Source: Methylomagnum ishizawai (lineage in GTDB: Bacteria; Pseudomonadota; Gammaproteobacteria; Methylococcales; Methylococcaceae). From it: DNA of 64,000 nt. The DNA is taken from the NCBI RefSeq assembly GCF_019670005.1, contig NZ_AP019783.1, positions 1,446,501-1,510,500 on the forward strand, written 5' to 3'. The stretch's first letter is position 1. Each line of letters starts with the position of its first letter. Of this stretch, positions 1 to 64,000 are shown one piece after another. The notes under the pieces were generated by a model. It was given only the letters and a program-made list of their open reading frames with translations. It did not search any database and was not told where the DNA came from. The translations under genes were made by a program, and so were the position numbers.

Positions 1-566
1 GTTCCGACCATCTGGTGCGGGCCTATTTCCACACCTACGGGATGCCGGTGCTGACCACCAATTGCTCCAACAATTACGGTCCCTACCAGTTCCCCGAGAA
101 GCTCATCCCCTTGATCACCCAGAACGCCATGCACGGGAAGCCCCTGCCGGTCTACGGCACCGGGTCCAATATCCGCGACTGGCTTTATGTCGAGGATCAT
201 TGCCGGGCCATCGAGCGGGTGCTGGAAGCGGGCACCCCAGGGCAGGTCTACAACATCGGCGGCAACAACGAAAAGACCAACCTGGACGTGGTCCACACCA
301 TCTGCGACCTGTTGGACGAGATGCTGCCGGATTCGCCCCATCGCCCACACCGCCAGCTCATCACCTTCGTCGCCGACCGTCCCGGCCACGACCAGCGCTA
401 CGCCATCGACGCCGGCAAGATGCGCCGCGAATTGGGCTGGGAACCCCTGGAAACCTTCGAGACCGGCCTGCGCAAAACCGTCCGCTGGTATCTGGATAAC
501 CAGACCTGGTGTGGACGGGTGATGGATGGCAGCTATCGCGGCGAACGCCTGGGACTGGAGCGATAA
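1..566 (+). CDS. rfbB: dTDP-glucose 4,6-dehydratase, C-terminal part (5' end outside window)
   Basis: This enzyme converts dTDP-glucose to dTDP-4-keto-6-deoxyglucose, the second step of dTDP-L-rhamnose synthesis in the cytoplasm. The frame enters at base 3 and gives about 187 residues. They include SDHLVRAY and [19 protein letters not shown], the characteristic stretch following the YxxxK part of RfbB, and the later substrate-binding segment [17 protein letters not shown]. The Rossmann nucleotide-binding motif must lie upstream of the window. It is the first visible gene of an rfbBACD operon: rfbA follows after 41 bases. Identification is secure from the motif series and from the three following pathway genes. 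Confidence 0.97.
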
Positions 567-607
567 GCCCCGTCCGTACTCCCCAACGAACCTGATAGAT
601 ACTCCCG

Positions 608-1498
608 ATGAGCAAACCGATTAAAGGTATTATCCTGGCCGGGGGTTCCGGCACCCGGCTGCATCCCTTGACCCATGTGGTCAGCAAGCAATTGCTGCCG
701 GTCTACGACAAACCGATGATCTATTACCCCCTGTCCGTGCTGATGCTGGCCGAGATCAGGGATATCCTCATCATCACCACCCCGCACGACGCGCCGATGT
801 TCCGCCACCTCTTGGGCGACGGCCAGCAATGGGGTATCAATCTCCAATACGCCGAGCAGCCGCGCCCCGAAGGTCTGGCCCAGGCGTTCATCATCGGCAA
901 GGACTTCGTCGGCAACGACCGTTCCAGCCTGATCCTGGGCGATAACATCTTCTACGGCCACGGCCTGCAACAGGTGCTGCGCAACGCCGCCGAGCGCGAG
1001 ACCGGGGCCACGGTGTTCGGCTACTGGGTGAAAGACCCCGAGCGCTACGGCGTGGCCGAATTCGACCCCGAAGGCCGGGTCATCAACTTGGTGGAAAAAC
1101 CCAAACATCCCAAATCCAATTACGCCGTCACCGGGCTGTATTTCTACGACAACCAAGTCGTGGACATGGCCGCCGAGCTGAAGCCTTCCCATCGCGGCGA
1201 ATTGGAAATCACCGATATCAACAAGATTTATCTGGAGAAGAACCAGATCAATGTCGAGAAGCTCGGTCGTGGCACCGCTTGGCTCGATACCGGCACCCAT
1301 GATTCCTTGCTGCAAGCCTCGAATTTCATCCAGACCATCGAGGAACGCCAGGGACTCAAGATTTGCTGCCCCGAGGAAATCGCCTGGAATCACGGCTGGA
1401 TCGGCGTGGACGAACTGGAGCGCCAAGCCGGTTTGCTGAGCAAGAACAGCTATGGCGAATACCTGTTGAGACTGCTGCAAAGGGACATCACCCCATGA
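608..1498 (+). CDS. rfbA: glucose-1-phosphate thymidylyltransferase
   Basis: RfbA (RmlA) makes dTDP-glucose from dTTP and glucose-1-phosphate, the first and feedback-regulated step of dTDP-rhamnose synthesis. The 296-residue product has the usual family length. It carries the nucleotide-binding signature [13 protein letters not shown] at residues 10-22, then [16 protein letters not shown], the EKP motif ([20 protein letters not shown]) and the C-terminal [15 protein letters not shown]. The start is the ATG directly preceding [12 protein letters not shown]. Its stop overlaps the rfbC start as ATGA, which implies translational coupling. Confidence 0.98.
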
Positions 1499-2052
1499 TT
1501 ATCGAAACCACCCCGCTGCCGGGCGTGCTGTTGGTCAAGCCGGACGTGTTCGGCGATGCCCGCGGCTTCTTCCTGGAAACCTGGAACCGCCAACGCTATG
1601 CCGAGGCGGGTTTGGACAAGGACTTCGTGCAGGACAATGTGTCCCAATCGCGCCAGGGCATTTTGCGCGGGCTGCATTTCCAGAACCCGAGGCCCCAAGG
1701 GAAATTGGTGCAGGCGCTCAAAGGCGTCGTGTTCGATGTGGCGGTGGATATCCGGGTGGGTTCCCCGACCTTCGGCCAGTGGTATGGCGTCACCCTGTCG
1801 GAGGAAAACCACTGGCAGCTGTACGTGCCGGAGAATTTCGCCCACGGCTTCTGCGTGCTGAGCGAAACCGCCTTGTTCGCCTACAAATGCACCGATTCCT
1901 ATAACCCCTCCGCCGAGTTCTCCCTGCGCTGGGACGATCCCGATGTCGGCATCCAATGGCCCATCGACAACCCGCAACTCTCGGCCAAGGACCAAGCCGG
2001 GAAGCTCCTCAAGGAATTCCCCCAAGAAGCCTTGCCGGTGTACCAGCCATGA
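1495..2052 (+). CDS. rfbC: dTDP-4-dehydrorhamnose 3,5-epimerase
   Basis: RfbC (RmlC) epimerises dTDP-4-keto-6-deoxyglucose at C3 and C5. The 185-residue cupin-fold protein starts [21 protein letters not shown]. It has the catalytic-histidine region [11 protein letters not shown] and the segment [13 protein letters not shown], both typical of the family. The chosen ATG overlaps the rfbA stop; a longer open frame upstream runs inside rfbA and is not coding. Its own stop overlaps the rfbD start (ATGA), so rfbA, rfbC and rfbD form a tightly coupled operon. Confidence 0.97.
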
Positions 2053-2951
2053 AAATCCTGTTGATTGGACGGCAGGGCCAGGTCGCCTACGAACTGCGCC
2101 GCACCCTGGCCTGTTTGGGCGAGGTGGTGGCCCTGGACCGCCAGACTTCGATCCGGGCCGACTTGGCCGATTTGCAATCGCTGCGGGATGCGGTGAACCA
2201 AATCCAGCCCGAATTGATCGTCAACGCCGGGGCCTATACCGCCGTGGACAAGGCCGAACAGGACACCGAGCTGGCGTTCCGGGTCAACGGCGAAGCGCCG
2301 GGCGTGTTGGCCGAGGCGGCGCGGGCGGTGGATGCGGGCTTGATCCATTATTCCACCGACTATGTGTTCCCCGGCGATGCCGACACGGCCTATGTGGAAA
2401 CCGACGCCATCGGTCCCTTGAGCGCCTATGGCAAGAGCAAGCTGGCGGGCGAGGAAGCTATCCGGCAGGTGGGCGTGCCGCATCTGATCTTGCGGACGGC
2501 CTGGGTCTACGGGCGGCGCGGCCAGAATTTCCTGCTGACCATGCTGCGTCTGATGCGGGAACGGGAGTCGCTGCGGGTGGTCGCCGACCAGCACGGCGCG
2601 CCGACCTGGAGCCGCATGATCGCCGAGGCCACGGCCTTGCTGGTCGCCCGCACCACCTACGAGGGCCGGTTCGAGCCCGCTGAGAGCGGCGGCACCTACC
2701 ATCTCACTTGCGGTGGCCGCACCACATGGTATGGTTTCGCCGCCAAAATCCGCGAGATGGGCCTCGCCCAGGGCTTGCTCCCCGAGACCTGCGCCAAGCT
2801 GGAGGCCATCCCGACTTCCGGCTATCCCACCCCGGCGCACCGGCCCGCGTTCTCGGTGCTGTCCAACCAAAAGCTGCTGGACGAGTTCGAACTGGCCTTG
2901 CCGGATTGGGAGGATGGTTTGGCCTTGTGCCTGGAGGAAATGCGCGGCTGA
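2049..2951 (+). CDS. rfbD: dTDP-4-dehydrorhamnose reductase
   Basis: RfbD (RmlD) reduces dTDP-4-keto-L-rhamnose to dTDP-L-rhamnose using NAD(P)H. The 300-residue product begins [20 protein letters not shown], a GxxGxxG-type Rossmann loop. It continues with NAGAYTAVDKAEQD, the STDYVFPGD segment and the catalytic YGKSKLAGEE (YxxxK). The start at 2049 is fixed by the four-base overlap with rfbC. This is the last gene of the rhamnose operon. Rhamnose made here most likely feeds O-antigen or exopolysaccharide, but no glycosyltransferase is visible in the window. Confidence 0.97.
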   Translation: MKILLIGRQGQVAYELRRTLACLGEVVALDRQTSIRADLADLQSLRDAVNQIQPELIVNAGAYTAVDKAEQDTELAFRVNGEAPGVLAEAARAVDAGLIHYSTDYVFPGDADTAYVETDAIGPLSAYGKSKLAGEEAIRQVGVPHLILRTAWVYGRRGQNFLLTMLRLMRERESLRVVADQHGAPTWSRMIAEATALLVARTTYEGRFEPAESGGTYHLTCGGRTTWYGFAAKIREMGLAQGLLPETCAKLEAIPTSGYPTPAHRPAFSVLSNQKLLDEFELALPDWEDGLALCLEEMRG

Positions 2952-2982
2952 TCCTTCACTTGGACCGACGGGCGAACCTGTG

Positions 2983-3002
2983 GGGGCGAATTTATTCGCC
3001 CC
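2983..3002. repeat. REP-like perfect inverted repeat after rfbD
   Basis: Arms GGGGCGAAT and ATTCGCCCC (9 bp each) are separated by TT, 31 bases after the rfbD stop. It could act as a weak terminator or mRNA 3' stabiliser. The following bases have only a five-T run some distance away, so it is not a canonical intrinsic terminator. No second copy was seen in this window. Confidence 0.6.
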
Positions 3003-3113
3003 TACGTCGTTTTTGGAGCCACGCCGTTGCTGAATCGACCTCCGCCCTTGGCTATTCTCGGGGAACGCGGGGTTTCCGGGAAGTACGCAATCACTTTGTC
3101 AGGAGGGTTGGCC

Positions 3114-3353
3114 ATGGCCGTTGTGAGCATAAGCACACTGGACGAAGAAACTTATTCCCGGTTGAACGCACAGGCCGCGCGGCATGGGGTGACGCTGGAA
3201 GAAGAAGTCCGAACCATCCTCAAGGCGGCGGTTGCGGATACCGCGCCGTCGGGGTTGGGGGATGTCGCGCTCGGTCTGTTCGGTGCCGAACATGGCATCG
3301 ATTTGGAGTTGCCCCAACGCGGGCCGCATCAACCCATGGGTTTCCCGGAATGA
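3114..3353 (+). CDS. FitA/VapB-like antitoxin
   Basis: A 79-residue protein, MAVVSISTLDEETYSRLNAQAARHG onward, with the ribbon-helix-helix pattern of FitA-type antitoxins (SISTLDEETYSRLNAQAARHGVTLEEEVRTILKAAV). The C-terminal tail DLELPQRGPHQPMGFPE is the type that wraps the partner toxin. The start at 3114 is supported by a strong AGGAGGG ribosome-binding site about 7 bases upstream, which rules out the longer in-frame open extension. It overlaps the PIN toxin gene by an ATGA junction, the usual coupled arrangement. RHH antitoxins normally bind their own promoter with the toxin, so autoregulation is likely. Confidence 0.88.
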   Translation: MAVVSISTLDEETYSRLNAQAARHGVTLEEEVRTILKAAVADTAPSGLGDVALGLFGAEHGIDLELPQRGPHQPMGFPE

Positions 3354-3769
3354 TTCTGCTGGATACCAATATCATTTCCGAAACGATGCGGCCAATGCCT
3401 TCCCCCATAGTATTGGAATGGCTGAATCGGCAACCTGTGGATTCGCTGTTCGTGTCCGCCATCACGGTAGGCGAAATTGAATATGGTTTGCGGATTTTGC
3501 CCGCTGGCAAGCGCCGCGATGCGCTTATCGAACGGTATCGCGAATTCATGAGCCGGGGGTTTGATGGCCGTATTCTCGTATACGACGATTCGGCGGCTCA
3601 TGGCTACGGTGAAATCATGGGCTATCGCAAGGAATTGGGCCGTCCGATGAGCATTCCCGATGGGCAGATCGCCGCTATCGCAAAATCCAAGGGATTGATC
3701 CTTGCCACCCGGAATACCGATGATTTTGTGGCCAGTGGTCTCCATTTGATTAATCCATTTGTTGCATAG
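3350..3769 (+). CDS. FitB/VapC-like PIN-domain toxin
   Basis: A 139-residue PIN-domain ribonuclease. The N-terminus MILLDTNIISETMRP carries the first catalytic Asp (LLDTN). Then follow ITVGEIEYGL, with the conserved Glu, and a C-terminal PDGQIAAIAKSKGLILATRNTDDF supplying the remaining acidic residues. This is the FitB subtype of VapC-like toxins, which typically cleave tRNA or rRNA. The start codon overlaps the antitoxin stop. All four acidic positions appear intact, so the toxin is probably active when freed from the upstream antitoxin. The pair lies alone between the rhamnose operon and dnaE. Confidence 0.9.
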   Translation: MILLDTNIISETMRPMPSPIVLEWLNRQPVDSLFVSAITVGEIEYGLRILPAGKRRDALIERYREFMSRGFDGRILVYDDSAAHGYGEIMGYRKELGRPMSIPDGQIAAIAKSKGLILATRNTDDFVASGLHLINPFVA

Positions 3770-3900
3770 TCAAGCAACCCGCCGTACGCAATAAAGTTGG
3801 GTGGGGAATCCAAGCCCCGGATTCCGCCTTGCCGCGCCCACCCACCCCGCCGATAATTTTTCGATCGCTCCACCGCCCGATTTCTCCATAACGAAACCCC

Positions 3901-6900
3901 ATGGCCGACCAACTCCCCGAACCCCGCTTCATCCACCTCCGCCTCCACACCGAATACTCCCTGGTCGATGGTCTCGTCGATGTGAAACCCCTGGTCAAGC
4001 GCTGCGCCAAGCTGGGGATGCCGGCGGTGGCCGTGACCGACCAGATGAACCTGTTCGCCCTGGTCAAGTTCTACAAGGCCGCGCAGGGCGGGGGCTTGAA
4101 ACCCATCGCCGGGGCCGACCTCCTGATCCACAACGAATCCGACCCGGCCACGCCCTACCTGATGCCCTTGTTCGTGCAGAACGAACAGGGCTACCGCACC
4201 CTCACCGAACTCATTTCCCGTGGCTACCGCGAGAACCAGCACCAAGGCGTGCCCCAGGTCATGGCCGCGTGGCTGGCGGACAAGAACACAGGGCTGATCG
4301 CCCTTTCCGGTGCCCGCCAAGGCCAGATTGGCCGGGCGCTGCTGTCGGGCAACCGCGACGAGGCCAAGCGTATCCTGGAACATTGGCAGGCCGTGTTCGG
4401 CGACCGCTTCTATCTGGAAGTGCAGCGCACGGGCCGACCCGGCGAGGAGGACTATATCGAGGGCACCCTCGCCCTCGCCATCGAATGCGATGCGCCCGTG
4501 GTCGCCACCAACGATGTGCGCTTCCTCGACGCCAGCGATTTCGAGGCCCACGAGGCGCGGGTCTGCATCAACCAGGGCCGGGTGTTGGACGATCCGCGCC
4601 GTCCCCGCGACTACACCGACCAGCAATATTTGAAAAGCCCGGAGGAAATGGCGGCGCTGTTCGCCGACCTGCCCGAGGCGTTGGAAAACACGGTGGAAAT
4701 CGCCAAGCGCTGCAATATCCGCATGACGCTGGGCAAGAACTTCCTGCCGCAATTCCCGGTGCCGGAAGGCATGACCCCCGCCGAATTCTTCGCCGAGGAA
4801 TCGCGCAAAGGTTTGAGGGAGCGCCTCGCCGTGCGCCCGCCCACCGGCAAGGGCACCTTGGCGCAGCGCACCCAAGCCTATGAGGAGCGGCTGGAACTCG
4901 AAATCGGCGTCATCAACCAGATGGATTTCCCCGGCTACTTCCTGATCGTGGCCGACTTCATCCAATGGGCCAAGCAAAACGGGATTCCGGTCGGGCCGGG
5001 ACGCGGCTCGGGCGCGGGTTCCTTGGTGGCGTATTCGCTCAAGATCACCGACCTCGACCCCATCGAATTCGAGTTGCTGTTCGAGCGCTTCCTCAATCCC
5101 GAGCGCGTGTCCATGCCCGACTTCGACGTGGATTTCTGCATGGACCGGCGCGACGAGGTGATCGCCTATGTCGCCGAGAAATATGGCCGCGACCGGGTAT
5201 CGCAGATCATCACCTATGGTTCCATGGCGGCCAAGGCGGTGGTGCGCGACGTGGGCCGGGTGTTGGGCCATCCCTACGGCTTCGTGGACCGCATCGCCAA
5301 GCTGATCCCGTTCGAGCTGGGGATGACCCTGGAAAAAGCCTTGCAGGACAGCGAGGACTTGAAAAAGCTCTACGACGCCGACGAGGAGGTCAAGGCGCTG
5401 ATCGATCTGGCGAAGTCGCTGGAAGGCTTGACCCGCAACGCCGGCAAGCATGCCGGGGGCGTGGTGATCGCGCCTTCGCAGTTGATCGACTTCAGCCCGC
5501 TCTATTGCGAACAGGGCGGCGACAACCTCGTGACCCAGTTCGACAAGGACGACGTGGAAGCGGTCGGCTTGGTCAAGTTCGACTTCCTGGGGCTGCGTAC
5601 CCTGACCATCATCGATTGGGCGCTGGAAACCATCAACCAGCAGCGGGCCGCGCAAAAACTGCCGCCGGTCGATATCGCCCAAATCCCGCTCGACGACCCC
5701 GACACCTACAAGCTCCTGAAAAGCTGCCAGACCACGGCGGTATTCCAACTCGAATCCCGCGGCATGAAGGATTTGATCCGGCGCTTGCTGCCCGATAATT
5801 TCGATGACATCGTGGCCTTGGTGGCCTTGTTCCGGCCCGGTCCTTTGCAATCGGGCATGGTGGACGATTATATCAACGTCAAGCACGGCAAGCAGAAGGC
5901 CGAGTATCCCCATCCCATCTTGGAACCCATTTTGCAGCCGACCAACGGGGTTATCCTGTACCAGGAACAGGTGATGCGGATTGCCCAGGATATGTCGGGG
6001 TATACGCTGGGCGGGGCGGATTTGCTACGCCGTGCAATGGGTAAGAAAAAGCCAGAAGAAATGGCGAAACAGCGCGATATTTTTGTGGAAGGCGCTGAAA
6101 AGAATGGTGTAGATAAGGATGTCGCCAATTTTATATTTGATTTGGTGGACAAATTTTCGGGGTATGGTTTTAACAAAACGGTATCTTCGGATACTAAAAT
6201 ATTTACCACGGCAGGAATAAAGAGAATAGAAGACTGCCAACCAGGGGACGAAGTCATCGCGCCGAATCCCGATGGCAGCTTCAGCCGGACCCAGGTTTTA
6301 GCTAGGCACGACCATGGTTTTGTTCCACTTTGGGAGGTGGTTTTCGATGACGGCACCCGCGAATGTTGTACCCTCGACCATAAATGGCTTACCCGACACG
6401 GACAGCTCCCGCTCTGGGCCATCCTCCAAATGGGTGAGCAAGTGTGGGGAAACCCAGCCTACAAAGCGGGCTATCCACGCCCATCAGAAACATTGTCCAC
6501 AATGTTTGAGCATGATCCATACCGGGCCGACCGCCGGCAAGGACAGGACGATGTATTGCGGAATCATCGTGCGGACTTGGGCCAAATTCAGAGAGCATTT
6601 CCAGAGTTGTCCGAGATGCCAGGAATTGCGCCGGGAAATCCGGGTGAATACCTGCAAGAATCTAAAGCATACCGAAGCGATGCGGAAAAAATATTCGGAG
6701 AATGCCAAGAAAACCGCGTCGCGCCCGGAGATACAAGAAGAACGGGCATCCCGGCTCAAACAATGGCGGGAGGATCATCCCGAACAGTTCGATGCAATCC
6801 GGGCCAAGGCCCACGCCTCGCCCAAGCTTTCCAAAATGGAGAATTGGCTGGCACCGCGGTTGATGCCCCATGGGTTTATCAGGAATACCCGCTTGGATTG

Positions 6901-8538
6901 TGGCGGGATACTCAAGCAGGTGGATTTTATAAATCACACCTTAAAAATCGCCATCGAGGTCGATGGCCCGTGGCACTTCCTGCCGGTTCGCTCGCAGAAA
7001 TCGCTTATGACAGTGCAACGCCGGGACCGAATTTTGGACAGGGAAATATTGACGCGCTCTTGGCGCTTAATCCGGCTCTCGATGGAACGTTTCAAATCCA
7101 ACTCTGGCGAGCTTATCTCTCCCAGCCTCGACCACTTATTAGCGGTCGTCGCCGCTGGCGATTGGACGGGAATACGGTGCTACGGCAGCCTGTACGAGTC
7201 ACTTTCCTGGGATGGGATCAAGGTTACGATCTTGAGGTAGCCCACCCGGAACATCATTTCCTGCTGGCCTCCGGCTTGTGCTGCTCGAACTCCCATTCCG
7301 CCGCATATGCTTTAGTTTCCTACCAAACCGCCTGGCTCAAAGCCCATTATCCCGCCGCCTTCATGGCCGCGGTCCTGTCCTCCGATATGGACAAGACCGA
7401 CAAGGTCGTCGTCTTCATCGAGGAATGCCGCCAAATGCGGCTGACCCTGTTGCCGCCCGATATCAACCGCTCCGAATTCCGCTTCACCGTGCTGCCCGGC
7501 GGCGCGATCCAATACGGGCTCGGGGCCATCAAGGGCGTGGGCGAGAACGCCATCGGCGATATCCTGGAAGAGCGCCGCCGCCACGGTCCTTATCAAGACC
7601 TCTACGACTTCTGCCAGCGCATCGATCTCAGGAAGGCCAACCGCCGGGTGCTGGAAGCCTTGATCCGGGGCGGGGCGCTGGATTCGTTCGATCCGAACCG
7701 CGCCCGCCATCTGGCCGAATTGCCCGACGCCCTCAAGGCCGCCGAGCAACACGGGGCCATGGCCGATTCCGGCCAGGACGATTTGTTCGGGCTCCTGGGC
7801 GGCGGCGTGGCCGAGGCGGCGGCGAAGCCGGCCCGGCCCGTGGTCCAGGTCGAACCTTGGGGCGAGGCCGAGCGGCTCGAACACGAAAAGAACACCCTGG
7901 GCCTTTACCTCACCGGCCATCCCATCGGCCCCTACGAGGCGGATATCGTCCAGTTCGTCACCGACCGCCTGGGGCCTTTGGCCGAGAAGCACGACAGGAG
8001 TCCCGGCACCCCCAGTTGGCAACGCCAGGAAAACAAGGTCGTGGTGGCCGGGCTGGTGGTGGAACTCCGCACCAAGCAGAACAAATCCGGCAAGCGCATG
8101 GGCTTCGCCACCCTGGACGACCGCACCGGGCGGCTGGAGGTCGCGGTGTTCTCGGAGGCGTTCGAGAAATACCGCAATTATCTGGAGAAGGACAGCTTGT
8201 TGGTGGCGGTGGGCAACCTGGGGTTCGACGATTTCGCCGGGCAATTGCGGCTGAGCGCCGAGCGGCTGTTGACTATCGAGGAAGCGCGGGCCGAGTTCGC
8301 CAAGCGTCTGACCATCGCCTGGCCGGGACCGGAAGCGGCGCTGGCGGTGGACGAGTTGCGCGAATTGCTCGCGCCCCACCGCGGCGGGGCCTGCCCGGTC
8401 CTGGTCGAATACCGCAGCCGCTCGGCGCAGGGCGTGATCCAACTGGGGCAGGCGTGGCGGGTGGTGCCGGGGGCGGCATTGCTGGCCCGGCTGGAAAAGC
8501 GGATCGGGGTGGAACGGGTGAAACTGCTTTATCGATGA
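3901..8538 (+). CDS. dnaE: DNA polymerase III alpha subunit with in-frame intein
   Basis: Replicative polymerase subunit. The open frame encodes 1545 residues; removing a 371-residue intein (residues 760-1130) leaves 1174, the normal DnaE size. The N-terminal PHP domain starts with HLRLHTEYSLVDGLVDV. The Pol III catalytic aspartates are in PDFDVDF (about residues 407 and 409). The tandem HhH region contains ALGLGAIKGVGENAIGD-like sequence, and the OB-fold contains VVVAGLVVELRTKQNKSGKRMGF. The extein junction rebuilds GYGFNK/SHSAAYALVSYQ, the conserved motif of intact DnaE. About 150 bases of extein just upstream of the intein use many A/T-ending codons (23 of 40 codons from 6061, against 4 of 20 from 5881), unlike the rest of the gene. 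As dnaE is essential, splicing is presumably active. Confidence 0.97.
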   Translation: MADQLPEPRFIHLRLHTEYSLVDGLVDVKPLVKRCAKLGMPAVAVTDQMNLFALVKFYKAAQGGGLKPIAGADLLIHNESDPATPYLMPLFVQNEQGYRTLTELISRGYRENQHQGVPQVMAAWLADKNTGLIALSGARQGQIGRALLSGNRDEAKRILEHWQAVFGDRFYLEVQRTGRPGEEDYIEGTLALAIECDAPVVATNDVRFLDASDFEAHEARVCINQGRVLDDPRRPRDYTDQQYLKSPEEMAALFADLPEALENTVEIAKRCNIRMTLGKNFLPQFPVPEGMTPAEFFAEESRKGLRERLAVRPPTGKGTLAQRTQAYEERLELEIGVINQMDFPGYFLIVADFIQWAKQNGIPVGPGRGSGAGSLVAYSLKITDLDPIEFELLFERFLNPERVSMPDFDVDFCMDRRDEVIAYVAEKYGRDRVSQIITYGSMAAKAVVRDVGRVLGHPYGFVDRIAKLIPFELGMTLEKALQDSEDLKKLYDADEEVKALIDLAKSLEGLTRNAGKHAGGVVIAPSQLIDFSPLYCEQGGDNLVTQFDKDDVEAVGLVKFDFLGLRTLTIIDWALETINQQRAAQKLPPVDIAQIPLDDPDTYKLLKSCQTTAVFQLESRGMKDLIRRLLPDNFDDIVALVALFRPGPLQSGMVDDYINVKHGKQKAEYPHPILEPILQPTNGVILYQEQVMRIAQDMSGYTLGGADLLRRAMGKKKPEEMAKQRDIFVEGAEKNGVDKDVANFIFDLVDKFSGYGFNKTVSSDTKIFTTAGIKRIEDCQPGDEVIAPNPDGSFSRTQVLARHDHGFVPLWEVVFDDGTRECCTLDHKWLTRHGQLPLWAILQMGEQVWGNPAYKAGYPRPSETLSTMFEHDPYRADRRQGQDDVLRNHRADLGQIQRAFPELSEMPGIAPGNPGEYLQESKAYRSDAEKIFGECQENRVAPGDTRRTGIPAQTMAGGSSRTVRCNPGQGPRLAQAFQNGELAGTAVDAPWVYQEYPLGLWRDTQAGGFYKSHLKNRHRGRWPVALPAGSLAEIAYDSATPGPNFGQGNIDALLALNPALDGTFQIQLWRAYLSQPRPLISGRRRWRLDGNTVLRQPVRVTFLGWDQGYDLEVAHPEHHFLLASGLCCSNSHSAAYALVSYQTAWLKAHYPAAFMAAVLSSDMDKTDKVVVFIEECRQMRLTLLPPDINRSEFRFTVLPGGAIQYGLGAIKGVGENAIGDILEERRRHGPYQDLYDFCQRIDLRKANRRVLEALIRGGALDSFDPNRARHLAELPDALKAAEQHGAMADSGQDDLFGLLGGGVAEAAAKPARPVVQVEPWGEAERLEHEKNTLGLYLTGHPIGPYEADIVQFVTDRLGPLAEKHDRSPGTPSWQRQENKVVVAGLVVELRTKQNKSGKRMGFATLDDRTGRLEVAVFSEAFEKYRNYLEKDSLLVAVGNLGFDDFAGQLRLSAERLLTIEEARAEFAKRLTIAWPGPEAALAVDELRELLAPHRGGACPVLVEYRSRSAQGVIQLGQAWRVVPGAALLARLEKRIGVERVKLLYR
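6178..7290 (+). mobile_element. Intein in DnaE, inserted at FNK/SHS
   Basis: Self-splicing protein element of 371 residues in the dnaE frame. Block A is TVSSDTKIFTTAG, followed by IEDCQPGDEVIAPN. Block B is DDGTRECCTLDHKWLT, with the TxxH pair at DnaE residues 824 and 827. Block F is GYDLEVAHPEHHFLLASG. Block G ends CCSN with +1 Ser of the extein. The first residue is Thr rather than Cys, and the penultimate residue is Ser rather than His; both are uncommon. The terminal Asn, TxxH and block-F Asp are present, so class 1 splicing is plausible. The site is three residues downstream of that used by the cyanobacterial split DnaE intein. Between blocks B and F the dnaE frame has no recognisable domain, because the nuclease is in another frame. 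Confidence 0.9.
6347..7240 (+). CDS. Out-of-frame Vsr-like (EDxHD) homing endonuclease nested in the dnaE intein
   Basis: This frame lies +1 relative to dnaE and ends in TAG within block F. It encodes 297 residues from the ATG at 6347, which is preceded by GGGAGGTGG (6332-6340), a good ribosome-binding site. An in-frame ATG at 6314 and a later one at 6512 are alternatives; the first 30 or so residues overlap intein block B and may not be functional. CPQC (residues 50-53) and CPRC (88-91) suggest a zinc-binding module. A basic helical stretch follows. The nuclease core has E165 (KMENWL), D193 (KQVDF), E204 and D206 (IAIEVDG), H210 (PWHF) and D227 (RRDRILD). This is the pattern of Vsr/DUF559-like nucleases and of EDxHD homing endonucleases. 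It would cut intein-less dnaE. Independent initiation and frameshifting are both possible expression routes. Confidence 0.8.
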   Translation: MTAPANVVPSTINGLPDTDSSRSGPSSKWVSKCGETQPTKRAIHAHQKHCPQCLSMIHTGPTAGKDRTMYCGIIVRTWAKFREHFQSCPRCQELRREIRVNTCKNLKHTEAMRKKYSENAKKTASRPEIQEERASRLKQWREDHPEQFDAIRAKAHASPKLSKMENWLAPRLMPHGFIRNTRLDCGGILKQVDFINHTLKIAIEVDGPWHFLPVRSQKSLMTVQRRDRILDREILTRSWRLIRLSMERFKSNSGELISPSLDHLLAVVAAGDWTGIRCYGSLYESLSWDGIKVTILR

Positions 8539-8558
8539 GCGCCCCGTCCTTGGGGCGC
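8539..8558. terminator. GC-rich hairpin between convergent dnaE and FG-GAP gene
   Basis: Perfect 7-bp stem GCGCCCC/GGGGCGC with a six-base loop, starting at the base after the dnaE stop and lying between two convergent genes. It has no clear U-tract, so termination is suggested by position rather than by a full intrinsic-terminator signature. Confidence 0.4.
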
Positions 8559-8571
8559 GTCGGAGCGCGGT

Positions 8572-10788
8572 TCAGGGCCGGGACTGGTTGAGCAGCACCG
8601 ACACCGTGTCGGCGAAGGGATTGGCCGTGATGGCCTCGGGCTTGCCGTCGCCGTCGAGGTCGCCCAGCGCCAGGTCGCCCGGCACATAGCCGGTCTTGAA
8701 ATCCCGCTTGGGCTGGAAGCCGCCGTCGCCGTTGCCGGCCAGGACCGAGACGGTGCGGTCGCAGAAGTTGGCGGTGGCGAGGTCGGGTTTGCCGTCGGCA
8801 TCGAGGTCGGCGACCTTGACCCCGGTCGGGCACCAGCCCGTGTGGTATTGCACCGGGGGCTGGAAATTGCCGGTGCCGTCGCCGAGCATGACCAGGACGA
8901 AGCTGGTGGTGGGGGCGAGGCTTTCCGAATAATCCATGGCGATATCGGGCTTGCCATCGCCGTTCAGGTCGGCCACCGCGACCGAGGTGCAAGCGCCGCA
9001 ATAGGGGTAGAACTCCTTGATCTTACCGAAGGCTCCGCTGCCCAGGCCGGTCATCATCCAACCGGGACCGACGATATCGGGTTTGCCATCGAGATTCAGG
9101 TCGGCCACGGTGATCCTGCCGTCGTTGCCGGGCGCGGCGATATCCGGCAACGCTTGGAAGCTGCCATCGCCCTGGCCCAGTAGCAGCGCCAAGCTGTAGT
9201 AACCGTTGACGGCGAGGTCGATCTTGCCGTCGCCATTGAGGTCCGCCGCCGCGAGGGACAAAGCGCTGCGCAAGGCTTCGCCGCCCGGCGCGTAGTCCTT
9301 GCGGGGTTTGAAATTCCCATTGCCCTTGCCCAACAGCACGGACACGCTGCCGTTCCCCCCTTGGTTGGCGGTGGCGAGGTCGGTCTTGCCGTCGCCGTTG
9401 AAATCCCCCGCCGCGATCCCGACCGGGGTGGGGCCGGTGGCGGAATCCATTTTCCCCCGCAGCTTGCCATCGCCCTTGCCGAGCAGTACCGAGATGCTGT
9501 CGCTGCCCAGGTTGGCGGTGACCACGTCCAGGTGGCCGTCGCCATCGATGTCGGCCAGGAGTTCGCTGCTCACGCCAAAGTTATTGGCGCTGGGTCCGCT
9601 GCTGACGGGGTAGACGCCCTTGGCGAGCTGGGGCTTGAAACCGCCGTCGCCCCGGCCGACCAGGATCGACAGGTTGTCGTAGATCCAGTTGGGGGTGGCG
9701 AGGTCGGTTTTGCCGTCGCCGTCCAGGTCGGCGGCCAGTATCGAATAATGGCCGTTGTAGTCGTTGTTGTAGCCGTCGTCCACGTTGTAGCGGGTCGGCT
9801 GGCTTTGGAAGTGGCCGTCTTGGTTGAGCAGGACCGCCAGGGTGTTGCCATTGCCCGCGACGGCGAGGTCCGGGCGGCCATCGCCGTTGAGGTCGTCGGC
9901 GGCCAAAACGTCGCCGCGCAGCGGATAGCCCGTCTTGGCCTGGAAGCCGCCATCCCCCTTGCCCGGCAGGATCGACAGCCCGTTGTCGGTATTGCCGACC
10001 GTGGCGAGGTCGATGTTGCCATCGCCGTCGAAATCCGCCGCCGCGACCGACCAGGGGAGCGCGGCCGGGTAGTGTTTCACCGCTTGGAAGCGGCTATCGC
10101 CCCGGCCCAGCAGCACCGAAACCCGGTCCTGGCTCCAGTCGGCCAGGGCCAAATCCACGGAGCCGTCCTTGTTCAAGTCGGCGGCGACCACCGAACCGAC
10201 CTGCCCGCCTTGGAAGAGGCTGCGCTTGAACTTGAAGCTGCCGTCGCCCTGGCCCAGCAAAATCGCCACGCTCGCGCCGGTCGTGGGGTTGGTGGGCAGG
10301 GCGAGGTCCGGGCGGCCATCGCCGTTGAGGTCGGCGACCGCCAGGGCGAAGGCGCGTTCGCCGCCGGCCTGGGTTTTCGCGGGCAGGAAGCTGCCGTCGC
10401 CCTGGCCGAGCAGGACCGAGACGGTGTTGTCGTCGTAGTTGACGCTGATCAAATCCTGGATTTTGTCGCCGTTGCAATCGACCGCCCGCAACCCGGTCGG
10501 GCCTTTGCCGGTGGCGTAATCCCGTTTGGCCTTGAAGCCGCCGCCGGGTTTGCCCAGTAGCACCGAGACGCTATGGCCGTATTGGTTGGTGGTGGCGAGG
10601 TCCAGGGTGCCGTCGCCGTTGAGGTCGGCGGCGACGGAGCCGTAGGGACCCAGACCCGTGGGGTTCGGGAAGGCGATCCCGGTGAAGCGCGGTTCGGCCT
10701 GGGCCGGGGCGGCGAGGGCGAGGCACAAGCCGAGCAGGGAGGCGGACCGGGACAGCGGGACGCCGGGCAGTCGGGAGGTTGGGGACAT
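8572..10788 (-). CDS. Exported FG-GAP/VCBS-repeat beta-propeller protein
   Basis: A 738-residue protein. It opens with a signal peptide (SRSASLLGLCLALAAPAQA, cleavage after AQA) and then consists almost entirely of about 14 repeats. The consensus is VAAADLNGDGKPDLATAN...VSVLLGKGDGSF, spaced roughly 45-55 residues apart. The DxDxDG-type loops in each repeat are calcium-binding, as in integrin FG-GAP blades. Fourteen blades would be enough for two seven-bladed propellers. No catalytic domain, anchor or sorting signal is visible at the C-terminus, which ends in the last repeat (TVSVLLNQSRP). It probably acts as a secreted or surface adhesion or ligand-binding protein; the ligand cannot be told. 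It is transcribed toward dnaE and stands alone. Confidence 0.85.
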   Translation of the reverse strand: MSPTSRLPGVPLSRSASLLGLCLALAAPAQAEPRFTGIAFPNPTGLGPYGSVAADLNGDGTLDLATTNQYGHSVSVLLGKPGGGFKAKRDYATGKGPTGLRAVDCNGDKIQDLISVNYDDNTVSVLLGQGDGSFLPAKTQAGGERAFALAVADLNGDGRPDLALPTNPTTGASVAILLGQGDGSFKFKRSLFQGGQVGSVVAADLNKDGSVDLALADWSQDRVSVLLGRGDSRFQAVKHYPAALPWSVAAADFDGDGNIDLATVGNTDNGLSILPGKGDGGFQAKTGYPLRGDVLAADDLNGDGRPDLAVAGNGNTLAVLLNQDGHFQSQPTRYNVDDGYNNDYNGHYSILAADLDGDGKTDLATPNWIYDNLSILVGRGDGGFKPQLAKGVYPVSSGPSANNFGVSSELLADIDGDGHLDVVTANLGSDSISVLLGKGDGKLRGKMDSATGPTPVGIAAGDFNGDGKTDLATANQGGNGSVSVLLGKGNGNFKPRKDYAPGGEALRSALSLAAADLNGDGKIDLAVNGYYSLALLLGQGDGSFQALPDIAAPGNDGRITVADLNLDGKPDIVGPGWMMTGLGSGAFGKIKEFYPYCGACTSVAVADLNGDGKPDIAMDYSESLAPTTSFVLVMLGDGTGNFQPPVQYHTGWCPTGVKVADLDADGKPDLATANFCDRTVSVLAGNGDGGFQPKRDFKTGYVPGDLALGDLDGDGKPEAITANPFADTVSVLLNQSRP

Positions 10789-11565
10789 TGTGGACTCCTG
10801 GGGTGGAGGGTGGGGCGGGAGGCTTTTCCAGCGCCGGGGGGGCCGGGGCGGACATGGCTGGGAAGTGTATCAGCCGGGGACGGGTGGCCCTAATTTCGAG
10901 GGACAGCATCGACCGGCCTTGGGACGGGTCCGGGCCGGTATCGTGCGGCGGCGAATCCACCCACCTCCTTGCGCCGCGTGCGGGCCGCGCTGGGCTGTCC
11001 CCAAGCGGGGTTCGGAACCGGCTGCACTAGCCCCGTCCCCACAGCCCGCGCCAGATCCGCCGCAGCCGACCCCGGCCTTGCGGCGATGGGGATTCCAGGG
11101 CGGCGATTTGTTGCCGGACCCAGGCCAAATCTTGCCGCCATTCGGCGTAATCCGGGGCTTTGGCGACCAGGGGTTCGATGAGGGCGAGGGCGGCGTGATG
11201 CTCGGCCAGGGCTGCGGCGGGCTTTTGCATCTTTTGCGGCACCGAACCCAGCCTGCTGCGGCTTACGAAAAAGTCGCGCTGCCATCCCGCGTGGGGCGTT
11301 ATGGCAAGCTTCGGCGCGTTGCCAACCGAGGGTCCCGCCGGATTCCGGCCCCTATCCTATCCCGCCGATACCCCCCTGGGGCCGAGCCGCGCCGCCATGT
11401 ACAACCCTGGCCCGGATGATATATCGCTTGCCTCTGATAAGTTTACGTTGTACGGTAATCGCCGATGCTTAGGTATAAACGCCCAGGAAATAACCGGGCC
11501 GGGGGCCGCGGGTAAACAGGGAAAAGTAGGCCCGGCGGGAGGTTTTTAAACATAGAGGCACGACC
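10789..11565. other. 777-base gap with no intact gene
   Basis: The first part is GC-rich upstream sequence of the FG-GAP gene. The middle contains a short minus-strand TPR-like remnant (11027-11242). The last ~150 bases, before the DUF3604 gene, are richer in A/T (for example around 11415-11470) and probably hold that operon's promoter. I could not fix a convincing -35/-10 pair there. Confidence 0.6.
11027..11242 (-). pseudogene. TPR-protein C-terminal remnant
   Basis: A 71-codon frame whose core, AALAEHHAALALIEPLVAKAPDYAEWRQDLAWV, resembles the final repeat of tetratricopeptide-type proteins. Such proteins often end with a repeated al..ie.Lva..pdyaewrqDLa pattern. No signal peptide, upstream repeats or other domain precede it, and no good ribosome-binding site was found. 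It is best read as the tail of a decayed gene. It could also be a chance resemblance. Confidence 0.35.
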
Positions 11566-13797
11566 ATGAAAAAAACGTATATCTTGTTGACGGGGTTGCT
11601 GATCGCCGACTACGCCATGGCGAAACCCAAGCCGCCATTCGAAGTGACCGAGCCCGAAGCCACCCGCCCACGGTGCGCCAATTACGATGTCAACCGGAAA
11701 CCCTATTTCGGCGAAACCCATTTGCATACCGGATTATCCTTCGATGCCAGCACCCGTTTCGTCAATACCCGGCCCAACCAAGCCTATGATTTCGCCAAGG
11801 CCAAAGGGTCCTTGACCTTGCCCGATGCCAACGGCGCCCAAACCGTGAACGTGGTCATCGACCGGGCTTTGGATTGGGGGGCGGTCACCGATCATTCCGA
11901 GTTTTTCGGCGAAATGGGCGTCTGCAAGGACTATATCAATAGCAAACCCGAGGCCAGATATTCGCTCGAATGCCAGTTGCTCAACGGCGATAACTGGACC
12001 TACGCGGCGATACCCAACAACGATACCCAGTATGAGTTTTCCGGCTTGGGTTTCCAGATGCTGGTATCCCAAGGCTTGGGACCGGCTTCCTTCAACAAGC
12101 ATTTGCCGGTTTGTACCAGCAGCGCCGATAACCGGGAACAATGCGATGCCGCCGAGGCGGCGGTGTGGGGGGAAATACGCCAAGCCGCCGAAGATGCCTA
12201 TGACCGCACGCCCAATTGCACCTTTACTTCCTTCAATGCCTACGAAGTGACCTCGACCCCTTCGGGTACCACTTGGCATCGCAATGTGATTTTCCGCAAT
12301 GATAGGGTGGTCGCGAAACCCATCACCGCCATCGATATGGCGGTCGAACCCAACCCCGATGTGCAAAAAGCGCCCGCCATTTTCTGGACGTTCGATAGTA
12401 ATGGTAATTCCGTACCTCCCAAACCGGAAAACCTTTGGAATGGTTTGGATTGGTCTTGCCTGCAAGGCCACGATACCACGCCCGGTACGGCGACCCGTTG
12501 CGATGTATTGACCATCCCCCACAACACCAATATCGGGGGTGGCGTGAAAGCCCCGAATGGATCGTTCCTGATTCCGCCCTCGTTTTATCCGCCGGGTAAT
12601 GCGGCGCTGGCCGAGCAACGCGCGAATTGGGAACCCTTGGTGGAAATATTCCAGGTCAAGGGCAGCAGCGAATGCCGCTTCGATCCCCGCGCCCAAGCGG
12701 GTGTGCTGACGACCGATGAGTTTTGTAATTTTGAATTATTGGATGGGCTGGGGGCGCCCAGCGCCGGCGTGAACGGGAATACCGCGCCATCGCCCAGCGA
12801 TTTCAGCCCCAATGCCTTCGTGCGCAATGTCTGGAAGGATGGCTTGAGCCTCGCCGATAATTATAAGGATGCCGCCCATCCCAAAGGCATCAATCCGTTC
12901 AAAATGGGGGTGGTTTCCGGTTCGGACGCCCATACCGGCGTATTGGGTTGGCACCCAGAAAATAGGACTTGGCCGGGACACGCGGGTTATGACGATGCCA
13001 TTCCGACCCGCTCCGGTTCGGCGACGGAAAATAATACCGGCGGCTATACCGTCGCCTGGGCAGAGGAAAACTCCCGCGATGCTATTTTTGCCGCCATGAA
13101 AAGAAAGGAAACCTATGGCACCAGTGGCACGCGGCCCATCGTGCGGTTTTTCGCGGGCTGGGATGCCAATATGCCTAGCGACCTGTGCGCGAAGAATTTC
13201 GTGCCATACGCCTATCAAAATGGCGTGCCCATGGGCGGGGAATTGGACGCTTTGCCGAAACCCACCAACGCCAAGAAGCCCAGGTTTATCGTCGCGGCCT
13301 GGAAGGACGATATGATTAATACCCCTTTGCAGCAAATCCAGATCATCAAGGGTTGGGTGGATCCCGCCACCCAGCAAACCTACGAGGAAGTCGTCCATGT
13401 CGCGGGCGACGACGCGGCCGCAGGCGATGCCCCCGGTGGGGTCGATACCCAATGCCATAAGCTCGCGACCGGGTATGATCAACTCTGCAAGGTCTGGACG
13501 GATAAGAATTTCAACCCCAAGCAACGCGCATTTTATTATGCGCGGGTTTTGGAAACCCCGGTTTGCCGCTGGAGTACGGATATGTGCCAAGCCAATTATG
13601 GTTTGAACCCGTTGAAACCGGCCCAATGTAAAAACACCTTGAATCAACTACGCGCATCCGATAACCCGGAAGATCGGCAGAAAGCAGTCAATGGCGCGGC
13701 TTGCTGTAATAACGAAACCAGCAAATTCAATATTGTGCAGCCGGTTATTCAGGAACGAGCATGGACTTCCCCGATATGGTACGAACCCGCGCAATAA
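11566..13797 (+). CDS. Exported DUF3604 protein
   Basis: A 743-residue protein of the DUF3604 family, which has PHP-like metal-binding motifs but no established reaction. The signal peptide is KKTYILLTGLLIADYAMA. Conserved metal-ligand-like motifs follow: YFGETHLHTGLSFDA (residues ~46-60), DWGAVTDHSEFFGE (~104-117), IPHNTNIGGG and VVSGSDAHTGVLGWH. The protein is rich in cysteines (for example CRWSTDMC and ACCNN near the C-terminus), fitting an oxidising periplasm. The start has GAGG 7 bases upstream. Its 3' end overlaps the next gene by 37 bases, and that gene is in turn coupled to a HupE gene. The three are probably one operon exporting and maturing this protein, which is inference from context. 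Confidence 0.9.
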   Translation: MKKTYILLTGLLIADYAMAKPKPPFEVTEPEATRPRCANYDVNRKPYFGETHLHTGLSFDASTRFVNTRPNQAYDFAKAKGSLTLPDANGAQTVNVVIDRALDWGAVTDHSEFFGEMGVCKDYINSKPEARYSLECQLLNGDNWTYAAIPNNDTQYEFSGLGFQMLVSQGLGPASFNKHLPVCTSSADNREQCDAAEAAVWGEIRQAAEDAYDRTPNCTFTSFNAYEVTSTPSGTTWHRNVIFRNDRVVAKPITAIDMAVEPNPDVQKAPAIFWTFDSNGNSVPPKPENLWNGLDWSCLQGHDTTPGTATRCDVLTIPHNTNIGGGVKAPNGSFLIPPSFYPPGNAALAEQRANWEPLVEIFQVKGSSECRFDPRAQAGVLTTDEFCNFELLDGLGAPSAGVNGNTAPSPSDFSPNAFVRNVWKDGLSLADNYKDAAHPKGINPFKMGVVSGSDAHTGVLGWHPENRTWPGHAGYDDAIPTRSGSATENNTGGYTVAWAEENSRDAIFAAMKRKETYGTSGTRPIVRFFAGWDANMPSDLCAKNFVPYAYQNGVPMGGELDALPKPTNAKKPRFIVAAWKDDMINTPLQQIQIIKGWVDPATQQTYEEVVHVAGDDAAAGDAPGGVDTQCHKLATGYDQLCKVWTDKNFNPKQRAFYYARVLETPVCRWSTDMCQANYGLNPLKPAQCKNTLNQLRASDNPEDRQKAVNGAACCNNETSKFNIVQPVIQERAWTSPIWYEPAQ

Positions 13798-14753
13798 TCG
13801 TGGAGGCGCTGCGTAAACCCGCCCTGCACTTTTTAATACTAGGTACATTCCTTTATGGCGGGGAGGCTTATTATAAAACACGGGCTTATCCAAGCCCTGG
13901 ATCGCCGAAACAAGTCGTTATTCCCCATTATGAGATAGAAAAAGCGCGACAAGAGTTTTTCGCGGTCAATAACCGCCTGCCTGATGCGCGGGAACAAGAG
14001 GCGATGAATAGCGCCTTGGTGGATAACGAGGTGCTTTATCAATATGCCTTGTATCTGGGGTTGAATAGCCAGCCTGTCGTACAAAGACGGCTGGCCCAGA
14101 TCGCGGCGTTTGTCGAGGAAAACCCGGACGAGGCCAAGTCCATGGAGACCTTGGCCTCGCAGGCGCAGCGGATCGGCTTGCAGGAAGGGGATTTGGTGGT
14201 CCGCAGGATGATGATCGACGGTGCCCGCCGTCTCATCCGCGCCGGGATTTTGGCACGGTTGCCGGATGATGAGTTATTACAGGCGTATTTGAAGGAGAAT
14301 CCAGGCCAGTTCCAGCGGCCTGGAAAAACCCGCTTGATTCAACTCACTTTCAACGCTTTCGTGCATGGTAAGGATGCCGAGGCCAAAGCCAACGAGGTTT
14401 TGTCGAAGATTAGGAAAAACGCTTTGTCGCCCGAGCAGGCGGTGCGACTGGGCGATGATTTTTGGATCGATTCTTCCATACCCTTGGCCACGGACCAGGA
14501 ATTGATGCGGGATTTCGACCAAGGTTTTGTCATGGCTATCAAGGCCATCCCGCTGAATCTCTGGTCCGGCCCGGTGAAATCGCGTTATGGGCAACATTTG
14601 GTTTTGATCCAAGAGCGTACCAGCCCTTATGTTCCCGCTTTGGACGAGATACGCAAGGAAGTCAAACAACGCTTATTGCAAAAATTGGCGGATGAATGGT
14701 TGGCTTTGCGATTACAGCAATTGAAGCAGGAATTCCAGGTGAGGGTGCAATGA
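13761..14753 (+). CDS. Membrane-anchored PpiC-type peptidyl-prolyl isomerase
   Basis: A 330-residue protein with an N-terminal membrane anchor (LHFLILGTFLYGGEAYYKT). A SurA/PrsA-like helical chaperone region follows (EIEKARQEFFAVNNRLPDAREQEAMNSALVDNEVLYQYAL). It ends with a parvulin-like domain (~residues 175-300: DDELLQAYLKENPGQF, FDQGFVMAIKAIPLNLWSGPVKSRYGQHLVLIQER). The start at 13761 is supported by AGGA six bases upstream, so the gene begins inside the DUF3604 coding sequence; 13776 is a second in-frame ATG. It is probably a periplasmic foldase dedicated to the preceding secreted protein. Its stop overlaps the HupE start (ATGA). Confidence 0.88.
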   Translation: MDFPDMVRTRAIIVEALRKPALHFLILGTFLYGGEAYYKTRAYPSPGSPKQVVIPHYEIEKARQEFFAVNNRLPDAREQEAMNSALVDNEVLYQYALYLGLNSQPVVQRRLAQIAAFVEENPDEAKSMETLASQAQRIGLQEGDLVVRRMMIDGARRLIRAGILARLPDDELLQAYLKENPGQFQRPGKTRLIQLTFNAFVHGKDAEAKANEVLSKIRKNALSPEQAVRLGDDFWIDSSIPLATDQELMRDFDQGFVMAIKAIPLNLWSGPVKSRYGQHLVLIQERTSPYVPALDEIRKEVKQRLLQKLADEWLALRLQQLKQEFQVRVQ

Positions 14754-15715
14754 TGCGTTTATTATTATGGCTCGCCTTGCTGAATCTGTTCAGCATTCCT
14801 GGATACGCCCATCAATTCGCCCCGGCCCTATTGGAATTGCAAGAATCGAATGGCGACCAGGTGGGGGTACGCTGGAAAGAGCCGCTCATCCGGGTATTGG
14901 GTAGCCAATTGCAGCCGGTATTGCCCGTGGATTGCGAAGCGCTGGATACGCCTGCGGTCAGCGAGGAAAATACCGGGCGGGTATCGAAATGGACCCTGTA
15001 TTGCCCCGGCGGCTTGGTCGGCAAAAAACTGGAGGTGGCGAATATCGCCAGCAGCGGTGCCAATGTATTATTAAGGGTCAGATTTTTGGATGGCCATGTT
15101 TTGCGCCAAATATTAAGTCCGGCGGAGCCGGGCATCACTATTCCAGATATTGAGGATCGATGGGCGGTATTCTGGAATTATGCCAAGCTAGGCATCGAGC
15201 ATATTATGACCGGAACCGACCATTTGCTGTTTGTATTGGGTTTGACCCTATTGGTGCCCGGCAAACGGTTATTGGCAACGGTCACGGCGTTCACCGTGGG
15301 GCATAGCATTACCTTGGCTTTGGCGGCGCTGGGTTGGATCCATGTATCGACCACGGCGATAGAAGCCGGGATCGCCTTGAGTATTTATATGCTGGCGGTG
15401 GAACTTGCCGGTCGCGATAGGCGCGGCTTCTTATGCCGCTATCCTTGGGGAATGGCCGGGGTGTTCGGGTTATTGCATGGGCTTGGATTCGCCGGGGCCT
15501 TGTCGCAGGTGGGTTTGCCGGATGGGGAAATCCCATTGGCCTTGTTCGCGTTCAATATCGGCATAGAATGTGGGCAAGTGGCGTTTATCACCGTGGTATT
15601 GCTATTATGGGGCGGCTTGAGGAGGATGCCCTATCGCTGGCCAGAATATATACGGCTAATCCCGGCCTATTCAATCGGCTCGCTTTCGGTATTTTGGTTC
15701 TTTCAGCGTATCTAA
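14750..15715 (+). CDS. HupE/UreJ-family membrane protein
   Basis: A 321-residue protein. It has a signal peptide (LLLWLALLNLFSIPGYAHQF) and a ~120-residue extracytoplasmic domain. The C-terminal half is a six- or seven-helix membrane domain beginning GIEHIMTGTDHLLFVLGL, the metal-binding HxxxGxDHxLF signature of HupE/UreJ proteins. A later HGLGFAGAL adds another conserved His. The family is linked to nickel or other metal uptake, mostly beside hydrogenases and ureases; neither is present here. Translational overlap with the isomerase gene and position after DUF3604 suggest metal supply to that protein. This is inference. Confidence 0.9.
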   Translation: MMRLLLWLALLNLFSIPGYAHQFAPALLELQESNGDQVGVRWKEPLIRVLGSQLQPVLPVDCEALDTPAVSEENTGRVSKWTLYCPGGLVGKKLEVANIASSGANVLLRVRFLDGHVLRQILSPAEPGITIPDIEDRWAVFWNYAKLGIEHIMTGTDHLLFVLGLTLLVPGKRLLATVTAFTVGHSITLALAALGWIHVSTTAIEAGIALSIYMLAVELAGRDRRGFLCRYPWGMAGVFGLLHGLGFAGALSQVGLPDGEIPLALFAFNIGIECGQVAFITVVLLLWGGLRRMPYRWPEYIRLIPAYSIGSLSVFWFFQRI

Positions 15716-16815
15716 GCTGTCGCCCGCCGATTCAAGCCCACCGGCACCCGCTTCGCCCCCCATTCCCCCGGCTTGGCCTCGAATACCCCCGCGCAGGCCG
15801 TGCCGCAGCGCTTGCATTTCCCTTCCGCCGTCAAGTTCCAATCCGAAAGCCGGTACCAATCGCGCCCGATCAATATATCCCCGCACTGGTGGCAATAGGT
15901 GCTAGCCCCGGCTTTGTGGTGCACATTGCCGACATAGACATACCTCAGTCCATTCTTCAATGCGATGTCCCGCGCCCGGATCAAGGTTTCCGGCGGGGTT
16001 GGGGGAATTTCCCGCATCTTCCAGTCGGGATGGAAGGCCGAGAAATGCAAGGGCACGGCCGGCCCCAGCTTATCCGCTATCCAGGCGCTCAGGTTTTCCA
16101 ATTCCTGGTCGGAATCGTTCTCGCCTGAAATCAGCAAGGTGGTGATTTCCAACCACGCCGGGGTTTCATGATGGATATATTCCAGGGTTTCCAGCACCGG
16201 GGCCAGATGCCCGCCGCAAATCCTGTGGTAAAAGCGGTCGGTGAAGGCTTTCAAATCGATATTGGCCGCGTCCATATGCCTGTAGAACTCGGCCCGCGGT
16301 TCGGCGCACATATACCCCGCCGAAACCGCCACCGATTTTATCCCCAGTTTCCGGCATTCTTCGGCCACGTCGATGGCGTATTCATGGAAAATCACCGGGT
16401 CGTTATAGGTATAGGCCACGCTGCGGCAACCCAATTGCCGGGCGGCTTCGGCGATCAAGGCCGGGCTGGCGTGGTCGAGCAGCGCGTCCTGTTCGCGGGA
16501 TTTGCTGATATCCCAGTTCTGGCAGAATTTACAAGCCAGATTGCAGCCCGCCGTGCCGAAGGAAAACACCGGCGTGCCCGGCAAAAAATGGTTGAGGGGT
16601 TTTTTCTCGATGGGGTCGATACAGAATCCGCTGGACCGGCCATAGGAGAGCAGGGCGATTTTCCCGTCCAGGTTGCCGCGCACAAAACACAGGCCGCGTT
16701 GGCCTGGGTGCGGCTTGCAAAACCTGGGGCATAACGTGCATTCGACGCGGCCATCTTCCAAAGGCCGCCAGTAACGGGTGGGGAATCCCGGGGATGAATC
16801 GAAATCCAGGTCCAT
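15712..16815 (-). CDS. amrS: AmmeMemoRadiSam radical SAM enzyme
   Basis: A 367-residue radical SAM protein. The cluster-binding CNLACKFC places C91, C95 and C98 in the CxxxCxxC pattern. An N-terminal Cys group (CTLCPRFC...GLC, residues 26-43) and a C-terminal zinc-ribbon-like pair (CHQC ... CKRCGTAC) match the AmrS/PflA-related family. The family is named for co-occurrence with MEMO and AMMECR1 homologues, and both lie divergently just next door here (amrB and amrA). The substrate is not established. Its end overlaps the convergent HupE gene by four bases. The 83-base gap to amrB must hold both divergent promoters. Confidence 0.95.
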   Translation of the reverse strand: MDLDFDSSPGFPTRYWRPLEDGRVECTLCPRFCKPHPGQRGLCFVRGNLDGKIALLSYGRSSGFCIDPIEKKPLNHFLPGTPVFSFGTAGCNLACKFCQNWDISKSREQDALLDHASPALIAEAARQLGCRSVAYTYNDPVIFHEYAIDVAEECRKLGIKSVAVSAGYMCAEPRAEFYRHMDAANIDLKAFTDRFYHRICGGHLAPVLETLEYIHHETPAWLEITTLLISGENDSDQELENLSAWIADKLGPAVPLHFSAFHPDWKMREIPPTPPETLIRARDIALKNGLRYVYVGNVHHKAGASTYCHQCGDILIGRDWYRLSDWNLTAEGKCKRCGTACAGVFEAKPGEWGAKRVPVGLNRRATA

Positions 16816-16898
16816 GGCACACCTATTGATATGGGTTTGCGAACAGGTTTGTAATAGGGGCGTCCACCGAGTCCGGTGCCACCACGAGGCCAGCCACC

Positions 16899-17684
16899 AT
16901 GACTATTTTCCGTAGACCCGCCGTCGCCGGAGCCTTCTATCCCGCCGATGCCCGCCCGCTCCACGACATGATCCAAGGCTTCCTGTCGGGGGCCACGGCG
17001 GCGGGGAATCCGCCCAAGGCCATCATCGCCCCTCATGCCGGTTATGTCTATTCCGGTCCCATCGCCGCCAACGCCTATGCCTTGGTCGCGCCGAACCGGG
17101 GCACGATCCGGCGGGTGGTCTTGATGGGGCCGTCGCACCGGGTGGGTTTCAAGGGCATCGCCGCCACCCAGGCCGATGCCTACACCACGCCGTTGGGGGA
17201 TATTCCGATAGACCGGGCGGCTATCGAGAAAATCCTGCCTTTGCCCTTCGTGGGTTATCTCGACCAGGCCCATGCCCAGGAGCATAGCCTGGAAGTGCAT
17301 TTGCCGTTCCTGCAAGAGATACTGGGGGAATTCCAATTGGTGCCCTTGGTGGCGGGGAATGCCACGCCCGAACAGGTGGCGGCGGTATTGGATTTATTAT
17401 GGGGTGGGCCGGAAACCTTATTGGTCATCAGTTCCGACCTCAGCCATTACCATGATTACGCCACCGCCCAAAGGTTGGACCAAGCCGCTTCCCAGGCCAT
17501 CGAAAACCTGGATTGGGCAGCTTTGGATCATGAATCGGCCTGTGGCCGGGTGCCGGTCAGCGGTTTGTTATACTCGGCCCGGTGCCGGGGTATGCGGGCG
17601 CGGACCGTCGATTTACGCAATTCCGGCGATACCGCCGGTGGCAAAGACCGTGTTGTGGGGTATGGTGCCTATGTCTTCGAATAA
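16899..17684 (+). CDS. amrB: AmmeMemoRadiSam protein B, MEMO family
   Basis: A 261-residue member of the MEMO1-like family, related in fold to class III extradiol dioxygenases. Typical motifs are RRPAVAGAFYPAD at the start, IIAPHAGYVYSGPIAANAY, MGPSHRVGF, AQEHSLEVHLPFLQ and SSDLSHYHDY. Conserved histidines in these (PHAGY, EHSLEVH, SHYH) form the putative metal site. The reaction is unknown; human MEMO1 has been linked to iron and redox handling. The downstream amrA gene overlaps its 3' end by 14 bases, so the two are co-translated. The radical SAM gene amrS is divergent upstream. Confidence 0.95.
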   Translation: MTIFRRPAVAGAFYPADARPLHDMIQGFLSGATAAGNPPKAIIAPHAGYVYSGPIAANAYALVAPNRGTIRRVVLMGPSHRVGFKGIAATQADAYTTPLGDIPIDRAAIEKILPLPFVGYLDQAHAQEHSLEVHLPFLQEILGEFQLVPLVAGNATPEQVAAVLDLLWGGPETLLVISSDLSHYHDYATAQRLDQAASQAIENLDWAALDHESACGRVPVSGLLYSARCRGMRARTVDLRNSGDTAGGKDRVVGYGAYVFE

Positions 17685-18243
17685 ATGTTCGCTGCCCGAG
17701 AATCTGCAAAAAGTGGTGCTGAATCTCGCCCAAACCTCGATCAAGGTCGGGCTGGCCAACCGGGCGGCTCCCACGGTCGATGTGCAGGCGTTCCCGGCCG
17801 AACTGCGGGAGCCACGGGCCACGTTCGTGACCTTGGAATTGGATGGGCATTTGCGGGGGTGTATCGGTTCCTTGAGCGCGGGCCGTCCCTTGGCGGAAGA
17901 CGTGGTGGAGAACGCCTTCGCCGCCGCGTTCCGCGATCCGCGGTTTCCGCCGGTGACGGAGGCCGAACGGGAACGGCTGGCCATCCATGTTTCGCTGCTG
18001 ACGCCCGCCGAGCCGATGAACTTCGGGTCGGAAGAGGATTTGCTGGGACAGATCGTGCCGGGGGTGGATGGTTTGATCCTGGAGGACGCGGGGCGGCGCG
18101 GGACCTTTTTACCCGCGGTGTGGGAATCCCTGCCCGAACCTTGGCAATTCCTCATGCATTTGAAGCGCAAGGCCGGTTTGTCCGAGCATCATTGGTCGGA
18201 TACGGTGAAGGTTTGGCGGTATCGGACGGAAGTGGTGGGCTAG
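17671..18243 (+). CDS. amrA: AmmeMemoRadiSam protein A, AMMECR1 domain
   Basis: A 190-residue AMMECR1-domain protein. The family signature LRGCIGSL is present (DGHLRGCIGSLSAGRPLAEDVVENAFAAAFRDPRF), followed by HVSLLTPAEPM and a C-terminal LPEPWQFLMHLKRKAGLSEHHW. The start at 17671 (MSSNKCSLPENLQ) lies inside amrB; longer open frame upstream is amrB shadow. The molecular function is unknown. Always found with MEMO and the radical SAM protein in bacteria that have this set, it probably works with them on a shared modification. Confidence 0.94.
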   Translation: MSSNKCSLPENLQKVVLNLAQTSIKVGLANRAAPTVDVQAFPAELREPRATFVTLELDGHLRGCIGSLSAGRPLAEDVVENAFAAAFRDPRFPPVTEAERERLAIHVSLLTPAEPMNFGSEEDLLGQIVPGVDGLILEDAGRRGTFLPAVWESLPEPWQFLMHLKRKAGLSEHHWSDTVKVWRYRTEVVG

Positions 18244-18403
18244 GGCATGTCCTACGGGGCGGCCCGCTTTTGAAGCTTTGCGGGCCGCGTCCCGCCGGCG
18301 CGGTCCCAGGAAGTCAACGGCCAGCGCCGGGGTAGGTGGCATAGGCTCCTGGACCTGGAAAGAAAGGGCTTTTCAGCGCGATGGGGGATGCCGCGGACCG
18401 GGA

Positions 18404-19294
18404 TCACCAATAGCCCGTCAAGCCCACGAAGGGGCCGTTGAGGGTGGCGTTGGTCTGGATCGGGCCGCCCTTGTCGATGTTGTAGCGCAACGCCTTGTAG
18501 CCCAGTTCGATGGAGGTGGGCATGTCCAGGATCGTGGTGCGGTAGCCCACGGTGCCCAACAGGGAGCCGGTGAACTGCACCCCGCCCGCGCCGAAGCCGC
18601 CGAAATTCCCATCCACCAAGACGAACCATTCCGGGGAAAAGCCGACCATGAACCGCGCCCCCAGCACCGGGCTGGTGAACGATTTGCTGGCCGAGAAACT
18701 GCGCGGGCCGTTCAATGGATTGCCGAACGGGGTCTTGAAATCGACGCTGTTGTCGAGCCAGAGCGTGCGCGCCCCGGCGTAGGCTTCCAGCCAGTTGGCG
18801 TTGCCCTTGTTCGCCAGGGTGGCGGGCAACTCCGCCGCCGAGGGACCGAGTACGCGATAGGCCAAGCCGTAATCCATCACGCCCAGGTCGCTGTCGATAC
18901 CATTGCTGATATCGCCGAACTTGGGCTTGAACCGCAGGCTCATGTAGTTGCCATCGAGATAGAAACCGAAGCGCCCGTAATGGGCACCGAAGCGGCCCAT
19001 GAAGCCTAGCGGGAATTGCCGCGACTTGTTGTTGATGTCGATGAAACTGGCATCCACCGACTGGCTGGTCGGCCCCGCGCTGAAATTGCCCTTCACCCCG
19101 GACGTCCAGATGTAGGCGGTGAGGTTGAAGGCCCAGGGGTCTTCCGGCGCGGGCAGGGCCGGAGCCGCCGCCGGTCCGGCCTGGACCCAGGAGGTGAATG
19201 CCAGGGCCGCCAGTCCTGCCCAGCGCGGACCGGGGCGGAATCGGGTTCGCGGCGTTTGCTGGGCCGATGGCTGCGATAACTCCAAAAAGCTCAT
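18404..19294 (-). CDS. Predicted outer-membrane beta-barrel protein
   Basis: A 296-residue exported protein with a long signal region (to about SWVQA, residue ~39). The mature sequence has alternating hydrophobic strands ending in aromatic residues: PWAFNLTAYIWTSGVKG, FGFYLDGNYMSLRFKPKFGD, WLEAYAGARTLWLDN. It finishes TLNGPFVGLTGYW, a typical C-terminal beta-signal. This matches a family of uncharacterised ~290-residue porin-like proteins often annotated beside DUF1254 proteins; the next gene upstream is indeed DUF1254. A GGGAGAG site precedes the ATG. Ligand or channel specificity is not known. Confidence 0.75.
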   Translation of the reverse strand: MSFLELSQPSAQQTPRTRFRPGPRWAGLAALAFTSWVQAGPAAAPALPAPEDPWAFNLTAYIWTSGVKGNFSAGPTSQSVDASFIDINNKSRQFPLGFMGRFGAHYGRFGFYLDGNYMSLRFKPKFGDISNGIDSDLGVMDYGLAYRVLGPSAAELPATLANKGNANWLEAYAGARTLWLDNSVDFKTPFGNPLNGPRSFSASKSFTSPVLGARFMVGFSPEWFVLVDGNFGGFGAGGVQFTGSLLGTVGYRTTILDMPTSIELGYKALRYNIDKGGPIQTNATLNGPFVGLTGYW

Positions 19295-19409
19295 GTCTTG
19301 TCTCTCCCTAGGGTTGCTAAATGCGGTTGGAATGGAGTTGGCCCGGTGGTCCCTCGGCGGGTGTTGCCGGCTTCGCCCTGGGCCGCGCCGAAAGCGTGTG
19401 GTCGATCCT

Positions 19410-20879
19410 TCATGGGACTTGCTTGAGCGCGGGCGGCTTCCAGGTCCCGTCCAGCACCGAGGGGGCCTGGTCGTTGGGCCAGTACATGCGCATCGTCAGA
19501 TTGAATTCGCCTTTGGGGGCGGGTAGCCAGTTCGCCGTCTTCGCCTGGCCGGGCGGGTCGGCCTGGATGAAGAGGTCGAGCGAACCGTCGGCATTGCGCT
19601 TGAACGGCATCCAACTGCTTACGGCGTAGCGGTTGGCCGGATTGGGGACGAAGAACGAGCCGGGGTCGTACATCGTCACCGACCAGAAGGCGCGGACCGG
19701 CGGCTCCTCGCCCTTGGCGAAATGCAGGACGTAGCGGTTGGCCCCGTTGAGCGGTTGGCCTTCGCCATCGACGAAGGCGGACGGATACACGGCGTCCGCG
19801 GCCAGGTTCGCCCCGAGCCCGATCAGCGCGACCACCGCCCGCGTCCCGTAGTCCGTGCCGAAGTCGGCCAGTTTCATCGACGGGATCCGCCAACCGTTGA
19901 TGGGGGCGCCGGCCTGTTTGGAGGCGGCCGTCAGCTTTTCCAGCGCGGCCGGCAGCGATTGCTCCAATCCCTTCGCCAAGGCCGGATCGAGCTTGGCCGG
20001 ATCGAAGGGCTGTCCCGGCACGATGCCGATCTTGGCGAGCTTCGCCAGCACCGGCGCATCCGCCGGGGGCGGGGGGTTGTCCTTCATCAGGGCGGCCAGC
20101 GTATCGAAGAAGGCCGCGCTGCCCATCTTGGCGACGGCTTCGGCCGGTGCCAACCGCATATCGACCGTCGGGTCCACCGCCGCCGGGGGCGGGGTGTAGG
20201 GTTTCCCGAACGCCGACAGGGGCGTGAGTTGGTATTGCCGCTGGACCGCATGCACGGCGGCGTAGTCTTTCGGGCCATTGGTCTGCGTGCGCCCGATGAT
20301 CCAGACCAGGTTGGTCGGCGACCGCAGTGGCTTCATGCCGGCAGGCAGGCTGCCGGTCCAGCCCGGCCCGGTGATCGCGTAATGTCCCGGCCGGGTTCCG
20401 GTGGTGCGCTTGCCGGGGGAGGCGAAGATATTGGTCCAGGCGTCGAGCATCGGCATCAGGTAGTAGCGGCCATGGGTGTCGGGCACCGATAGCACGATGG
20501 GCTCCTTGGACAGGTCTAGCCACGCCGTCGAATAAAGGGTATCGACATTGGCGCGCACCACGTCCTTGAACGAAGCATCCGGGAATTGCGGCATGTGCGA
20601 AAACTGGTTGACGGGAGCCGCCGTGGGCCCGGCCATCGCCACGTTCGACATCTTCTTGCGGGTGGCGTCCATGATGACCAGCGGAAAACCATAGACGACC
20701 GCTTCGATGCCGGCTTGGAGGCCTTCCTGTTCCTTGGCCGCGTCCGTGGCGGATTGGCCCTGCGCGTCGGCCTTTGCCAGGGGGGCCGTCGGCGTGACCG
20801 CCTTCCAGCCGCACGCCGTAGGGGCGATGGCGGCCAACAGCATGAGGGTGGTCTGTGCGTTGACGTTCTTTTTCTTCAT
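19410..20879 (-). CDS. DUF1254/DUF1214 exported protein
   Basis: A 489-residue protein with a lipoprotein-like or signal sequence (TLMLLAAIAPTACGWK). An N-terminal DUF1254 region follows (about 55-190: EAVVYGFPLVIMDATRK, ANVDTLYSTAWLDLSKEP, DTHGRYYLMPMLDAWTNIFASPGKRTTG). The C-terminal DUF1214 region (about 380-489) contains FVDGEGQPLNGANRYVLHF and LPAPKGEFNLTMRMYWP. The start at MKKKNVNAQ is preferred because the residues before it are not signal-like. The function of these domains is unresolved. It is transcribed toward the beta-barrel gene with ~115 bases between. Confidence 0.88.
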   Translation of the reverse strand: MKKKNVNAQTTLMLLAAIAPTACGWKAVTPTAPLAKADAQGQSATDAAKEQEGLQAGIEAVVYGFPLVIMDATRKKMSNVAMAGPTAAPVNQFSHMPQFPDASFKDVVRANVDTLYSTAWLDLSKEPIVLSVPDTHGRYYLMPMLDAWTNIFASPGKRTTGTRPGHYAITGPGWTGSLPAGMKPLRSPTNLVWIIGRTQTNGPKDYAAVHAVQRQYQLTPLSAFGKPYTPPPAAVDPTVDMRLAPAEAVAKMGSAAFFDTLAALMKDNPPPPADAPVLAKLAKIGIVPGQPFDPAKLDPALAKGLEQSLPAALEKLTAASKQAGAPINGWRIPSMKLADFGTDYGTRAVVALIGLGANLAADAVYPSAFVDGEGQPLNGANRYVLHFAKGEEPPVRAFWSVTMYDPGSFFVPNPANRYAVSSWMPFKRNADGSLDLFIQADPPGQAKTANWLPAPKGEFNLTMRMYWPNDQAPSVLDGTWKPPALKQVP

Positions 20880-20997
20880 TCGATCCTCTTTGGCGAAGGT
20901 CTTGAAACCGCCCATCGGGCGGGCGGAAACCCCGCGCGATTATACGCACCCATTCGCATGTATACGCATCGCGCGGGAAGGCCGCGGCTGGATTGCC

Positions 20998-21507
20998 TCA
21001 GGGCTGCGCCCGTTTTCCCTGGCCCAGGAACAAGGCGACGAATTCCCGTTTGCCGATGACCCGGATGAGTTCCCTGAGGGCGCAATACACGAAGAACAGC
21101 ACGATCAGCCACATCTGGATCAGCCAGAAACGCGGCCAGACGACTTCCTCGAGCAAATGCCGGTGGGCTTCCGCCAAGTGACCGTATTGCTTGAAAAAGG
21201 GCAGCAGGTGTTCCGCGTACCGGACCAAGAAGGTGGCGGTCAGGTAGATGCCGGTTTTCCACAGCACGTTGTAGATCAGGGGCTTGTCGGGGAAGCGGTT
21301 GACGAAGGGGAGGTTATCGACCAACAGCACGACCTTGCCGACGATCAGGGCGCCGATCAGGGCGCCGCCGAAGTTCACGAGGGGTATGCCGTATTCCTGG
21401 TCGATCAACCTTTGGGTGATGACCAGCAGGCAGAACGTCAGGAAAAAGAAGACCGTGGGTGGAATCACCGCCAGGAATTCATGTTTCAGGGTTTTCAGCA
21501 ACTTCAC
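20998..21507 (-). CDS. Conserved hypothetical four-helix membrane protein
   Basis: A 169-residue protein with about four hydrophobic helices: FLAVIPPTVFFFLTFCLLVI, FGGALIGALIVGKVVLLVDN, VLWKTGIYLTATFLV and WLIQMWLIVLFFVYCALREL. Charged connecting loops and a basic C-terminus (GQGKRAQP) separate and follow them. I do not recognise a named family or active-site motif. The codon pattern and coherent hydrophobic profile show it is a real gene. The C-terminal RVIGKREFVALFLGQGK would be cytoplasmic. It stands upstream of the DUF1254 gene on the same strand with ~118 bases between. Confidence 0.8.
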   Translation of the reverse strand: MKLLKTLKHEFLAVIPPTVFFFLTFCLLVITQRLIDQEYGIPLVNFGGALIGALIVGKVVLLVDNLPFVNRFPDKPLIYNVLWKTGIYLTATFLVRYAEHLLPFFKQYGHLAEAHRHLLEEVVWPRFWLIQMWLIVLFFVYCALRELIRVIGKREFVALFLGQGKRAQP

Positions 21508-21846
21508 GTTCCGCTCCTATTTCTTGGTGTTCTAAAACGGGTTCAGTATCGGCGGGCCGCGCGGGGCCCGCATCCAAAGCATGCCGCGAGGCGCGTGGGA
21601 TCGCCTCCCCGGTGCCTGGCCCGCGCGGGCAATCCCGGCGACGGGGAACGCCCAACCCCGTGCCCGCTAGTGCCGGGCGTTCCTGGTGGCGGTGCCATGG
21701 GTTCTACGCGGCGGTGCCCGATGGCGGATTTGCTCCCGCTTCGAGAAACTCGCCTGGGACTCTATGGGTTGTCTCCGCTTCGTCTCCGCACCCATCCGGT
21801 TTCCTGGGGGATGTCAACAGAACCTGGGATGGAGTGGCTTGGAACA
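21508..21846. other. GC-rich gap without a recognisable gene
   Basis: About 340 bases between the membrane-protein gene and the tRNA-Ala terminator. Long open frames cross it only because of high GC; none has a ribosome-binding site or recognisable product. I see no clear repeat or RNA here. Confidence 0.6.
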
Positions 21847-21882
21847 ACAAAAAACCCGCAAGTCCTTGAACTACGCGGGTTT
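21847..21882 (-). terminator. Intrinsic terminator of tRNA-Ala
   Basis: Arms AAACCCGC (21852-21859) and GCGGGTTT (21875-21882) enclose a 15-base loop. On the minus strand the stem is followed by a run of Ts, complementary to AAAAAA at 21849-21854. It lies about 35 bases beyond the tRNA 3' end. Confidence 0.85.
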
Positions 21883-21915
21883 CGGTGTGTTGTGGGATTC
21901 CGTGGAACCCCGAAT

Positions 21916-21991
<76 letters not shown>

Positions 21992-22005
21992 GAAAACGAG
22001 GCGCA

Positions 22006-22034
22006 ATCCTAGACCATTTCCGCGCCTATCTCAA
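22006..22034 (-). promoter_or_regulatory. Sigma-70-type promoter of tRNA-Ala
   Basis: On the minus strand, TTGAGA (22029-22034) and TAGGAT (22006-22011) are separated by exactly 17 bases. The -10 box lies 15 bases before the mature tRNA 5' end, so the leader would be very short. Confidence 0.6.
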
Positions 22035-22073
22035 GGCCCGCCGTTGCAAAACACCGGGCCGGTCGGGCGGGGA

Positions 22074-22700
22074 TCACGGCGGCGGCGGGGCGGGCGGACG
22101 GCTACGGCTACCCAGTCCCAGGCGGCGGGCGTTTTCCTTGAAGGCTTCGAGTTCGTGCTGGGCCTCGGCCTTGGAGGCGTGCGGTCCCTTGAGCCCTTCG
22201 CGGGCGATGAAAAACCATTCGATATTGCCCTTGCCGGGGTTCCATTGCTGCAACAGCCGGTCCGGGGAATAGAGGTGCCAGGTGCGCTGGATATTCTTGG
22301 GGCCGGGTTGGGCCGGGGGCGGGGATTCCCTGCCACCGGTGAGGTTCAGCTTGTTGGAGATGTTCTTGAACAGGTTGAGTTCGTACAAGGCCCGTTCCTT
22401 GGATTCGTATGGGCCTTTGATGCCTTCCCTGGCGTTGAAGAACCATTCCGGCAACCCCGTGACCGTGTTGGTTTGCATGAAAACCCGGTGGGTGCTGAAT
22501 TTGGCGGGGGCGGCGGGTTCGTCGGACCGGCCCCCGGTCAGGTTCAGCCGCTGCGCGGCGATCTTGAAGACATTCAGCTCGTAGAGGGCTTGCTCCCTGG
22601 AGTGGTGCGGGCCTTTGATGCCTTCCCTGGCGGTGAAGAACCATTCTTGCATCCCGGTGTTCGCGTTGGTTCGTTCAAAAATACGGGTACTGTTGAACAT
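22074..22700 (-). CDS. Triple WFFxAREGxKGP repeat protein (DUF6316-like)
   Basis: A 208-residue protein made of three copies of a ~65-residue unit. Each unit has the core EWFF.AREGIKGP(H/Y).S(R/K)E.ALYELN.FK....LNLTGGR. Units one (residues ~10-58) and two (~72-120) are nearly complete; the third (~150-200) is more diverged and ends SRSRPPAPPPP. The core resembles DUF6316 small proteins, which usually have a single unit. There is no signal peptide or membrane segment, so it is cytoplasmic. The function is unknown; the unit may bind a nucleic acid or protein partner. It is a single gene on the minus strand just downstream of a long AT-rich leader. Confidence 0.8.
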   Translation of the reverse strand: MFNSTRIFERTNANTGMQEWFFTAREGIKGPHHSREQALYELNVFKIAAQRLNLTGGRSDEPAAPAKFSTHRVFMQTNTVTGLPEWFFNAREGIKGPYESKERALYELNLFKNISNKLNLTGGRESPPPAQPGPKNIQRTWHLYSPDRLLQQWNPGKGNIEWFFIAREGLKGPHASKAEAQHELEAFKENARRLGLGSRSRPPAPPPP

Positions 22701-22875
22701 CGGACGACCTCTGCACAGCGTGTGATATAGGGAAGTTAAATATATCCTTGGATCGCATCGGGGGAAAGTTATCCACCGGGGGACAGCCTTGGGGTCGCCG
22801 CGACGACCGGACCCGGCGCGCAGTATAGGCCGGGGGGGGGTGTGTGTGGTTCCGTGTTTCTACGGATGTCCCGGT

Positions 22876-23355
22876 TCAATAGGCCGTGCCGTCCTTGTGG
22901 AAAAAACCATAGCCGCCACGCACGGCGCGGGCTTCGAGGTCGGCGTCGGGATAGTGCGCCCGGTCTCCGGGCAGGCGGTCGCCGACTTCGAGATAGACCG
23001 CGACCGCTCCGCCCCGGTTGACGAGGTGGTGGCCGTCGGGCTGGCCGGCCGGGAAGCCCGCGCAGTGGCCGGGGTGGAGGCATTGCTCGCCGGACTCGGT
23101 GATCAGGGTCACTTCGCCTTCCAGCACGTAGATGAATTCGTCCTGGCGGGTATGCCAATGGCGTAGGGCCGACATCGCGCCCGGCTCCAGCCGCACCAGG
23201 TTGACGCCGAAGTTCTGTAGGCCCAGCGCGTCGCCCAGGGCGTGTTTGGCGCGGCCTTGGGCGGCGCTGCGGAATGCTTCGGTGGGATAGGTGGAGCCGG
23301 TCCGGGCCGGTAGCGCGGCGGGATCGAGGGCGGGCGGGATCGGGGTGGGTCGCAT
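22876..23355 (-). CDS. Cupin-domain protein
   Basis: A 159-residue single-domain cupin. Motif 1 is HWHTRQDEFIYVLEGEVTLITESGE, with both metal-ligand histidines and the Glu. Motif 2 contains GHCAGFPAGQPDGHHLVNRG, with the third His. The tail YPDADLEARAVRGGYGFFHKDGTAY is typical of a bacterial cupin group of unknown substrate. The start at 23355 (MRPTPIPPALDP) is chosen because GAGGAAA lies ~9 bases upstream; the longer frame has no site. Enzymes of this shape may be isomerases, dioxygenases or sugar-binding; no neighbour suggests which. Confidence 0.85.
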   Translation of the reverse strand: MRPTPIPPALDPAALPARTGSTYPTEAFRSAAQGRAKHALGDALGLQNFGVNLVRLEPGAMSALRHWHTRQDEFIYVLEGEVTLITESGEQCLHPGHCAGFPAGQPDGHHLVNRGGAVAVYLEVGDRLPGDRAHYPDADLEARAVRGGYGFFHKDGTAY

Positions 23356-23460
23356 CGGTTGGTTTCCTCGTGGCGGTGTGGGTTGTTTGCCGTCAGGCGG
23401 ACACGGATACCTCCCTCCCTCCGGCGCGCAGGGCGGGGACACCGGGTGTTATCCGCCGGT

Positions 23461-23793
23461 TTAGTCTTCCGGTGGCCGGGTGATGAAGACCGAGCCGGGG
23501 TCCCAGGCATGGCGCTCGGTGAACATGAAGCCCACCAGGAAGCCCTTGCCCGGTCCTTCCTTGTCGATCCGCATGGCGCGGGCGCAGCCTTCCAGATACA
23601 GATCGGGCAGGCGTATCTTCACCACATCGCCGACGCCGAAGGGCGGGACGCGCTCGAAATGGGCCTTGAAGCCCTCGACCGACAAGTCCTTGAGTCCGAA
23701 CTGGAGTTCGCCCAATTCCATCAGGACGATGCCGCCGGACCGGGTTTTTTTGCGGAAGAATCCTCTGTTTTCGTTCATGGTGGGCGTTTCCAT
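23461..23793 (-). CDS. PilZ-domain c-di-GMP-binding protein
   Basis: A 110-residue single PilZ domain. The c-di-GMP motifs are the RxxxR-like FFRKKTR near residue 15 and DLSVEGF (D/NxSxxG) near residue 37. Downstream strands are RVPPFGVGDVVKIRLPDLYLEGCARAMRIDKEGPGKGFLVGFMF. Such stand-alone PilZ proteins relay c-di-GMP to motility, pilus or polysaccharide systems. The partner cannot be inferred from the neighbours, a cupin and panE. A second in-frame ATG at 23778 is an equally plausible start; neither has a strong ribosome-binding site. Confidence 0.85.
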   Translation of the reverse strand: METPTMNENRGFFRKKTRSGGIVLMELGELQFGLKDLSVEGFKAHFERVPPFGVGDVVKIRLPDLYLEGCARAMRIDKEGPGKGFLVGFMFTERHAWDPGSVFITRPPED

Positions 23794-23821
23794 GGCTTTG
23801 GAACGGACGGGGGCGGGATGG

Positions 23822-24748
23822 TCAACGGGAGGCGGCGCGGGCCTCCACCAGCCGCATCAGGCCGTACAGCGTCGCGAGGCGCGGCACTTCGAGCCCGAGG
23901 CGCTGTCCGGCCCGCACCGCGTTGCCGAGGATGGCTTCGGTTTCCATGGGGCGGCCGGCCTCGTGGTCCAGCAACATGCTGGTTTTGTAGGGCGGCATCT
24001 TGCGGGTGCTGGCGACCTGTTTCTCCACCATGTCGGCGGGCAGGGGATGGCCCAGGGCGTTCGAGATCAGGATCGTTTCCGCCATGATCGCCCGCGCCAG
24101 GGGTTCCGCCGTGTCCAGGATGGCGTGGGTGTCCAGCCCGCCCGACAGGACCGACAAGGGGCTGAACGCCGCGTTCCACACGCATTTCTGCCACCGCGCC
24201 CCGACCACGTCCTCGCTGGCCACGCATTGGATGCCCGAGCCTTCGAAGGCTTGGCACAGGGCGAGGGTGGCCGGGGAGGTGCCCCGTGGATAATCGCCGA
24301 GGGCCAAGCGGCCATAGGCCTGGTGCCAAATCTCGCCGGGCGCGGTGCGGGTCACGCAGATGAAGGCGAGGCCGCTGATGAGGGCATGGTCCGGGTAGGC
24401 CGCGGCGATCTCGTCCTCGATCTCGACGCCGTTGGAGACCAGCACGATGCGGGTCGCGGGGCCGAGCGCGTCCTTGAGCAGGGCGGCGCGGTCCGCGCCC
24501 GCCACCACCTTCACGCACAGCAGGACGTAGTCGGGTTTTTCCTCCAGTTCCAGGGCGCTGCGGACCACGCGGGCTGGCCGGAAATGGTGGTCGCCGACCG
24601 CCGGGACGGCGCTGCGGATGCGGAGTCCATGCGCCCGCACTTGCGCATAATCGGAACGGGCCAGCACCGAAACTTCCGCGCCTTGCTTGGCGAGTAGCGA
24701 ACCATAGAAGCCGCCGACGGCTCCGGTGCCTATGATCAGTATTTTCAT
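23822..24748 (-). CDS. panE: 2-dehydropantoate 2-reductase
   Basis: PanE/ApbA-type NADPH-dependent ketopantoate reductase for coenzyme A synthesis, 308 residues. The N-terminus MKILIIGTGAVGGFYGSLLAKQG is the GxGxxG Rossmann motif. VLLCVKV follows in the nucleotide domain, and the C-terminal helical domain contains RWQKCVWNAAFSPLSVL, corresponding to the catalytic Lys region, and PYKTSMLLDHEAGRPMETEAILG. Several paralogues of this family exist in bacteria, so the exact keto acid is not certain from sequence alone. Confidence 0.9.
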   Translation of the reverse strand: MKILIIGTGAVGGFYGSLLAKQGAEVSVLARSDYAQVRAHGLRIRSAVPAVGDHHFRPARVVRSALELEEKPDYVLLCVKVVAGADRAALLKDALGPATRIVLVSNGVEIEDEIAAAYPDHALISGLAFICVTRTAPGEIWHQAYGRLALGDYPRGTSPATLALCQAFEGSGIQCVASEDVVGARWQKCVWNAAFSPLSVLSGGLDTHAILDTAEPLARAIMAETILISNALGHPLPADMVEKQVASTRKMPPYKTSMLLDHEAGRPMETEAILGNAVRAGQRLGLEVPRLATLYGLMRLVEARAASR

Positions 24749-24872
24749 TGCGTCTCACCTGGTCGATTGGGAAGGAAAGCGTGGTGCTTGCGATGCGGTT
24801 TGGATGAGCGTAGCCGAATCCGGGCGGGCTGGGCAGCCCCTGTTGGCTGGATTATGACCACCGGGCGCGGGA

Positions 24873-25604
24873 TTACGGTCTATTCGAGGAAGCCCTGGAG
24901 GCCGGTGGCGGGTCGATCCCCAGGAAGCGCTTCACGAAGGGGATGGTGAGCTTATGTTGCGCCGCCAGGCTGGCTTGGTCCAGGCGTTCCAGCAAGGCCC
25001 GCAGCGTTTGGGGGTCGCGGCGGTGGTGGGTCAGCAGGAAGCGCCCGACCTGGGGCGGTAGGTCCAGCCCCAGCGAGCGGGCGTAGAGGGCCAGGACCGC
25101 CAGCTTGTCCTCGTCGCGCAGGGCTTGCAGCCTCAGCGTCAAGCCCCAGCCGAAGCGGGTCTTGAGGTCGGGCAGGCGGATCGGCGAACGGGCCGGGGGG
25201 GCGCTGGCGGTGGCGATGAGGTCGCGGCCCAGGTCGCGCAGCCGGTTGAACAACTCGAACAGCGCCTCTTCCCAGGCCGCGTCGCCGGCGACTTGTTCCA
25301 GGTCGTCGAGGCAGACCAAATCCATGTGTTCCAAGCCTTCCAGCATCTCCGGGCCATAATCCCGCACCACACCCAGGGGCAGGTAGGATACCGTGCGCTG
25401 GAGTTGGCAGGCGGTGCGGCAGCAGGCGTTGAGGAGGTGGGTCTTGCCGCTGCCCGGTTCGCCCCACAGGAAGATCAAAGATTCGCCCGCCCCGGTGGCG
25501 GTGCGTTGCAGATGCCGGACCTGCTCGGCGTTCACCCCGGCATGGAATTGCTCGAACCCGAGTTCCGGATTGAAGGTGAACGGCAGGGGCAGTTGCTCGG
25601 GCAT
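24873..25604 (-). CDS. hda: DnaA regulatory inactivator Hda
   Basis: A 243-residue DnaA-like AAA+ protein that, with the sliding clamp, stimulates ATP hydrolysis by DnaA to prevent re-initiation. The N-terminal MPEQLPLPF contains the QLxLPF clamp-binding motif. Walker A is GEPGSGKTHL, Walker B LVCLDDLE, sensor I region LIATASAPP, and sensor II/arginine area LTHHRRDPQTLRALLERLDQ. It has normal Hda length and lacks the DNA-binding domain of DnaA. It precedes wrbA on the minus strand with 11 bases between. Confidence 0.96.
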   Translation of the reverse strand: MPEQLPLPFTFNPELGFEQFHAGVNAEQVRHLQRTATGAGESLIFLWGEPGSGKTHLLNACCRTACQLQRTVSYLPLGVVRDYGPEMLEGLEHMDLVCLDDLEQVAGDAAWEEALFELFNRLRDLGRDLIATASAPPARSPIRLPDLKTRFGWGLTLRLQALRDEDKLAVLALYARSLGLDLPPQVGRFLLTHHRRDPQTLRALLERLDQASLAAQHKLTIPFVKRFLGIDPPPASRASSNRP

Positions 25605-25615
25605 GGCGCGTGGGC

Positions 25616-26224
<609 letters not shown>

Positions 26225-26293
26225 CTAAGGCTATGGAAATGAATGGCCCGCCGGGCGGGGCGGGCCGAGGCTGGCGGTTCCGTCGCCGCCGCC

Positions 26294-26641
26294 TCAAAGT
26301 ATCCCGAGGATGTTTTCGGGGGGGCGGCCCAGGGCGGCCTTGCCGTTCGCCAGGACGATGGGCCGTTCGATCAGGATCGGGTGCGCCGCCATGGCGGCGA
26401 GCAGGGCGGCGCGGTCCAGGTCGGGGTTGTCCAACCCGGCTTCTTTATAGGCGGCTTCGCCCTTGCGGATCAGGGCGCGGGGCTCCAGGCCCAGCAGCGA
26501 GAGGATGTGTTCCAGTTCGGCGGCGCTGGGCGGGGTTTTCAGATAGTCCACCACGCGGGGTTCGAGGCCCCGCGCCCGGAGCAACTCCAACGCGCCGCGC
26601 GATTTGCCGCAGCGCGGATTGTGGTAGATCGTGACGCTCAT
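26294..26641 (-). CDS. ArsC-family (YfgD-like) arsenate reductase homologue
   Basis: A 115-residue thioredoxin-fold protein. MSVTIYHNPRCGKSRGALELL holds the single active Cys of glutaredoxin-dependent ArsC proteins. DYLKTPPSAAEL and a C-terminal HPILIERPIVLANGKAALGRPPENI carry the conserved arginine. No ars operon is nearby, so this is more likely the YfgD-type housekeeping homologue than a dedicated arsenate resistance gene. The start at 26641 overlaps the stop of the CBS-domain gene by four bases (ATGA). The much longer open frame upstream is the shadow of that gene. Confidence 0.88.
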   Translation of the reverse strand: MSVTIYHNPRCGKSRGALELLRARGLEPRVVDYLKTPPSAAELEHILSLLGLEPRALIRKGEAAYKEAGLDNPDLDRAALLAAMAAHPILIERPIVLANGKAALGRPPENILGIL

Positions 26642-27099
26642 GGTTGCGGGCCACTCCGCTGGGTCTGTTCCCGCGCCCGTTCCTGGTGGGCGATCTTGGC
26701 CAGCTGGCCCAATTCCCCGGCCAGGAGCGCCAACAGGTCGTCGCTGGCGACGATGCCGACCAGATGGCCTTGGCCATCGACCACCGGCAGGCGCCGCACG
26801 CCCTTGGCCCGCATCCGCCGCATGATATCCCACAGCCCTTCGTCTTCCCGCGCCACGGCCAGTTCGTAGCTCATGATATCGCCGACGCCGACCGCGGCGG
26901 GATCGAGCCCGGCGGCCAGGATTTCCACGACCAGGTCGCGGTCGGTCAGGATGCCGATGGGTTTCGCCCCGGTTCCGGTGTCCTCGACCACGACCACGCT
27001 ACCGACATGGGATTCCCGCATCAGCTTGGCCGTCGCGGCGATGGAATCTTCCTTCCTGACGATGACGGTATTGCGGTTGCATAGCTGTCCTATCGACAT
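26638..27099 (-). CDS. Tandem CBS-domain protein
   Basis: A 153-residue protein of two CBS domains. The first (about 5-65) is CNRNTVIVRKEDSIAATAKLMRESHVGSVVVVEDTG...IGILTDRDLV; the second (about 75-130) is YELAVAREDEGLWDIMRRMRAKGVRRLPVVDGQGHLVGIVASDDLL. Paired CBS domains bind adenosyl nucleotides and regulate partners. No catalytic domain is attached. The start MSIGQLC at 27099 is chosen because GGAGG lies five bases upstream; the alternative ATG four codons earlier contains that site. It is co-translated with the following arsC-like gene. Confidence 0.88.
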   Translation of the reverse strand: MSIGQLCNRNTVIVRKEDSIAATAKLMRESHVGSVVVVEDTGTGAKPIGILTDRDLVVEILAAGLDPAAVGVGDIMSYELAVAREDEGLWDIMRRMRAKGVRRLPVVDGQGHLVGIVASDDLLALLAGELGQLAKIAHQERAREQTQRSGPQP

Positions 27100-27272
27100 G
27101 GCTGCCTCCATTCTATGTATGGCTGAACGGGGGATAGTTTAGCGCGGTTGGGGGAAACCCAGGTATGGGTATGGGATTAGGGGGAGGGATAACCCGGTGG
27201 CGGTGGGGCGGAATCCGGGACAAGGCGCGGGGAGCCCGCCTCTTCCATCCGGGGGCGGGTCCGCGCTCGGGT

Positions 27273-28310
27273 TCAGTCGTCCGAGAAATCGGTGCCGACC
27301 AATTCGCGCAACAGGGTGGTGGCATAGGCACCGGAAGGCAGGGCGAATTCCAGGCGCAGGCTTGCCGGGTCGGGGAATTCCCAGCGCAGGTCTTGCGGGC
27401 AGAGCCGGAAGGGCCGCCGCGCCGTTTCCAGGTCGAAGCGTTCCAGCCCATGGCAGAAATCCGCCAGTTCCTCCGCCACCGCGAGTTCCAGCGCCGCCGC
27501 CGCGCCGGTGGCGGCGGATGCGCCCTTGCCCCATAGCACGCCGCTGGGGTGGATGTCCCGGTCGGCCAGCCGTTGCAGGATATCCGGCGTCGGCGCTTCC
27601 GGTTTGAAGAAGCTCCGCGAGTCCCCGAACATGAAGGCGTCGCCCTCGACGGCTTGGTTCCATGTGCCGTCCGCGACGCGCCGGGCCAGCAGCCGGTTGA
27701 AGATTTCGGAGCGGGCGGCGGACAGATAAATCCCGCGTTTGTGGGGATCGACCCGGCCCAGGGTGCCCGCGAACAATTCGGCGGCGCGGGCGAGGTTCTG
27801 GCCTTCGTGGCCGAAGCGTTGCTTCCCGAAATAATTGGGCACGCCCAGCGCCGCGATTTGGCGCAAGCGGGCCGAAAGCGCTTCGGGGTCGCCATCGACC
27901 TGCTTCAGGGTGATGACGAAACGGTTGCCGCTGGCCGCGCCTTTCTTGAGCTTGCGGCTATTGCGGTTGACTTCGAGGACGCGCAGCGAAGGCGAGGCTA
28001 GGGCGCTCCAATCGGGTCCGTCCTTGCCCGGCAGTTGCACGCTATACCATTGCACGGTGAGGCCGTGGCGGTCCTTCAGCCCGGCGTAGCCGACCTCGCG
28101 GGAGCCGACCCCGGCGTAACGCGCCAGTTGGCGGGCGACATATTCGGTGTTCTCGCCGCGCTTCTCGACCTTGAGGAACACGTGTTCGCCTTCGCCGGAA
28201 GGCGCGAAGCCCAGGATTTCCTCGACCATGAAATCTTCCGGCGCGGCTTTCAGGGTGGCGGTGCCGACGGGACCGCCGTGGGCGTAGGGCAGGGGGGCGG
28301 GCATGTTCAT
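27273..28310 (-). CDS. truD: tRNA pseudouridine(13) synthase
   Basis: TruD converts U13 of tRNA-Glu to pseudouridine. The 345-residue product has the catalytic Asp motif VGYAGLKDRHGLTVQWYSV, the family box NRNSRKLKKGAASGNRFVI and GVPNYFGKQRFGHEGQNL, in the correct order. The start [13 protein letters not shown] shares one base with the ispF stop (TGATG). The longer open frame upstream is ispF shadow. It ends the ftsB-ispD-ispF-truD series conserved in Gammaproteobacteria. Confidence 0.96.
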   Translation of the reverse strand: MNMPAPLPYAHGGPVGTATLKAAPEDFMVEEILGFAPSGEGEHVFLKVEKRGENTEYVARQLARYAGVGSREVGYAGLKDRHGLTVQWYSVQLPGKDGPDWSALASPSLRVLEVNRNSRKLKKGAASGNRFVITLKQVDGDPEALSARLRQIAALGVPNYFGKQRFGHEGQNLARAAELFAGTLGRVDPHKRGIYLSAARSEIFNRLLARRVADGTWNQAVEGDAFMFGDSRSFFKPEAPTPDILQRLADRDIHPSGVLWGKGASAATGAAAALELAVAEELADFCHGLERFDLETARRPFRLCPQDLRWEFPDPASLRLEFALPSGAYATTLLRELVGTDFSDD

Positions 28311-28792
28311 CAAACCGGCACCTTGTGCAGCAAGGCCACGGCATAGGACGAAATCCCTTCGCCCCGGCCCTCGAAACCCATGCCTTCGGTGGTGGTGGCC
28401 TTGACGTTCACGGCGTCCACGCCGATTTCGAGGTCGGCGGCGATGTGTTCGCGCATCTTGGGGATATGCGGGGCCATTTTGGGGGCTTGGGCCACGAGGG
28501 TGACATCGACATTGCCGACCGCGTAGCCCAATTCCTTGAGCTTGGCCATGACGTTGCGGACCAGGATGCGGCTGTCGATCCCCTTGTAGGCGGCGTCGGT
28601 GTCCGGGAAATGCTTGCCAATATCGCCCAGGGCCGCCGCGCCCAACAGGGCGTCGCACAGCGCGTGCAGGGCCACGTCGCCGTCGGAATGCGCCGCCATG
28701 CCGTGGATGAAGGGGATTTTGACCCCGCCGATGACGATATGGTCGCCCGCCTTGAATTTGTGGGCGTCGTAGCCCTGGCCTATGCGCAACAT
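28310..28792 (-). CDS. ispF: 2-C-methyl-D-erythritol 2,4-cyclodiphosphate synthase
   Basis: IspF forms the cyclic diphosphate in the MEP isoprenoid pathway; it is a zinc-dependent trimer. The 160-residue protein begins [13 protein letters not shown], with the Asp and His zinc ligands. It has [44 protein letters not shown] and a C-terminal [25 protein letters not shown]. Length and motifs are normal. It lies five bases downstream of ispD and is coupled to truD, so the two MEP-pathway genes are co-expressed. Confidence 0.98.
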
Positions 28793-28796
28793 TGTT

Positions 28797-29552
28797 TTAT
28801 TCCCGGTTTTCGGATGGGTTGATAAGCTGGGCGTCTCCCGGTTCCTGGGAGAGGATTGAAACCATGTAAAAAACGGCCAGGGGCAAATCCTCGGGCCGGG
28901 TGATTTTGAGGTTGTCGGGCCGTCCCTCGACCAGCTTGGGACGCAAGCCCTTGAGTTCGATGGCGCTGGCTTCGTCGGTGACGACCCAGCCGTTTTGCGC
29001 CGCTGCTTCCAATGCCCCGCGTAACAGCCCGTAGCGGAACATCTGCGGGGTCAGCGCCCGCCAGACCCGGCCGCGGTCCACGGTGCCGGTGATATGGCCC
29101 GCCTCCACGCTTTTCAGGGTGTCGCTGACCGGCAGCCCTAGGATGCCGCCGACGGGGTCGTCCTTGAGCGTCGCCATCAGCTTTTCCACATCGGTTCGGG
29201 CGAGGCAGGGCCGGGCGGCGTCGTGGACCAAGACCCAATCATCGGGATCGGCCTCGTTTTCCAAGCTACGGAGTCCCGACAGCACCGAGTCGGCGCGTTC
29301 CTTGCCGCCGGGGGCGCGGCGGATTTTGGGGTGGGTGGCGCAGGGGAGGTCGGGCCAATAGCCGTCGTCGTGGCCCAGTGCGACCGCGATGCCGGAAAAA
29401 GCCTCGACGCTCAATAGCCGTTCCAGGGTGTGTTGCAGGACGGGCTTGCCCAGGACTTCGAGATATTGCTTGGGCACATCCGCGCCCATGCGCTTGCCGA
29501 CACCGGCGGCGGGGACGACGGCCCAGAAACGGGGGGCGTTATTTGAAATCAT
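28797..29552 (-). CDS. ispD: 2-C-methyl-D-erythritol 4-phosphate cytidylyltransferase
   Basis: IspD couples CTP with methylerythritol phosphate in the MEP pathway. The 251-residue product has [37 protein letters not shown], the CTP-binding loop, then [10 protein letters not shown] and [11 protein letters not shown]. The start is taken as ATG at 29552 (MISNNAPRF). A TTG at 29576 would overlap the ftsB stop and add eight residues, so it cannot be excluded. The C-terminal tail beyond LAVFYM is somewhat long ([20 protein letters not shown]). Confidence 0.96.
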
Positions 29553-29572
29553 TGGGGCGGTGGGTGGGGCGG

Positions 29573-29908
29573 TCAATGCTTCGGTTTTGCCGGGCCATGG
29601 GCCGGGGTGGTTTTCTCCGGCGGCGGCAAGGGATGCGGCTTCTCGAACACCTGCACGAAGGTCTCGCCCTCCTTGACCATGCCCAATTCCTGGCGGGCGC
29701 GTTCCTCGATGGCGTCGGTGCCTTCCTTCAAATCCTTCACATCGGCTTCGAGGGCGGCGTTGCGCTCGTGGAGCTTGTCGCCTTCCTCCTTGAGCTGCTC
29801 GATACGGGCTTGCAGTTCATGCAATTCGTAGATGCCGCCATCGCCGAACCACAAACGCCATTGCAGCAAGGCGACCAGCACCAGCAGAAAAATGATGAGC
29901 TTTTTCAT
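29573..29908 (-). CDS. ftsB: Cell division protein FtsB
   Basis: A 111-residue bitopic septum protein that forms the FtsQLB complex. It has an N-terminal transmembrane helix ([22 protein letters not shown]) and a periplasmic coiled coil ([38 protein letters not shown]). The conserved [24 protein letters not shown] follows. A proline-rich tail ([17 protein letters not shown]) ends it. It sits between eno and ispD exactly as in other Gammaproteobacteria. Confidence 0.96.
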
Positions 29909-29931
29909 GCCGGTGCCGGCCTTGGCTCAGC

Positions 29932-31317
<1,386 letters not shown>

Positions 31318-31429
31318 CTAGGTGCGCCGGTTCATGATTTTCGTGGGCACCGCCAGCCTCCAGAAATTAATTATCTGGCACGCCGCTGGCGGTCATGGGC
31401 GGCGTTCAAATTCCAAGGACTCGCGGGGT

Positions 31430-32629
31430 TCAAGGTTTCTTGAGGATGTAATGCCCCGCGGTCGGTGCCATCGAACCCTGTTCTATGAAGAATTCATCCA
31501 GGGTCATCAATAAGTCGTACAGCGCCGTCCCCGCTTTCGATTCTAGGTATTTGCACAAACAGCCGACCGGGGCGATATAACGGATAAAGCTATGGGTCTC
31601 GCTCTTTTCCACGACCTCGAACCGCTCCAGGAAAACCTTGGGTATTTCTTGTGACCGTATGGATTCGAAAGGCGATTTCAGTGGCAGTTTGGGGCGTTTG
31701 GGGGGCTGTATTTGCTTTTGTTGCAGGCGGTTATAGGTATATTGCTGCGGGATGGTTTTGAGCAGGGCGGTGGTCAGTTCGATCAGCCTGTCGGGATACT
31801 GGAATTGCGAGTCGCCGATGAAGTCGTTGAGCCAGACCAGCCCGCCGGGTTTCAAAGCTGTCTTCATCCGGTCGGCGACATCCTCCAGAAACAGGCAATG
31901 ATGCAGGGAGGTCGAGGCGACGATCAAGTCGTAGGTGTCGGCGGGGAGTTCCACGAAGTTCAAATCCCCTTGCGAATAAGTGCAGGCCAGACCTTCCTCG
32001 GCCGCCATCGCCCGTGCGCTGGCGAGCGCGTCCTCGGCGATATCGACGCCGTGGAAGCTGCGCACGATCCCCTTGTTCAACCACTCCCGTTCCAACCGCC
32101 CGGCTCCGCAACCCAGGGACAGCGCGTGGTCGAAGGTCAGGCCTTGGCTTTGGACCCAGGGCATGAAGTTGACCGCATGCCGGTTCAGGCCGAGATGGAA
32201 GCCCGCCCTTCTTTCTTCGTCCAGGACGTTCAGGTTTTCCTGTTGCTGCTGCTGCTTGTTGGGCAATACCCTCCCCCAATGGGCCGCTTCTTTCTCGGCC
32301 ATCTGGTCATAGATGGCCCGGTCGCTTTTGGCGGTATTGGCGATGGCGACGGCTTCCTCTTGGGAGGGCAGGAGGGGGGTTTCCTTGAGGGGTTGGGCCA
32401 GTATCCGGCGCAATACCGCCAAAAGCTCCCCTTCCACCCGTGGATCGTCCGCGTAGGCGGGTATCCCGGATTCGGTGTCGGGATCGGCGAGTTCGCGGGG
32501 GGCGATGCCGCCGAGTTCCGCGGCCTTGAAGGCGGAGATACGGTTATGTTCGTACAGGAAAAAGGCCAGGGTTCGCCTTATCCCGGCGGTTGCACTGTCG
32601 CCATCCAATAAGGTTTGCGTACTAGACAT
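31430..32629 (-). CDS. Class I SAM-dependent methyltransferase
   Basis: A 399-residue protein. Residues ~165-275 form a Rossmann methyltransferase domain: motif I is ALSLGCGAGRLEREW, followed by FHGVDIAEDALASARAMA, then LPADTYDLIVASTSLHHCLFLEDV and LKPGGLVWLNDFIGD. The first 150 residues are helical, with a polyglutamine patch (NKQQQQQENLN). The C-terminal ~120 residues have no recognised domain. The substrate is unknown. It is placed between kdsA and eno, genes usually adjacent in Gammaproteobacteria, with longer intergenic spaces on both sides (132 and 214 bases). This suggests a later insertion with its own promoter. Confidence 0.85.
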   Translation of the reverse strand: MSSTQTLLDGDSATAGIRRTLAFFLYEHNRISAFKAAELGGIAPRELADPDTESGIPAYADDPRVEGELLAVLRRILAQPLKETPLLPSQEEAVAIANTAKSDRAIYDQMAEKEAAHWGRVLPNKQQQQQENLNVLDEERRAGFHLGLNRHAVNFMPWVQSQGLTFDHALSLGCGAGRLEREWLNKGIVRSFHGVDIAEDALASARAMAAEEGLACTYSQGDLNFVELPADTYDLIVASTSLHHCLFLEDVADRMKTALKPGGLVWLNDFIGDSQFQYPDRLIELTTALLKTIPQQYTYNRLQQKQIQPPKRPKLPLKSPFESIRSQEIPKVFLERFEVVEKSETHSFIRYIAPVGCLCKYLESKAGTALYDLLMTLDEFFIEQGSMAPTAGHYILKKP

Positions 32630-32761
32630 TGAATCAAGCCCTCGATGGGTTTAGGTTGATGGGAGGCCCGTTACCATAACATGGGTTTGGGGTGATTTTA
32701 GCTTAGCACACGATTTTCCGCTTATTCTTCCCCCGACAGTTATCGATGGCAGGATTCTATT

Positions 32762-33583
32762 TTATAGGAAACCACTTTCTTTGACCGCCCGGTCCAAAGT
32801 CATCAATACTTCCAACAAACCCCGCATCTTGGCCAAGGGCCAGGCATTCGGCCCATCGCTCAAAGCCCGCTCCGGCTCGGGGTGGGTTTCCATGAAGAGT
32901 CCCGCGACCCCCACCGCCACGGCGGCTTTCGCCAGGGCCGGGACGAACTCGCGCTGCCCGCCGGAACACGAACCCTGCCCGCCCGGCAATTGCACCGAAT
33001 GGGTGGCGTCGAACACCACGGGACAGCCGGTGTCGCGCATCACCACCACGGAGCGCATGTCCGACACCAGGTTGTTATAGCCGAAGGACACCCCCCGTTC
33101 GCAGACCATGATTTGCTCGTTGCCGGTGGCTTTGGCCTTGTCGGCGACGTTTTTCATGTCCCAGGGCGCGAGGAACTGGCCCTTCTTGATGTTCACCGGC
33201 TTCCCAAGGCTCGCGACCGCCTGGATGAAATTGGTCTGGCGGCACAGGAAGGCCGGGGTTTGCAGCACGTCGACCACGCAGGCGACTTCGGCCAGGGGCG
33301 TGTCCTCGTGGACATCGGTCAGCACCGGCACGCCGATGGTTTGCCGGACCTTCTCCAGAATCCGTAGGCCCGCTTCCATCCCCAAGCCGCGGAAACTCTC
33401 GTGGGAGGAGCGGTTGGCCTTGTCGAAGGAGGATTTGTAGATGAAGGGCAGGCCGAGTTCCTGGGTGAGTTCCTTGAGGGTGCCGGCGGTGTCGAGGGCG
33501 AGTTGTTCGCTCTCGATCACGCAGGGACCGGCGATCAGGAAAAAAGGGCGGTGGAGGTCGGTGTCGAAGCCGCAGAGTCGCAT
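32762..33583 (-). CDS. kdsA: 3-deoxy-8-phosphooctulonate synthase
   Basis: KdsA condenses arabinose-5-phosphate with PEP to give KDO-8-phosphate for lipopolysaccharide. The 273-residue product has [53 protein letters not shown] and the metal-ligand His in [12 protein letters not shown], then [21 protein letters not shown]. Metal-dependent and independent types differ at one Cys/Asn near the start; here NA is not resolved by eye. It belongs to the pyrG-kdsA-eno group. Confidence 0.97.
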
Positions 33584-33608
33584 AATTTGGGGGTATGGAA
33601 GGGCTGGG

Positions 33609-34010
33609 TTAAAGCCGTTTGTTCAGGGTTTTCAAGGCCGTGGTATAGGCGAACCAATAACCTTTGCAATCGATGGCCACGGTGTCGGATTCACGTAGTT
33701 CGTAGCCCAGTTCGAGCCAACCGATTTCGGCTTTGGCATGGGGCGCCAGGGTATCTTTGAAGACCCGCGCCCCCGAACCATTGACGGCGAGTGTGCATTC
33801 ATGCAGGTATTTGTCCGTGACATTCGTGATCATAACGACGGTGCCCCTGCCGATATAGGAATCCCGGATCACGACGGAAAGCGGGGGGGAAATGCCCTCC
33901 GGCAAGGCGAGCCCGGAGGACAGGGGGAACTTGGAGAACCCCAAGGCCGAAGATAGGCCGATAACGGAGACCCCTAACAGGGTGGCGAATAGTCTTCTAC
34001 CCCAGATCAT
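33609..34010 (-). CDS. Small exported protein of unknown function
   Basis: A 133-residue protein beginning [24 protein letters not shown], a signal peptide or membrane anchor. A beta-rich domain of about 90 residues follows: [66 protein letters not shown]. Two cysteines could form a disulfide. I do not recognise the family. The start at 34010 is preferred over an upstream ATG because the signal peptide begins here. It is inserted between pyrG and kdsA, which are usually neighbours, and is close to kdsA (25 bases). Confidence 0.7.
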
Positions 34011-34113
34011 AAGGGTTGCCTCGCTGGAGAGCGGATGGGCCGATGGATAGGGTCCAGTTGGAAGGCCGGGCATGGTGCCAGAAGGGTATCCGTTAAATCA
34101 AAGCGCTTGGGTT

Positions 34114-35841
<1,728 letters not shown>

Positions 35842-35950
35842 TTACCCGACGCGGGGCGTTGCGTCATCGCCAGCCTTGGTTTCAAATCGGCGGAAAGCCG
35901 GTTTACCATAGCGGGATCGAGTAACAATCCCAGTTTTCAGGAGGGGTTAG

Positions 35951-36283
35951 ATGGGCAGGACAAGGCGATTCGGGACGTTGGCGGGCGCGGTGTTGCTGGG
36001 CATCATGGCGGGTTGCGCCTGGGTCGATCTCAAGCCGCAGGGCGAGAAGGTCCGGGTGCTGTCGAAGTCGGAAGTAGGGCGCTGCAAGCCGCTGGGCCAG
36101 GTCACGGCCAATACCACGGCGACCCTCGGTTTCATCGCCCGCGGCAAATCCGTGGTCCAGGAAGAGGTGTACCGGCTGGCCCGCAACAACGCGGGCGGCA
36201 TGGGCGGCGATACCATCGTCGCCAAGGGGCCGCTGCTGGAAGGCGAGCAGTCGTTCGATGTCTATCGCTGCATCAATCCGTAG
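35951..36283 (+). CDS. DUF4156-type lipoprotein
   Basis: A 110-residue lipoprotein. The signal peptide LAGAVLLGIMAGC has a lipobox cysteine at residue 22. The mature part, GEKVRVLSKSEVGRCKPLGQVTANTTATLGFIARGKSVVQEEVYRLARNNAGGMGGDTIVAKGP, matches the DUF4156 pattern, in which two Cys (in GRCK and YRCI) probably pair. Function unknown; outer-membrane location is likely. The coding region overlaps the convergent tilS by 11 bases. Confidence 0.85.
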   Translation: MGRTRRFGTLAGAVLLGIMAGCAWVDLKPQGEKVRVLSKSEVGRCKPLGQVTANTTATLGFIARGKSVVQEEVYRLARNNAGGMGGDTIVAKGPLLEGEQSFDVYRCINP

Positions 36284-37646
36284 CGGGGTTTCGCGGCAGG
36301 GCCTGGGCGGGCCGGGGCAAGGCATGCCATTCGATCGCGATATTCCGCCCCGTCCCGTCCCCCGCGAACTCCTGGCAAATCCACCATTTCCCCACCGCCG
36401 CCAGCCGTCCATCCATATAGACCAAGGGCGTCCGCTCCCGCACCCAGGGCGGAATCCCGGCCTCCTGGAATAATTTCTTGAGTTCCCGCGCACCGGCCCG
36501 GCCCAGGGGGCGGCAGGTTTCGCCGCCTTGCCGGTAGCGCACGCTGATGGCTGCCGTCCGCCACAATCCGGGCGCGATGCCGGGTCCGTCCGTGGGTAGG
36601 GCGATGAGTTCGCCGTTGCCGTCCGGCAGGACCAGGGGCGCGGGGCCGTTCCAGGCGATGACGGCCTGGCTGTCGAACGGCCCCGCGGGCGGCAGCAAAT
36701 ACAATTCGTTGCGGTAGCGGCGGATTTCCCCTTCGCGCCAGCGTACGGCGGGACTGCGCTCGGGGTGGGCGTTGAGGGCGCAATCCAATACCTGTCCCAA
36801 CACGCGGGCCGAGGGCATACGGAAGCCCTGGGACCCGATCCATTCGCGCAGGACCAGGCGCCGGTCCGCCGCCGTGTAATCCAATAAACGGTCCACATAC
36901 AGCGTTTCCCGCTCCGGGTTCAGCGCCGCGTGGCAGAGGTCGCGGGCCAGCGCCGCCAGGGTGGCCTGGGCCTCGGCGCAGTGTTGGGCGGAGCGGCTGA
37001 GGGTGGCGTTGACGGCGGGCCAGCGTTCGGCCAACGCGGGCAGGATACGGTGGCGGATGAAATTGCGGTCGTAGCCCAGATCGCGGTTGCTGGGGTCTTC
37101 CACCCAATCGAGTTTGAGCGCCTCGGCATAGCCCCGCAGTTCGGCGCGGCCATGCTCCAGCAAGGGCCGCAGCAGGAAACCGGGGCCGAACGCCGCCCGC
37201 TCCGGCATCGCCGCCAAACCCGGCAGTCCCGCGCCGCGCAGCAATTGCAGCAGCAAGGTCTCGGCCTGGTCGTCCCGATGCTGGGCGGTGAGCAAGGCAT
37301 CGCCCGTCCCCATCAGCGCTGCCAGGGCTTGATAACGGGCGGCGCGGGCGGCTTCCTCGGGGCTTTGGCCGGGGCGGGGCCGGGCATCGACCCGCAGCAA
37401 ACGGAACGCCACGCCCTCGGCCTCGCAGGTGGTCCGGCACTGTTCGGCCCAGTGTTCGGCGGCGGTTTGCAGACCATGATGGACATGGACGGCGGTACAG
37501 CGGAAATCCTGGCGGGCGCGGGCCAATTCGGCGCACAGGCGCAGCAATACCCGCGAGTCTAGCCCGCCGCTATAGGCGATCCAATAATGGGGGGAGGGCG
37601 GATGGCGGGCGAGATTGGCCCGCAAGCGGGCGGCGGAGGGGTTCAT
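36273..37646 (-). CDS. tilS: tRNA(Ile)-lysidine synthase
   Basis: TilS adds lysine to C34 of tRNA-Ile (CAU) so that it reads AUA. The 457-residue product has the PP-loop IAYSGGLDSRVLL near residue 25, then TAVHVHHGL, LLTAQHRDDQAETLLLQLLRGAGLPGLAAMP, VEDPSNRDLGYDRNFIRHRILP and a C-terminal substrate-binding domain with GGETCRPLGRAGARELKKLFQEAGIPPWVRERTPLVY. The order is normal for the full-length gammaproteobacterial form. It lies 39 bases downstream of accA; a GC hairpin (GGGGCGGG/CCCGCCCC) is in that gap. Confidence 0.97.
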   Translation of the reverse strand: MNPSAARLRANLARHPPSPHYWIAYSGGLDSRVLLRLCAELARARQDFRCTAVHVHHGLQTAAEHWAEQCRTTCEAEGVAFRLLRVDARPRPGQSPEEAARAARYQALAALMGTGDALLTAQHRDDQAETLLLQLLRGAGLPGLAAMPERAAFGPGFLLRPLLEHGRAELRGYAEALKLDWVEDPSNRDLGYDRNFIRHRILPALAERWPAVNATLSRSAQHCAEAQATLAALARDLCHAALNPERETLYVDRLLDYTAADRRLVLREWIGSQGFRMPSARVLGQVLDCALNAHPERSPAVRWREGEIRRYRNELYLLPPAGPFDSQAVIAWNGPAPLVLPDGNGELIALPTDGPGIAPGLWRTAAISVRYRQGGETCRPLGRAGARELKKLFQEAGIPPWVRERTPLVYMDGRLAAVGKWWICQEFAGDGTGRNIAIEWHALPRPAQALPRNPATD

Positions 37647-37685
37647 GAAGGAACGGGGCGGGCGGGGATTCCCGCCCCGGCGGCC

Positions 37686-38651
37686 TCAGGCATTGGCTTC
37701 TTCGTAGACGCCATAGCTCATCAAGCGGGCATAGCGCCGTTCCAGCAATCCCTCCATGGGGGTGCGGAGCAGTTCCTCCAGGTGGCGCTTGATCGCCGCC
37801 TTCAGGTTGTTGGCGGCTTGCTGGCGGTCGCGGTGGGCGCCGCCCAGGGGTTCGGGCACGATCTCGTCGATCAGCTTGAGTTCCCTCAGGCGTTCGGAGG
37901 TGATGCCCATGGCCTCGGCGGCGAGTTCGGCCTTGTCGGCGCTCTTCCACAGGATCGAGGCGCAGCCCTCCGGCGAAATCACCGAATAGGTGCTGTATTG
38001 CAGCATCAAGAGCCTATCGCCCACGCCGATGGCCAGCGCCCCGCCCGAACCGCCCTCGCCGACCACGGTGCAGAGGATCGGGGTGCGCAGGGTCGCCATC
38101 TCGAACAGGTTGCGGGCGATGGCTTCGCTCTGGCCGCGTTCTTCCGCGCCGATGCCGGGGTAGGCGCCGGGCGTGTCGATGAAGCAGAGGATGGGCAGGT
38201 GGAAGCGCTCGGCCAGGCGCATCAGGCGCAGCGCCTTGCGGTAGCCTTCCGGGCGCGGCATCCCGAAGTTGCGGTGGATTTTTTCCTTGGTGTCGCGGCC
38301 CTTCTGATGGCCGATCACCATGACCGGCAGGCCGTCGAGCTTGGTCAGGCCGCCGACGATGGCCGGATCGTCGGCATAGGCGCGGTCGCCATGCAGTTCG
38401 TGGAAGTCCCCGAAGATCAGTTCCAAGTAGTCCAGAGTATAGAGCCGTTGCGGATGGCGGGAGATTTGCGAAATCTGCCAGGCGGTCAGGGAGGAAAACA
38501 CCGATTCGGTGAGCTTGCGGCTCTTCTCTTCGAGGCGGGCGATTTCTTCGCTGATGTTGATTTCGTTGTCGAAACCGACCCGTTTGAGCTCGCCGATCTT
38601 GGCTTCGAGTTCGGCGATGGGCTGTTCGAAATCGAGGAATTTCAGGTCCAT
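37686..38651 (-). CDS. accA: Acetyl-CoA carboxylase carboxyltransferase subunit alpha
   Basis: AccA forms the alpha2beta2 carboxyltransferase with AccD in fatty-acid synthesis. The 321-residue protein starts [19 protein letters not shown]. It has the crotonase-like domain with HRPxR-like [87 protein letters not shown] and [20 protein letters not shown]. It is the first gene of the accA-tilS pair, as in related genomes. Confidence 0.98.
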
Positions 38652-38684
38652 ATTGTGGTGATCCCGGCGCGGACGGAAAAGCCG

Positions 38685-39404
38685 TTATTTTAACACTTCG
38701 GCCAGGAAATCCTTGAGGCTTTCCCAGGAGCGGCGGTCGGCGGTTTCCTGGTAGACCGTGCCGAAACCGGGGTCGTTGGCCTTGGGGTTGGTGAAGGCGT
38801 GGACGGTGTGGCCATAGGCGTGGATTTGCCAATCGGCCCCGGCAGCGGTGAGTTCGTGGCCCAGGGCCACCAGTTGTTCCGGCTTGACCATGGGATCGTC
38901 GAAGCCGTGCAGGGCCAGCACCTTGGCCTTGATCTTGTTGTTCCCGGTGTTGCCGGGCGGGATGAACAGGCCATGGAAGCTCGCCACGCCGCGCAGGTCG
39001 GCCCCGGTCCGCGCCAAGTCCAGCACGCACAAGCCGCCGAAGCAAAAACCCATGGCGGCGACGCGGCGGCCATCGACCTCGGGTTGCAGGCGCAAGCTGT
39101 CGAGGGCGGCGGCGATCCGGCTTTGCAACAAGGCGCGGTCTTGCATGAAGGGCTGCATGAGCTGGGCGTTCTCTTCCGGTCCCGAGCCCAGGACGCCCTT
39201 GCCGTACATGTCGAGGGCGAAGGCGGCGTAGCCGAGTTCGGCCAGTTTCCGGGCCTTGTCGCAGACGAAATCGTCGCGGCCCGCCCAGGCATGGGCGATC
39301 AGCACGGAGGGCAAGGGTTGGGCGCGGCGGTCGTCGTAGGCGAAAAAGCCTTCGAGCGCGGTGTCGGCGTGGACGTAATCGACGGTGCGGGTTTGGATCG
39401 CCAT
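38685..39404 (-). CDS. Dienelactone hydrolase family protein
   Basis: A 239-residue alpha/beta hydrolase of the dienelactone hydrolase group. The nucleophile elbow is GFCFGG (Cys as nucleophile, near residue 119), the acid is in HGFDDPMV and the catalytic His in YGHTVHAFTNP. SVLIAHAWAGRDDFVCDKARKLAELGYAAFALDMYGKG is the typical N-terminal part. No aromatic degradation genes are nearby, so the substrate is probably not chlorocatechol-derived; many genomes carry such a stand-alone copy. It lies 34 bases upstream of accA on the same strand. Confidence 0.88.
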   Translation of the reverse strand: MAIQTRTVDYVHADTALEGFFAYDDRRAQPLPSVLIAHAWAGRDDFVCDKARKLAELGYAAFALDMYGKGVLGSGPEENAQLMQPFMQDRALLQSRIAAALDSLRLQPEVDGRRVAAMGFCFGGLCVLDLARTGADLRGVASFHGLFIPPGNTGNNKIKAKVLALHGFDDPMVKPEQLVALGHELTAAGADWQIHAYGHTVHAFTNPKANDPGFGTVYQETADRRSWESLKDFLAEVLK

Positions 39405-39915
39405 GGGCTTATCTCCGGTCGGGAAATGGGGGGCGTCGCTATGCGGTGGGACGCCATCGGCGGCGATACCCTAGCAGAATGCGGGCCGGGAACGCCATGG
39501 TTGCGGGTGGGCGATATCCAGACTCCGGGATTGGGTTTCGATGCCGATCATCGGTGGCCGACCGAAACGGAAGCGAACCATACGGTTGCTGGGGAATGAC
39601 CGAAACATCGGCCCGGTGGGCAGGGGAGTGCTTGGAAGAATGAGAAGGATGGCGGTGGGATTTTCGCTTGCGAACCGGCCAAAAAAACGACGGCTTACTC
39701 CTGGAACAAAAAGTATTAAGAAGAAGCCGTCGGGAAAGTGGACTTTGCCGAAAGTTCTCTCGGGTTCCGTGTACGAGTAACTAAACCATCGACATGAACC
39801 GGGATTGCCACATCCAACAAAGTCTGCTGAGGTTTTTTTTACTGGGATGCCCCGTCTGCGCCGCTAGGATATTTCCGGGCTGGGCAGGCGGGGCATAGGT
39901 GCTTTTACCTTATTA
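39405..39915. other. 511-base gap with a hairpin and no confident gene
   Basis: The left part is GC-rich upstream sequence of the hydrolase gene. From about 39640 the sequence becomes purine- and A-rich. A 46-codon frame at 39640-39780 encodes a very basic peptide (RPKKRRLTPGTKSIKKKPSG) with only a weak upstream GGAAG, so I do not call it as a gene. A 9-bp inverted repeat (39688-39732) lies inside it. The gap ends in an eight-T run near 39833-39840. Confidence 0.55.
39688..39732. repeat. Inverted repeat, possible RNA hairpin
   Basis: Arms CGACGGCTT (39688-39696) and AAGCCGTCG (39724-39732) are exact complements around a 27-base A-rich loop. There is no U-tract directly after it. It could be a structured small RNA or an mRNA hairpin in the unassigned gap. 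Confidence 0.5.
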
Positions 39916-40098
39916 TTATTTGGCGTGCTGGCGTTCGATCTGCTTTTCCACCTCAGCCTTCGATTCGGCCTGGGCTTGTTGATTCTTGACGCCGGCTTCC
40001 AGATCATCACGCGCACCGCGCATGGCGAACACGACAACGACCGCTAAAAGGATAACGCCGCCGATGTACAACCAAAAATTGTCTTTCTCTTGTTCCAT
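39916..40098 (-). CDS. Small single-pass membrane protein
   Basis: A 60-residue protein with one transmembrane helix (FWLYIGGVILLAVVVVFAM). A charged cytoplasmic or periplasmic helix of about 33 residues follows (RGARDDLEAGVKNQQAQAESKAEVEKQIERQHAK) that looks like a coiled coil. GAGGAGGT lies 5 bases before the ATG, an excellent ribosome-binding site, so translation is likely despite the small size. Function unknown. The upstream region 40140-40270 is unusually A/T-rich and probably contains its promoter. Confidence 0.75.
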   Translation of the reverse strand: MEQEKDNFWLYIGGVILLAVVVVFAMRGARDDLEAGVKNQQAQAESKAEVEKQIERQHAK

Positions 40099-40648
40099 AT
40101 TTACCTCCTCAGTCTTTCGTCTTTCGTTGATATTGAAAAATTACGCCCTTCTGGTTGGGGCGTGAATAAAATATCGAAGATCAAAGGCTGTTTGGTTACA
40201 AAACCGTGTAAATTTCATTTCAAATGAATTCGTAATAAATGAAGTTATCATAAAAATTTCATGATTAGATTGCCGTGCTTGCCGTGTGCCGTATTCATGA
40301 ACCGGCGGGCCGTTGCCGCCCGCGACGACGGCATATGCGCGGCCATGTCCGATCCTTTGCGGGAATGCCCATGGACCTTGCCCACCGAGGCCCGTGCGCG
40401 GACCCGACAAAACCGCTTGGCGGTACGGGTGGGATGGAAGCGGAGGGGGGTTGATGAACGGTCCGCGTTGGCGGCGACGCATTGGAATGGCGCGGAACTG
40501 CGGGGGCCGTTTGCCCGGAGCGGACCGGGCGGGCGGAACCAGCGCGGCCAGGGTCCGCGCTGGTCGCAGCGTCTATATCAAGCCGATGGGTCGCGAGGAA
40601 ACCTTCGAGGATGTCTCCTGGCGGGGAAGGATCGCGGGCGCTGGGGAT
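40099..40648. other. 550-base gap, AT-rich then GC-rich
   Basis: Bases 40140-40275 are strikingly A/T-rich and include a small hairpin (ACGCCC/GGGCGT at 40143-40163). They likely serve as promoter region for the small membrane protein. The remaining ~370 bases are GC-rich with open frames in several frames. None has a ribosome-binding site, signal or recognisable motif. Possibly decayed sequence. Confidence 0.55.
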
Positions 40649-41257
40649 TCAAGCCGCCGCTGATTTCCGGCGCGGGGGGCGGGCTTTCCTGCTCCATAGG
40701 CCGGTCGCGCCCGCGATCATCAGCCAAGCCGATGCCGGTTCGGGTACCGCGGCGACCTCGGTGAACTTTGCCCAGGTGGTATTGCCGGCCGCGCTGTAGT
40801 TGTTGAGGAAGGTGCTTTGGGCAATGATGAAGAAGTTGGGGAATGGATTGCCTATATTGGCTGATGATATTAATAAGCCAGGAATGCTGAAAAAGCCGCC
40901 ACCAAGATCGAGAACCGGAAAGATGATGCTTATAGTCTGGGTATAGGTGGTGGCAATGCCGTTGATACCGTTGGGAAGGTTTGCGGAAGTGAAGCCGGAG
41001 GCCAGGAGCGCCGAACGAAGGGCGGTGTTTGCAAGGCCCGCTTCCGTGGGGGTGCTAAAGTCGAACTGGTTGCTGGGCCAGAGGGTCGATGGCGAACCAT
41101 CCCCGAAGGACACATCGTAATGATGGCCGCTGGTCGTCACCAAATCGTCGATGCCCATCAGGGTTTGGCTGGAAACCACAAAGCTATAGGCATGGGAAAC
41201 AGGGCTGCTGACCGCCAACAATAGGCCCAGCGCCGCTGCAAGGGTGGTTTTTTGCAT
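40649..41257 (-). CDS. PEP-CTERM sorted exported protein
   Basis: A 202-residue secreted protein. The signal peptide is KTTLAAALGLLLAVSSPVSHA. A beta-rich domain of ~145 residues follows, with no recognised family. The C-terminal sorting signal VPEPASAWLMIAGATGLWSRKARPPRRKS has the PEP motif, a hydrophobic helix and a basic tail, the exosortase/PEP-CTERM pattern. Such proteins are normally processed by an EpsH-type exosortase and released into exopolysaccharide; none is encoded in this window. The helix here is short and the tail unusually basic. The gene is isolated. Confidence 0.85.
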   Translation of the reverse strand: MQKTTLAAALGLLLAVSSPVSHAYSFVVSSQTLMGIDDLVTTSGHHYDVSFGDGSPSTLWPSNQFDFSTPTEAGLANTALRSALLASGFTSANLPNGINGIATTYTQTISIIFPVLDLGGGFFSIPGLLISSANIGNPFPNFFIIAQSTFLNNYSAAGNTTWAKFTEVAAVPEPASAWLMIAGATGLWSRKARPPRRKSAAA

Positions 41258-41653
41258 GGGAGTAAGGTCTCCAGATAAATAGAGGGATGGTTGCGACTAC
41301 CTCCATAAGGTTATTAGTCAAGGCCGGGTTTGCGGCCTTGTTTAATTTATAGGTTATGGAGTCCTGGATATGCGGTGGAAATAGGCGAATATCGAGGATT
41401 GAAGGCTAGCATGGGGGGCTCTGGTGCGTCAATATTATGGAAATTTTGGGTTTCCACCCGCGATTGCCGGGGACGGGCCCGATATTTCCCTTGACTTGGC
41501 TCCACCCTGTTTGTGGTGGCCTGGGTTCGTTGCGGACCCGGCAAGCCTATAGCACCCTCCAATTATAACCGCCCTCATCGAGGCACCGACCCAGATCGAT
41601 AGGATGGATGCCGCCCGGTTAGGCGAAGTCCGCGACGGAATCAAAAGGACGGT
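41258..41653. other. 396-base gap without a recognised gene
   Basis: A mixture of A/T-rich and GC-rich sequence upstream of the PEP-CTERM gene and downstream of the PepSY-like gene. Short frames on both strands have no ribosome-binding site or recognisable motif. The first 80 bases, including TTATTAGTCAAGG-type sequence, probably contain the PEP-CTERM gene promoter. Nothing else stands out. Confidence 0.5.
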
Positions 41654-41929
41654 TCAATCGGCTTCTTCTTGTTGGCGGACCAGCGAACCCTCCGGTTTAT
41701 ATAGGAATTCGTATTCCCTGCCGTTTTCTTTGAATTCTATGGCGTAGGCCGGACCGTCCGCGAAGCGCCGGGCCTCGTACTCCACGTCCCGAGCATTCGG
41801 GTGCGCCCGTTCGAAGGCATCGAGTACGGCTTTCGGAACTCGATCCTTGCCGATATCGTTGGTATCGGCATGCGCTGGACCGAATACCGCCAAATACGTT
41901 GCAAACCCAACAAGCATCTTGGTCTTCAT
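41654..41929 (-). CDS. Small exported PepSY-like protein
   Basis: A 91-residue periplasmic protein with signal peptide MKTKMLVGFATYLAVFGPAHA. A PepSY-like fold follows (VPKAVLDAFERAHPNARDVEYEARRFADGPAYAIEFKENGREYEFLYKPEGSLV). The spacing of the aromatic and acidic residues resembles putative beta-lactamase-inhibitor-like PepSY proteins. The start at 41929 is chosen because GGAGGAATT lies just upstream, inside the longer open frame. The family may inhibit or chaperone proteases. A secreted metalloprotease is encoded next upstream on the same strand, which could be its partner. That pairing is inference. Confidence 0.75.
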   Translation of the reverse strand: MKTKMLVGFATYLAVFGPAHADTNDIGKDRVPKAVLDAFERAHPNARDVEYEARRFADGPAYAIEFKENGREYEFLYKPEGSLVRQQEEAD

Positions 41930-42141
41930 GAATTCCTCCATTCGGGCATCGAACGACTACGCTGCGGAATGCGGATGATTGGGGAGAAGCGCTGTGCGGT
42001 CAATCCTGGGTTTGTGTCGATTTGTGTTCCCGTACCCCGGAACGCTCCGCGCCCGCCGCCGCTTTCGATGGGTGCTTTGTCGGCCAGGGTAGGGTGGGGC
42101 GGGCGGTTATTTCTGACCTCCTGGGCGGTGGAGAATATCCA

Positions 42142-43047
42142 TCAAGGCACCAACGAGGGTTTGAATGCCAACACCTGGGCCTGCATACGCTTGACTTGGC
42201 CGATGCTGAAACCGGTCATACAGGCATCGGCGCTGTAATCCATGTAGTTGGTCACCGGGTCTTTGCCTAGTTTGTTCGCGCAGGTATCCCTTTTGACGGG
42301 GCAATCGAAATTTGGGGTGCGCTCGATGGCCGTGTCGCCCACCAAATCATTATCCACGGTGCAGCTGGTGCGGTCATCGTCGAAAGTATGATAGAGGCCC
42401 AGATAATGTCCGATTTCATGGGTGGCGGTATCGCCTTCCCCATAAGGGGCCGGGCCGCCTGGGAGCGACCGGTAACTCAATACAACCCCGTGCATCGCGC
42501 TCGATTCCGCATACATATCTGGAAAGGTCGCGAAGCCGAGCAAACCAGAGATGCTATTGCAGGTATAGGCATTCAAGGTATGGGTGGGATCGACCGCCAA
42601 TTGTTTTTTATAGACGGGTTCCAACGCCTCGTTATCCAGGCATTGATCGAACCAATCGGCGCTTTCCGTCCTATCGGTGCCGGCCAGCGAAAACTGGAAT
42701 CCACTGCCTTGATAGGCATTGTTCAAAACCGTGATCTGCTTGGCGATGACCGCGTCCGAAACATTGCCTTTGGGTTGGCCGGACACGACCTTATAGATGA
42801 CATGGAACCAAACCGGGATGGTGACGGGCTGGTTGGGCGGCGGGAAGGTTTTGGCGGCCTGCCTGCTGGCGGTATTGAAAATGGATTCGCTTTGCAGTTT
42901 CTCGGCCATGTTCCGCACCGGGGTTCTGCATTTCAGCTGGGGTATTTCCTCCGCCGTGGCATACGGTGCCATACCGGTCGCGCCAAGGAAGGTGACAAGG
43001 CAATAGCCGCCGAGCAGGTTGATCCTGGATTGGGTTTTATCGTGCAT
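42142..43047 (-). CDS. Secreted M43 (pappalysin-like) zinc metalloprotease
   Basis: A 301-residue metalloprotease. After a signal region (NLLGGYCLVTFLGATGMAPYATA), a short propeptide precedes the catalytic domain (from VTIPVWFHVIYKV). The zinc motif THEIGHYLGLYHTF is the metzincin HExxHxxGxxH, and NYMDYSADACMTGFS holds the Met-turn. Cysteine pairs (CTVDND, DCPVKRDTC) are typical of M43B peptidases. All catalytic residues are present. AGGAG precedes the ATG by about 9 bases. It is probably an extracellular protease. The PepSY-like protein downstream is a possible modulator. Confidence 0.92.
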   Translation of the reverse strand: MHDKTQSRINLLGGYCLVTFLGATGMAPYATAEEIPQLKCRTPVRNMAEKLQSESIFNTASRQAAKTFPPPNQPVTIPVWFHVIYKVVSGQPKGNVSDAVIAKQITVLNNAYQGSGFQFSLAGTDRTESADWFDQCLDNEALEPVYKKQLAVDPTHTLNAYTCNSISGLLGFATFPDMYAESSAMHGVVLSYRSLPGGPAPYGEGDTATHEIGHYLGLYHTFDDDRTSCTVDNDLVGDTAIERTPNFDCPVKRDTCANKLGKDPVTNYMDYSADACMTGFSIGQVKRMQAQVLAFKPSLVP

Positions 43048-43480
43048 ATGGGTTATCTCCTAGCCTAGTATATGGACATCAACGGCTGTTTCAGTGCCGG
43101 TGGAGCCGGCGGGCGCGCAGGAATGGCGCGAAGATCATGCGCCCGCGAGACGAACGGGGTCTACCGCAGTTCCACTACCCAGGCTGTCCTGGCCGTGCCG
43201 ACCGGTATCGATGGCTGGGTGCCTCTCGGTGTAGCTAGGATGGCGTGCGACGTAATTCGGCGTGATCCAGGCTACGGACTTTGCCGCCATTCGATACGGT
43301 CGGGGCGCTAGCTGTTGGGAAAAGCGGAAGGCTGGGCATGGCGGGTTTCCACGTTCCGCTTGGCGTAGGACGGAAAGCAGGGTTTCCACATTGGTATTTC
43401 CAAGCCGAGCTTGGGAATGAGTGGCCATGTTTCCTATCGAAAACGCGCCAAGCCTGGGGGGAAGTGGAAAGGCTTTGTAG
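43048..43480. other. 433-base gap with one degenerate palindromic repeat
   Basis: No gene is supported here. It contains a decayed copy of the palindromic repeat seen at 47662-47690 (see 43397-43418). The first bases hold the ribosome-binding region of the metalloprotease gene. The remainder is unassigned. Confidence 0.5.
43397..43418. repeat. Degenerate copy of the TTCCCAAGC/GCTTGGGAA palindrome
   Basis: The sequence reads ATTTCCAAGC-CG-AGCTTGGGAAT. It is one mismatch from a perfect palindrome and shares its core and the following CATGT with the exact palindrome at 47662-47690. This suggests a dispersed intergenic repeat family. Confidence 0.55.
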
Positions 43481-43891
43481 TCAGGCCGAGATAATGGCCG
43501 CGACCACGATCCCGGCGATGAGGTTCCCGAAGATATCCACGAAGAGTTCCCGCGTGAAAAAGGCCGCCGGACTCATTTTGCCGATTTTCTGGCTTTTGCT
43601 CTTTTCAGGGAGTTTGATTTTGCCTTCGGCGATTTCGCGGATCGAATCTTCGACCAGGGCGAGAACGCCGGCTTCGGTATGGTGGGCTGGATGGTATTTG
43701 ATCAACAAGGTACCGGTAATGATATTCGGCTCGGCATGGTATATCCCTTTGGCTTCGGGTCGCTTGAGCAGCCGGAGTTTCAGCAGGTCGGCGATGGCGG
43801 GCTGGTTTTTGATGCAGGCCGCCCGCAGGCGTATTCTATTGGGGACTTTGTTGTGGGCGATGGCTATCGAGGTTGGCATGTCACCGTGCAT
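43481..43891 (-). CDS. HMA-like (HMA_2 type) membrane-associated protein
   Basis: A 136-residue protein. Its first ~75 residues have a ferredoxin-like alpha-beta pattern, AIAHNKVPNRIRLRAACIKNQPAIADLLKLRLLKRPEAKGIYHAEPNIITGTLLIKYHP. This is as in HMA_2 domains, which resemble metal-ATPase N-termini but lack the CxxC; no CxxC is present here. A charged linker leads to a C-terminal hydrophobic helix (LFVDIFGNLIAGIVVAAIISA). Function unknown; it is probably a membrane-tethered accessory protein in metal handling or membrane organisation. An alternative start is the ATG four codons in (43879). It is divergent from eutB. Confidence 0.75.
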   Translation of the reverse strand: MHGDMPTSIAIAHNKVPNRIRLRAACIKNQPAIADLLKLRLLKRPEAKGIYHAEPNIITGTLLIKYHPAHHTEAGVLALVEDSIREIAEGKIKLPEKSKSQKIGKMSPAAFFTRELFVDIFGNLIAGIVVAAIISA

Positions 43892-44080
43892 AAGGGTTTA
43901 CCGTGGATGGATAATACGGATCGAGTGGAAAATATTTGGCCATGGCCTGGAGGAATGGCCCGTGAGAATGGCGCGGTTTCCAAGTATAACAAAATGCCGG
44001 GGATGGCGCGGGAGGGTGGGTGTCATGATCATGTCATGCTGGGATGTTAAATAGGGGTTTAATCCTTTTGTCGTTGCGCG

Positions 44081-45475
44081 ATGCTTTATACCGATACCGC
44101 CGGGGGTAGGCGTTATTCATTCCCCGATCTTAAAACCCTGCTGGGCAAGGCCTCGCCCTTGCGTTCGGCGGACCAACTGGCCGGACTCGCCGCCGAGTCC
44201 GAGGCGGAACGGGCCATCGCCCAGCGCGTGCTGGCCGGGGTGCCCTTGCGGCGCTTCCTGGAAGAGCCTTTGATCCCGCCCGAGCAGGACGAGGTCAGCC
44301 GCTTGATCTTCGAGCGCCACGACATGGCGGCCTTCGCGCCCATCGCCGGGCTGACCGTGGGCGAATTCCGCGAATGGCTGCTGGCCGACACCACGCCAGG
44401 CGTGGACATAGAATCCATCCGGTCCGGCCTGATGCCGGAAATGGCGGCGGCGGTCTCGAAACTCATGCGCAACCAGGATTTGATCGCCGCCGCCCGGCGT
44501 TGCCGGGTGACGACCCGGTTCCGCAATACCTTGGGGCTGCCGGGACGCTTATCGACCCGCTTGCAGCCCAACCATCCCACCGACGATCCCCAGGGCATCG
44601 CCGCCAGCCTCCTCGACGGTTTGCTGTACGGCAATGGCGATGCGGTCATCGGCATCAACCCCGCCACCGACAGCCCGGCCAATGTGGCCGGTTTACTGCG
44701 CCTATTGGACCGGATCATCCAGGAATACGCCATCCCCACCCAAAGTTGCGTGCTGGCCCATGTCACCACCACCATGGAATTGATGCGGCGGGGCGTGCCG
44801 GTGGATTTGGTGTTCCAATCCATCGCCGGGACCGAGGCGGCCAACCGCGGTTTCGGCGTGGACCTCGCGCTGCTCGGGGAAGCGCGGGAGATGGCGCTTT
44901 CCCTCAACCGCGGCACGGTGGGCGACAACGTGATGTATTTCGAGACCGGCCAGGGCAGCGCCTTGTCCGCCGAGGCCCATCATGGCATCGACGCCCAGAC
45001 CTGCGAGGCCCGCGCCTATGCCGTGGCCCGCGAGTTCGCGCCGCTCCTGGTCAATACCGTGGTGGGTTTCATCGGGCCGGAATATCTCTACGATGGCAAG
45101 CAGATCATCCGCGCCGGGTTGGAGGACCACTTCTGCGGGAAGCTCCTGGGCCTGCCGATGGGTTGCGATGCCTGCTACACCAACCACGCCGAGGCCGACC
45201 AGAACGATATGGACAACCTCATCACCTTGCTGGGCGTGGCCGGTTGCACTTATTTCATGGGGGTGCCGGGGGCGGACGATATCATGCTGGCCTATCAAAG
45301 CACCTCGTTCCACGACGCCTTGTATCTGCGCCGGACCTTGGGGCTGCGGCCCGCGCCGGAGTTCGAGGACTGGCTGGACCGCATGGGCATTTTCGATGGC
45401 CGCAACGCCTTGGCCGGGAATCCGGCCCCGCGCCTGTTGGGAGCCGTCCACGATTTGGCGGGAGGTCCGGCATGA
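44081..45475 (+). CDS. eutB: Ethanolamine ammonia-lyase large subunit
   Basis: EutB, with EutC, forms the adenosylcobalamin-dependent enzyme that splits ethanolamine into acetaldehyde and ammonia. The 464-residue product spans the family from YSFPDLKTLLGKASPLRSADQLAGLAA to ALYLRRTLGLRPAPEFEDWLDRMGI. It has the barrel segments FRNTLGLPGRLSTRLQPNHPTDDPQGI, YGNGDAVIGINPATDSP and FETGQGSALSAEAHHGIDAQTCEARAYAVAREF. The stop overlaps the eutC start. No microcompartment, transporter, reactivase (eutA) or regulator genes are nearby. Confidence 0.97.
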   Translation: MLYTDTAGGRRYSFPDLKTLLGKASPLRSADQLAGLAAESEAERAIAQRVLAGVPLRRFLEEPLIPPEQDEVSRLIFERHDMAAFAPIAGLTVGEFREWLLADTTPGVDIESIRSGLMPEMAAAVSKLMRNQDLIAAARRCRVTTRFRNTLGLPGRLSTRLQPNHPTDDPQGIAASLLDGLLYGNGDAVIGINPATDSPANVAGLLRLLDRIIQEYAIPTQSCVLAHVTTTMELMRRGVPVDLVFQSIAGTEAANRGFGVDLALLGEAREMALSLNRGTVGDNVMYFETGQGSALSAEAHHGIDAQTCEARAYAVAREFAPLLVNTVVGFIGPEYLYDGKQIIRAGLEDHFCGKLLGLPMGCDACYTNHAEADQNDMDNLITLLGVAGCTYFMGVPGADDIMLAYQSTSFHDALYLRRTLGLRPAPEFEDWLDRMGIFDGRNALAGNPAPRLLGAVHDLAGGPA

Positions 45476-46248
45476 ACGACGGCGCTTGGGAACCGCTACG
45501 CCGTTTCACCCAGGCCCGCATCGGCCTGGGCCGGGCCGGCCACGCCCTGCCCACCGGGGCGTTGTTGGATTTCCAACTGGCCCATGCCAGGGCGCGGGAC
45601 GCGGTGCATCTGCCTTGGGATATCGAAGGCTTCGCCGCGGCGGTGCGGGCGCTGGGCAGCGAGTGCCTGATCCTGGAAACCCCGGTGGCCGACCGTGGCG
45701 AATACCTGCGCCGCCCCGACCTGGGCCGCCGCTTGACCGAGGCGGCCCGCGCCCGCGTGGCGGCTTGGGCCGGGCCGGATATCGATATCGCCTTGGTCGT
45801 GACCAACGGCTTGTCGTCGGCGGCGGTGGAGGCGCATGGCCTCCCTTTGTTGCGGGCGATCCTGGAACGCTACCACGCGCTGGGGTTCAAGCCCGGCCCG
45901 GTCTGCGTGGTGGGGAATGGGCGGGTGGCTGTGTCCGACGTTATCGGCGCGGCGCTCAGGGCCCGTTTGGCGGTGATCGTGGTCGGCGAGCGGCCCGGCC
46001 TCAGCGCGGCGGACAGCCTCGGGATTTACCTAACCTATGGTCCCAAGGTCGGCAATACCGATGCCGGGCGCAATTGCCTATCCAATATCCGCCCGCCCGA
46101 AGGGTTGGACTACGCCGCCGCCGCCGCCAAGCTGGCCTATCTGACGGTCGAGGCGCTGCGGCGGGGTTTGTCCGGGGTGGATTTGAAGGACGAGATGGCC
46201 CTGCCGGGCCGGGACGGCGCGGTTCTCGACGCCATCCCGCAGCTTTGA
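45472..46248 (+). CDS. eutC: Ethanolamine ammonia-lyase small subunit
   Basis: A 258-residue EutC subunit, which binds the lower face of the cobalamin at the EutBC interface. It has FTQARIGLGRAGHALPTGALLDFQLAHARARDAVHLPWD, VVTNGLSSAAVEAHGLPLL, NGRVAVSDVIGAALRARLAVIVVGERPGLSAADSLGIYLTYGP and the C-terminal NCLSNIRPPEGLDYAAAAAKLAYLTVEALRRGLSGVDLKDE. It is shorter than enterobacterial EutC at the N-terminus, as in many non-enteric forms. The start is fixed by the ATGA overlap with eutB and by GGAGG nine bases upstream. Confidence 0.97.
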   Translation: MNDGAWEPLRRFTQARIGLGRAGHALPTGALLDFQLAHARARDAVHLPWDIEGFAAAVRALGSECLILETPVADRGEYLRRPDLGRRLTEAARARVAAWAGPDIDIALVVTNGLSSAAVEAHGLPLLRAILERYHALGFKPGPVCVVGNGRVAVSDVIGAALRARLAVIVVGERPGLSAADSLGIYLTYGPKVGNTDAGRNCLSNIRPPEGLDYAAAAAKLAYLTVEALRRGLSGVDLKDEMALPGRDGAVLDAIPQL

Positions 46249-46472
46249 GCTTGCGCCCAAGGAATTTGGGAGTCCGCGTGGAATCCGGCGGGTCGAACAG
46301 GATTCGACCCTGGGAAATACCGGGTTTTACGCCGCCGTTTTTCATCTTAATGCAACGGTTTTCGCGGTAACTTGGGCGCGTTTCCCTTGGACGGCCCCGA
46401 GGGCGCGGGTCCGGTCCGCGCCGGGGCCGGCCTCGCCCCAACCTTTTTCCATCGCGAGAGTAGCGACCAACG

Positions 46473-47261
46473 ATGCAAGTTCGAGCCATCTTCATTTCCG
46501 ATGTGCATCTCGGCACCCGCGCCTGCCAAGCCGCCCGTTTGGTGGATTTCCTGCGCGAACATCCTTCCGAATACCTTTATCTCCTGGGCGATATCATCGA
46601 TTTCTGGGCCATGAGCCGGGGCGAAATCTATTGGTCCAGGGCGCAGAACACCTTCGTGCAGAAGGTGCTGAGGCGCGGCCGCCATGGCGACAAGATCATC
46701 CTGGTGCCCGGCAACCACGACGAAGCCCTGCGCGAATACCTGGACATGGCCTTCGGCGACATCGTCCTCAAGGGCGAACACGTCCACACGGCGGTGGACG
46801 GCAAACGCTATTTGCTGCTGCACGGCGACGATTTCGACCAAGTCACCCGCTACCACCGCTGGGTGGCGGTGCTGGGCGACGTGTCCTACAACTTCCTGGT
46901 GCGGGTGAACGCGCTCCTATCCTGGTTGCGCCGCCAATTCAAGCGGCCCGGTTATTGGTCCTTGGCCGGCTACGCCAAGCGCAAGGTCAAGACGGCGGTC
47001 AATTTCATCTTCGATTTCGAGGATTCGGTGTTGCACCATGTGCGCGAGCGCGGTTTCGACGGCGTGGTCTGCGGCCATATCCATTGGGCCGAGATCAAGC
47101 AAATCGATGGCTTGTCCTATATGAACTGCGGGGATTGGGTCGATAGCTGCACCGCCATCGTCGAACATCTGGACGGGCGCATGGAATTGATCGTATGGCA
47201 CGGCGACCTGGCCGCGCCCGAGCAACCCGAAGCCCCGGTCAGCCAAATCGCCACCGCCTGA
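46473..47261 (+). CDS. LpxH-like metallophosphoesterase (UDP-diacylglucosamine diphosphatase family)
   Basis: A 262-residue calcineurin-like phosphoesterase with all five metal motifs: FISDVHLGT, LLGDIIDFW, PGNHDEAL, LLHGDDFD and VCGHIHWAE. The segment following (YMNCGDWVDSCTAIVEHLDGRMELI) matches the YbbF/LpxH-like subgroup (longer, with an inserted helical cap RVNALLSWLRRQFKRPGYWSLAGYAKRKVKTAVNFIFDFEDS). It might cleave UDP-2,3-diacylglucosamine in lipid A synthesis, or another membrane lipid pyrophosphate. The protein is likely cytoplasmic and membrane-associated. The next small gene begins three bases after its stop. Confidence 0.85.
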   Translation: MQVRAIFISDVHLGTRACQAARLVDFLREHPSEYLYLLGDIIDFWAMSRGEIYWSRAQNTFVQKVLRRGRHGDKIILVPGNHDEALREYLDMAFGDIVLKGEHVHTAVDGKRYLLLHGDDFDQVTRYHRWVAVLGDVSYNFLVRVNALLSWLRRQFKRPGYWSLAGYAKRKVKTAVNFIFDFEDSVLHHVRERGFDGVVCGHIHWAEIKQIDGLSYMNCGDWVDSCTAIVEHLDGRMELIVWHGDLAAPEQPEAPVSQIATA

Positions 47262-47264
47262 GCC

Positions 47265-47618
47265 ATGGACGCCCCCGCCAAGACACCTCCGAATGAACCG
47301 GCCCACACCCAAGGTGGCGGCGCCGGGCCGCCGGAACCGGATATTCCCGTCCGCGACCTGCCGCGCGATGTCGGCTACCTCTTGCTCGCGGGCGGGCTGA
47401 TCGGTGTCGTGGCACCGGGCATCCTGGGGCTGGATATGCTGGCCTTGGGCACTTTGATCCTCTGGCCGGGCAACCAGCGGCGGGTGGAACGCTGGTTGCA
47501 AGGCGATCCTTCGACCCCGAAATTCCTGCGCGGCAGCCTGAAACAGGTGGAGCGCTTCCTCGACAACCTGGAAAAGCGCTATCCCCGGCTCGACCCGCCC
47601 AAGCCGGGCCGGTCCTAG
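47265..47618 (+). CDS. Small membrane protein of unknown function
   Basis: A 117-residue protein. It has a proline-rich N-terminal tail of ~28 residues, then RDLPRDVGYLLLAGGLIGVVAPGILGLDMLALGTLILWPG, which makes one hairpin of two short membrane helices. A basic amphipathic C-terminus follows (RRVERWLQGDPSTPKFLRGSLKQVERFLDNLEKRYP). It resembles unnamed bacterial envelope-stress proteins with a similar hairpin. It begins three bases after the phosphoesterase stop, so the two are probably co-translated and might work together on lipids. Function is unknown. Confidence 0.75.
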   Translation: MDAPAKTPPNEPAHTQGGGAGPPEPDIPVRDLPRDVGYLLLAGGLIGVVAPGILGLDMLALGTLILWPGNQRRVERWLQGDPSTPKFLRGSLKQVERFLDNLEKRYPRLDPPKPGRS

Positions 47619-47661
47619 CCACCTCCCACCTCCCACCATCTCCCACGGGATGTCCGCCGCG

Positions 47662-47690
47662 CCCGTTCCCAAGCCGGGCTTGGGAACGGG
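47662..47690. repeat. Perfect 29-bp palindromic repeat
   Basis: Two 14-base arms (CCCGTTCCCAAGCC and its exact reverse complement) surround a single G, in the gap after the small membrane-protein gene. No U-tract follows, so it is more like a dispersed intergenic palindrome than a terminator. A decayed relative is at 43397-43418. Confidence 0.75.
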
Positions 47691-48615
47691 TCTCCATGTC
47701 TACGCCCAGCCAACAATCCCGGCTAAAGGAAGCCCCGGTGGATGCCGATGATTAAGGCAGCCACCGGGCCGGTGCGGCCCATCCTCCCGCGATTTTCCAG
47801 ACCCAGGCAAGGACCCCGATGGACAAGGCGCGCATCCAACGGAAAAACAACGTCCATATACGCGGAAACCCAGCCGCGCAAAACAGCTTGATCTTCGTCC
47901 ATGGCTTCGGTACCGACCAGTCGGTTTGGGATGGGATCGTCCCCGAATTTTCCGGGGATTATAGGGTTATCACCTTCGACAACGTGGGTTCCGGCGGTTC
48001 GGAACCCAGCGCCTTCATCCAACACCGGTATTTGGGTTTGCAGGGGTACGCGAACGATTTGCTGGAGCTTTGCCGGGCCTACGCGGTCGGGAAGTCCTGC
48101 GTGGTGGGGCATTCTTCCGGAGCGATGATCGGTGCCCTCGCGGCCGTCGCCGACCCGTCGCTGTTTTCCAAGCTGGCGCTGCTATCCGCCTCGCCCCGGT
48201 ATTTGAATGACGGGGAATATATCGGCGGTTTCACGGACGGGGATTTGCGCGATACTTATAGCGCGGTCGTGCGGAACCTGCCGGATTGGATTGGCACAAT
48301 CACGCCGAAAATCTTGGGCGGCCTGGAACAGCCGGAATTGGCCCGGCATTTCGCGGAAACCCTGCTGGGTATCAAGCCGGAAAATGTATTGACCGATCTT
48401 TGCGCCATCCTCCAGTCGGATTGCCGCGAGGAGATAAAACGCATCTCCATCCCCACCCTGATTATCCAATCCACCGAAGATTATTTCGTGCCCGCCGCGG
48501 TGGCCTATTATCTATACCGGAATATCGCGGACAGCACCCTGGCCATCATTCCGGCGCGGGGGCATTTTCCGCATGGCTCTATCTGTGTTCCGGGGTCTTC
48601 CACTAAGATGGTCGG

Positions 48616-49574
48616 ATGCAGACATCCATCATATCAATCAAGCACTTGGTCAGCGAAGCGCACTGCTACGAGACCATCCGGCAACTGCGCTGGCAAGAGG
48701 GCGTCTACTGCCCGCACTGCGACGGGGGCGAGGCCATCCGGCGCGGCTACGACGGGCCGGATCGGCACCTGCGGCGCTACCAGTGCAAGGCGTGCGGTAG
48801 GCGCTTCGACGACCTGACCGGGACGGCGCTGTCCGGGCACCACCAGCCCTTGTCCGTATGGGTGTTATGCCTGTACTTCATGGGCCTAAACCTGTCCAAC
48901 GCACAGATTGCCCAGGAACTGGACCTGAACAAGGACGACGTGCATTCCATGACGGAATGTCTGCGCGGGGGTCTCGCCCAAAAAAAGCGCCTGTGACGCT
49001 ATCGGGGGTCGTCGAGTGCGACGAGACCTACGTCGTGGCCGGACACAAGGGCCAGCCGGAGAAGGTCGCCGAAGCCGGACGCCCGCCGCGCCGACGGCGG
49101 CTGAAGGGCGCACGGGGGCGCGGCACCAAAGCCACGGAGAAGCCGCCCGTTTTCGGCATGATCCAGCGCTCCGGCGAGGTGGTCATCCGGCTGCTCGACA
49201 ACGTCCAACAAAAGACGATCAAGCCCTTGATCTCGCAGACCGTCGCGGCGGGGACGCTGGTGAACACCGACGAATATGCCATCTACGGCAAGCTGACCGA
49301 CTGGGGCTACGGACACAAGACGGTCAACCACTCGAAGGGCGAGTATGCCCGTGACGAGGACGGCGACGGCTTCCACGAGGTCCACGTCAACACCATGGAA
49401 GGCTTCTGGTCGTTGCTCCGCTCCTGGCTGCGGCCCCACCGGGGCATCTCGCAGGCCAAGTTGCCGCTATACCTGGGCTTCTTCGAATTCGTCTACAACG
49501 CCAAGCGGCGCGGCAAGCGATTGTTGTCCGCACTGCTGGAAGGCTTGCTCAAGAAGACCCCGGAATCCATATAG
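48616..49574 (+). CDS. IS1595-type transposase made by -1 frameshift
   Basis: Frame A (48616-48996) gives 126 residues ending RL. It has a zinc ribbon (YCPHCDGG and YQCKACGRRF) and a helix-turn-helix-like region (LNLSNAQIAQELDLNKDDVHSM). The rest, ECDETYVVAGHKG, NTDEYAIYGKL, HVNTMEGFWSLLRSWLRPHRGIS and LGFFEFVYNAKRRGKRL, lies in the -1 frame to 49574. Joining at A_AAA_AAG (48981-48987) gives a 319-residue full transposase, with the catalytic D/D and N/E residues from frame B. A 6-bp stem TCGTCG-agtg-CGACGA starts about 20 bases downstream. Frame B alone has no good start. A simple sequencing or inactivating frameshift in the A-run remains possible. Confidence 0.85.
48981..48987 (+). promoter_or_regulatory. 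Candidate -1 ribosomal frameshift site A_AAA_AAG
   Basis: In the first transposase frame the codons read CAA AAA AAG, an exact A_AAA_AAG heptamer. A -1 slip here enters the second frame, which then encodes the catalytic domain. The downstream hairpin TCGTCG/CGACGA could stimulate it. The same heptamer is well known in IS1 and IS3 family transposases. Confidence 0.7.
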
Positions 49575-49634
49575 AGCCTTCCGCATTTGAGCGCGCCCGC
49601 CGAGGTCGCCGCCGCCTTGCGTGGTTTCCTATGA

Positions 49635-49977
49635 ATCCGTCGGGCGCGGGGGATGGCCTTTGTCCAACACGGCGGGATAAAGCGGGCACGGCGGCGGCGG
49701 GCGTGTATCGAATTGGCGAGAGATGCGATGCGGAGTCGGCATCGGGCGCTCCCTGGCGGATACCGTGGTTTTGCGGTTGGACAAGATAGGGCCTTTGGGT
49801 TCGGATAGACTCGACTATATTTCCTGGTATCCTTCAATCCCTCTTGGGATCGATATCTCCAGACCGGTCGCCATCTGGCGGGTGGGGGGCAAGGCTTGCT
49901 TGGCGTTTTTAATATGGGATGGAACCCACTGGGTTTCCGGCCATCGATGTGGGCGGCGCTCACCGGAGAAAAAAATA
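49635..49977. other. 343-base gap upstream of the second DUF3604 gene
   Basis: An open frame continues upstream of the DUF3604 gene to 49723 but has no ribosome-binding site, and the signal peptide starts only at 49978. A/T-rich sequence near 49815-49835 may hold the promoter. I see no RNA gene or repeat. Confidence 0.55.
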
Positions 49978-51975
49978 GTGATCGAATTGATAAAGCAGAG
50001 AAAACCATCATATCTGATGTTTTTGGCTGGCTGGGCGGGCCTGTCGCCCCTGGCCCAGGCCGGGCACACCGCGCGCATGTTGGAACCCACCTATGTGGTC
50101 GCGGGCCAACCGGCCGCCTTCAAGTACGAGCTGACCGTCGGCGAGCAGGGGATTCCGGTGGGCGGGAGCGTTGTGGTGGGTTTCCACCACGCCTCGAAAT
50201 GGCAGCCGCGGTTGCAATTCGGCCAGCCCACCTTGCCCGCCTACGTCAAGGTGACGGGCAAGGTCGCCAATAATTTCAAGATGAGGTTTCAAAATGTCGG
50301 TCCCACCTCTTTCGCCAAGGCGGAGGACAACCTATACCACATGGTGATCGTCGCCACCGTGAGCAAGACCGCCCTGGTGCCGGGCGAGGTGGTCACCATC
50401 AGCATCGGCAGCGCCCAATACGGGGGCATATTCCAGATCATGGCGGACGACCACCATGAATTGCGGATCATGGCCGACACCAACGCCGACGGCAAATTCG
50501 AATGGGTGGCCTCGCCCCAGTTCGACATCATCCCGGCATCGACCCACCACCTGCTGATGGTCGCGCCTTCGCAAGTCACCGTGGGCCAGCCGTTCAATGT
50601 CCAAATCCATGCCGAGGACGCCCACAACAACTTTGTCAACGGCACCTATTTCTCAACCCCCGTGCCCACCTATAACGGGAAGGTCACGATCATCGACGAG
50701 AGCGAGGGGGTGCTGGCGACCGGCGTCCAGATCACCGATGGCTGGGCGAGCGTGCCGGTACGGGTATCCAAGCCCGGTCCCCATTGGCTCAAGGTCAGCG
50801 ACGGGGCGTCGGGCGATGCCGGCGGCAGCGGCGAAGGGGGCGGAACCTCCGGGGGCAACGATGGGACGTTGGCGGGTGTCAGCAACCCCTTCAAAGCCTT
50901 CGCGGCGGACCCCGAATACAAGATATATTGGGGCGATGTCCACGGCCATACCAAGGGGTCCGATGGCTTGGGCGAATCCCAGGAGCAATATTTCTGGTAC
51001 GCGCAAAAAGCCCAGCATTTGGATATGTGCGCCCTGAGCGACCATGGCCAGAAAATGTGGCCGCAAACCATGGCCGCCGTCCGCTCGTTCTATCAGCCGG
51101 GGGAATTCGTGACCATCCTTGGTGCCGAGGCCAGTTTGAAAGGGGGGCATGTCAATGTCTATTTCAGGGGGGATACCGCCGCGCTCCTTCCAAACAAGTG
51201 GAACCTGATGAACCATGTCACCTTCATCAATGCGGTCGCCCAGCAATTCGGGACCGACGCCCTCATGGGACCGCACGCCTTCTCCCATGCCACCACCGAA
51301 CCCTATCCTTTCAGCTTCTGGAACGACACGGTCGAGCGCTTCGTCGAGGTTTATTCGATGCATGGCACCAACGAATATCCCGGCAATGCGCGGCCGATGG
51401 CGCAGGCCATCCAAGACCCCGCCCATTTCCTGCAAGGGGGTTTGGTCGCGGGGCGGCGCTTCGGGGTGATCGCTTCCGCCGATGGCCATGATTCCCATCC
51501 GGGGCGGTCGTTCGGCGGGGTTTATCCCACCGGGCTGGTGGCGTTCCGCGCCAAGGAACTGACGCGGGACGCCATCTACGACGCTTGGCGGAACTATCAG
51601 GTCTACGCCACCAGCGTGGAGCGCATCTACCTGGATTTCTCGATCAATGGCTCGTGGATGGGGGCGGCGCTGACCACCGGCGATCCGGTCCAGGTGCATT
51701 ACGAAGTGATCGGGCAGGATAAAACCTTCAAGGCCGAGCTGCTCCGCAATAACATGGTCATCAGGACCGATACCACGACCAACGGGACGGTCACGGTCGA
51801 TTTCCAGGATACGCCCCCCGATCCCAATAATTATTATTATCTGAGGGTGTCGCAGGCCAATGGCGAACGGGCTTGGTCCACCCCGATCTGGGTCGATAAG
51901 CCGCCCGCCCCGGATGCGCCGCCCGCCGCGGCCAAAGCACCGCGCTCGGCAAAGAAGCGGGCACGCTCTTCCTAA
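49978..51975 (+). CDS. Exported DUF3604 protein with N-terminal beta domains
   Basis: A 665-residue protein from the GTG at 49978. This start gives a signal peptide (ELIKQRKPSYLMFLAGWAGLSPLAQA) and has CGGAG about 10 bases upstream. Residues ~30-270 form beta-sandwich domains (MLEPTYVVAGQPAAFKYELTVGEQGIPVGGSVVVGF, LMVAPSQVTVGQPFNVQIHAEDA). A Gly/Ser linker (GDAGGSGEGGGTSGGNDG) leads to the DUF3604 catalytic-like domain: YWGDVHGHTKGSDG, MCALSDHGQ, GPHAFSHATTEP, IASADGHDSHPGR. Metal-ligand histidines are conserved. The C-terminus is a basic tail (APRSAKKRARSS). It differs from the 11566 protein by its domain fusion and lacks the PpiC and HupE partners. Confidence 0.85.
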   Translation: MIELIKQRKPSYLMFLAGWAGLSPLAQAGHTARMLEPTYVVAGQPAAFKYELTVGEQGIPVGGSVVVGFHHASKWQPRLQFGQPTLPAYVKVTGKVANNFKMRFQNVGPTSFAKAEDNLYHMVIVATVSKTALVPGEVVTISIGSAQYGGIFQIMADDHHELRIMADTNADGKFEWVASPQFDIIPASTHHLLMVAPSQVTVGQPFNVQIHAEDAHNNFVNGTYFSTPVPTYNGKVTIIDESEGVLATGVQITDGWASVPVRVSKPGPHWLKVSDGASGDAGGSGEGGGTSGGNDGTLAGVSNPFKAFAADPEYKIYWGDVHGHTKGSDGLGESQEQYFWYAQKAQHLDMCALSDHGQKMWPQTMAAVRSFYQPGEFVTILGAEASLKGGHVNVYFRGDTAALLPNKWNLMNHVTFINAVAQQFGTDALMGPHAFSHATTEPYPFSFWNDTVERFVEVYSMHGTNEYPGNARPMAQAIQDPAHFLQGGLVAGRRFGVIASADGHDSHPGRSFGGVYPTGLVAFRAKELTRDAIYDAWRNYQVYATSVERIYLDFSINGSWMGAALTTGDPVQVHYEVIGQDKTFKAELLRNNMVIRTDTTTNGTVTVDFQDTPPDPNNYYYLRVSQANGERAWSTPIWVDKPPAPDAPPAAAKAPRSAKKRARSS

Positions 51976-52814
51976 ACCCCGTGGGTCAGCCTTTCATATT
52001 CGGCCCGCGTCAATTCCAGCCCGTAGGTCCGCTCCAGGCGGCGCATGGTGAAATGGGCGCGGGCGATCTCCTGGAAATGCTCGATGAACACCATGTTGAT
52101 GAGGCTGCCGGTACCCGCGCCCAGGAGCGGGACCATTTGCAAGGCGGCTTTCTGGCTCACCGCCACCCCGAAGCGGGCGGCGATCTCGGCGATGAAGCGC
52201 ACCAGCCCCGGCGGGTTCATGCGCACGATGCCCACGGTCGCCACCCGCTCGGAAATCCGGGTGAGGTGCATCCCCAGCGCGATGCGGATGCCGTAATAGC
52301 CGATATCGGTGGCGTCGTCGCTGGGCGAGCGTCCGCCCAGCGCGAATACCTCCATGCAGGCCAACCGGGTTTCCTCGTCGTCCAGGTCCTCGCCCTGGGC
52401 CTGGGCGATATCGGCGATGGAGCGCAGGATGATGCCCGAAGTCACCGGCAATTCGGCCAGCACGGCGGGCAGCCCGAACAAACCGCCCACCGCGCCCGAC
52501 AGCATCCCCATGGCCTTGTGCAAACGGGCGTTGCCGCCGCGGCCGGGGCGCTTGCCCAGCGAGAGGATGGCGATCCGCAAGGTGCGCTCCAGATGGCTGC
52601 CGAGGCTGGCCTGCATCCGGGCGTGCCAGCTTTCCGGCAGCGCCTTGAAGAAGCGTTGGATCGGGGCGCCGATGCGGCTGGTCATGCGGGCCGCGAAGCC
52701 GGGGCATTCCAGGCGGCGATGGGCGAGGCGCAGGGCTTTAATATCCTCGGCGGAAAGGAGCGGGGCGCTGGCCGGGAGCAAGCGGGTAGCGGAGCTATCG
52801 GATATGGCGTTCAT
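51972..52814 (-). CDS. EcsC-family protein
   Basis: A 280-residue protein with the EcsC-like pattern: two amphipathic helical regions, ARLHKAMGMLSGAVGGLFGLPAVLAELPVTSGIILRSIADIAQAQGEDLDDEETRLACMEVFALGG and RFGVAVSQKAALQMVPLLGAGTGSLINMVFIEHFQEIARAHFTMRRLERTYG. The family is named after a Bacillus secretion-linked gene but its role in Proteobacteria is unknown. No classical signal or full membrane helix is present, so peripheral membrane association through the Gly/Ala-rich segments is likely. It is convergent with the DUF3604 gene, overlapping by four bases. Confidence 0.85.
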   Translation of the reverse strand: MNAISDSSATRLLPASAPLLSAEDIKALRLAHRRLECPGFAARMTSRIGAPIQRFFKALPESWHARMQASLGSHLERTLRIAILSLGKRPGRGGNARLHKAMGMLSGAVGGLFGLPAVLAELPVTSGIILRSIADIAQAQGEDLDDEETRLACMEVFALGGRSPSDDATDIGYYGIRIALGMHLTRISERVATVGIVRMNPPGLVRFIAEIAARFGVAVSQKAALQMVPLLGAGTGSLINMVFIEHFQEIARAHFTMRRLERTYGLELTRAEYERLTHGV

Positions 52815-52962
52815 GGTGGCGGACCCAAGTGGCGGTCACGGATGGAGCGGAAGATGTTAACCCAAACCAAACGGCCCGGACCCAGGTCGTCGGTCGGGCC
52901 GGCTTGAGCGCCCGGCCCGGTTCGGGCATAGTCGGGGCTTTCCCCATTCCGACCTTCCGACC

Positions 52963-53178
52963 ATGAATATGATCCGTGTCACCGGCCTGGCTGTGTTGCT
53001 CGGCCCCGTCGCGGGCTGCGGCCTCGACCACCTGGACCGCCTCGCCTACGGCACCGCCGCGGCGATCCAGCAACAAAATTGCCTGGACAGCCCCGTGGCC
53101 CGCAAGCAGGACTGCTTGCAAACCGAAACCTACGATCAATACCAGCGCCAACGCGGCGAAGCCGATCCGCCGGGTTGA
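52963..53178 (+). CDS. Small lipoprotein
   Basis: A 71-residue lipoprotein. MIRVTGLAVLLGPVAGC supplies the lipobox cysteine at residue 19. The short mature part has two additional cysteines (QQNCLDSPVARKQDCLQ) that could pair and a charged tail (YDQYQRQRGEADPPG). I do not recognise a family. Codon usage and the clear lipobox support it as real. It is between the divergent EcsC gene and the convergent R3H ATPase. Confidence 0.7.
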   Translation: MNMIRVTGLAVLLGPVAGCGLDHLDRLAYGTAAAIQQQNCLDSPVARKQDCLQTETYDQYQRQRGEADPPG

Positions 53179-53188
53179 GTCCGCAAGC

Positions 53189-54763
53189 TCATACCGGATA
53201 GATCACCAAGCGGCGTTCCGGCTCCACGCCGACGCTCTCGGCCACCAGGCCATGGCGGGTGACGATGCGGTGCTGGATACGCCGTAGCGTGGAAGGCCGG
53301 GGATCGAGTTCGGCCTTGACCCCGCCCGCCTTCACTTCCCGCACCGCCCGCTCGGTTTCCCGCACCATGTCGTCCACCTCGGCTTGGTCCTGCCCATGCG
53401 CGATGTTGAACAGGCTGGCCAGCAGCGAGCGGATCTGGGCCGTGGTGTTTTTCTTCACCCCATGCACGCCCACCCGCGAGCGGTCCACCAAGCGCGACAA
53501 CTTGGGATCGTCTTCCCGCGCCCTCAGCGTCAATACCAACTCGGCTTGGTCGGGGAATTTCACCGTGCGGGCCTGGAGCCGCAGGTCGCGGATCGCCCGG
53601 TCCACCGAGTCGCGGCTGAGGGCGTAGGCGTAGACGCGCACCGGCCTGTCGCCTTGGGCCGGGAAGGCGCGGGGTTCCGGTCCGGTGTCCGCGGGCCAGG
53701 GTTCGGCGGCGCTGTCCCCGTCTTCCTCGTCGGAATCGGATAGGAAGCGGCGCACGCCCCGCGCCGGGTGGCCGCGCAGCAGGTTATCCACGGCGCGGGC
53801 GGCGTCGGGATGGACGATGACTTCCCCACGGCTGACGATTTCGACCACGGCGTCGAAGGTGGGCGCGGCCTTGCGCTCGCTGATGGTCTTCTGGGTGCCG
53901 CGCAGCCGGGCCTCGTCGTCGCCCAGGATCACCGTCTGCACGCCGCCGACCAGGTCGCTCAGGGTGGGATTGCTCACCAGGTTGTCCAGGGTGTTGCCGT
54001 GGGCGGTACCGATCAATTGCACGCCGCGCTCGGCGATGGTGCGGGCGGCCATGGCCTCGCCCAGGGTGCCGATCTCGTCCACCACGATGACCTCGGGCAT
54101 ATGGTTCTCGACGGCCTCGATCATGACGGCGTGTTGGCGGTCGGGCGCGGCCACCATCATGCGCCGCGCCCCGCCCACCGCCGGATGGGGAATATCGCCA
54201 TCGCCCGCGATTTCGTTGGAGGTATCGACGATGACCACGCGCTTGCCGAAGTCGTCGGCCAAGACCCGCGCCACCTCGCGCAGCTTGGTGGTCTTGCCGA
54301 CGCCGGGGCGGCCCAGCAGCAGGGTGCTCTTGCCGCTCTCAATTAAATCGCGGATCAGATCGATGGTGCCGGACACCGCCCGCCCCACCCGCAGGGTCAG
54401 GCCGATGATATCGCCCCGGCGGTTGCGGATGGCCGAGACCCGGTGCAGGGTGCCCTCGATGCCGGCGCGGTTGTCGGCCCCGAATTCGCCGACGGCGCGG
54501 ACCACCGCGCCCAGGTCTTCGCGGTTGACCGGATGCCCGGACAAATCGATGGCGGCATGGACATAGCGGGCTTGGGGTGGACGGCCCAGGTCGAGGATGA
54601 TTTCCAACAATTCGGCGGGTTCTTGCCGGGCCAGGGCGGATTTAATGTGGCTCGGCAACAAGCGGGTCAGCAGGTGCAGGTCGTCGGTGGCGGAGTGGCT
54701 ATTCACGGGCGTGTTTCGGGTGGGGCGGGGGGTGTTTTGGCTTGTGGGCGGCGTGTGCATCAT
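53189..54763 (-). CDS. SpoIIIAA/Ycf45-like AAA ATPase with C-terminal R3H domain
   Basis: A 524-residue cytoplasmic ATPase of the PilT/SpoIIIAA-like secretion-ATPase superfamily. Walker A is LLLGRPGVGKTTKLREVARVLA, Walker B VIVVDEIGTLGEAMAARTIAERG, with GTAHGNTLDNLVSNPTL following (His box). Residues before it (ATDDLHLLTRLLPSHIKSAL) are typical. The C-terminal region has a domain rich in basic residues, RVGVHGVKKNTTAQIRSLLASLF, and then LDPRPSTLRRIQHRIVTRHGLVAESVGVEPERRLVIYPV, the R3H single-strand nucleic-acid-binding motif (RxxxH). Chloroplast Ycf45 has this architecture. Function is unknown but nucleic-acid-linked is likely. It is a single gene. Confidence 0.88.
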   Translation of the reverse strand: MMHTPPTSQNTPRPTRNTPVNSHSATDDLHLLTRLLPSHIKSALARQEPAELLEIILDLGRPPQARYVHAAIDLSGHPVNREDLGAVVRAVGEFGADNRAGIEGTLHRVSAIRNRRGDIIGLTLRVGRAVSGTIDLIRDLIESGKSTLLLGRPGVGKTTKLREVARVLADDFGKRVVIVDTSNEIAGDGDIPHPAVGGARRMMVAAPDRQHAVMIEAVENHMPEVIVVDEIGTLGEAMAARTIAERGVQLIGTAHGNTLDNLVSNPTLSDLVGGVQTVILGDDEARLRGTQKTISERKAAPTFDAVVEIVSRGEVIVHPDAARAVDNLLRGHPARGVRRFLSDSDEEDGDSAAEPWPADTGPEPRAFPAQGDRPVRVYAYALSRDSVDRAIRDLRLQARTVKFPDQAELVLTLRAREDDPKLSRLVDRSRVGVHGVKKNTTAQIRSLLASLFNIAHGQDQAEVDDMVRETERAVREVKAGGVKAELDPRPSTLRRIQHRIVTRHGLVAESVGVEPERRLVIYPV

Positions 54764-54876
54764 ACACCCTGGGCGGGTTGGGCCGAGGGCCGTTTATGGC
54801 TTGGATAGGCGGGATAAGCGGCGGTTCTGGGCTTGGCCCGGACCCGGCCCGCGGCTGAAAAAAACAACTTCAAGCG

Positions 54877-54905
54877 TTGACGGACTAATCCGACATCGGT
54901 ATTAT
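54877..54905 (+). promoter_or_regulatory. Sigma-70 promoter of the tRNA operon
   Basis: TTGACG (54877-54882) and TATTAT (54900-54905) are spaced by exactly 17 bases. The first bases after the -10 are GC-rich (TCGCGCTC), as in stringently controlled stable-RNA promoters. The first tRNA begins about 50 bases downstream. Confidence 0.88.
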
Positions 54906-54954
54906 TCGCGCTCTTGATGGTTCGCCTCGTGACCGACCTGAAAGAGTAATCGTC

Positions 54955-55031
54955 CGGGGTATAGCGCAGTCTGGTAGCGCGTCTGCTTTGGGAGCAGAAT
55001 GTCGGGGGTTCGAATCCCTCTACCCCGACCA
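54955..55031 (+). tRNA. tRNA-Pro (anticodon TGG)
   Basis: A 77-base gene with encoded CCA. The acceptor stem is CGGGGTA/TACCCCG. The D-loop region is AGCGCAGTCTGGTAGCGC, a tRNA-Pro form. The anticodon arm TCTGC-TTTGGGA-GCAGA gives TGG, and the T-arm is GGGGG-TTCGAAT-CCCTC. It is the first of four tRNAs in an operon. Confidence 0.97.
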
Positions 55032-55032
55032 A

Positions 55033-55109
55033 GCGCTTGTAGCTCAGCCGGATAGAGCATCGGCCTTCTAAGCCGAGGGTCGCAGGTTCGAGTCCTGCCA
55101 AGCGCGCCA
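55033..55109 (+). tRNA. tRNA-Arg (anticodon TCT)
   Basis: A 77-base gene with encoded CCA, one base after tRNA-Pro. Acceptor GCGCTTG/CAAGCGC with discriminator G. The anticodon arm TCGGC-CTTCTAA-GCCGA gives TCT for AGA codons. The T-arm GCAGG-TTCGAGT-CCTGC is canonical. Confidence 0.97.
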
Positions 55110-55125
55110 TCTACAGAGTTCCATG

Positions 55126-55201
55126 GTGGCTGTAGCTCAGTTGGTAGAGCCCCGGATTGTGATTCCGGTTGTCGTGGGTTCGAGCCCCATCAGTCACCCC
55201 A
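55126..55201 (+). tRNA. tRNA-His (anticodon GTG)
   Basis: A 76-base gene with CCA. Acceptor GTGGCTG/CAGTCAC with C73, and an extra G at 55125 pairs as the G-1 characteristic of tRNA-His. The anticodon arm CCGGA-TTGTGAT-TCCGG gives GTG. Sequence is close to the enterobacterial hisR. Confidence 0.97.
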
Positions 55202-55224
55202 CCCTTCCCAAGGGTAAAGTTTTC

Positions 55225-55300
55225 GGGTCGTTAGCTCAGCTGGTAGAGCAGTGGACTCTTAATCCATCGGTCCAAGGTTCGAATCCTTGACGGCCCACCA
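55225..55300 (+). tRNA. tRNA-Lys (anticodon CTT)
   Basis: A 76-base gene with CCA. Acceptor GGGTCGT/ACGGCCC. Anticodon arm GTGGA-CTCTTAA-TCCAT gives CTT for AAG codons. The T-arm CAAGG-TTCGAAT-CCTTG is canonical. It is the last gene of the tRNA operon. Confidence 0.96.
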
Positions 55301-55308
55301 ATAAAAAG

Positions 55309-55339
55309 AAAGCCTTACGAGAAATCGTAGGGCTTTTTT
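55309..55339 (+). terminator. Intrinsic terminator of the tRNA operon
   Basis: A 12-bp stem, AAAGCCTTACGA paired with TCGTAGGGCTTT through a single T-G wobble, has a GAAA tetraloop. A run of Ts follows immediately. It is a strong rho-independent terminator nine bases after the tRNA-Lys 3' end. Confidence 0.95.
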
Positions 55340-55340
55340 A

Positions 55341-55722
55341 TTGCCCCCGGTTTCACGTAACGTGAAACCCCACCTACTTGACGGCCCTGAGCTTCGGTGG
55401 TTTGTATTGTAGGTAAGCCCGATCTTTGGCACAAAGATGCAAGGTCTTTGGCCCCTACCCCACAATCCATCCCGCCCGGCGCGGAGGGCGACCGCCGGGC
55501 ATTCTGTGATTCCCTACGGCCTAGGCTGGCTACTAGAATGTCACTGTCCTTGGGGCGCGGCCAACCCGGCTTACACTTTGCCCCATGGACCCTGGTGGTT
55601 TGGACCGGGTGTTTCCGTGCCGCCCGACCCAGGATGGGGCCGATCCGGCCAAGCCGCCCATGATTTCCCAAAACGGTAGTAAAAAAACAGTTCGATTTCC
55701 TAATTTTTGGAGAAAACAGCAC
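55341..55722. other. 382-base gap between tRNA operon and lipoprotein run
   Basis: Besides the 21-bp palindrome at 55349-55369 I see no gene, integrase fragment or repeat. The last ~50 bases are A/T-rich (AAAAAAACAGTTCG, CCTAATTTTTGG) and likely contain the promoter and ribosome-binding site of the DUF3313-type gene. Confidence 0.55.
55349..55369. repeat. Perfect 21-bp palindrome just after the tRNA operon
   Basis: GGTTTCACGT and ACGTGAAACC flank a single A. The symmetry suggests a dimeric DNA-binding protein site. There is no gene starting directly beside it; the next gene starts at 55723. Its place beside a tRNA 3' end could also mark an old integration scar. Confidence 0.65.
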
Positions 55723-56436
55723 ATGACCCACGCACCGAATGGCACCTGTTCCCGCGCCGCCGCGCCTCTGCTGGTACTGGGCTTGTTGGCCCTGAGCGCT
55801 TGCTCCACGGTCCAGCAGGCCAAGCTCAAAGAGGATGGCCTGGCCTGCGGCTTCCTGGGCAGCGTCTGCACCAAGCTCACCCCCGGCGGCAAGGACCAAG
55901 CGTCGCTGCGCTATATCAATCCGACGGCGAAATGGACCCAGTACAACAAGATCATGGTCGCGCCCGTGAGCCTGTGGGGTGGCGATATCACCAAGGTGTC
56001 CGGGTCCGACCAGCAGATGTTGGTGGATTTCTTCCATCAGCAACTGGTGCAGGAATTGGGCAAGAAACTCCAGGTGGTCGATAAGCCGGGGCCGGGCGTG
56101 TTGAAGCTGGACGTGGCCCTGTCCGACGCCGAGGCCGCGACCCCAGGGCTCCGCAGCGTGTCTATGATCATCCCGCAGGCGCATATGATCAGTAACCTCA
56201 AGTATTTGGCGACCGGCTCCTTTCCCTTCGTGGGCGGGGCGCAGGGCGGGGCCAAGCTGAGCGACGCCCAGTCCGGCGAAGTGCTGGGCGCGTGGGTGGA
56301 CCGCCAGATCGGCGGCGGCAATTTCACCACCGGCTTCCAATGGCAATGGGGCGACGCCGAGAACGCCATCACCGAATGGTCGAAAAAAATGGCGGAGAAA
56401 CTGACGGCCTGGACCTCGGGCACGGCCACGCCGTAA
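55723..56436 (+). CDS. DUF3313-type lipoprotein
   Basis: A 237-residue lipoprotein. PLLVLGLLALSACS is the lipobox signal. The mature part, YINPTAKWTQYNKIMVAPVSLWGGDITKVSGSDQQMLVDFFHQQLVQELGKKLQVVDKPGPGVLKLDVALSDAEAATPGLRSVSMIIP, matches the DUF3313 pattern (KvmvdPV.f..g....s......l...f...l...l). The start at 55723 is set by GGAGA about 10 bases upstream; the frame is open further upstream without signal. Function unknown, possibly envelope assembly. It begins a run of co-directional exported proteins. Confidence 0.88.
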   Translation: MTHAPNGTCSRAAAPLLVLGLLALSACSTVQQAKLKEDGLACGFLGSVCTKLTPGGKDQASLRYINPTAKWTQYNKIMVAPVSLWGGDITKVSGSDQQMLVDFFHQQLVQELGKKLQVVDKPGPGVLKLDVALSDAEAATPGLRSVSMIIPQAHMISNLKYLATGSFPFVGGAQGGAKLSDAQSGEVLGAWVDRQIGGGNFTTGFQWQWGDAENAITEWSKKMAEKLTAWTSGTATP

Positions 56437-56512
56437 TTCCCCTTTCCCCGGCGTTTGGGTCCGGCTAGGCTAGGCCGGGCCCAGGTACCGTTTACCCTTT
56501 GGGAGCATCATC

Positions 56513-56899
56513 ATGGAAAACACCGAACGGATCGGGGCACGGCGGGCCGGGCGCTTCCCGGCGTGGTTGGCGCTGGCGGGCCTGGGCTTGGCGCTGGCCG
56601 GTTGCGTCACCGACACCGAGTTCCTGGCGCAGAATTCCTCGGCGGCCCTGAGCGCCGCCGAGGCGCGGGGCGGTTTCGAGTTGGGGTGCGACGGCGTCCA
56701 GTCCAGGGTGCTGAGCCAGAAGGTCGTCCAGGGTGTCCAGGGCGGCTATGGTTGGCGCGGCGCGGGGGCTTGGGCCGGGCCTTGGACCGAATATACCGTC
56801 GGCGTCAGCGGTTGCGGCAAGCGGGCCGTGTATATGGTCGTGTGCCGCGACGAGAGCGCCTGCAACGCCTTTTCGCAGACGGCCCGGGTGATCGATTAG
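56513..56899 (+). CDS. Lipoprotein of unknown function
   Basis: A 128-residue lipoprotein with signal WLALAGLGLALAGC and lipobox Cys at about residue 31. The mature part has further Cys residues (LGCDG, SGCGKR, VVCRDESAC) giving possible disulfides, and a YTVGVSGCGKRAVYMVVC segment. That C-x-K-R-A-x-Y-x-V-x-C pattern recurs in several uncharacterised small lipoproteins. No enzyme motif is seen. It lies 76 bases after the DUF3313 gene. Confidence 0.78.
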   Translation: MENTERIGARRAGRFPAWLALAGLGLALAGCVTDTEFLAQNSSAALSAAEARGGFELGCDGVQSRVLSQKVVQGVQGGYGWRGAGAWAGPWTEYTVGVSGCGKRAVYMVVCRDESACNAFSQTARVID

Positions 56900-56963
56900 C
56901 CCGGCCGGCGGGGCGGCGGTTTCCGCGCCCCGGTCATCATTTTTTCCTAGGAGGCAAGCCAAT

Positions 56964-57848
56964 ATGAGCGGATATAGATACGGCCTGGTCTTGGGCTTGG
57001 CGGCGGCGACCCTGTCCGCCCCGGCGGGGGCGTGGGTGGGCTACCACGGCGGCGGCGAGGGCGCGGCGGTGGGGGAGCGGGGCGCGGCGAGCTGGAACCA
57101 TGGCTCGGGGCAGGCGGAAGGGCGCTACGGCGGTTCGGCCTCCTGGAACCAGGGCTCCGGCAGCGCGACCGGTGCCTATGGCGGCAGCGCCTCCTGGGAC
57201 CGCGGCGAAGGCGGCACGGCGACCACGGCGCGGGGTGGCTCTGCGTCCTGGAGCGGCCACGATTCCGGCAGCGTCAACACGGCGCAGGGCGGTTCGGCCT
57301 CCTGGAACCAGGGCACCGGCAGCGCCGAAAACCGCTATGGCGGTTCGGCCTCCTGGAACCACAACACCGCCACCGCCACCACGGCCTATGGCAATTCGGC
57401 GACCTGGAACCGGGGCTATCCGCCGCCGCCGCCGCCGGCCTACCATCCGCCGGAAACCGCCTATTACCACTCGACCACGGTCTACGCCGCGCCGCCGCCC
57501 CCGGCGTATTACCATCCGCCGGTGGCGGTCTATGGCGGTGGGGGGTGTTGCTACGGTTGCTGCAACTCCAATGGCGAGGCGGTGGCGGCGGGCGTCGCCG
57601 GACTGGCGGTCGGGGCCATGGTGGGCGCGGCGGCGACCAAGTCGTCGCAGCAAGCCTCCACCAACACCACCGTGGTGGTGCAGCAATCGGCGGAACCCAT
57701 GCCGGTCGGCACCCGCGTGACCAGCCTGCCCGGCGGTTGCGTCAACACCATGGTGGGCAGCGCCGAGTACTACCATTGCGGCGCGACCTGGTATAAGCCT
57801 TATTTCGGCGGCTCCGGCGTCTACTATCAAGTGGTCATGGCCCCTTGA
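56964..57848 (+). CDS. Exported GGSASWN-repeat protein with glycine-rich C-terminus
   Basis: A 294-residue secreted protein. The signal peptide is YGLVLGLAAATLSAPAGA. It then has seven or more repeats of ~18-20 residues based on GGSASWN-(Q/H)G(S/T)GSA-(T/E) between about residues 40 and 150. A proline/tyrosine-rich stretch (YPPPPPPAYHPPETAYYHSTTVYAAPPPPAYYHPP) follows. A hydrophobic glycine zipper (AVAAGVAGLAVGAMVGAAA), part of a GG/CC-containing area (GGGGCCYGCCNSNG), comes next. The C-terminal SLPGGCVNTMVGSAEYYHCGATWYKPYF resembles the end domain of several small exported proteins. The structure suggests a surface or outer-membrane protein. Confidence 0.8.
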   Translation: MSGYRYGLVLGLAAATLSAPAGAWVGYHGGGEGAAVGERGAASWNHGSGQAEGRYGGSASWNQGSGSATGAYGGSASWDRGEGGTATTARGGSASWSGHDSGSVNTAQGGSASWNQGTGSAENRYGGSASWNHNTATATTAYGNSATWNRGYPPPPPPAYHPPETAYYHSTTVYAAPPPPAYYHPPVAVYGGGGCCYGCCNSNGEAVAAGVAGLAVGAMVGAAATKSSQQASTNTTVVVQQSAEPMPVGTRVTSLPGGCVNTMVGSAEYYHCGATWYKPYFGGSGVYYQVVMAP

Positions 57849-57891
57849 ACCGCCCAATCCGAATGACAACACCACTCATGGAGGATCGATC

Positions 57892-58758
57892 ATGCGAGAA
57901 CACCACACCCGCCGCGCCTTATTCCTGTCCGGCTTCCTGGCGCTGACCCTGTTCGGTTGCGCCCACGGCCCCAAGCCACCCGCCGCCCCGGCGCAGCCAT
58001 CCCCGGCCTCCGCCGCGCCGCCCGCGTCTGCCACGGGCGAAAACCGGCCCGCCCCGGTGATAGAGCAACGGGCCTTGGACCTACTCAAGCAAATGAGCCA
58101 AACCCTGGCTTCCACCAAGTCCTATACCTATAGCTCGCGCAGCACCATGGAGGTGCCGGGCAAGACCGGGCAATACCTGACCTTCTTCTCCCGCGCCGAC
58201 GTGGCCCTGGAGCGCCCCGACAAACTGCGGGCCAAGGTCGGCGGCGATATCCCCAGCTTCCAGATCGTCTACGACGGCAAGCAGGTCGCGGCCTACGACC
58301 CCGACAAGAACCTCTACGCCACCGCGCCCGCGCCCGCCACCCTCGACGACACCCTGAAAATGCTGATGGACCAATCCGGCGTTTATTTCCCCTCGTCCGA
58401 TGTGATGGTCAGCGATCCCTACGCCACGATGACCCAAGGCTTGCAAAGCGCCTTCGTGGTCGGCACCAGCACGGTGGATGGGCTGCCCTGCCAGCATCTG
58501 GCCTTCATGGCGCCGGGCATCCACTGGGAAATCTGGATCGAGACCGGGAAACACCCCTTGCCCCTGCGCTTGGCGGCGACCTACACCGACGCGGCCAATT
58601 TCCCGAGGTTCCAGGTCGAGTTCGCGGATTGGAATTTGAAGCCCAGGCTGGCCCCCGGCGCGTTCGCTTTCAAACCCCCGGCGGGTGCCAAGCGGATCGA
58701 ATTCGCCAGCGAGAAGGGCGCGATCCTCAAGCAACTGGAAGGCGGTCCCCAACCCTGA
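57892..58758 (+). CDS. DUF2092-type lipoprotein
   Basis: A 288-residue lipoprotein (FLALTLFGC lipobox). A proline/alanine linker follows, then a LolA/LolB-like half-barrel of the DUF2092 type: ALDLLKQMSQTLASTKSYTYSSRSTMEVPGKTGQYLTFFSRADVALERPDKLRAKVGGDIPSFQIVYDGKQVAAYDPDKNLYATAPAP and IHWEIWIETGKHPLPLRLAATY. Such proteins are found beside small glycine-zipper proteins like the next gene. It probably binds a hydrophobic ligand in the periplasm or outer membrane. Function is unproven. Confidence 0.87.
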   Translation: MREHHTRRALFLSGFLALTLFGCAHGPKPPAAPAQPSPASAAPPASATGENRPAPVIEQRALDLLKQMSQTLASTKSYTYSSRSTMEVPGKTGQYLTFFSRADVALERPDKLRAKVGGDIPSFQIVYDGKQVAAYDPDKNLYATAPAPATLDDTLKMLMDQSGVYFPSSDVMVSDPYATMTQGLQSAFVVGTSTVDGLPCQHLAFMAPGIHWEIWIETGKHPLPLRLAATYTDAANFPRFQVEFADWNLKPRLAPGAFAFKPPAGAKRIEFASEKGAILKQLEGGPQP

Positions 58759-58850
58759 GCCGGCGGGCATCCCAGGGCATGGGCCGGGCGGGCAGGCCGC
58801 GCCCGGCCCATCTTGTTTCCAAACCAAAACCATCGAGAGGAGGAATTTCC

Positions 58851-59330
58851 ATGGCGAATCTCTTAGTCATCCCGGTCCGGCGCATCCTGGCTTGGTTGGC
58901 CCTTGGCTCCATGGCCGCGGCGGTCCAGGCCGATCCCATCGTCTACCCGGCCAAGGGCCAGAGCGCCGCGCAGACCGCCGCCGACAAATCCGAATGCCAA
59001 GGCTGGGCCACCCAACAGACCGGCGTCAATCCCGCCGCCACGGCGCAAGCCCCGGCCCAGGCCCAAAGCCCGCAGGGCGGCTTGCTGCGGGGCGGGGCCA
59101 AGGGCGCGGCGGCGGGGGCCGCCATCGGGGCCATCGCGGGCGACGCCGGCAAGGGCGCGGCCATCGGCGCGGTGGCGGGCGGCATGGGCGGGGCCATGCG
59201 CCGCCACGGCCAGCAGCAACAGCAACAACAAGCCCAGGCCCAGCAGGCCCAGGCCCAATCCCAGGCCATGGCCAATTTCAACCGGGCCTATAGCGCCTGC
59301 TTGAAAGGGCGCGGATACTCGGTCGAATAG
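58851..59330 (+). CDS. Glycine-zipper exported protein
   Basis: A 159-residue exported protein. Signal: RILAWLALGSMAAAVQA. The centre, GGLLRGGAKGAAAGAAIGAIAGDAGKGAAIGAVAGGMGGAMRRHG, is a glycine zipper that can insert into or span a membrane. It is followed by a Gln-rich stretch (HGQQQQQQQAQAQQAQAQSQ) and NFNRAYSACLKGRGYSVE, the typical C-terminus of this family. A second Cys in SECQGWA could pair with that in SACLKG. The start at 58851 is fixed by GAGGAGG eight bases upstream. It probably partners the DUF2092 lipoprotein. Confidence 0.82.
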   Translation: MANLLVIPVRRILAWLALGSMAAAVQADPIVYPAKGQSAAQTAADKSECQGWATQQTGVNPAATAQAPAQAQSPQGGLLRGGAKGAAAGAAIGAIAGDAGKGAAIGAVAGGMGGAMRRHGQQQQQQQAQAQQAQAQSQAMANFNRAYSACLKGRGYSVE

Positions 59331-59455
59331 CGGCGTTCGCTCCCGGCACCGGGCCACCCGGCCCGGCTGTCCAGTCCCCGCGAAGCCGTCCCGTCTTGCC
59401 TTCCCAATCTCAACCGGCTTTTCCAACTCCCTTTAAAAACTCCCGGAGAACCATC

Positions 59456-60598
59456 ATGGGCGAATCCAAAGAAGCGATACACGGCGGCGCGGAACCAGCG
59501 GCCAAAGGTATTTCCCTGCAAATGTGGCTATTGTTGGCGATCCCCATCGCCCTGGTGTTGCGCTGGACCGACGCCAGCCCGATCCTGGTGTTCCTGGTAT
59601 CCCTGGTCGCGATCTACCCGCTGGCCGAGATCATGGCCGAGGCCACCGAAGCCCTCGCCGTCACCCTGGGTCCGACCGTCGGCGGTCTGTTGAACGCTTC
59701 GCTCAACAACGCCCCGGAAATCATCATCGCCATGTTCGCCCTCAAGAACGGGCTGGGCGATGTGGTGAAGGCTTCGATCACGGGTTCGATCCTGGTGGAA
59801 CTGTTGTTCGGGCTGGGGCTGGCCATGATGCTGGGCGGGCTGAAACACGGCACCCAGCGCTTCGACGAGGAGGCCATCCAGATCAACGCCGGCTTGCTGA
59901 CCCTGTGCAGCTTCGGTCTGGTGATTCCCGCCGTGTTCCATTTGTCCTCGCCCAAGGCCGAGGAGGAATTGAGCTGGGAGATTTCCTCCATCCTGTTGCT
60001 GATCTACGCCGTCAACCTGGGGGCGACCCTGCTGTTCAAGAAGAAGGACGAGGAACCGGCCGGCGCGGTGGCCCAGACCGTGCCGGAGGAAAACGGCGAA
60101 GCCGCGCCGGAATGGTCGCAGGGCAAGGCCACCGCCATCCTGGTCGCCGCCACCCTGGTCCTGGCGGTGATGAGCGAGGTGGTGACCGACGCCCTGGAAC
60201 CCACCAGCAAGCAACTCGGGCTGTCCGATGTGTTCAGCGGCATCATCCTGCTGGCCGGGGCGGGCGGCATCGGCGAGATCATCAGCGCCACCCGCTTCGC
60301 CCGCAGCAACAAGATGGACCTCGCCATCGAGGCTTCGGTGGGTTCGAGCATCCAGATGATCCTGCTGGCGGTGCCGTTGTTGGTGTTCGCCGCGCCCTTG
60401 CTGGGGACGGAGATGAACCTGTTGTTCACGCCGTTCGAGATCGTTTCCATCGTGCTGACCACGGTGGTGATCCGCAATATCGTCACCGACGGACGCTCGA
60501 CCTGGATGGAAGGGCTGATGTTGCTGGCGGTCTATATCATGCTGGGCATCGGGTTTTATTATTTGCCCGCCGATGCCAGCGCCGGCGGTTTGGGCTGA
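59456..60598 (+). CDS. Ca2+/H+ antiporter (CaCA family)
   Basis: A 380-residue polytopic membrane protein with eleven or so hydrophobic segments. The two alpha repeats, GPTVGGLLNASLNNAPEIIIAMFALKNGLGDVVKASITGSIL and AGAGGIGEIISATRFARSNKMDLAIEASVGSSIQMILL, are those of the CaCA superfamily, with the Glu of each (PEIII and GEIIS) at the cation site. A central acidic, poorly conserved loop (KKKDEEPAGAVAQTVPEENGEAAPEWSQGK) separates the halves. It exports calcium in exchange for protons at the cytoplasmic membrane. A strong terminator follows. Confidence 0.93.
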   Translation: MGESKEAIHGGAEPAAKGISLQMWLLLAIPIALVLRWTDASPILVFLVSLVAIYPLAEIMAEATEALAVTLGPTVGGLLNASLNNAPEIIIAMFALKNGLGDVVKASITGSILVELLFGLGLAMMLGGLKHGTQRFDEEAIQINAGLLTLCSFGLVIPAVFHLSSPKAEEELSWEISSILLLIYAVNLGATLLFKKKDEEPAGAVAQTVPEENGEAAPEWSQGKATAILVAATLVLAVMSEVVTDALEPTSKQLGLSDVFSGIILLAGAGGIGEIISATRFARSNKMDLAIEASVGSSIQMILLAVPLLVFAAPLLGTEMNLLFTPFEIVSIVLTTVVIRNIVTDGRSTWMEGLMLLAVYIMLGIGFYYLPADASAGGLG

Positions 60599-60627
60599 TC
60601 CACGGCACGGACCCGCTGCCCACACAC

Positions 60628-60663
60628 AAAAAAGCCGGACGGAAATCCCCGCCCGGCTTTTTC
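60628..60663 (+). terminator. Intrinsic terminator after the Ca2+/H+ antiporter
   Basis: The stem AAAAAAGCCGG pairs with CCGGCTTTTT across a short GC loop (60640-60651). It ends in a T-run, and the A-run in front makes it able to work on both strands. It serves the antiporter and perhaps the convergent desaturase-linked gene at 60688. Confidence 0.88.
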
Positions 60664-60687
60664 TTGGCCCAGGTTCCGGGGCCGGAC

Positions 60688-61197
60688 TCAGGAGCCGCCG
60701 GTTTCCGCCGGACAAGCCGCGCCTTCCGCCGGTTCCGCTTCCACCGGGACCAATTCATAGCGGGCGTAATACTGCAACAACGCTTCCTTCTCCCCGCTCT
60801 CGGCGAAACCCTGGTGATGCTGGGGTTCCGCATAGTCCTTGCGCAGCTTCTGGCGGATCGGGCACCACATCTTCTCGGTTTCCGCCGCGATCTTCTGGGC
60901 GTAGCGCAGGACGCCGTTGGCGTAGCTGCAATAGTGGCAATTGAACCGGTCCATGAAGTTCAGCGATTCATAGCCCTTGCGCGGGATACTGACGAACCGC
61001 CGGCGCTCCACCTGGGTCAGCCCGTAAATGGGGAAACACAGGTATTGGTATAGGCTCACCACGGCATCGAGCAGGGCGATGGGCACGATCAAGGCGTAGA
61101 TGAACGCCATGGTCATGACCAGCTTCAATAGGCCGAGGATGGGGAAGCCGGGGTTTTTGCGCGGGTCGAGCCGGTAGCTTTGGTATTCTCCGATCAT
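60688..61197 (-). CDS. Membrane-associated Cys-containing protein paired with desaturase
   Basis: A 169-residue protein. An N-terminal segment RLDPRKNPGFP precedes a hydrophobic region (LGLLKLVMTMAFIYALIVPIALLDAVVSLYQYLCFPIYGL). A conserved-looking cytosolic domain follows: SLNFMDRFNCHYCSYANGVLRYAQKIAAETEKMWCPIRQK. It has an NCxYCxYxNG motif and a WCPI Cys that could bind a metal. No named family is recognised. The start at 61197 has GAGAAG nearby; upstream open sequence is desaturase shadow. Transcribed just after the desaturase with 14 bases between, it may be its electron-transfer or assembly partner. Confidence 0.8.
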   Translation of the reverse strand: MIGEYQSYRLDPRKNPGFPILGLLKLVMTMAFIYALIVPIALLDAVVSLYQYLCFPIYGLTQVERRRFVSIPRKGYESLNFMDRFNCHYCSYANGVLRYAQKIAAETEKMWCPIRQKLRKDYAEPQHHQGFAESGEKEALLQYYARYELVPVEAEPAEGAACPAETGGS

Positions 61198-61211
61198 GGT
61201 TTTACTTCTTC

Positions 61212-62291
61212 TCAAGGTTGGGGGGTGGGGACGAACTCGGCTTCCGTGCCCAGCCGCTTGAGCGATTCGGTGGAATCGAGCAGGCAGCGCAACGGGGTTT
61301 CCTCGTTGTAGATGATGCCGTGGCGCTCGCAGAAGCCGCGGGTGATGGCCGCCACCTCCGGCAGCTTGTGCCAGGAAATGCCCGGCCACAGGTGATGCTC
61401 GGTCTGGTAGGCCAGAAGACCCCAGAACCAGCGCCCGAACGGCCCGGAGACATTGCGCGAGGTATAGGTTTGCAGGGTCAGCCGGTCCACCGGGAACTCG
61501 CCCGACACGGTGGGGAGGCCGACATGGTTCAGCGCGAACACGATGCCGATGACGAAGCCCGCCGCGAGATATTTGTAGAGCAGCAGCAACAGGCCGATCC
61601 ACACCGGCTGGGCCAGGAACAGGGTGAAATTATTGGCGAGATAGCCCAGCGCCAGCAGGCCCAGCACCAGCGCCCGGTTGCTTTGCACCTGGAACGGACG
61701 GCCCTTGAATTCCCGCTTGAGCAGGAACACCACGCTTTCGTAGGCCAGGCCGAACACCAGCAGCGACAAGGCCATCCAGTACAGGATGTGCTGGCTCTTG
61801 GCGATGCCGCGCTGTAGGGGGGTGTCGGCCACCCGTTTCTGCTGTTCGCCCAGGATGAAGGGCGGGGTTTCGATGTCGGGGTCGCCGTCGCCGTCGCGGG
61901 CGACATTGGTGAGGCGGTGGTGCAGGGTGTGTTTGCGGTCCCAGAATTCCTGGCTCAAACCCAGCAGGAAGGCCCACACGAATTCGCCCAGATAGCGCTT
62001 GTAGCGGGCGTCGTTGGAGACCGCGCCATGGGCGAGGTCGTGGGCGATGAAGCCCAGCCGCAGCATGTACACGGCGTCGATGCTGACCCAGAGCAGGCAG
62101 AGCCAGGGATTGGGCGTCACCGCCAGCAGGCAGAGCATGGCGACATGGACGGTGACATACCAGGCCAGGCGCCGCAGATAAAACATCGGCTGGCGGGAAA
62201 AGCTGTCGATGGGTTTCAGGAGTTCGGTGAGTTCGAGGAACAGGGGCGTGCGGTCGGTTCTGAGATACTCCTCGCTGGCGGGGTGGATCAT
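61212..62291 (-). CDS. Membrane fatty acid desaturase
   Basis: A 359-residue di-iron membrane desaturase. The three histidine boxes are HDLAHGA (about residue 87), HTLHHRLTN (about 121) and TEHHLWPGISWH (about 302), in the right order. The stretch RKHTLHHRLTNVARDGDGDPDIETPPFIL lies between membrane segments. There is no fused cytochrome b5 domain, so electrons come from a separate carrier. It inserts a double bond into membrane lipid acyl chains; the position cannot be told. The gene lies directly upstream of the Cys-containing protein on the same strand. Confidence 0.94.
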   Translation of the reverse strand: MIHPASEEYLRTDRTPLFLELTELLKPIDSFSRQPMFYLRRLAWYVTVHVAMLCLLAVTPNPWLCLLWVSIDAVYMLRLGFIAHDLAHGAVSNDARYKRYLGEFVWAFLLGLSQEFWDRKHTLHHRLTNVARDGDGDPDIETPPFILGEQQKRVADTPLQRGIAKSQHILYWMALSLLVFGLAYESVVFLLKREFKGRPFQVQSNRALVLGLLALGYLANNFTLFLAQPVWIGLLLLLYKYLAAGFVIGIVFALNHVGLPTVSGEFPVDRLTLQTYTSRNVSGPFGRWFWGLLAYQTEHHLWPGISWHKLPEVAAITRGFCERHGIIYNEETPLRCLLDSTESLKRLGTEAEFVPTPQP

Positions 62292-62468
62292 AGCGTCTCC
62301 TCGGGGTTTGTTTTTTTATCTAGGTCTGTTAGGGCGGGCCGTCCGGTATTTTATCGGGGTGTCGGGCCGGTTTTGAACACGGCTATTCGTCGGGGCATCG
62401 CGCCGGGGCGTCCGGGGCGGCATTCCCACAGAGGACGTGGGCACGGATGGGGCGGGGTGTTGGGTGCC

Positions 62469-63113
62469 CTAATCCGGGGCGGCGGGGGTTTTATCGGGGT
62501 ATTCGCACAGGTCGGCGATGGGGCATCGCGGGCATTTCGGCTTGCGGGCCACGCAGGTATAGCGCCCGTGCAGGATCAAAAGATGGTGGGCGTCCTTGAG
62601 GAAGGCCGTGGGCGTGGTTTGTTCCAAACCGCGCTCCACTAGCAGGACGTTCTTGCCGGGGGCCAGCCCGGTGCGGTTGGCGACCCGGAAGATATGGGTA
62701 TCGACCGCGATGGTATGGGCACCGAAGGCGGTGTTGAGGATCACATTGGCGGTCTTGCGTCCCACGCCGGGGAGGGCTTCCAGCGCTTCGCGGGTGCGCG
62801 GCACCGCGCCGCCGTGCTGTTCCAGCAGGAGGCGGCAGAGGGCGATGATATTCCTGCCCTTGCTGTTGTAAAGGCCGATGGTCTTGATGTATTCGCGCAG
62901 ACCTTCTTCCCCCAATGCCAGGATGGCCGCGGGCGTATTGGCGACCGGGAACAACTGGGCCGTGGCCTTGTTGACGCCTTTGTCGGTGGCCTGGGCCGAC
63001 AGCACCACCGCGATCAATAGCTCGAACGGCGTGGAATATCGCAGTTCCGTGGTGGGTTCGGGGATGGCGGCGGCGAGGCGCTGGAAGATTTCTAGGCGTT
63101 GTTCGGCGTTCAT
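62469..63113 (-). CDS. nth: Endonuclease III
   Basis: A 214-residue DNA glycosylase/AP lyase for oxidised pyrimidines. It has LLIAVVLSAQATDKGVNKATAQLF, the helix-hairpin-helix ALPGVGRKTANVILNTAFG with the catalytic Lys, then the catalytic Asp in VDTHIFRVANRTGL, and the C-terminal [4Fe-4S] cluster CVARKPKCPRCPIADLC (C-x6-C-x2-C-x5-C). The start at 63113 overlaps the rsxE stop (ATGA), as rsxE-nth is a common gammaproteobacterial pair. Confidence 0.97.
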   Translation of the reverse strand: MNAEQRLEIFQRLAAAIPEPTTELRYSTPFELLIAVVLSAQATDKGVNKATAQLFPVANTPAAILALGEEGLREYIKTIGLYNSKGRNIIALCRLLLEQHGGAVPRTREALEALPGVGRKTANVILNTAFGAHTIAVDTHIFRVANRTGLAPGKNVLLVERGLEQTTPTAFLKDAHHLLILHGRYTCVARKPKCPRCPIADLCEYPDKTPAAPD

Positions 63114-63820
63114 GCTTCGTCGGGGCGGGGGCGGGTGATTTGGAATTGCGGGCCGGTTTGGGCGGCGGTTTGGCGGCGGCGGGCGCGGGCATCCACTAGG
63201 TTTTTCACGGCGACCAACAGTCCTAAACCGATGAACGCGCCGGGCGGCAGCACCGCCAACAGGCAACCGCCGTAATCCTCGAACACCGGCACGGTCCAGT
63301 CCCGCGCCGCGTCCCCGAACAGCAGATCGGCCCGGTTCAGCAAGCGGCCCGTGCCGACGACTTCCCGCACCGCCCCGAGCGCCACCAGGGCCAAGGTGAA
63401 ACCCAGCCCCATCGCCAAGCCGTCCAGCAGGGCGCGGTCCACCGGCTGCTTGGAGGCGTAGGCTTCGGCCCGGCCTATGATCGCGCAATTGGTGACGATC
63501 AGCGGGATGAAGATGCCGAGGATTTGGTGTAGTCCGTGGAAATAGGCGTTCATCGCCAAATCGATGGCGGTGACGATGGACGCGATGATGAGGACGAACA
63601 GCGGCAGGCGGATTTCGCGGGCGATGAACCGGCGCAGCAGCGAAATCGCGGTATTGGACAGGACCAGGGCGGCGGTGGTGGCAAGTCCCAGCCCCAGGCT
63701 GTTGACCACGGAATTGCTCACCGCCAGCAAGGGGCATAGGCCGAGCAGGGCGACCAGGGCTGGGTTGTTGCGCCACAGGCCGTGCTGGAGGATGTCGCGG
63801 TAGGTGTGCCAGCGGTTCAT
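63110..63820 (-). CDS. rsxE: Electron transport complex subunit RsxE
   Basis: A 236-residue integral membrane subunit of the Rsx/Rnf ion-translocating ferredoxin:NAD complex. Six hydrophobic segments include NNPALVALLGLCPLLAVSNSVVNSLGLGLATTAALVLSN, REIRLPLFVLIIASIVTAIDLAMNAYF, PLIVTNCAIIGRAEAYASKQPV and LGFTLALVALGAVREVVGTG. It follows rsxG, overlapping its stop by nothing more than one or two bases, and precedes nth. The C-terminal ARRRQTAAQTGPQFQITRPRPDEA is cytoplasmic. Confidence 0.96.
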   Translation of the reverse strand: MNRWHTYRDILQHGLWRNNPALVALLGLCPLLAVSNSVVNSLGLGLATTAALVLSNTAISLLRRFIAREIRLPLFVLIIASIVTAIDLAMNAYFHGLHQILGIFIPLIVTNCAIIGRAEAYASKQPVDRALLDGLAMGLGFTLALVALGAVREVVGTGRLLNRADLLFGDAARDWTVPVFEDYGGCLLAVLPPGAFIGLGLLVAVKNLVDARARRRQTAAQTGPQFQITRPRPDEA

Positions 63821-63821
63821 G

Positions 63822-64000
63822 TCATTCTCCCTGGGTTTCCGCGAATAGCCGCGCCCGGTTCCGCCCGAAGAATACCAAGCTCCGCCGCACCGCGCCCACC
63901 ACGGCCCGTGGCGTGATCGTGGCTCCGGTGAATTGGTCGAAATCGCCGCCGTCGCGTTTCACCCGCCAGCGGGGTTCCGGCGGGTCGCTCAGCGAGCGGC
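63822..64000 (-). CDS. rsxG: Electron transport complex subunit RsxG, C-terminal part (5' end outside window)
   Basis: The last ~58 residues of RsxG, entering from the window edge. They contain [42 protein letters not shown]. The FTGATITP stretch is the S/T-G-A-T flavinylation site where FMN is covalently attached through the Thr. The gene stops one base before the rsxE start. RsxG passes electrons within the complex at the outer face of the cytoplasmic membrane. Confidence 0.94.

Follow-up and report, generated by a model that had tools for sequence, protein, structure and literature searches.

The arrangement of three overlapping genes of Methylomagnum ishizawai, encoding a DUF3604, a PpiC-type and a HupE-type protein, raises the question of whether they form one functional module, and what it might do outside the cytoplasm. 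DUF3604 is a widespread and practically unstudied family; a predicted PHP fold, combined with a foldase and a metal-capturing permease, gives it a testable function. The families are known already, and the three-gene module was not found in the literature searched. In that literature, the full text contains a single table-row mention of DUF3604 without naming PF12228, no link of DUF3604 with HupE or PpiC was found, and no metal content or activity is reported for any DUF3604 protein.

Organization of the locus

All gene calls are ORF-based and are listed in Table 1 in coordinates of the window, i.e., the whole 64,000-nucleotide stretch of DNA analysed. The DUF3604 and PpiC genes overlap by 37 bases and the PpiC and HupE genes by 4 bases (ATGA), in agreement with the head-to-tail overlaps described in the first-pass annotation. 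The longest HupE ORF begins at 14696; the start at 14750 was chosen, giving a clean signal peptide by eye. The Pfam scores and the N-terminal hydrophobic stretch also bear out the earlier naming of a membrane-anchored prolyl isomerase and a HupE/UreJ-type metal-transport-like protein.

Table 1. Features of the DUF3604–PpiC–HupE locus and the basis of each assignment.
Feature	Coordinates	Strand	Basis
DUF3604 (PF12228) exported protein, 743 aa	11566..13797	+	ORF; Pfam 405.9 bits (gathering cut-off 20.4)
Sec-type signal peptide of DUF3604, no twin arginine	11566..11622	+	By eye
DUF3604 span aligned to PHP-like phosphoesterase 3e38	11680..13323	+	Model residues 19–566 (first and last aligned)
PpiC-type (Rotamase_2) parvulin, 330 aa, one N-terminal hydrophobic anchor	13761..14753	+	Pfam 42.1 bits (cut-off 27); anchor by eye, alignment
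HupE_UreJ_2 (PF13795) metal permease-type protein, 321 aa	14750..15715	+	Pfam 153.1 bits (cut-off 24.5)
HupE N-terminal periplasmic domain, predicted ZrgA/Ang-1-like beta-sandwich, mature residue 1 = His	14810..15151	+	AF2, fold match
HupE membrane part, invariant H131, D137, H138, H165, H223 (mature numbering)	15152..15712	+	Model helices; alignment

Predicted fold and ligand-type residues of DUF3604

Predicted folds were needed because PDB sequence searches, run with DUF3604 both as one sequence and as a profile and run with HupE as well, returned nothing usable. The AF2 model of DUF3604 (mean pLDDT 79.9, pTM 0.89) finds 3e38 as its top structural match (Z 15.4, rmsd 3.9, 234 aligned), followed by 3e0f (Z 9.3), and the next match reaches only Z 3.8. 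In Pfam, the window protein does not match PF02811 even when E values up to 1 are allowed. The metal ligands of PHP proteins follow the pattern HxH, D/H, H, E, H, H, DxH. Nine ligand-type residues of DUF3604, H52, H54, D60, H110, E227, H238, H319, D454, and H456, presumably correspond to these motifs, an assignment made from the pattern and the chain order rather than from model coordinates. Of 125 relatives, 123 share all nine unchanged, and the other two rows are truncated, with no N-terminus in the DNA covered. On the predicted fold, DUF3604 is very likely a PHP-fold, metal-dependent exported hydrolase, in line with the metal-dependent exported enzyme suggested in the first-pass annotation, and its chemistry is probably that of a phosphoesterase. 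With its Sec-type leader, DUF3604 would be expected to acquire metal on the periplasmic side.

The nine residues are equally conserved in 44 linked DUF3604 genes and in 43 unlinked ones (38 of the 125 rows had too little flank to be labelled, and L021 was left out), so the enzyme centre is independent of a neighbouring hupE.

Structural features of HupE and PpiC

The prediction that HupE carries a metal-binding-type domain is supported by the model of its N-domain (AF2 pLDDT 89.5). Its closest fold is ZrgA (Z 10.1, rmsd 2.9 over 102), followed by PA4063 (Z 9.7) and Ang-1 (9gce, Z 8.6). Mature residue 1, with the cleavage point placed by eye, is His in 80 of 85 rows and Asp in the other five. 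The His count combines 54 of 58 earlier rows with 26 of 27 new rows, includes two duplicated loci (L104 = L055; L172 = L070), and leaves uncounted two fragments without that region; one earlier row is shifted in the later alignment, where it reads Ile, and the earlier alignment was used for the old rows. Asp1 occurs in one trio (L158) and in four pairs not adjoining DUF3604. His1 was considered as a mark of DUF3604-linked HupE only and was dropped, since it is also found in HupE proteins with other partners and is replaced by Asp in the L158 trio. In the membrane part, the five residues given in Table 1 are kept in 60 of 60 rows. Other HupE_UreJ_2 proteins have different neighbours; within M. 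ishizawai, these include DUF4331 and TPR proteins.

The catalytic pocket of parvulins consists of two His and an Asp/Cys. In PpiC, the second His (H279) is invariant in 28 sequences and the Asp (D232) is present in 90% or more, while the window protein, in the alignment as judged by eye, has Gln in the column of the first pocket His. PpiC would act as a foldase with DUF3604 as its client.

Recurrence of the trio across genomes

The first-pass annotation suggested a neighbourhood survey and named a trio unique to this genome as a refuting outcome; the survey did not give that outcome. M. ishizawai itself holds three copies, and the genes co-occur far more often than by chance in both a phylum and a class sample. 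Among the 259 genomes of the phylum sample, trio-type PpiC is present in 14 of 15 genomes with DUF3604 vs 0 of 244 others, and each of the 19 trio-type PpiC loci carries HupE no more than 2 kb away and DUF3604 no more than 3 kb away. Sixteen genomes had PpiC matches at E up to 1e-24; G201 and G405 (89 bits) were set aside as generic, and each of the 14 retained has a top match of at least 200 bits. For the class sample, where the cut was 95 bits or more, trio-type PpiC is found in 19 of 23 genomes with DUF3604 vs 2 of 346 without it; in genomes G300 and G397, a PpiC–HupE pair without a DUF3604 match lies near a contig end. The co-occurrence gives Fisher p of 3e-22 and 6e-26, with relatedness ignored. 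Both samples were scored with 3 or 4 candidates per genome for DUF3604 and 6 or 9 for PpiC, they overlap (G000, G044, G123, and others are in both), and two G510 rows were joined into one locus.

The association extends in trans. Among the matches listed, 30 of 35 genomes with a HupE-less DUF3604 locus hold a trio-type PpiC elsewhere, a count made within DUF3604-bearing genomes. This check covers 36 of the 38 named loci without HupE (the genomes of L109 and L130 were already present); in two Polyangium genomes, 70 of 129 and 70 of 149 candidates were scored, and both were counted as misses. DUF3604 thus occurs without PpiC in 5 of these 35 genomes; the class sample has 4 such genomes of 23, and the phylum sample 1 of 15. 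Among the listed matches from the in-trans genomes, HupE adjoins PpiC in 27 of 34 fetched loci, and in 16 of the 34 the PpiC–HupE pair stands without DUF3604 nearby. Around 24 PpiC–HupE or lone-PpiC loci without DUF3604 nearby, no neighbour group recurs in more than five loci. The larger groups there consist mostly of loci from closely related acidobacteria; four of the loci, one of them gammaproteobacterial, share a symporter-like ORF.

Neither PpiC nor HupE is present in the sequence at hand at 59 of 80 named DUF3604 loci, which are the best matches listed and not a random sample; physical linkage is therefore not obligatory. Neighbour clustering of these best 80 loci recovers HupE at 13 and PpiC at 10, together with ORFs named by eye as short-chain dehydrogenase-like (19), cytochrome P450-like (7), and luciferase-like oxidoreductase (7), all remaining groups comprising six loci or fewer. 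The dehydrogenase, P450, and oxidoreductase neighbours are read as the putative general make-up of lipid-catabolic genomes.

The trio itself is found in Pseudomonadota and Myxococcota (among the matches listed) and in varied layouts, namely DUF-PPI-HUP, PPI-HUP-DUF, convergent, and divergent. It is also found in gammaproteobacterial genomes of 1.2–1.3 Mb (G212, G319), and in a sister species DUF3604 and HupE of one trio copy both appear broken. In addition, the trees of the three proteins are congruent in 38 trios by matrix correlation, uncorrected for species history (for every pair, none of 300 permutations scored as high; L021 was left out, as was L104, which is on the same contig as L055). 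Owing to this consistent joint recurrence in distant bacteria, the three genes very probably work as one unit.

A proposed cell-envelope module and its alternatives

What computation shows is a conserved three-gene module with predicted folds and residues of ligand type. Our preferred reading, at a rough probability of 0.45, is a cell-envelope module of an exported PHP hydrolase, its own foldase, and a metal-capturing permease. DUF3604 would be exported unfolded via Sec and fold in the periplasm, assisted by the membrane-anchored parvulin, into a metallohydrolase of the PHP superfamily whose chemistry is most likely that of a phosphoesterase. The HupE domain with its N-terminal His would capture a transition metal, and the membrane part would handle it for the DUF3604 pathway. 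Here we infer both the identity of the metal and its direction; it would most likely metallate the PHP enzyme or keep it loaded, at the periplasmic face or across the membrane. A more specific form, which we hold to be rather unlikely, is a periplasmic metallation machine in which the His-first anglerase domain–HupE permease loads the co-encoded hydrolase with the help of a specific parvulin. If true, an exported PHP enzyme would be served by a system for metal insertion, and some HupE_UreJ_2 proteins would deliver metal outward or laterally instead of importing it. The preferred reading is favoured by the three copies, the co-occurrence in linkage and in trans, the congruent trees, the predicted folds and ligand-type residues, the joint breakage in the sister species, and the example of Sb-PDE. 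Weighing against it are the genomes with DUF3604 but no PpiC, the two class genomes with the pair alone, the Asp1 rows, the Gln of the parvulin pocket, and the equal ligand conservation in unlinked genes. The first-pass annotation suggested an enzyme with its own foldase and metal supplier. The conserved unit holds, but the supply of DUF3604 by HupE does not follow: HupE-type proteins are described as uptake permeases (PMC12537917), which speaks against the preferred reading as well and points away from the periplasm, where DUF3604 should be, and the ligand residues are alike without a linked hupE. A metal supplier is thus only one option.

Metal acquisition is a less likely alternative. In this case, a ligand outside the cytoplasm, either metal-bearing or phosphorylated, would be hydrolysed or stripped by DUF3604, the HupE N-domain would catch the metal set free, the permease would import it, and PpiC would fold envelope parts. 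The import proposed for anglerase–HupE proteins and the Cu and Ni binding of Ang-1 (PMC12537917) favour it, as do a fold class that includes ZrgA (PMC9820375) and the fact that PpiC and HupE are mostly together even where DUF3604 lies elsewhere. However, a PpiC–HupE pair in a genome without DUF3604 is rare or absent in the two samples and DUF3604 can lack the pair; an accessory attached to a single enzyme family is more in keeping with maturation than with uptake in general. Moreover, an Rfam scan of the window and of loci L013–L015 returned tRNAs only, with no riboswitch family at gathering score. It is quite unlikely that PpiC and HupE act for one another or for a broader set of exported proteins, with DUF3604 as the commonest companion through shared regulation or lifestyle. 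The 16 pairs without DUF3604 nearby and the DUF4331 and TPR neighbours agree with it, but no other gene recurs in more than five of the 24 DUF3604-less loci, and from one genome to the next trio-type PpiC follows DUF3604. A gene order due to chance or ancestry, with no functional meaning, has only the unlinked DUF3604 genes in its favour and is extremely improbable given the same partners in differing orders and orientations, the presence in two phyla among the matches listed, the co-occurrence in trans, and the Fisher p values above.

Comparison with known systems

The preferred envelope module shares parts with several described systems. Nickel permease is the function described for HupE/UreJ-2 domains. 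For anglerase–HupE proteins, a role in catching metal that is then imported has been proposed, and Ang-1 has been measured to bind Cu and Ni (PMC12537917). The neighbours of anglerases are mostly unknown-function proteins, then DUF4198, indigoidine synthase A-like, and PfkB proteins; DUF3604, "PpiC", and "prolyl" are absent from the main text of that paper (PMC12537917). These HupE_UreJ_2 anglerase proteins, described in 2025, gain in DUF3604 a strongly linked candidate partner. Ang-1 and Ang-2 have in common with the window HupE the PF13795 membrane part, a His as the first mature residue, and a beta-sandwich N-domain, predicted for the window HupE, where it comprises about 114 residues, compared with a linker at residues 176–184 in RbAng-1a (PMC12537917).

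Sb-PDE of Sphingobium TCM1 is a secreted PHP phosphodiesterase, probably Sec-exported, that contains 2.1 equivalents of zinc and is inhibited by thiol reductants (PMC5460133). Its likeness to DUF3604 is limited to the PHP superfamily and export; Sb-PDE has 441 aa and PF02811 (PMC5460133), whereas the window protein is assigned to PF12228. BVU_3505 of Bacteroides (3e38) is the closest structure to the DUF3604 model; by sequence profile, DUF3604 has no PDB match, and the PHP-like phosphoesterase function of BVU_3505 is itself only predicted. ZrgA and PA4063 (8ezw, 8f1b, 7ahw) have the fold closest to the predicted HupE N-domain. ZrgA is a zinc-binding protein of an uptake operon (PMC9820375); both act as free-standing zinc-binding proteins for an ABC importer, whereas in the window HupE the corresponding domain is fused to its permease.

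The trio in the source genome

The three reading frames and both overlaps (37 and 4 bases) described in the first-pass annotation agree in position with an ORF check, and Pfam assigns the families DUF3604, Rotamase_2 and HupE_UreJ_2, each over its own cut-off; for DUF3604 and HupE, no NCBIfam family matches at E up to 1. The source genome contains three AMO/PmoA-type genes and therefore looks like that of a methanotroph. Two further complete trios exist in the same genome (loci L013 and L014), with DUF3604 proteins 53% and 40% identical to the window copy, respectively. A fourth HupE lies outside any trio, behind DUF4331 and TPR genes; the apparent partners of HupE_UreJ_2 include more than one family of exported proteins. 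A protein similar to the diverged DUF3604-like protein of the window is found at another locus, L016.

Positions of the trio and of other features in the window and at related loci
Sequence	Positions	Strand	Feature
Window	3901-8538	+	DNA polymerase III alpha-type ORF, 1545 aa; intein-like insertion before 'SHSAAYA' motif (by eye)
Window	8572-10788	-	738-aa exported FG-GAP-like-repeat protein (by eye); divergent, upstream neighbour of the trio
Window	11566-13797	+	DUF3604
Window	13761-14753	+	PpiC-type isomerase
Window	14750-15715	+	HupE_UreJ_2
Window	48858-49574		Transposase-like ORF (by eye), adjoining the next feature
Window	49723-51975	+	Second, diverged DUF3604-like PHP protein, 32.9 bits; nine ligand-type residues retained; neither PpiC nor HupE adjoining
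L015 (same genome)	3329-7172		Fourth HupE_UreJ_2 locus, DUF4331 and TPR genes in front; HupE also His-first
L021 (sister species G018)	4421-8044		Trio copy with DUF3604 and HupE both in pieces, PpiC still open
L147	675-1073		132-aa ORF between PpiC and HupE; small four-helix protein by look (by eye)

Predicted structures of the three proteins

The AF2 model of DUF3604 (pLDDT 79.9, pTM 0.89) has 3e38 as its top Foldseek match (E 1.8e-3; no hit reaches 1e-3). In VIA-align its Z score is 15.4 against 3e38 and 9.3 against 3e0f, two structures predicted to be metal-dependent phosphoesterases, and drops to 3.8 for the next entry. The model thus points to a PHP fold, in line with the PHP-like motifs noted earlier. 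Nine ligand-type residues (H52, H54, D60, H110, E227, H238, H319, D454 and H456) are identical in 123/125 relatives, and are present in 44/44 linked and 43/43 unlinked genes. The conserved cysteines of DUF3604 are compatible with a periplasmic disulphide protein. PpiC has a single hydrophobic segment at the N-terminus and a parvulin domain, in whose pocket the Asp and second His are conserved; in the window copy, Gln takes the place of the first His (by eye). The protein may be as much a holdase as an isomerase.

In the AF2 model of HupE (pLDDT 89.5), the fold of residues 1-114 resembles that of ZrgA (Foldseek E 6.2e-4, Z 10.1), with Z 9.7 to PA4063 and 8.6 to the copper-bound Ang-1 domain 9gce. 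The best Z of the helical membrane part, 9.8, lies within the chance range for helical bundles. Judged from the pattern of the leader, the first mature residue is a His in 80/85 rows and Asp in 5/85. The Asp-first variants belong to L146, L147, L152, L153 and L158, four of them in pairs not adjoining DUF3604.

Co-occurrence across genomes

The trio is not confined to one genome; PpiC and HupE recur with DUF3604. Within the family, DUF3604 occurs in 6/38 genomes (E up to 1e-20), and at every one of their DUF3604 loci a HupE gene lies no more than about 3 kb away. In the class sample of 369 genomes, 23 carry DUF3604 and 101 HupE_UreJ_2. A PpiC alignment (A4) from trio members and near-trio loci, searched in all 369, matches at E up to 1e-12 in 185, mostly general parvulins below 90 bits. 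At a cut of 95 bits or more, trio-type PpiC is found in 21 genomes, 19 of which belong to the 23 DUF3604 carriers (Fisher p 6e-26, relatedness ignored). In the remaining two, G300 and G397, a PpiC-HupE pair lies close to the end of a contig. A weaker PpiC match in G149 (89.9 bits) is flanked by HupE and by a diverged DUF3604 gene (L148). Around the 25 trio-type PpiC loci, HupE lies within 2 kb in 23 and DUF3604 within 4 kb in 17. Four genomes (G048, G130, G214 and G222) have DUF3604 without trio-type PpiC; completeness is just 72 and 81% for two of these.

In the phylum sample (259 genomes, 207 with at least 90% completeness and at most 5% contamination), DUF3604 is present in 15 and trio-type PpiC in 14, all within those 15 (Fisher p 3e-22, relatedness ignored); the 244 genomes without DUF3604 yield none, two 89-bit matches set aside. 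Every one of the 19 trio-type PpiC loci includes HupE (no more than 2 kb away) and DUF3604 (no more than 3 kb away), and PpiC lies within 3 kb at 20/25 DUF3604 loci. HupE alone is commoner (51/259 genomes) and therefore generally has partners other than these.

Among the best 80 DUF3604 loci of a longer list from named genomes, 17 are full trios (Gammaproteobacteria, Caulobacteraceae and Myxococcota), three have DUF3604 with a PpiC match, 59 have DUF3604 alone, and one gave no ORF from the ORF caller. Because the 59 looked contrary to a unit, PpiC was searched in 35 genomes, all DUF3604 carriers, which account for 36 of the 38 named loci that bear the label 'without HupE'. In this carrier-only set, trio-type PpiC is found in 30/35 genomes (best match at least 150 bits in each), and in all 30 at least one sits apart from the query DUF3604 locus. 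The 34 PpiC loci of this kind that were inspected adjoin DUF3604 and HupE in 11 cases (one DUF3604 a fragment, one diverged), HupE only in 16, DUF3604 only in five and neither in two. Around 24 loci where PpiC-HupE or PpiC alone stands apart from DUF3604, any other recurrent gene is shared by five loci at most. From the class, phylum and named-genome surveys, the dependence is therefore mainly one-way: PpiC-HupE hardly occurs without DUF3604, and DUF3604 can be apart from the pair or, less often, without it altogether.

Inheritance

In a phylogeny of 125 DUF3604 proteins (87 with a label), 11 changes of the trio label are required, eight or more of them on starred branches; the trio has therefore been repeatedly gained or lost. 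The three protein trees built from 38 trios are congruent, with rank correlations of 0.48, 0.35 and 0.61 (0/300 permutations as high for each pair). The three paralogous trios of the source genome retain matching neighbours across all three trees, and in each tree the same-family trios L017 and L018 fall at a distance from the window type and close to locus L052, Pseudomonas GM48 or Caulobacteraceae members. In the broken trio copy of the sister species, DUF3604 and HupE possibly decayed together.

Proposed role and comparison with known systems

The three proteins are firmly regarded as an envelope unit built round an exported protein of predicted PHP fold. What HupE would contribute to the unit, proposed in the first-pass annotation as metal supply, is inferred. 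In the favoured reading, given a probability of roughly 0.45, HupE would metallate DUF3604, which fits the one-way dependence. Metal uptake as the purpose agrees with the direction described for HupE, and is considered less likely here than metallation of DUF3604.

All three families are known already, and the trio was not found in the literature searched, which covers few subscription journals. As a module, the trio is a new combination of known parts. The nearest characterised analogue found for DUF3604 is Sb-PDE (PMC5460133), a zinc enzyme that is exported, cleaves phosphodiesters and belongs to the PHP superfamily; unlike the window protein, it carries no DUF3604 family assignment. In the case of HupE, the first mature His is shared with the anglerases, for which a 2025 paper reports the same first residue, Cu and Ni binding by RbAng-1a (Kd 73.6 and 220 nM) and a proposed function in fishing metal for uptake (PMC12537917).
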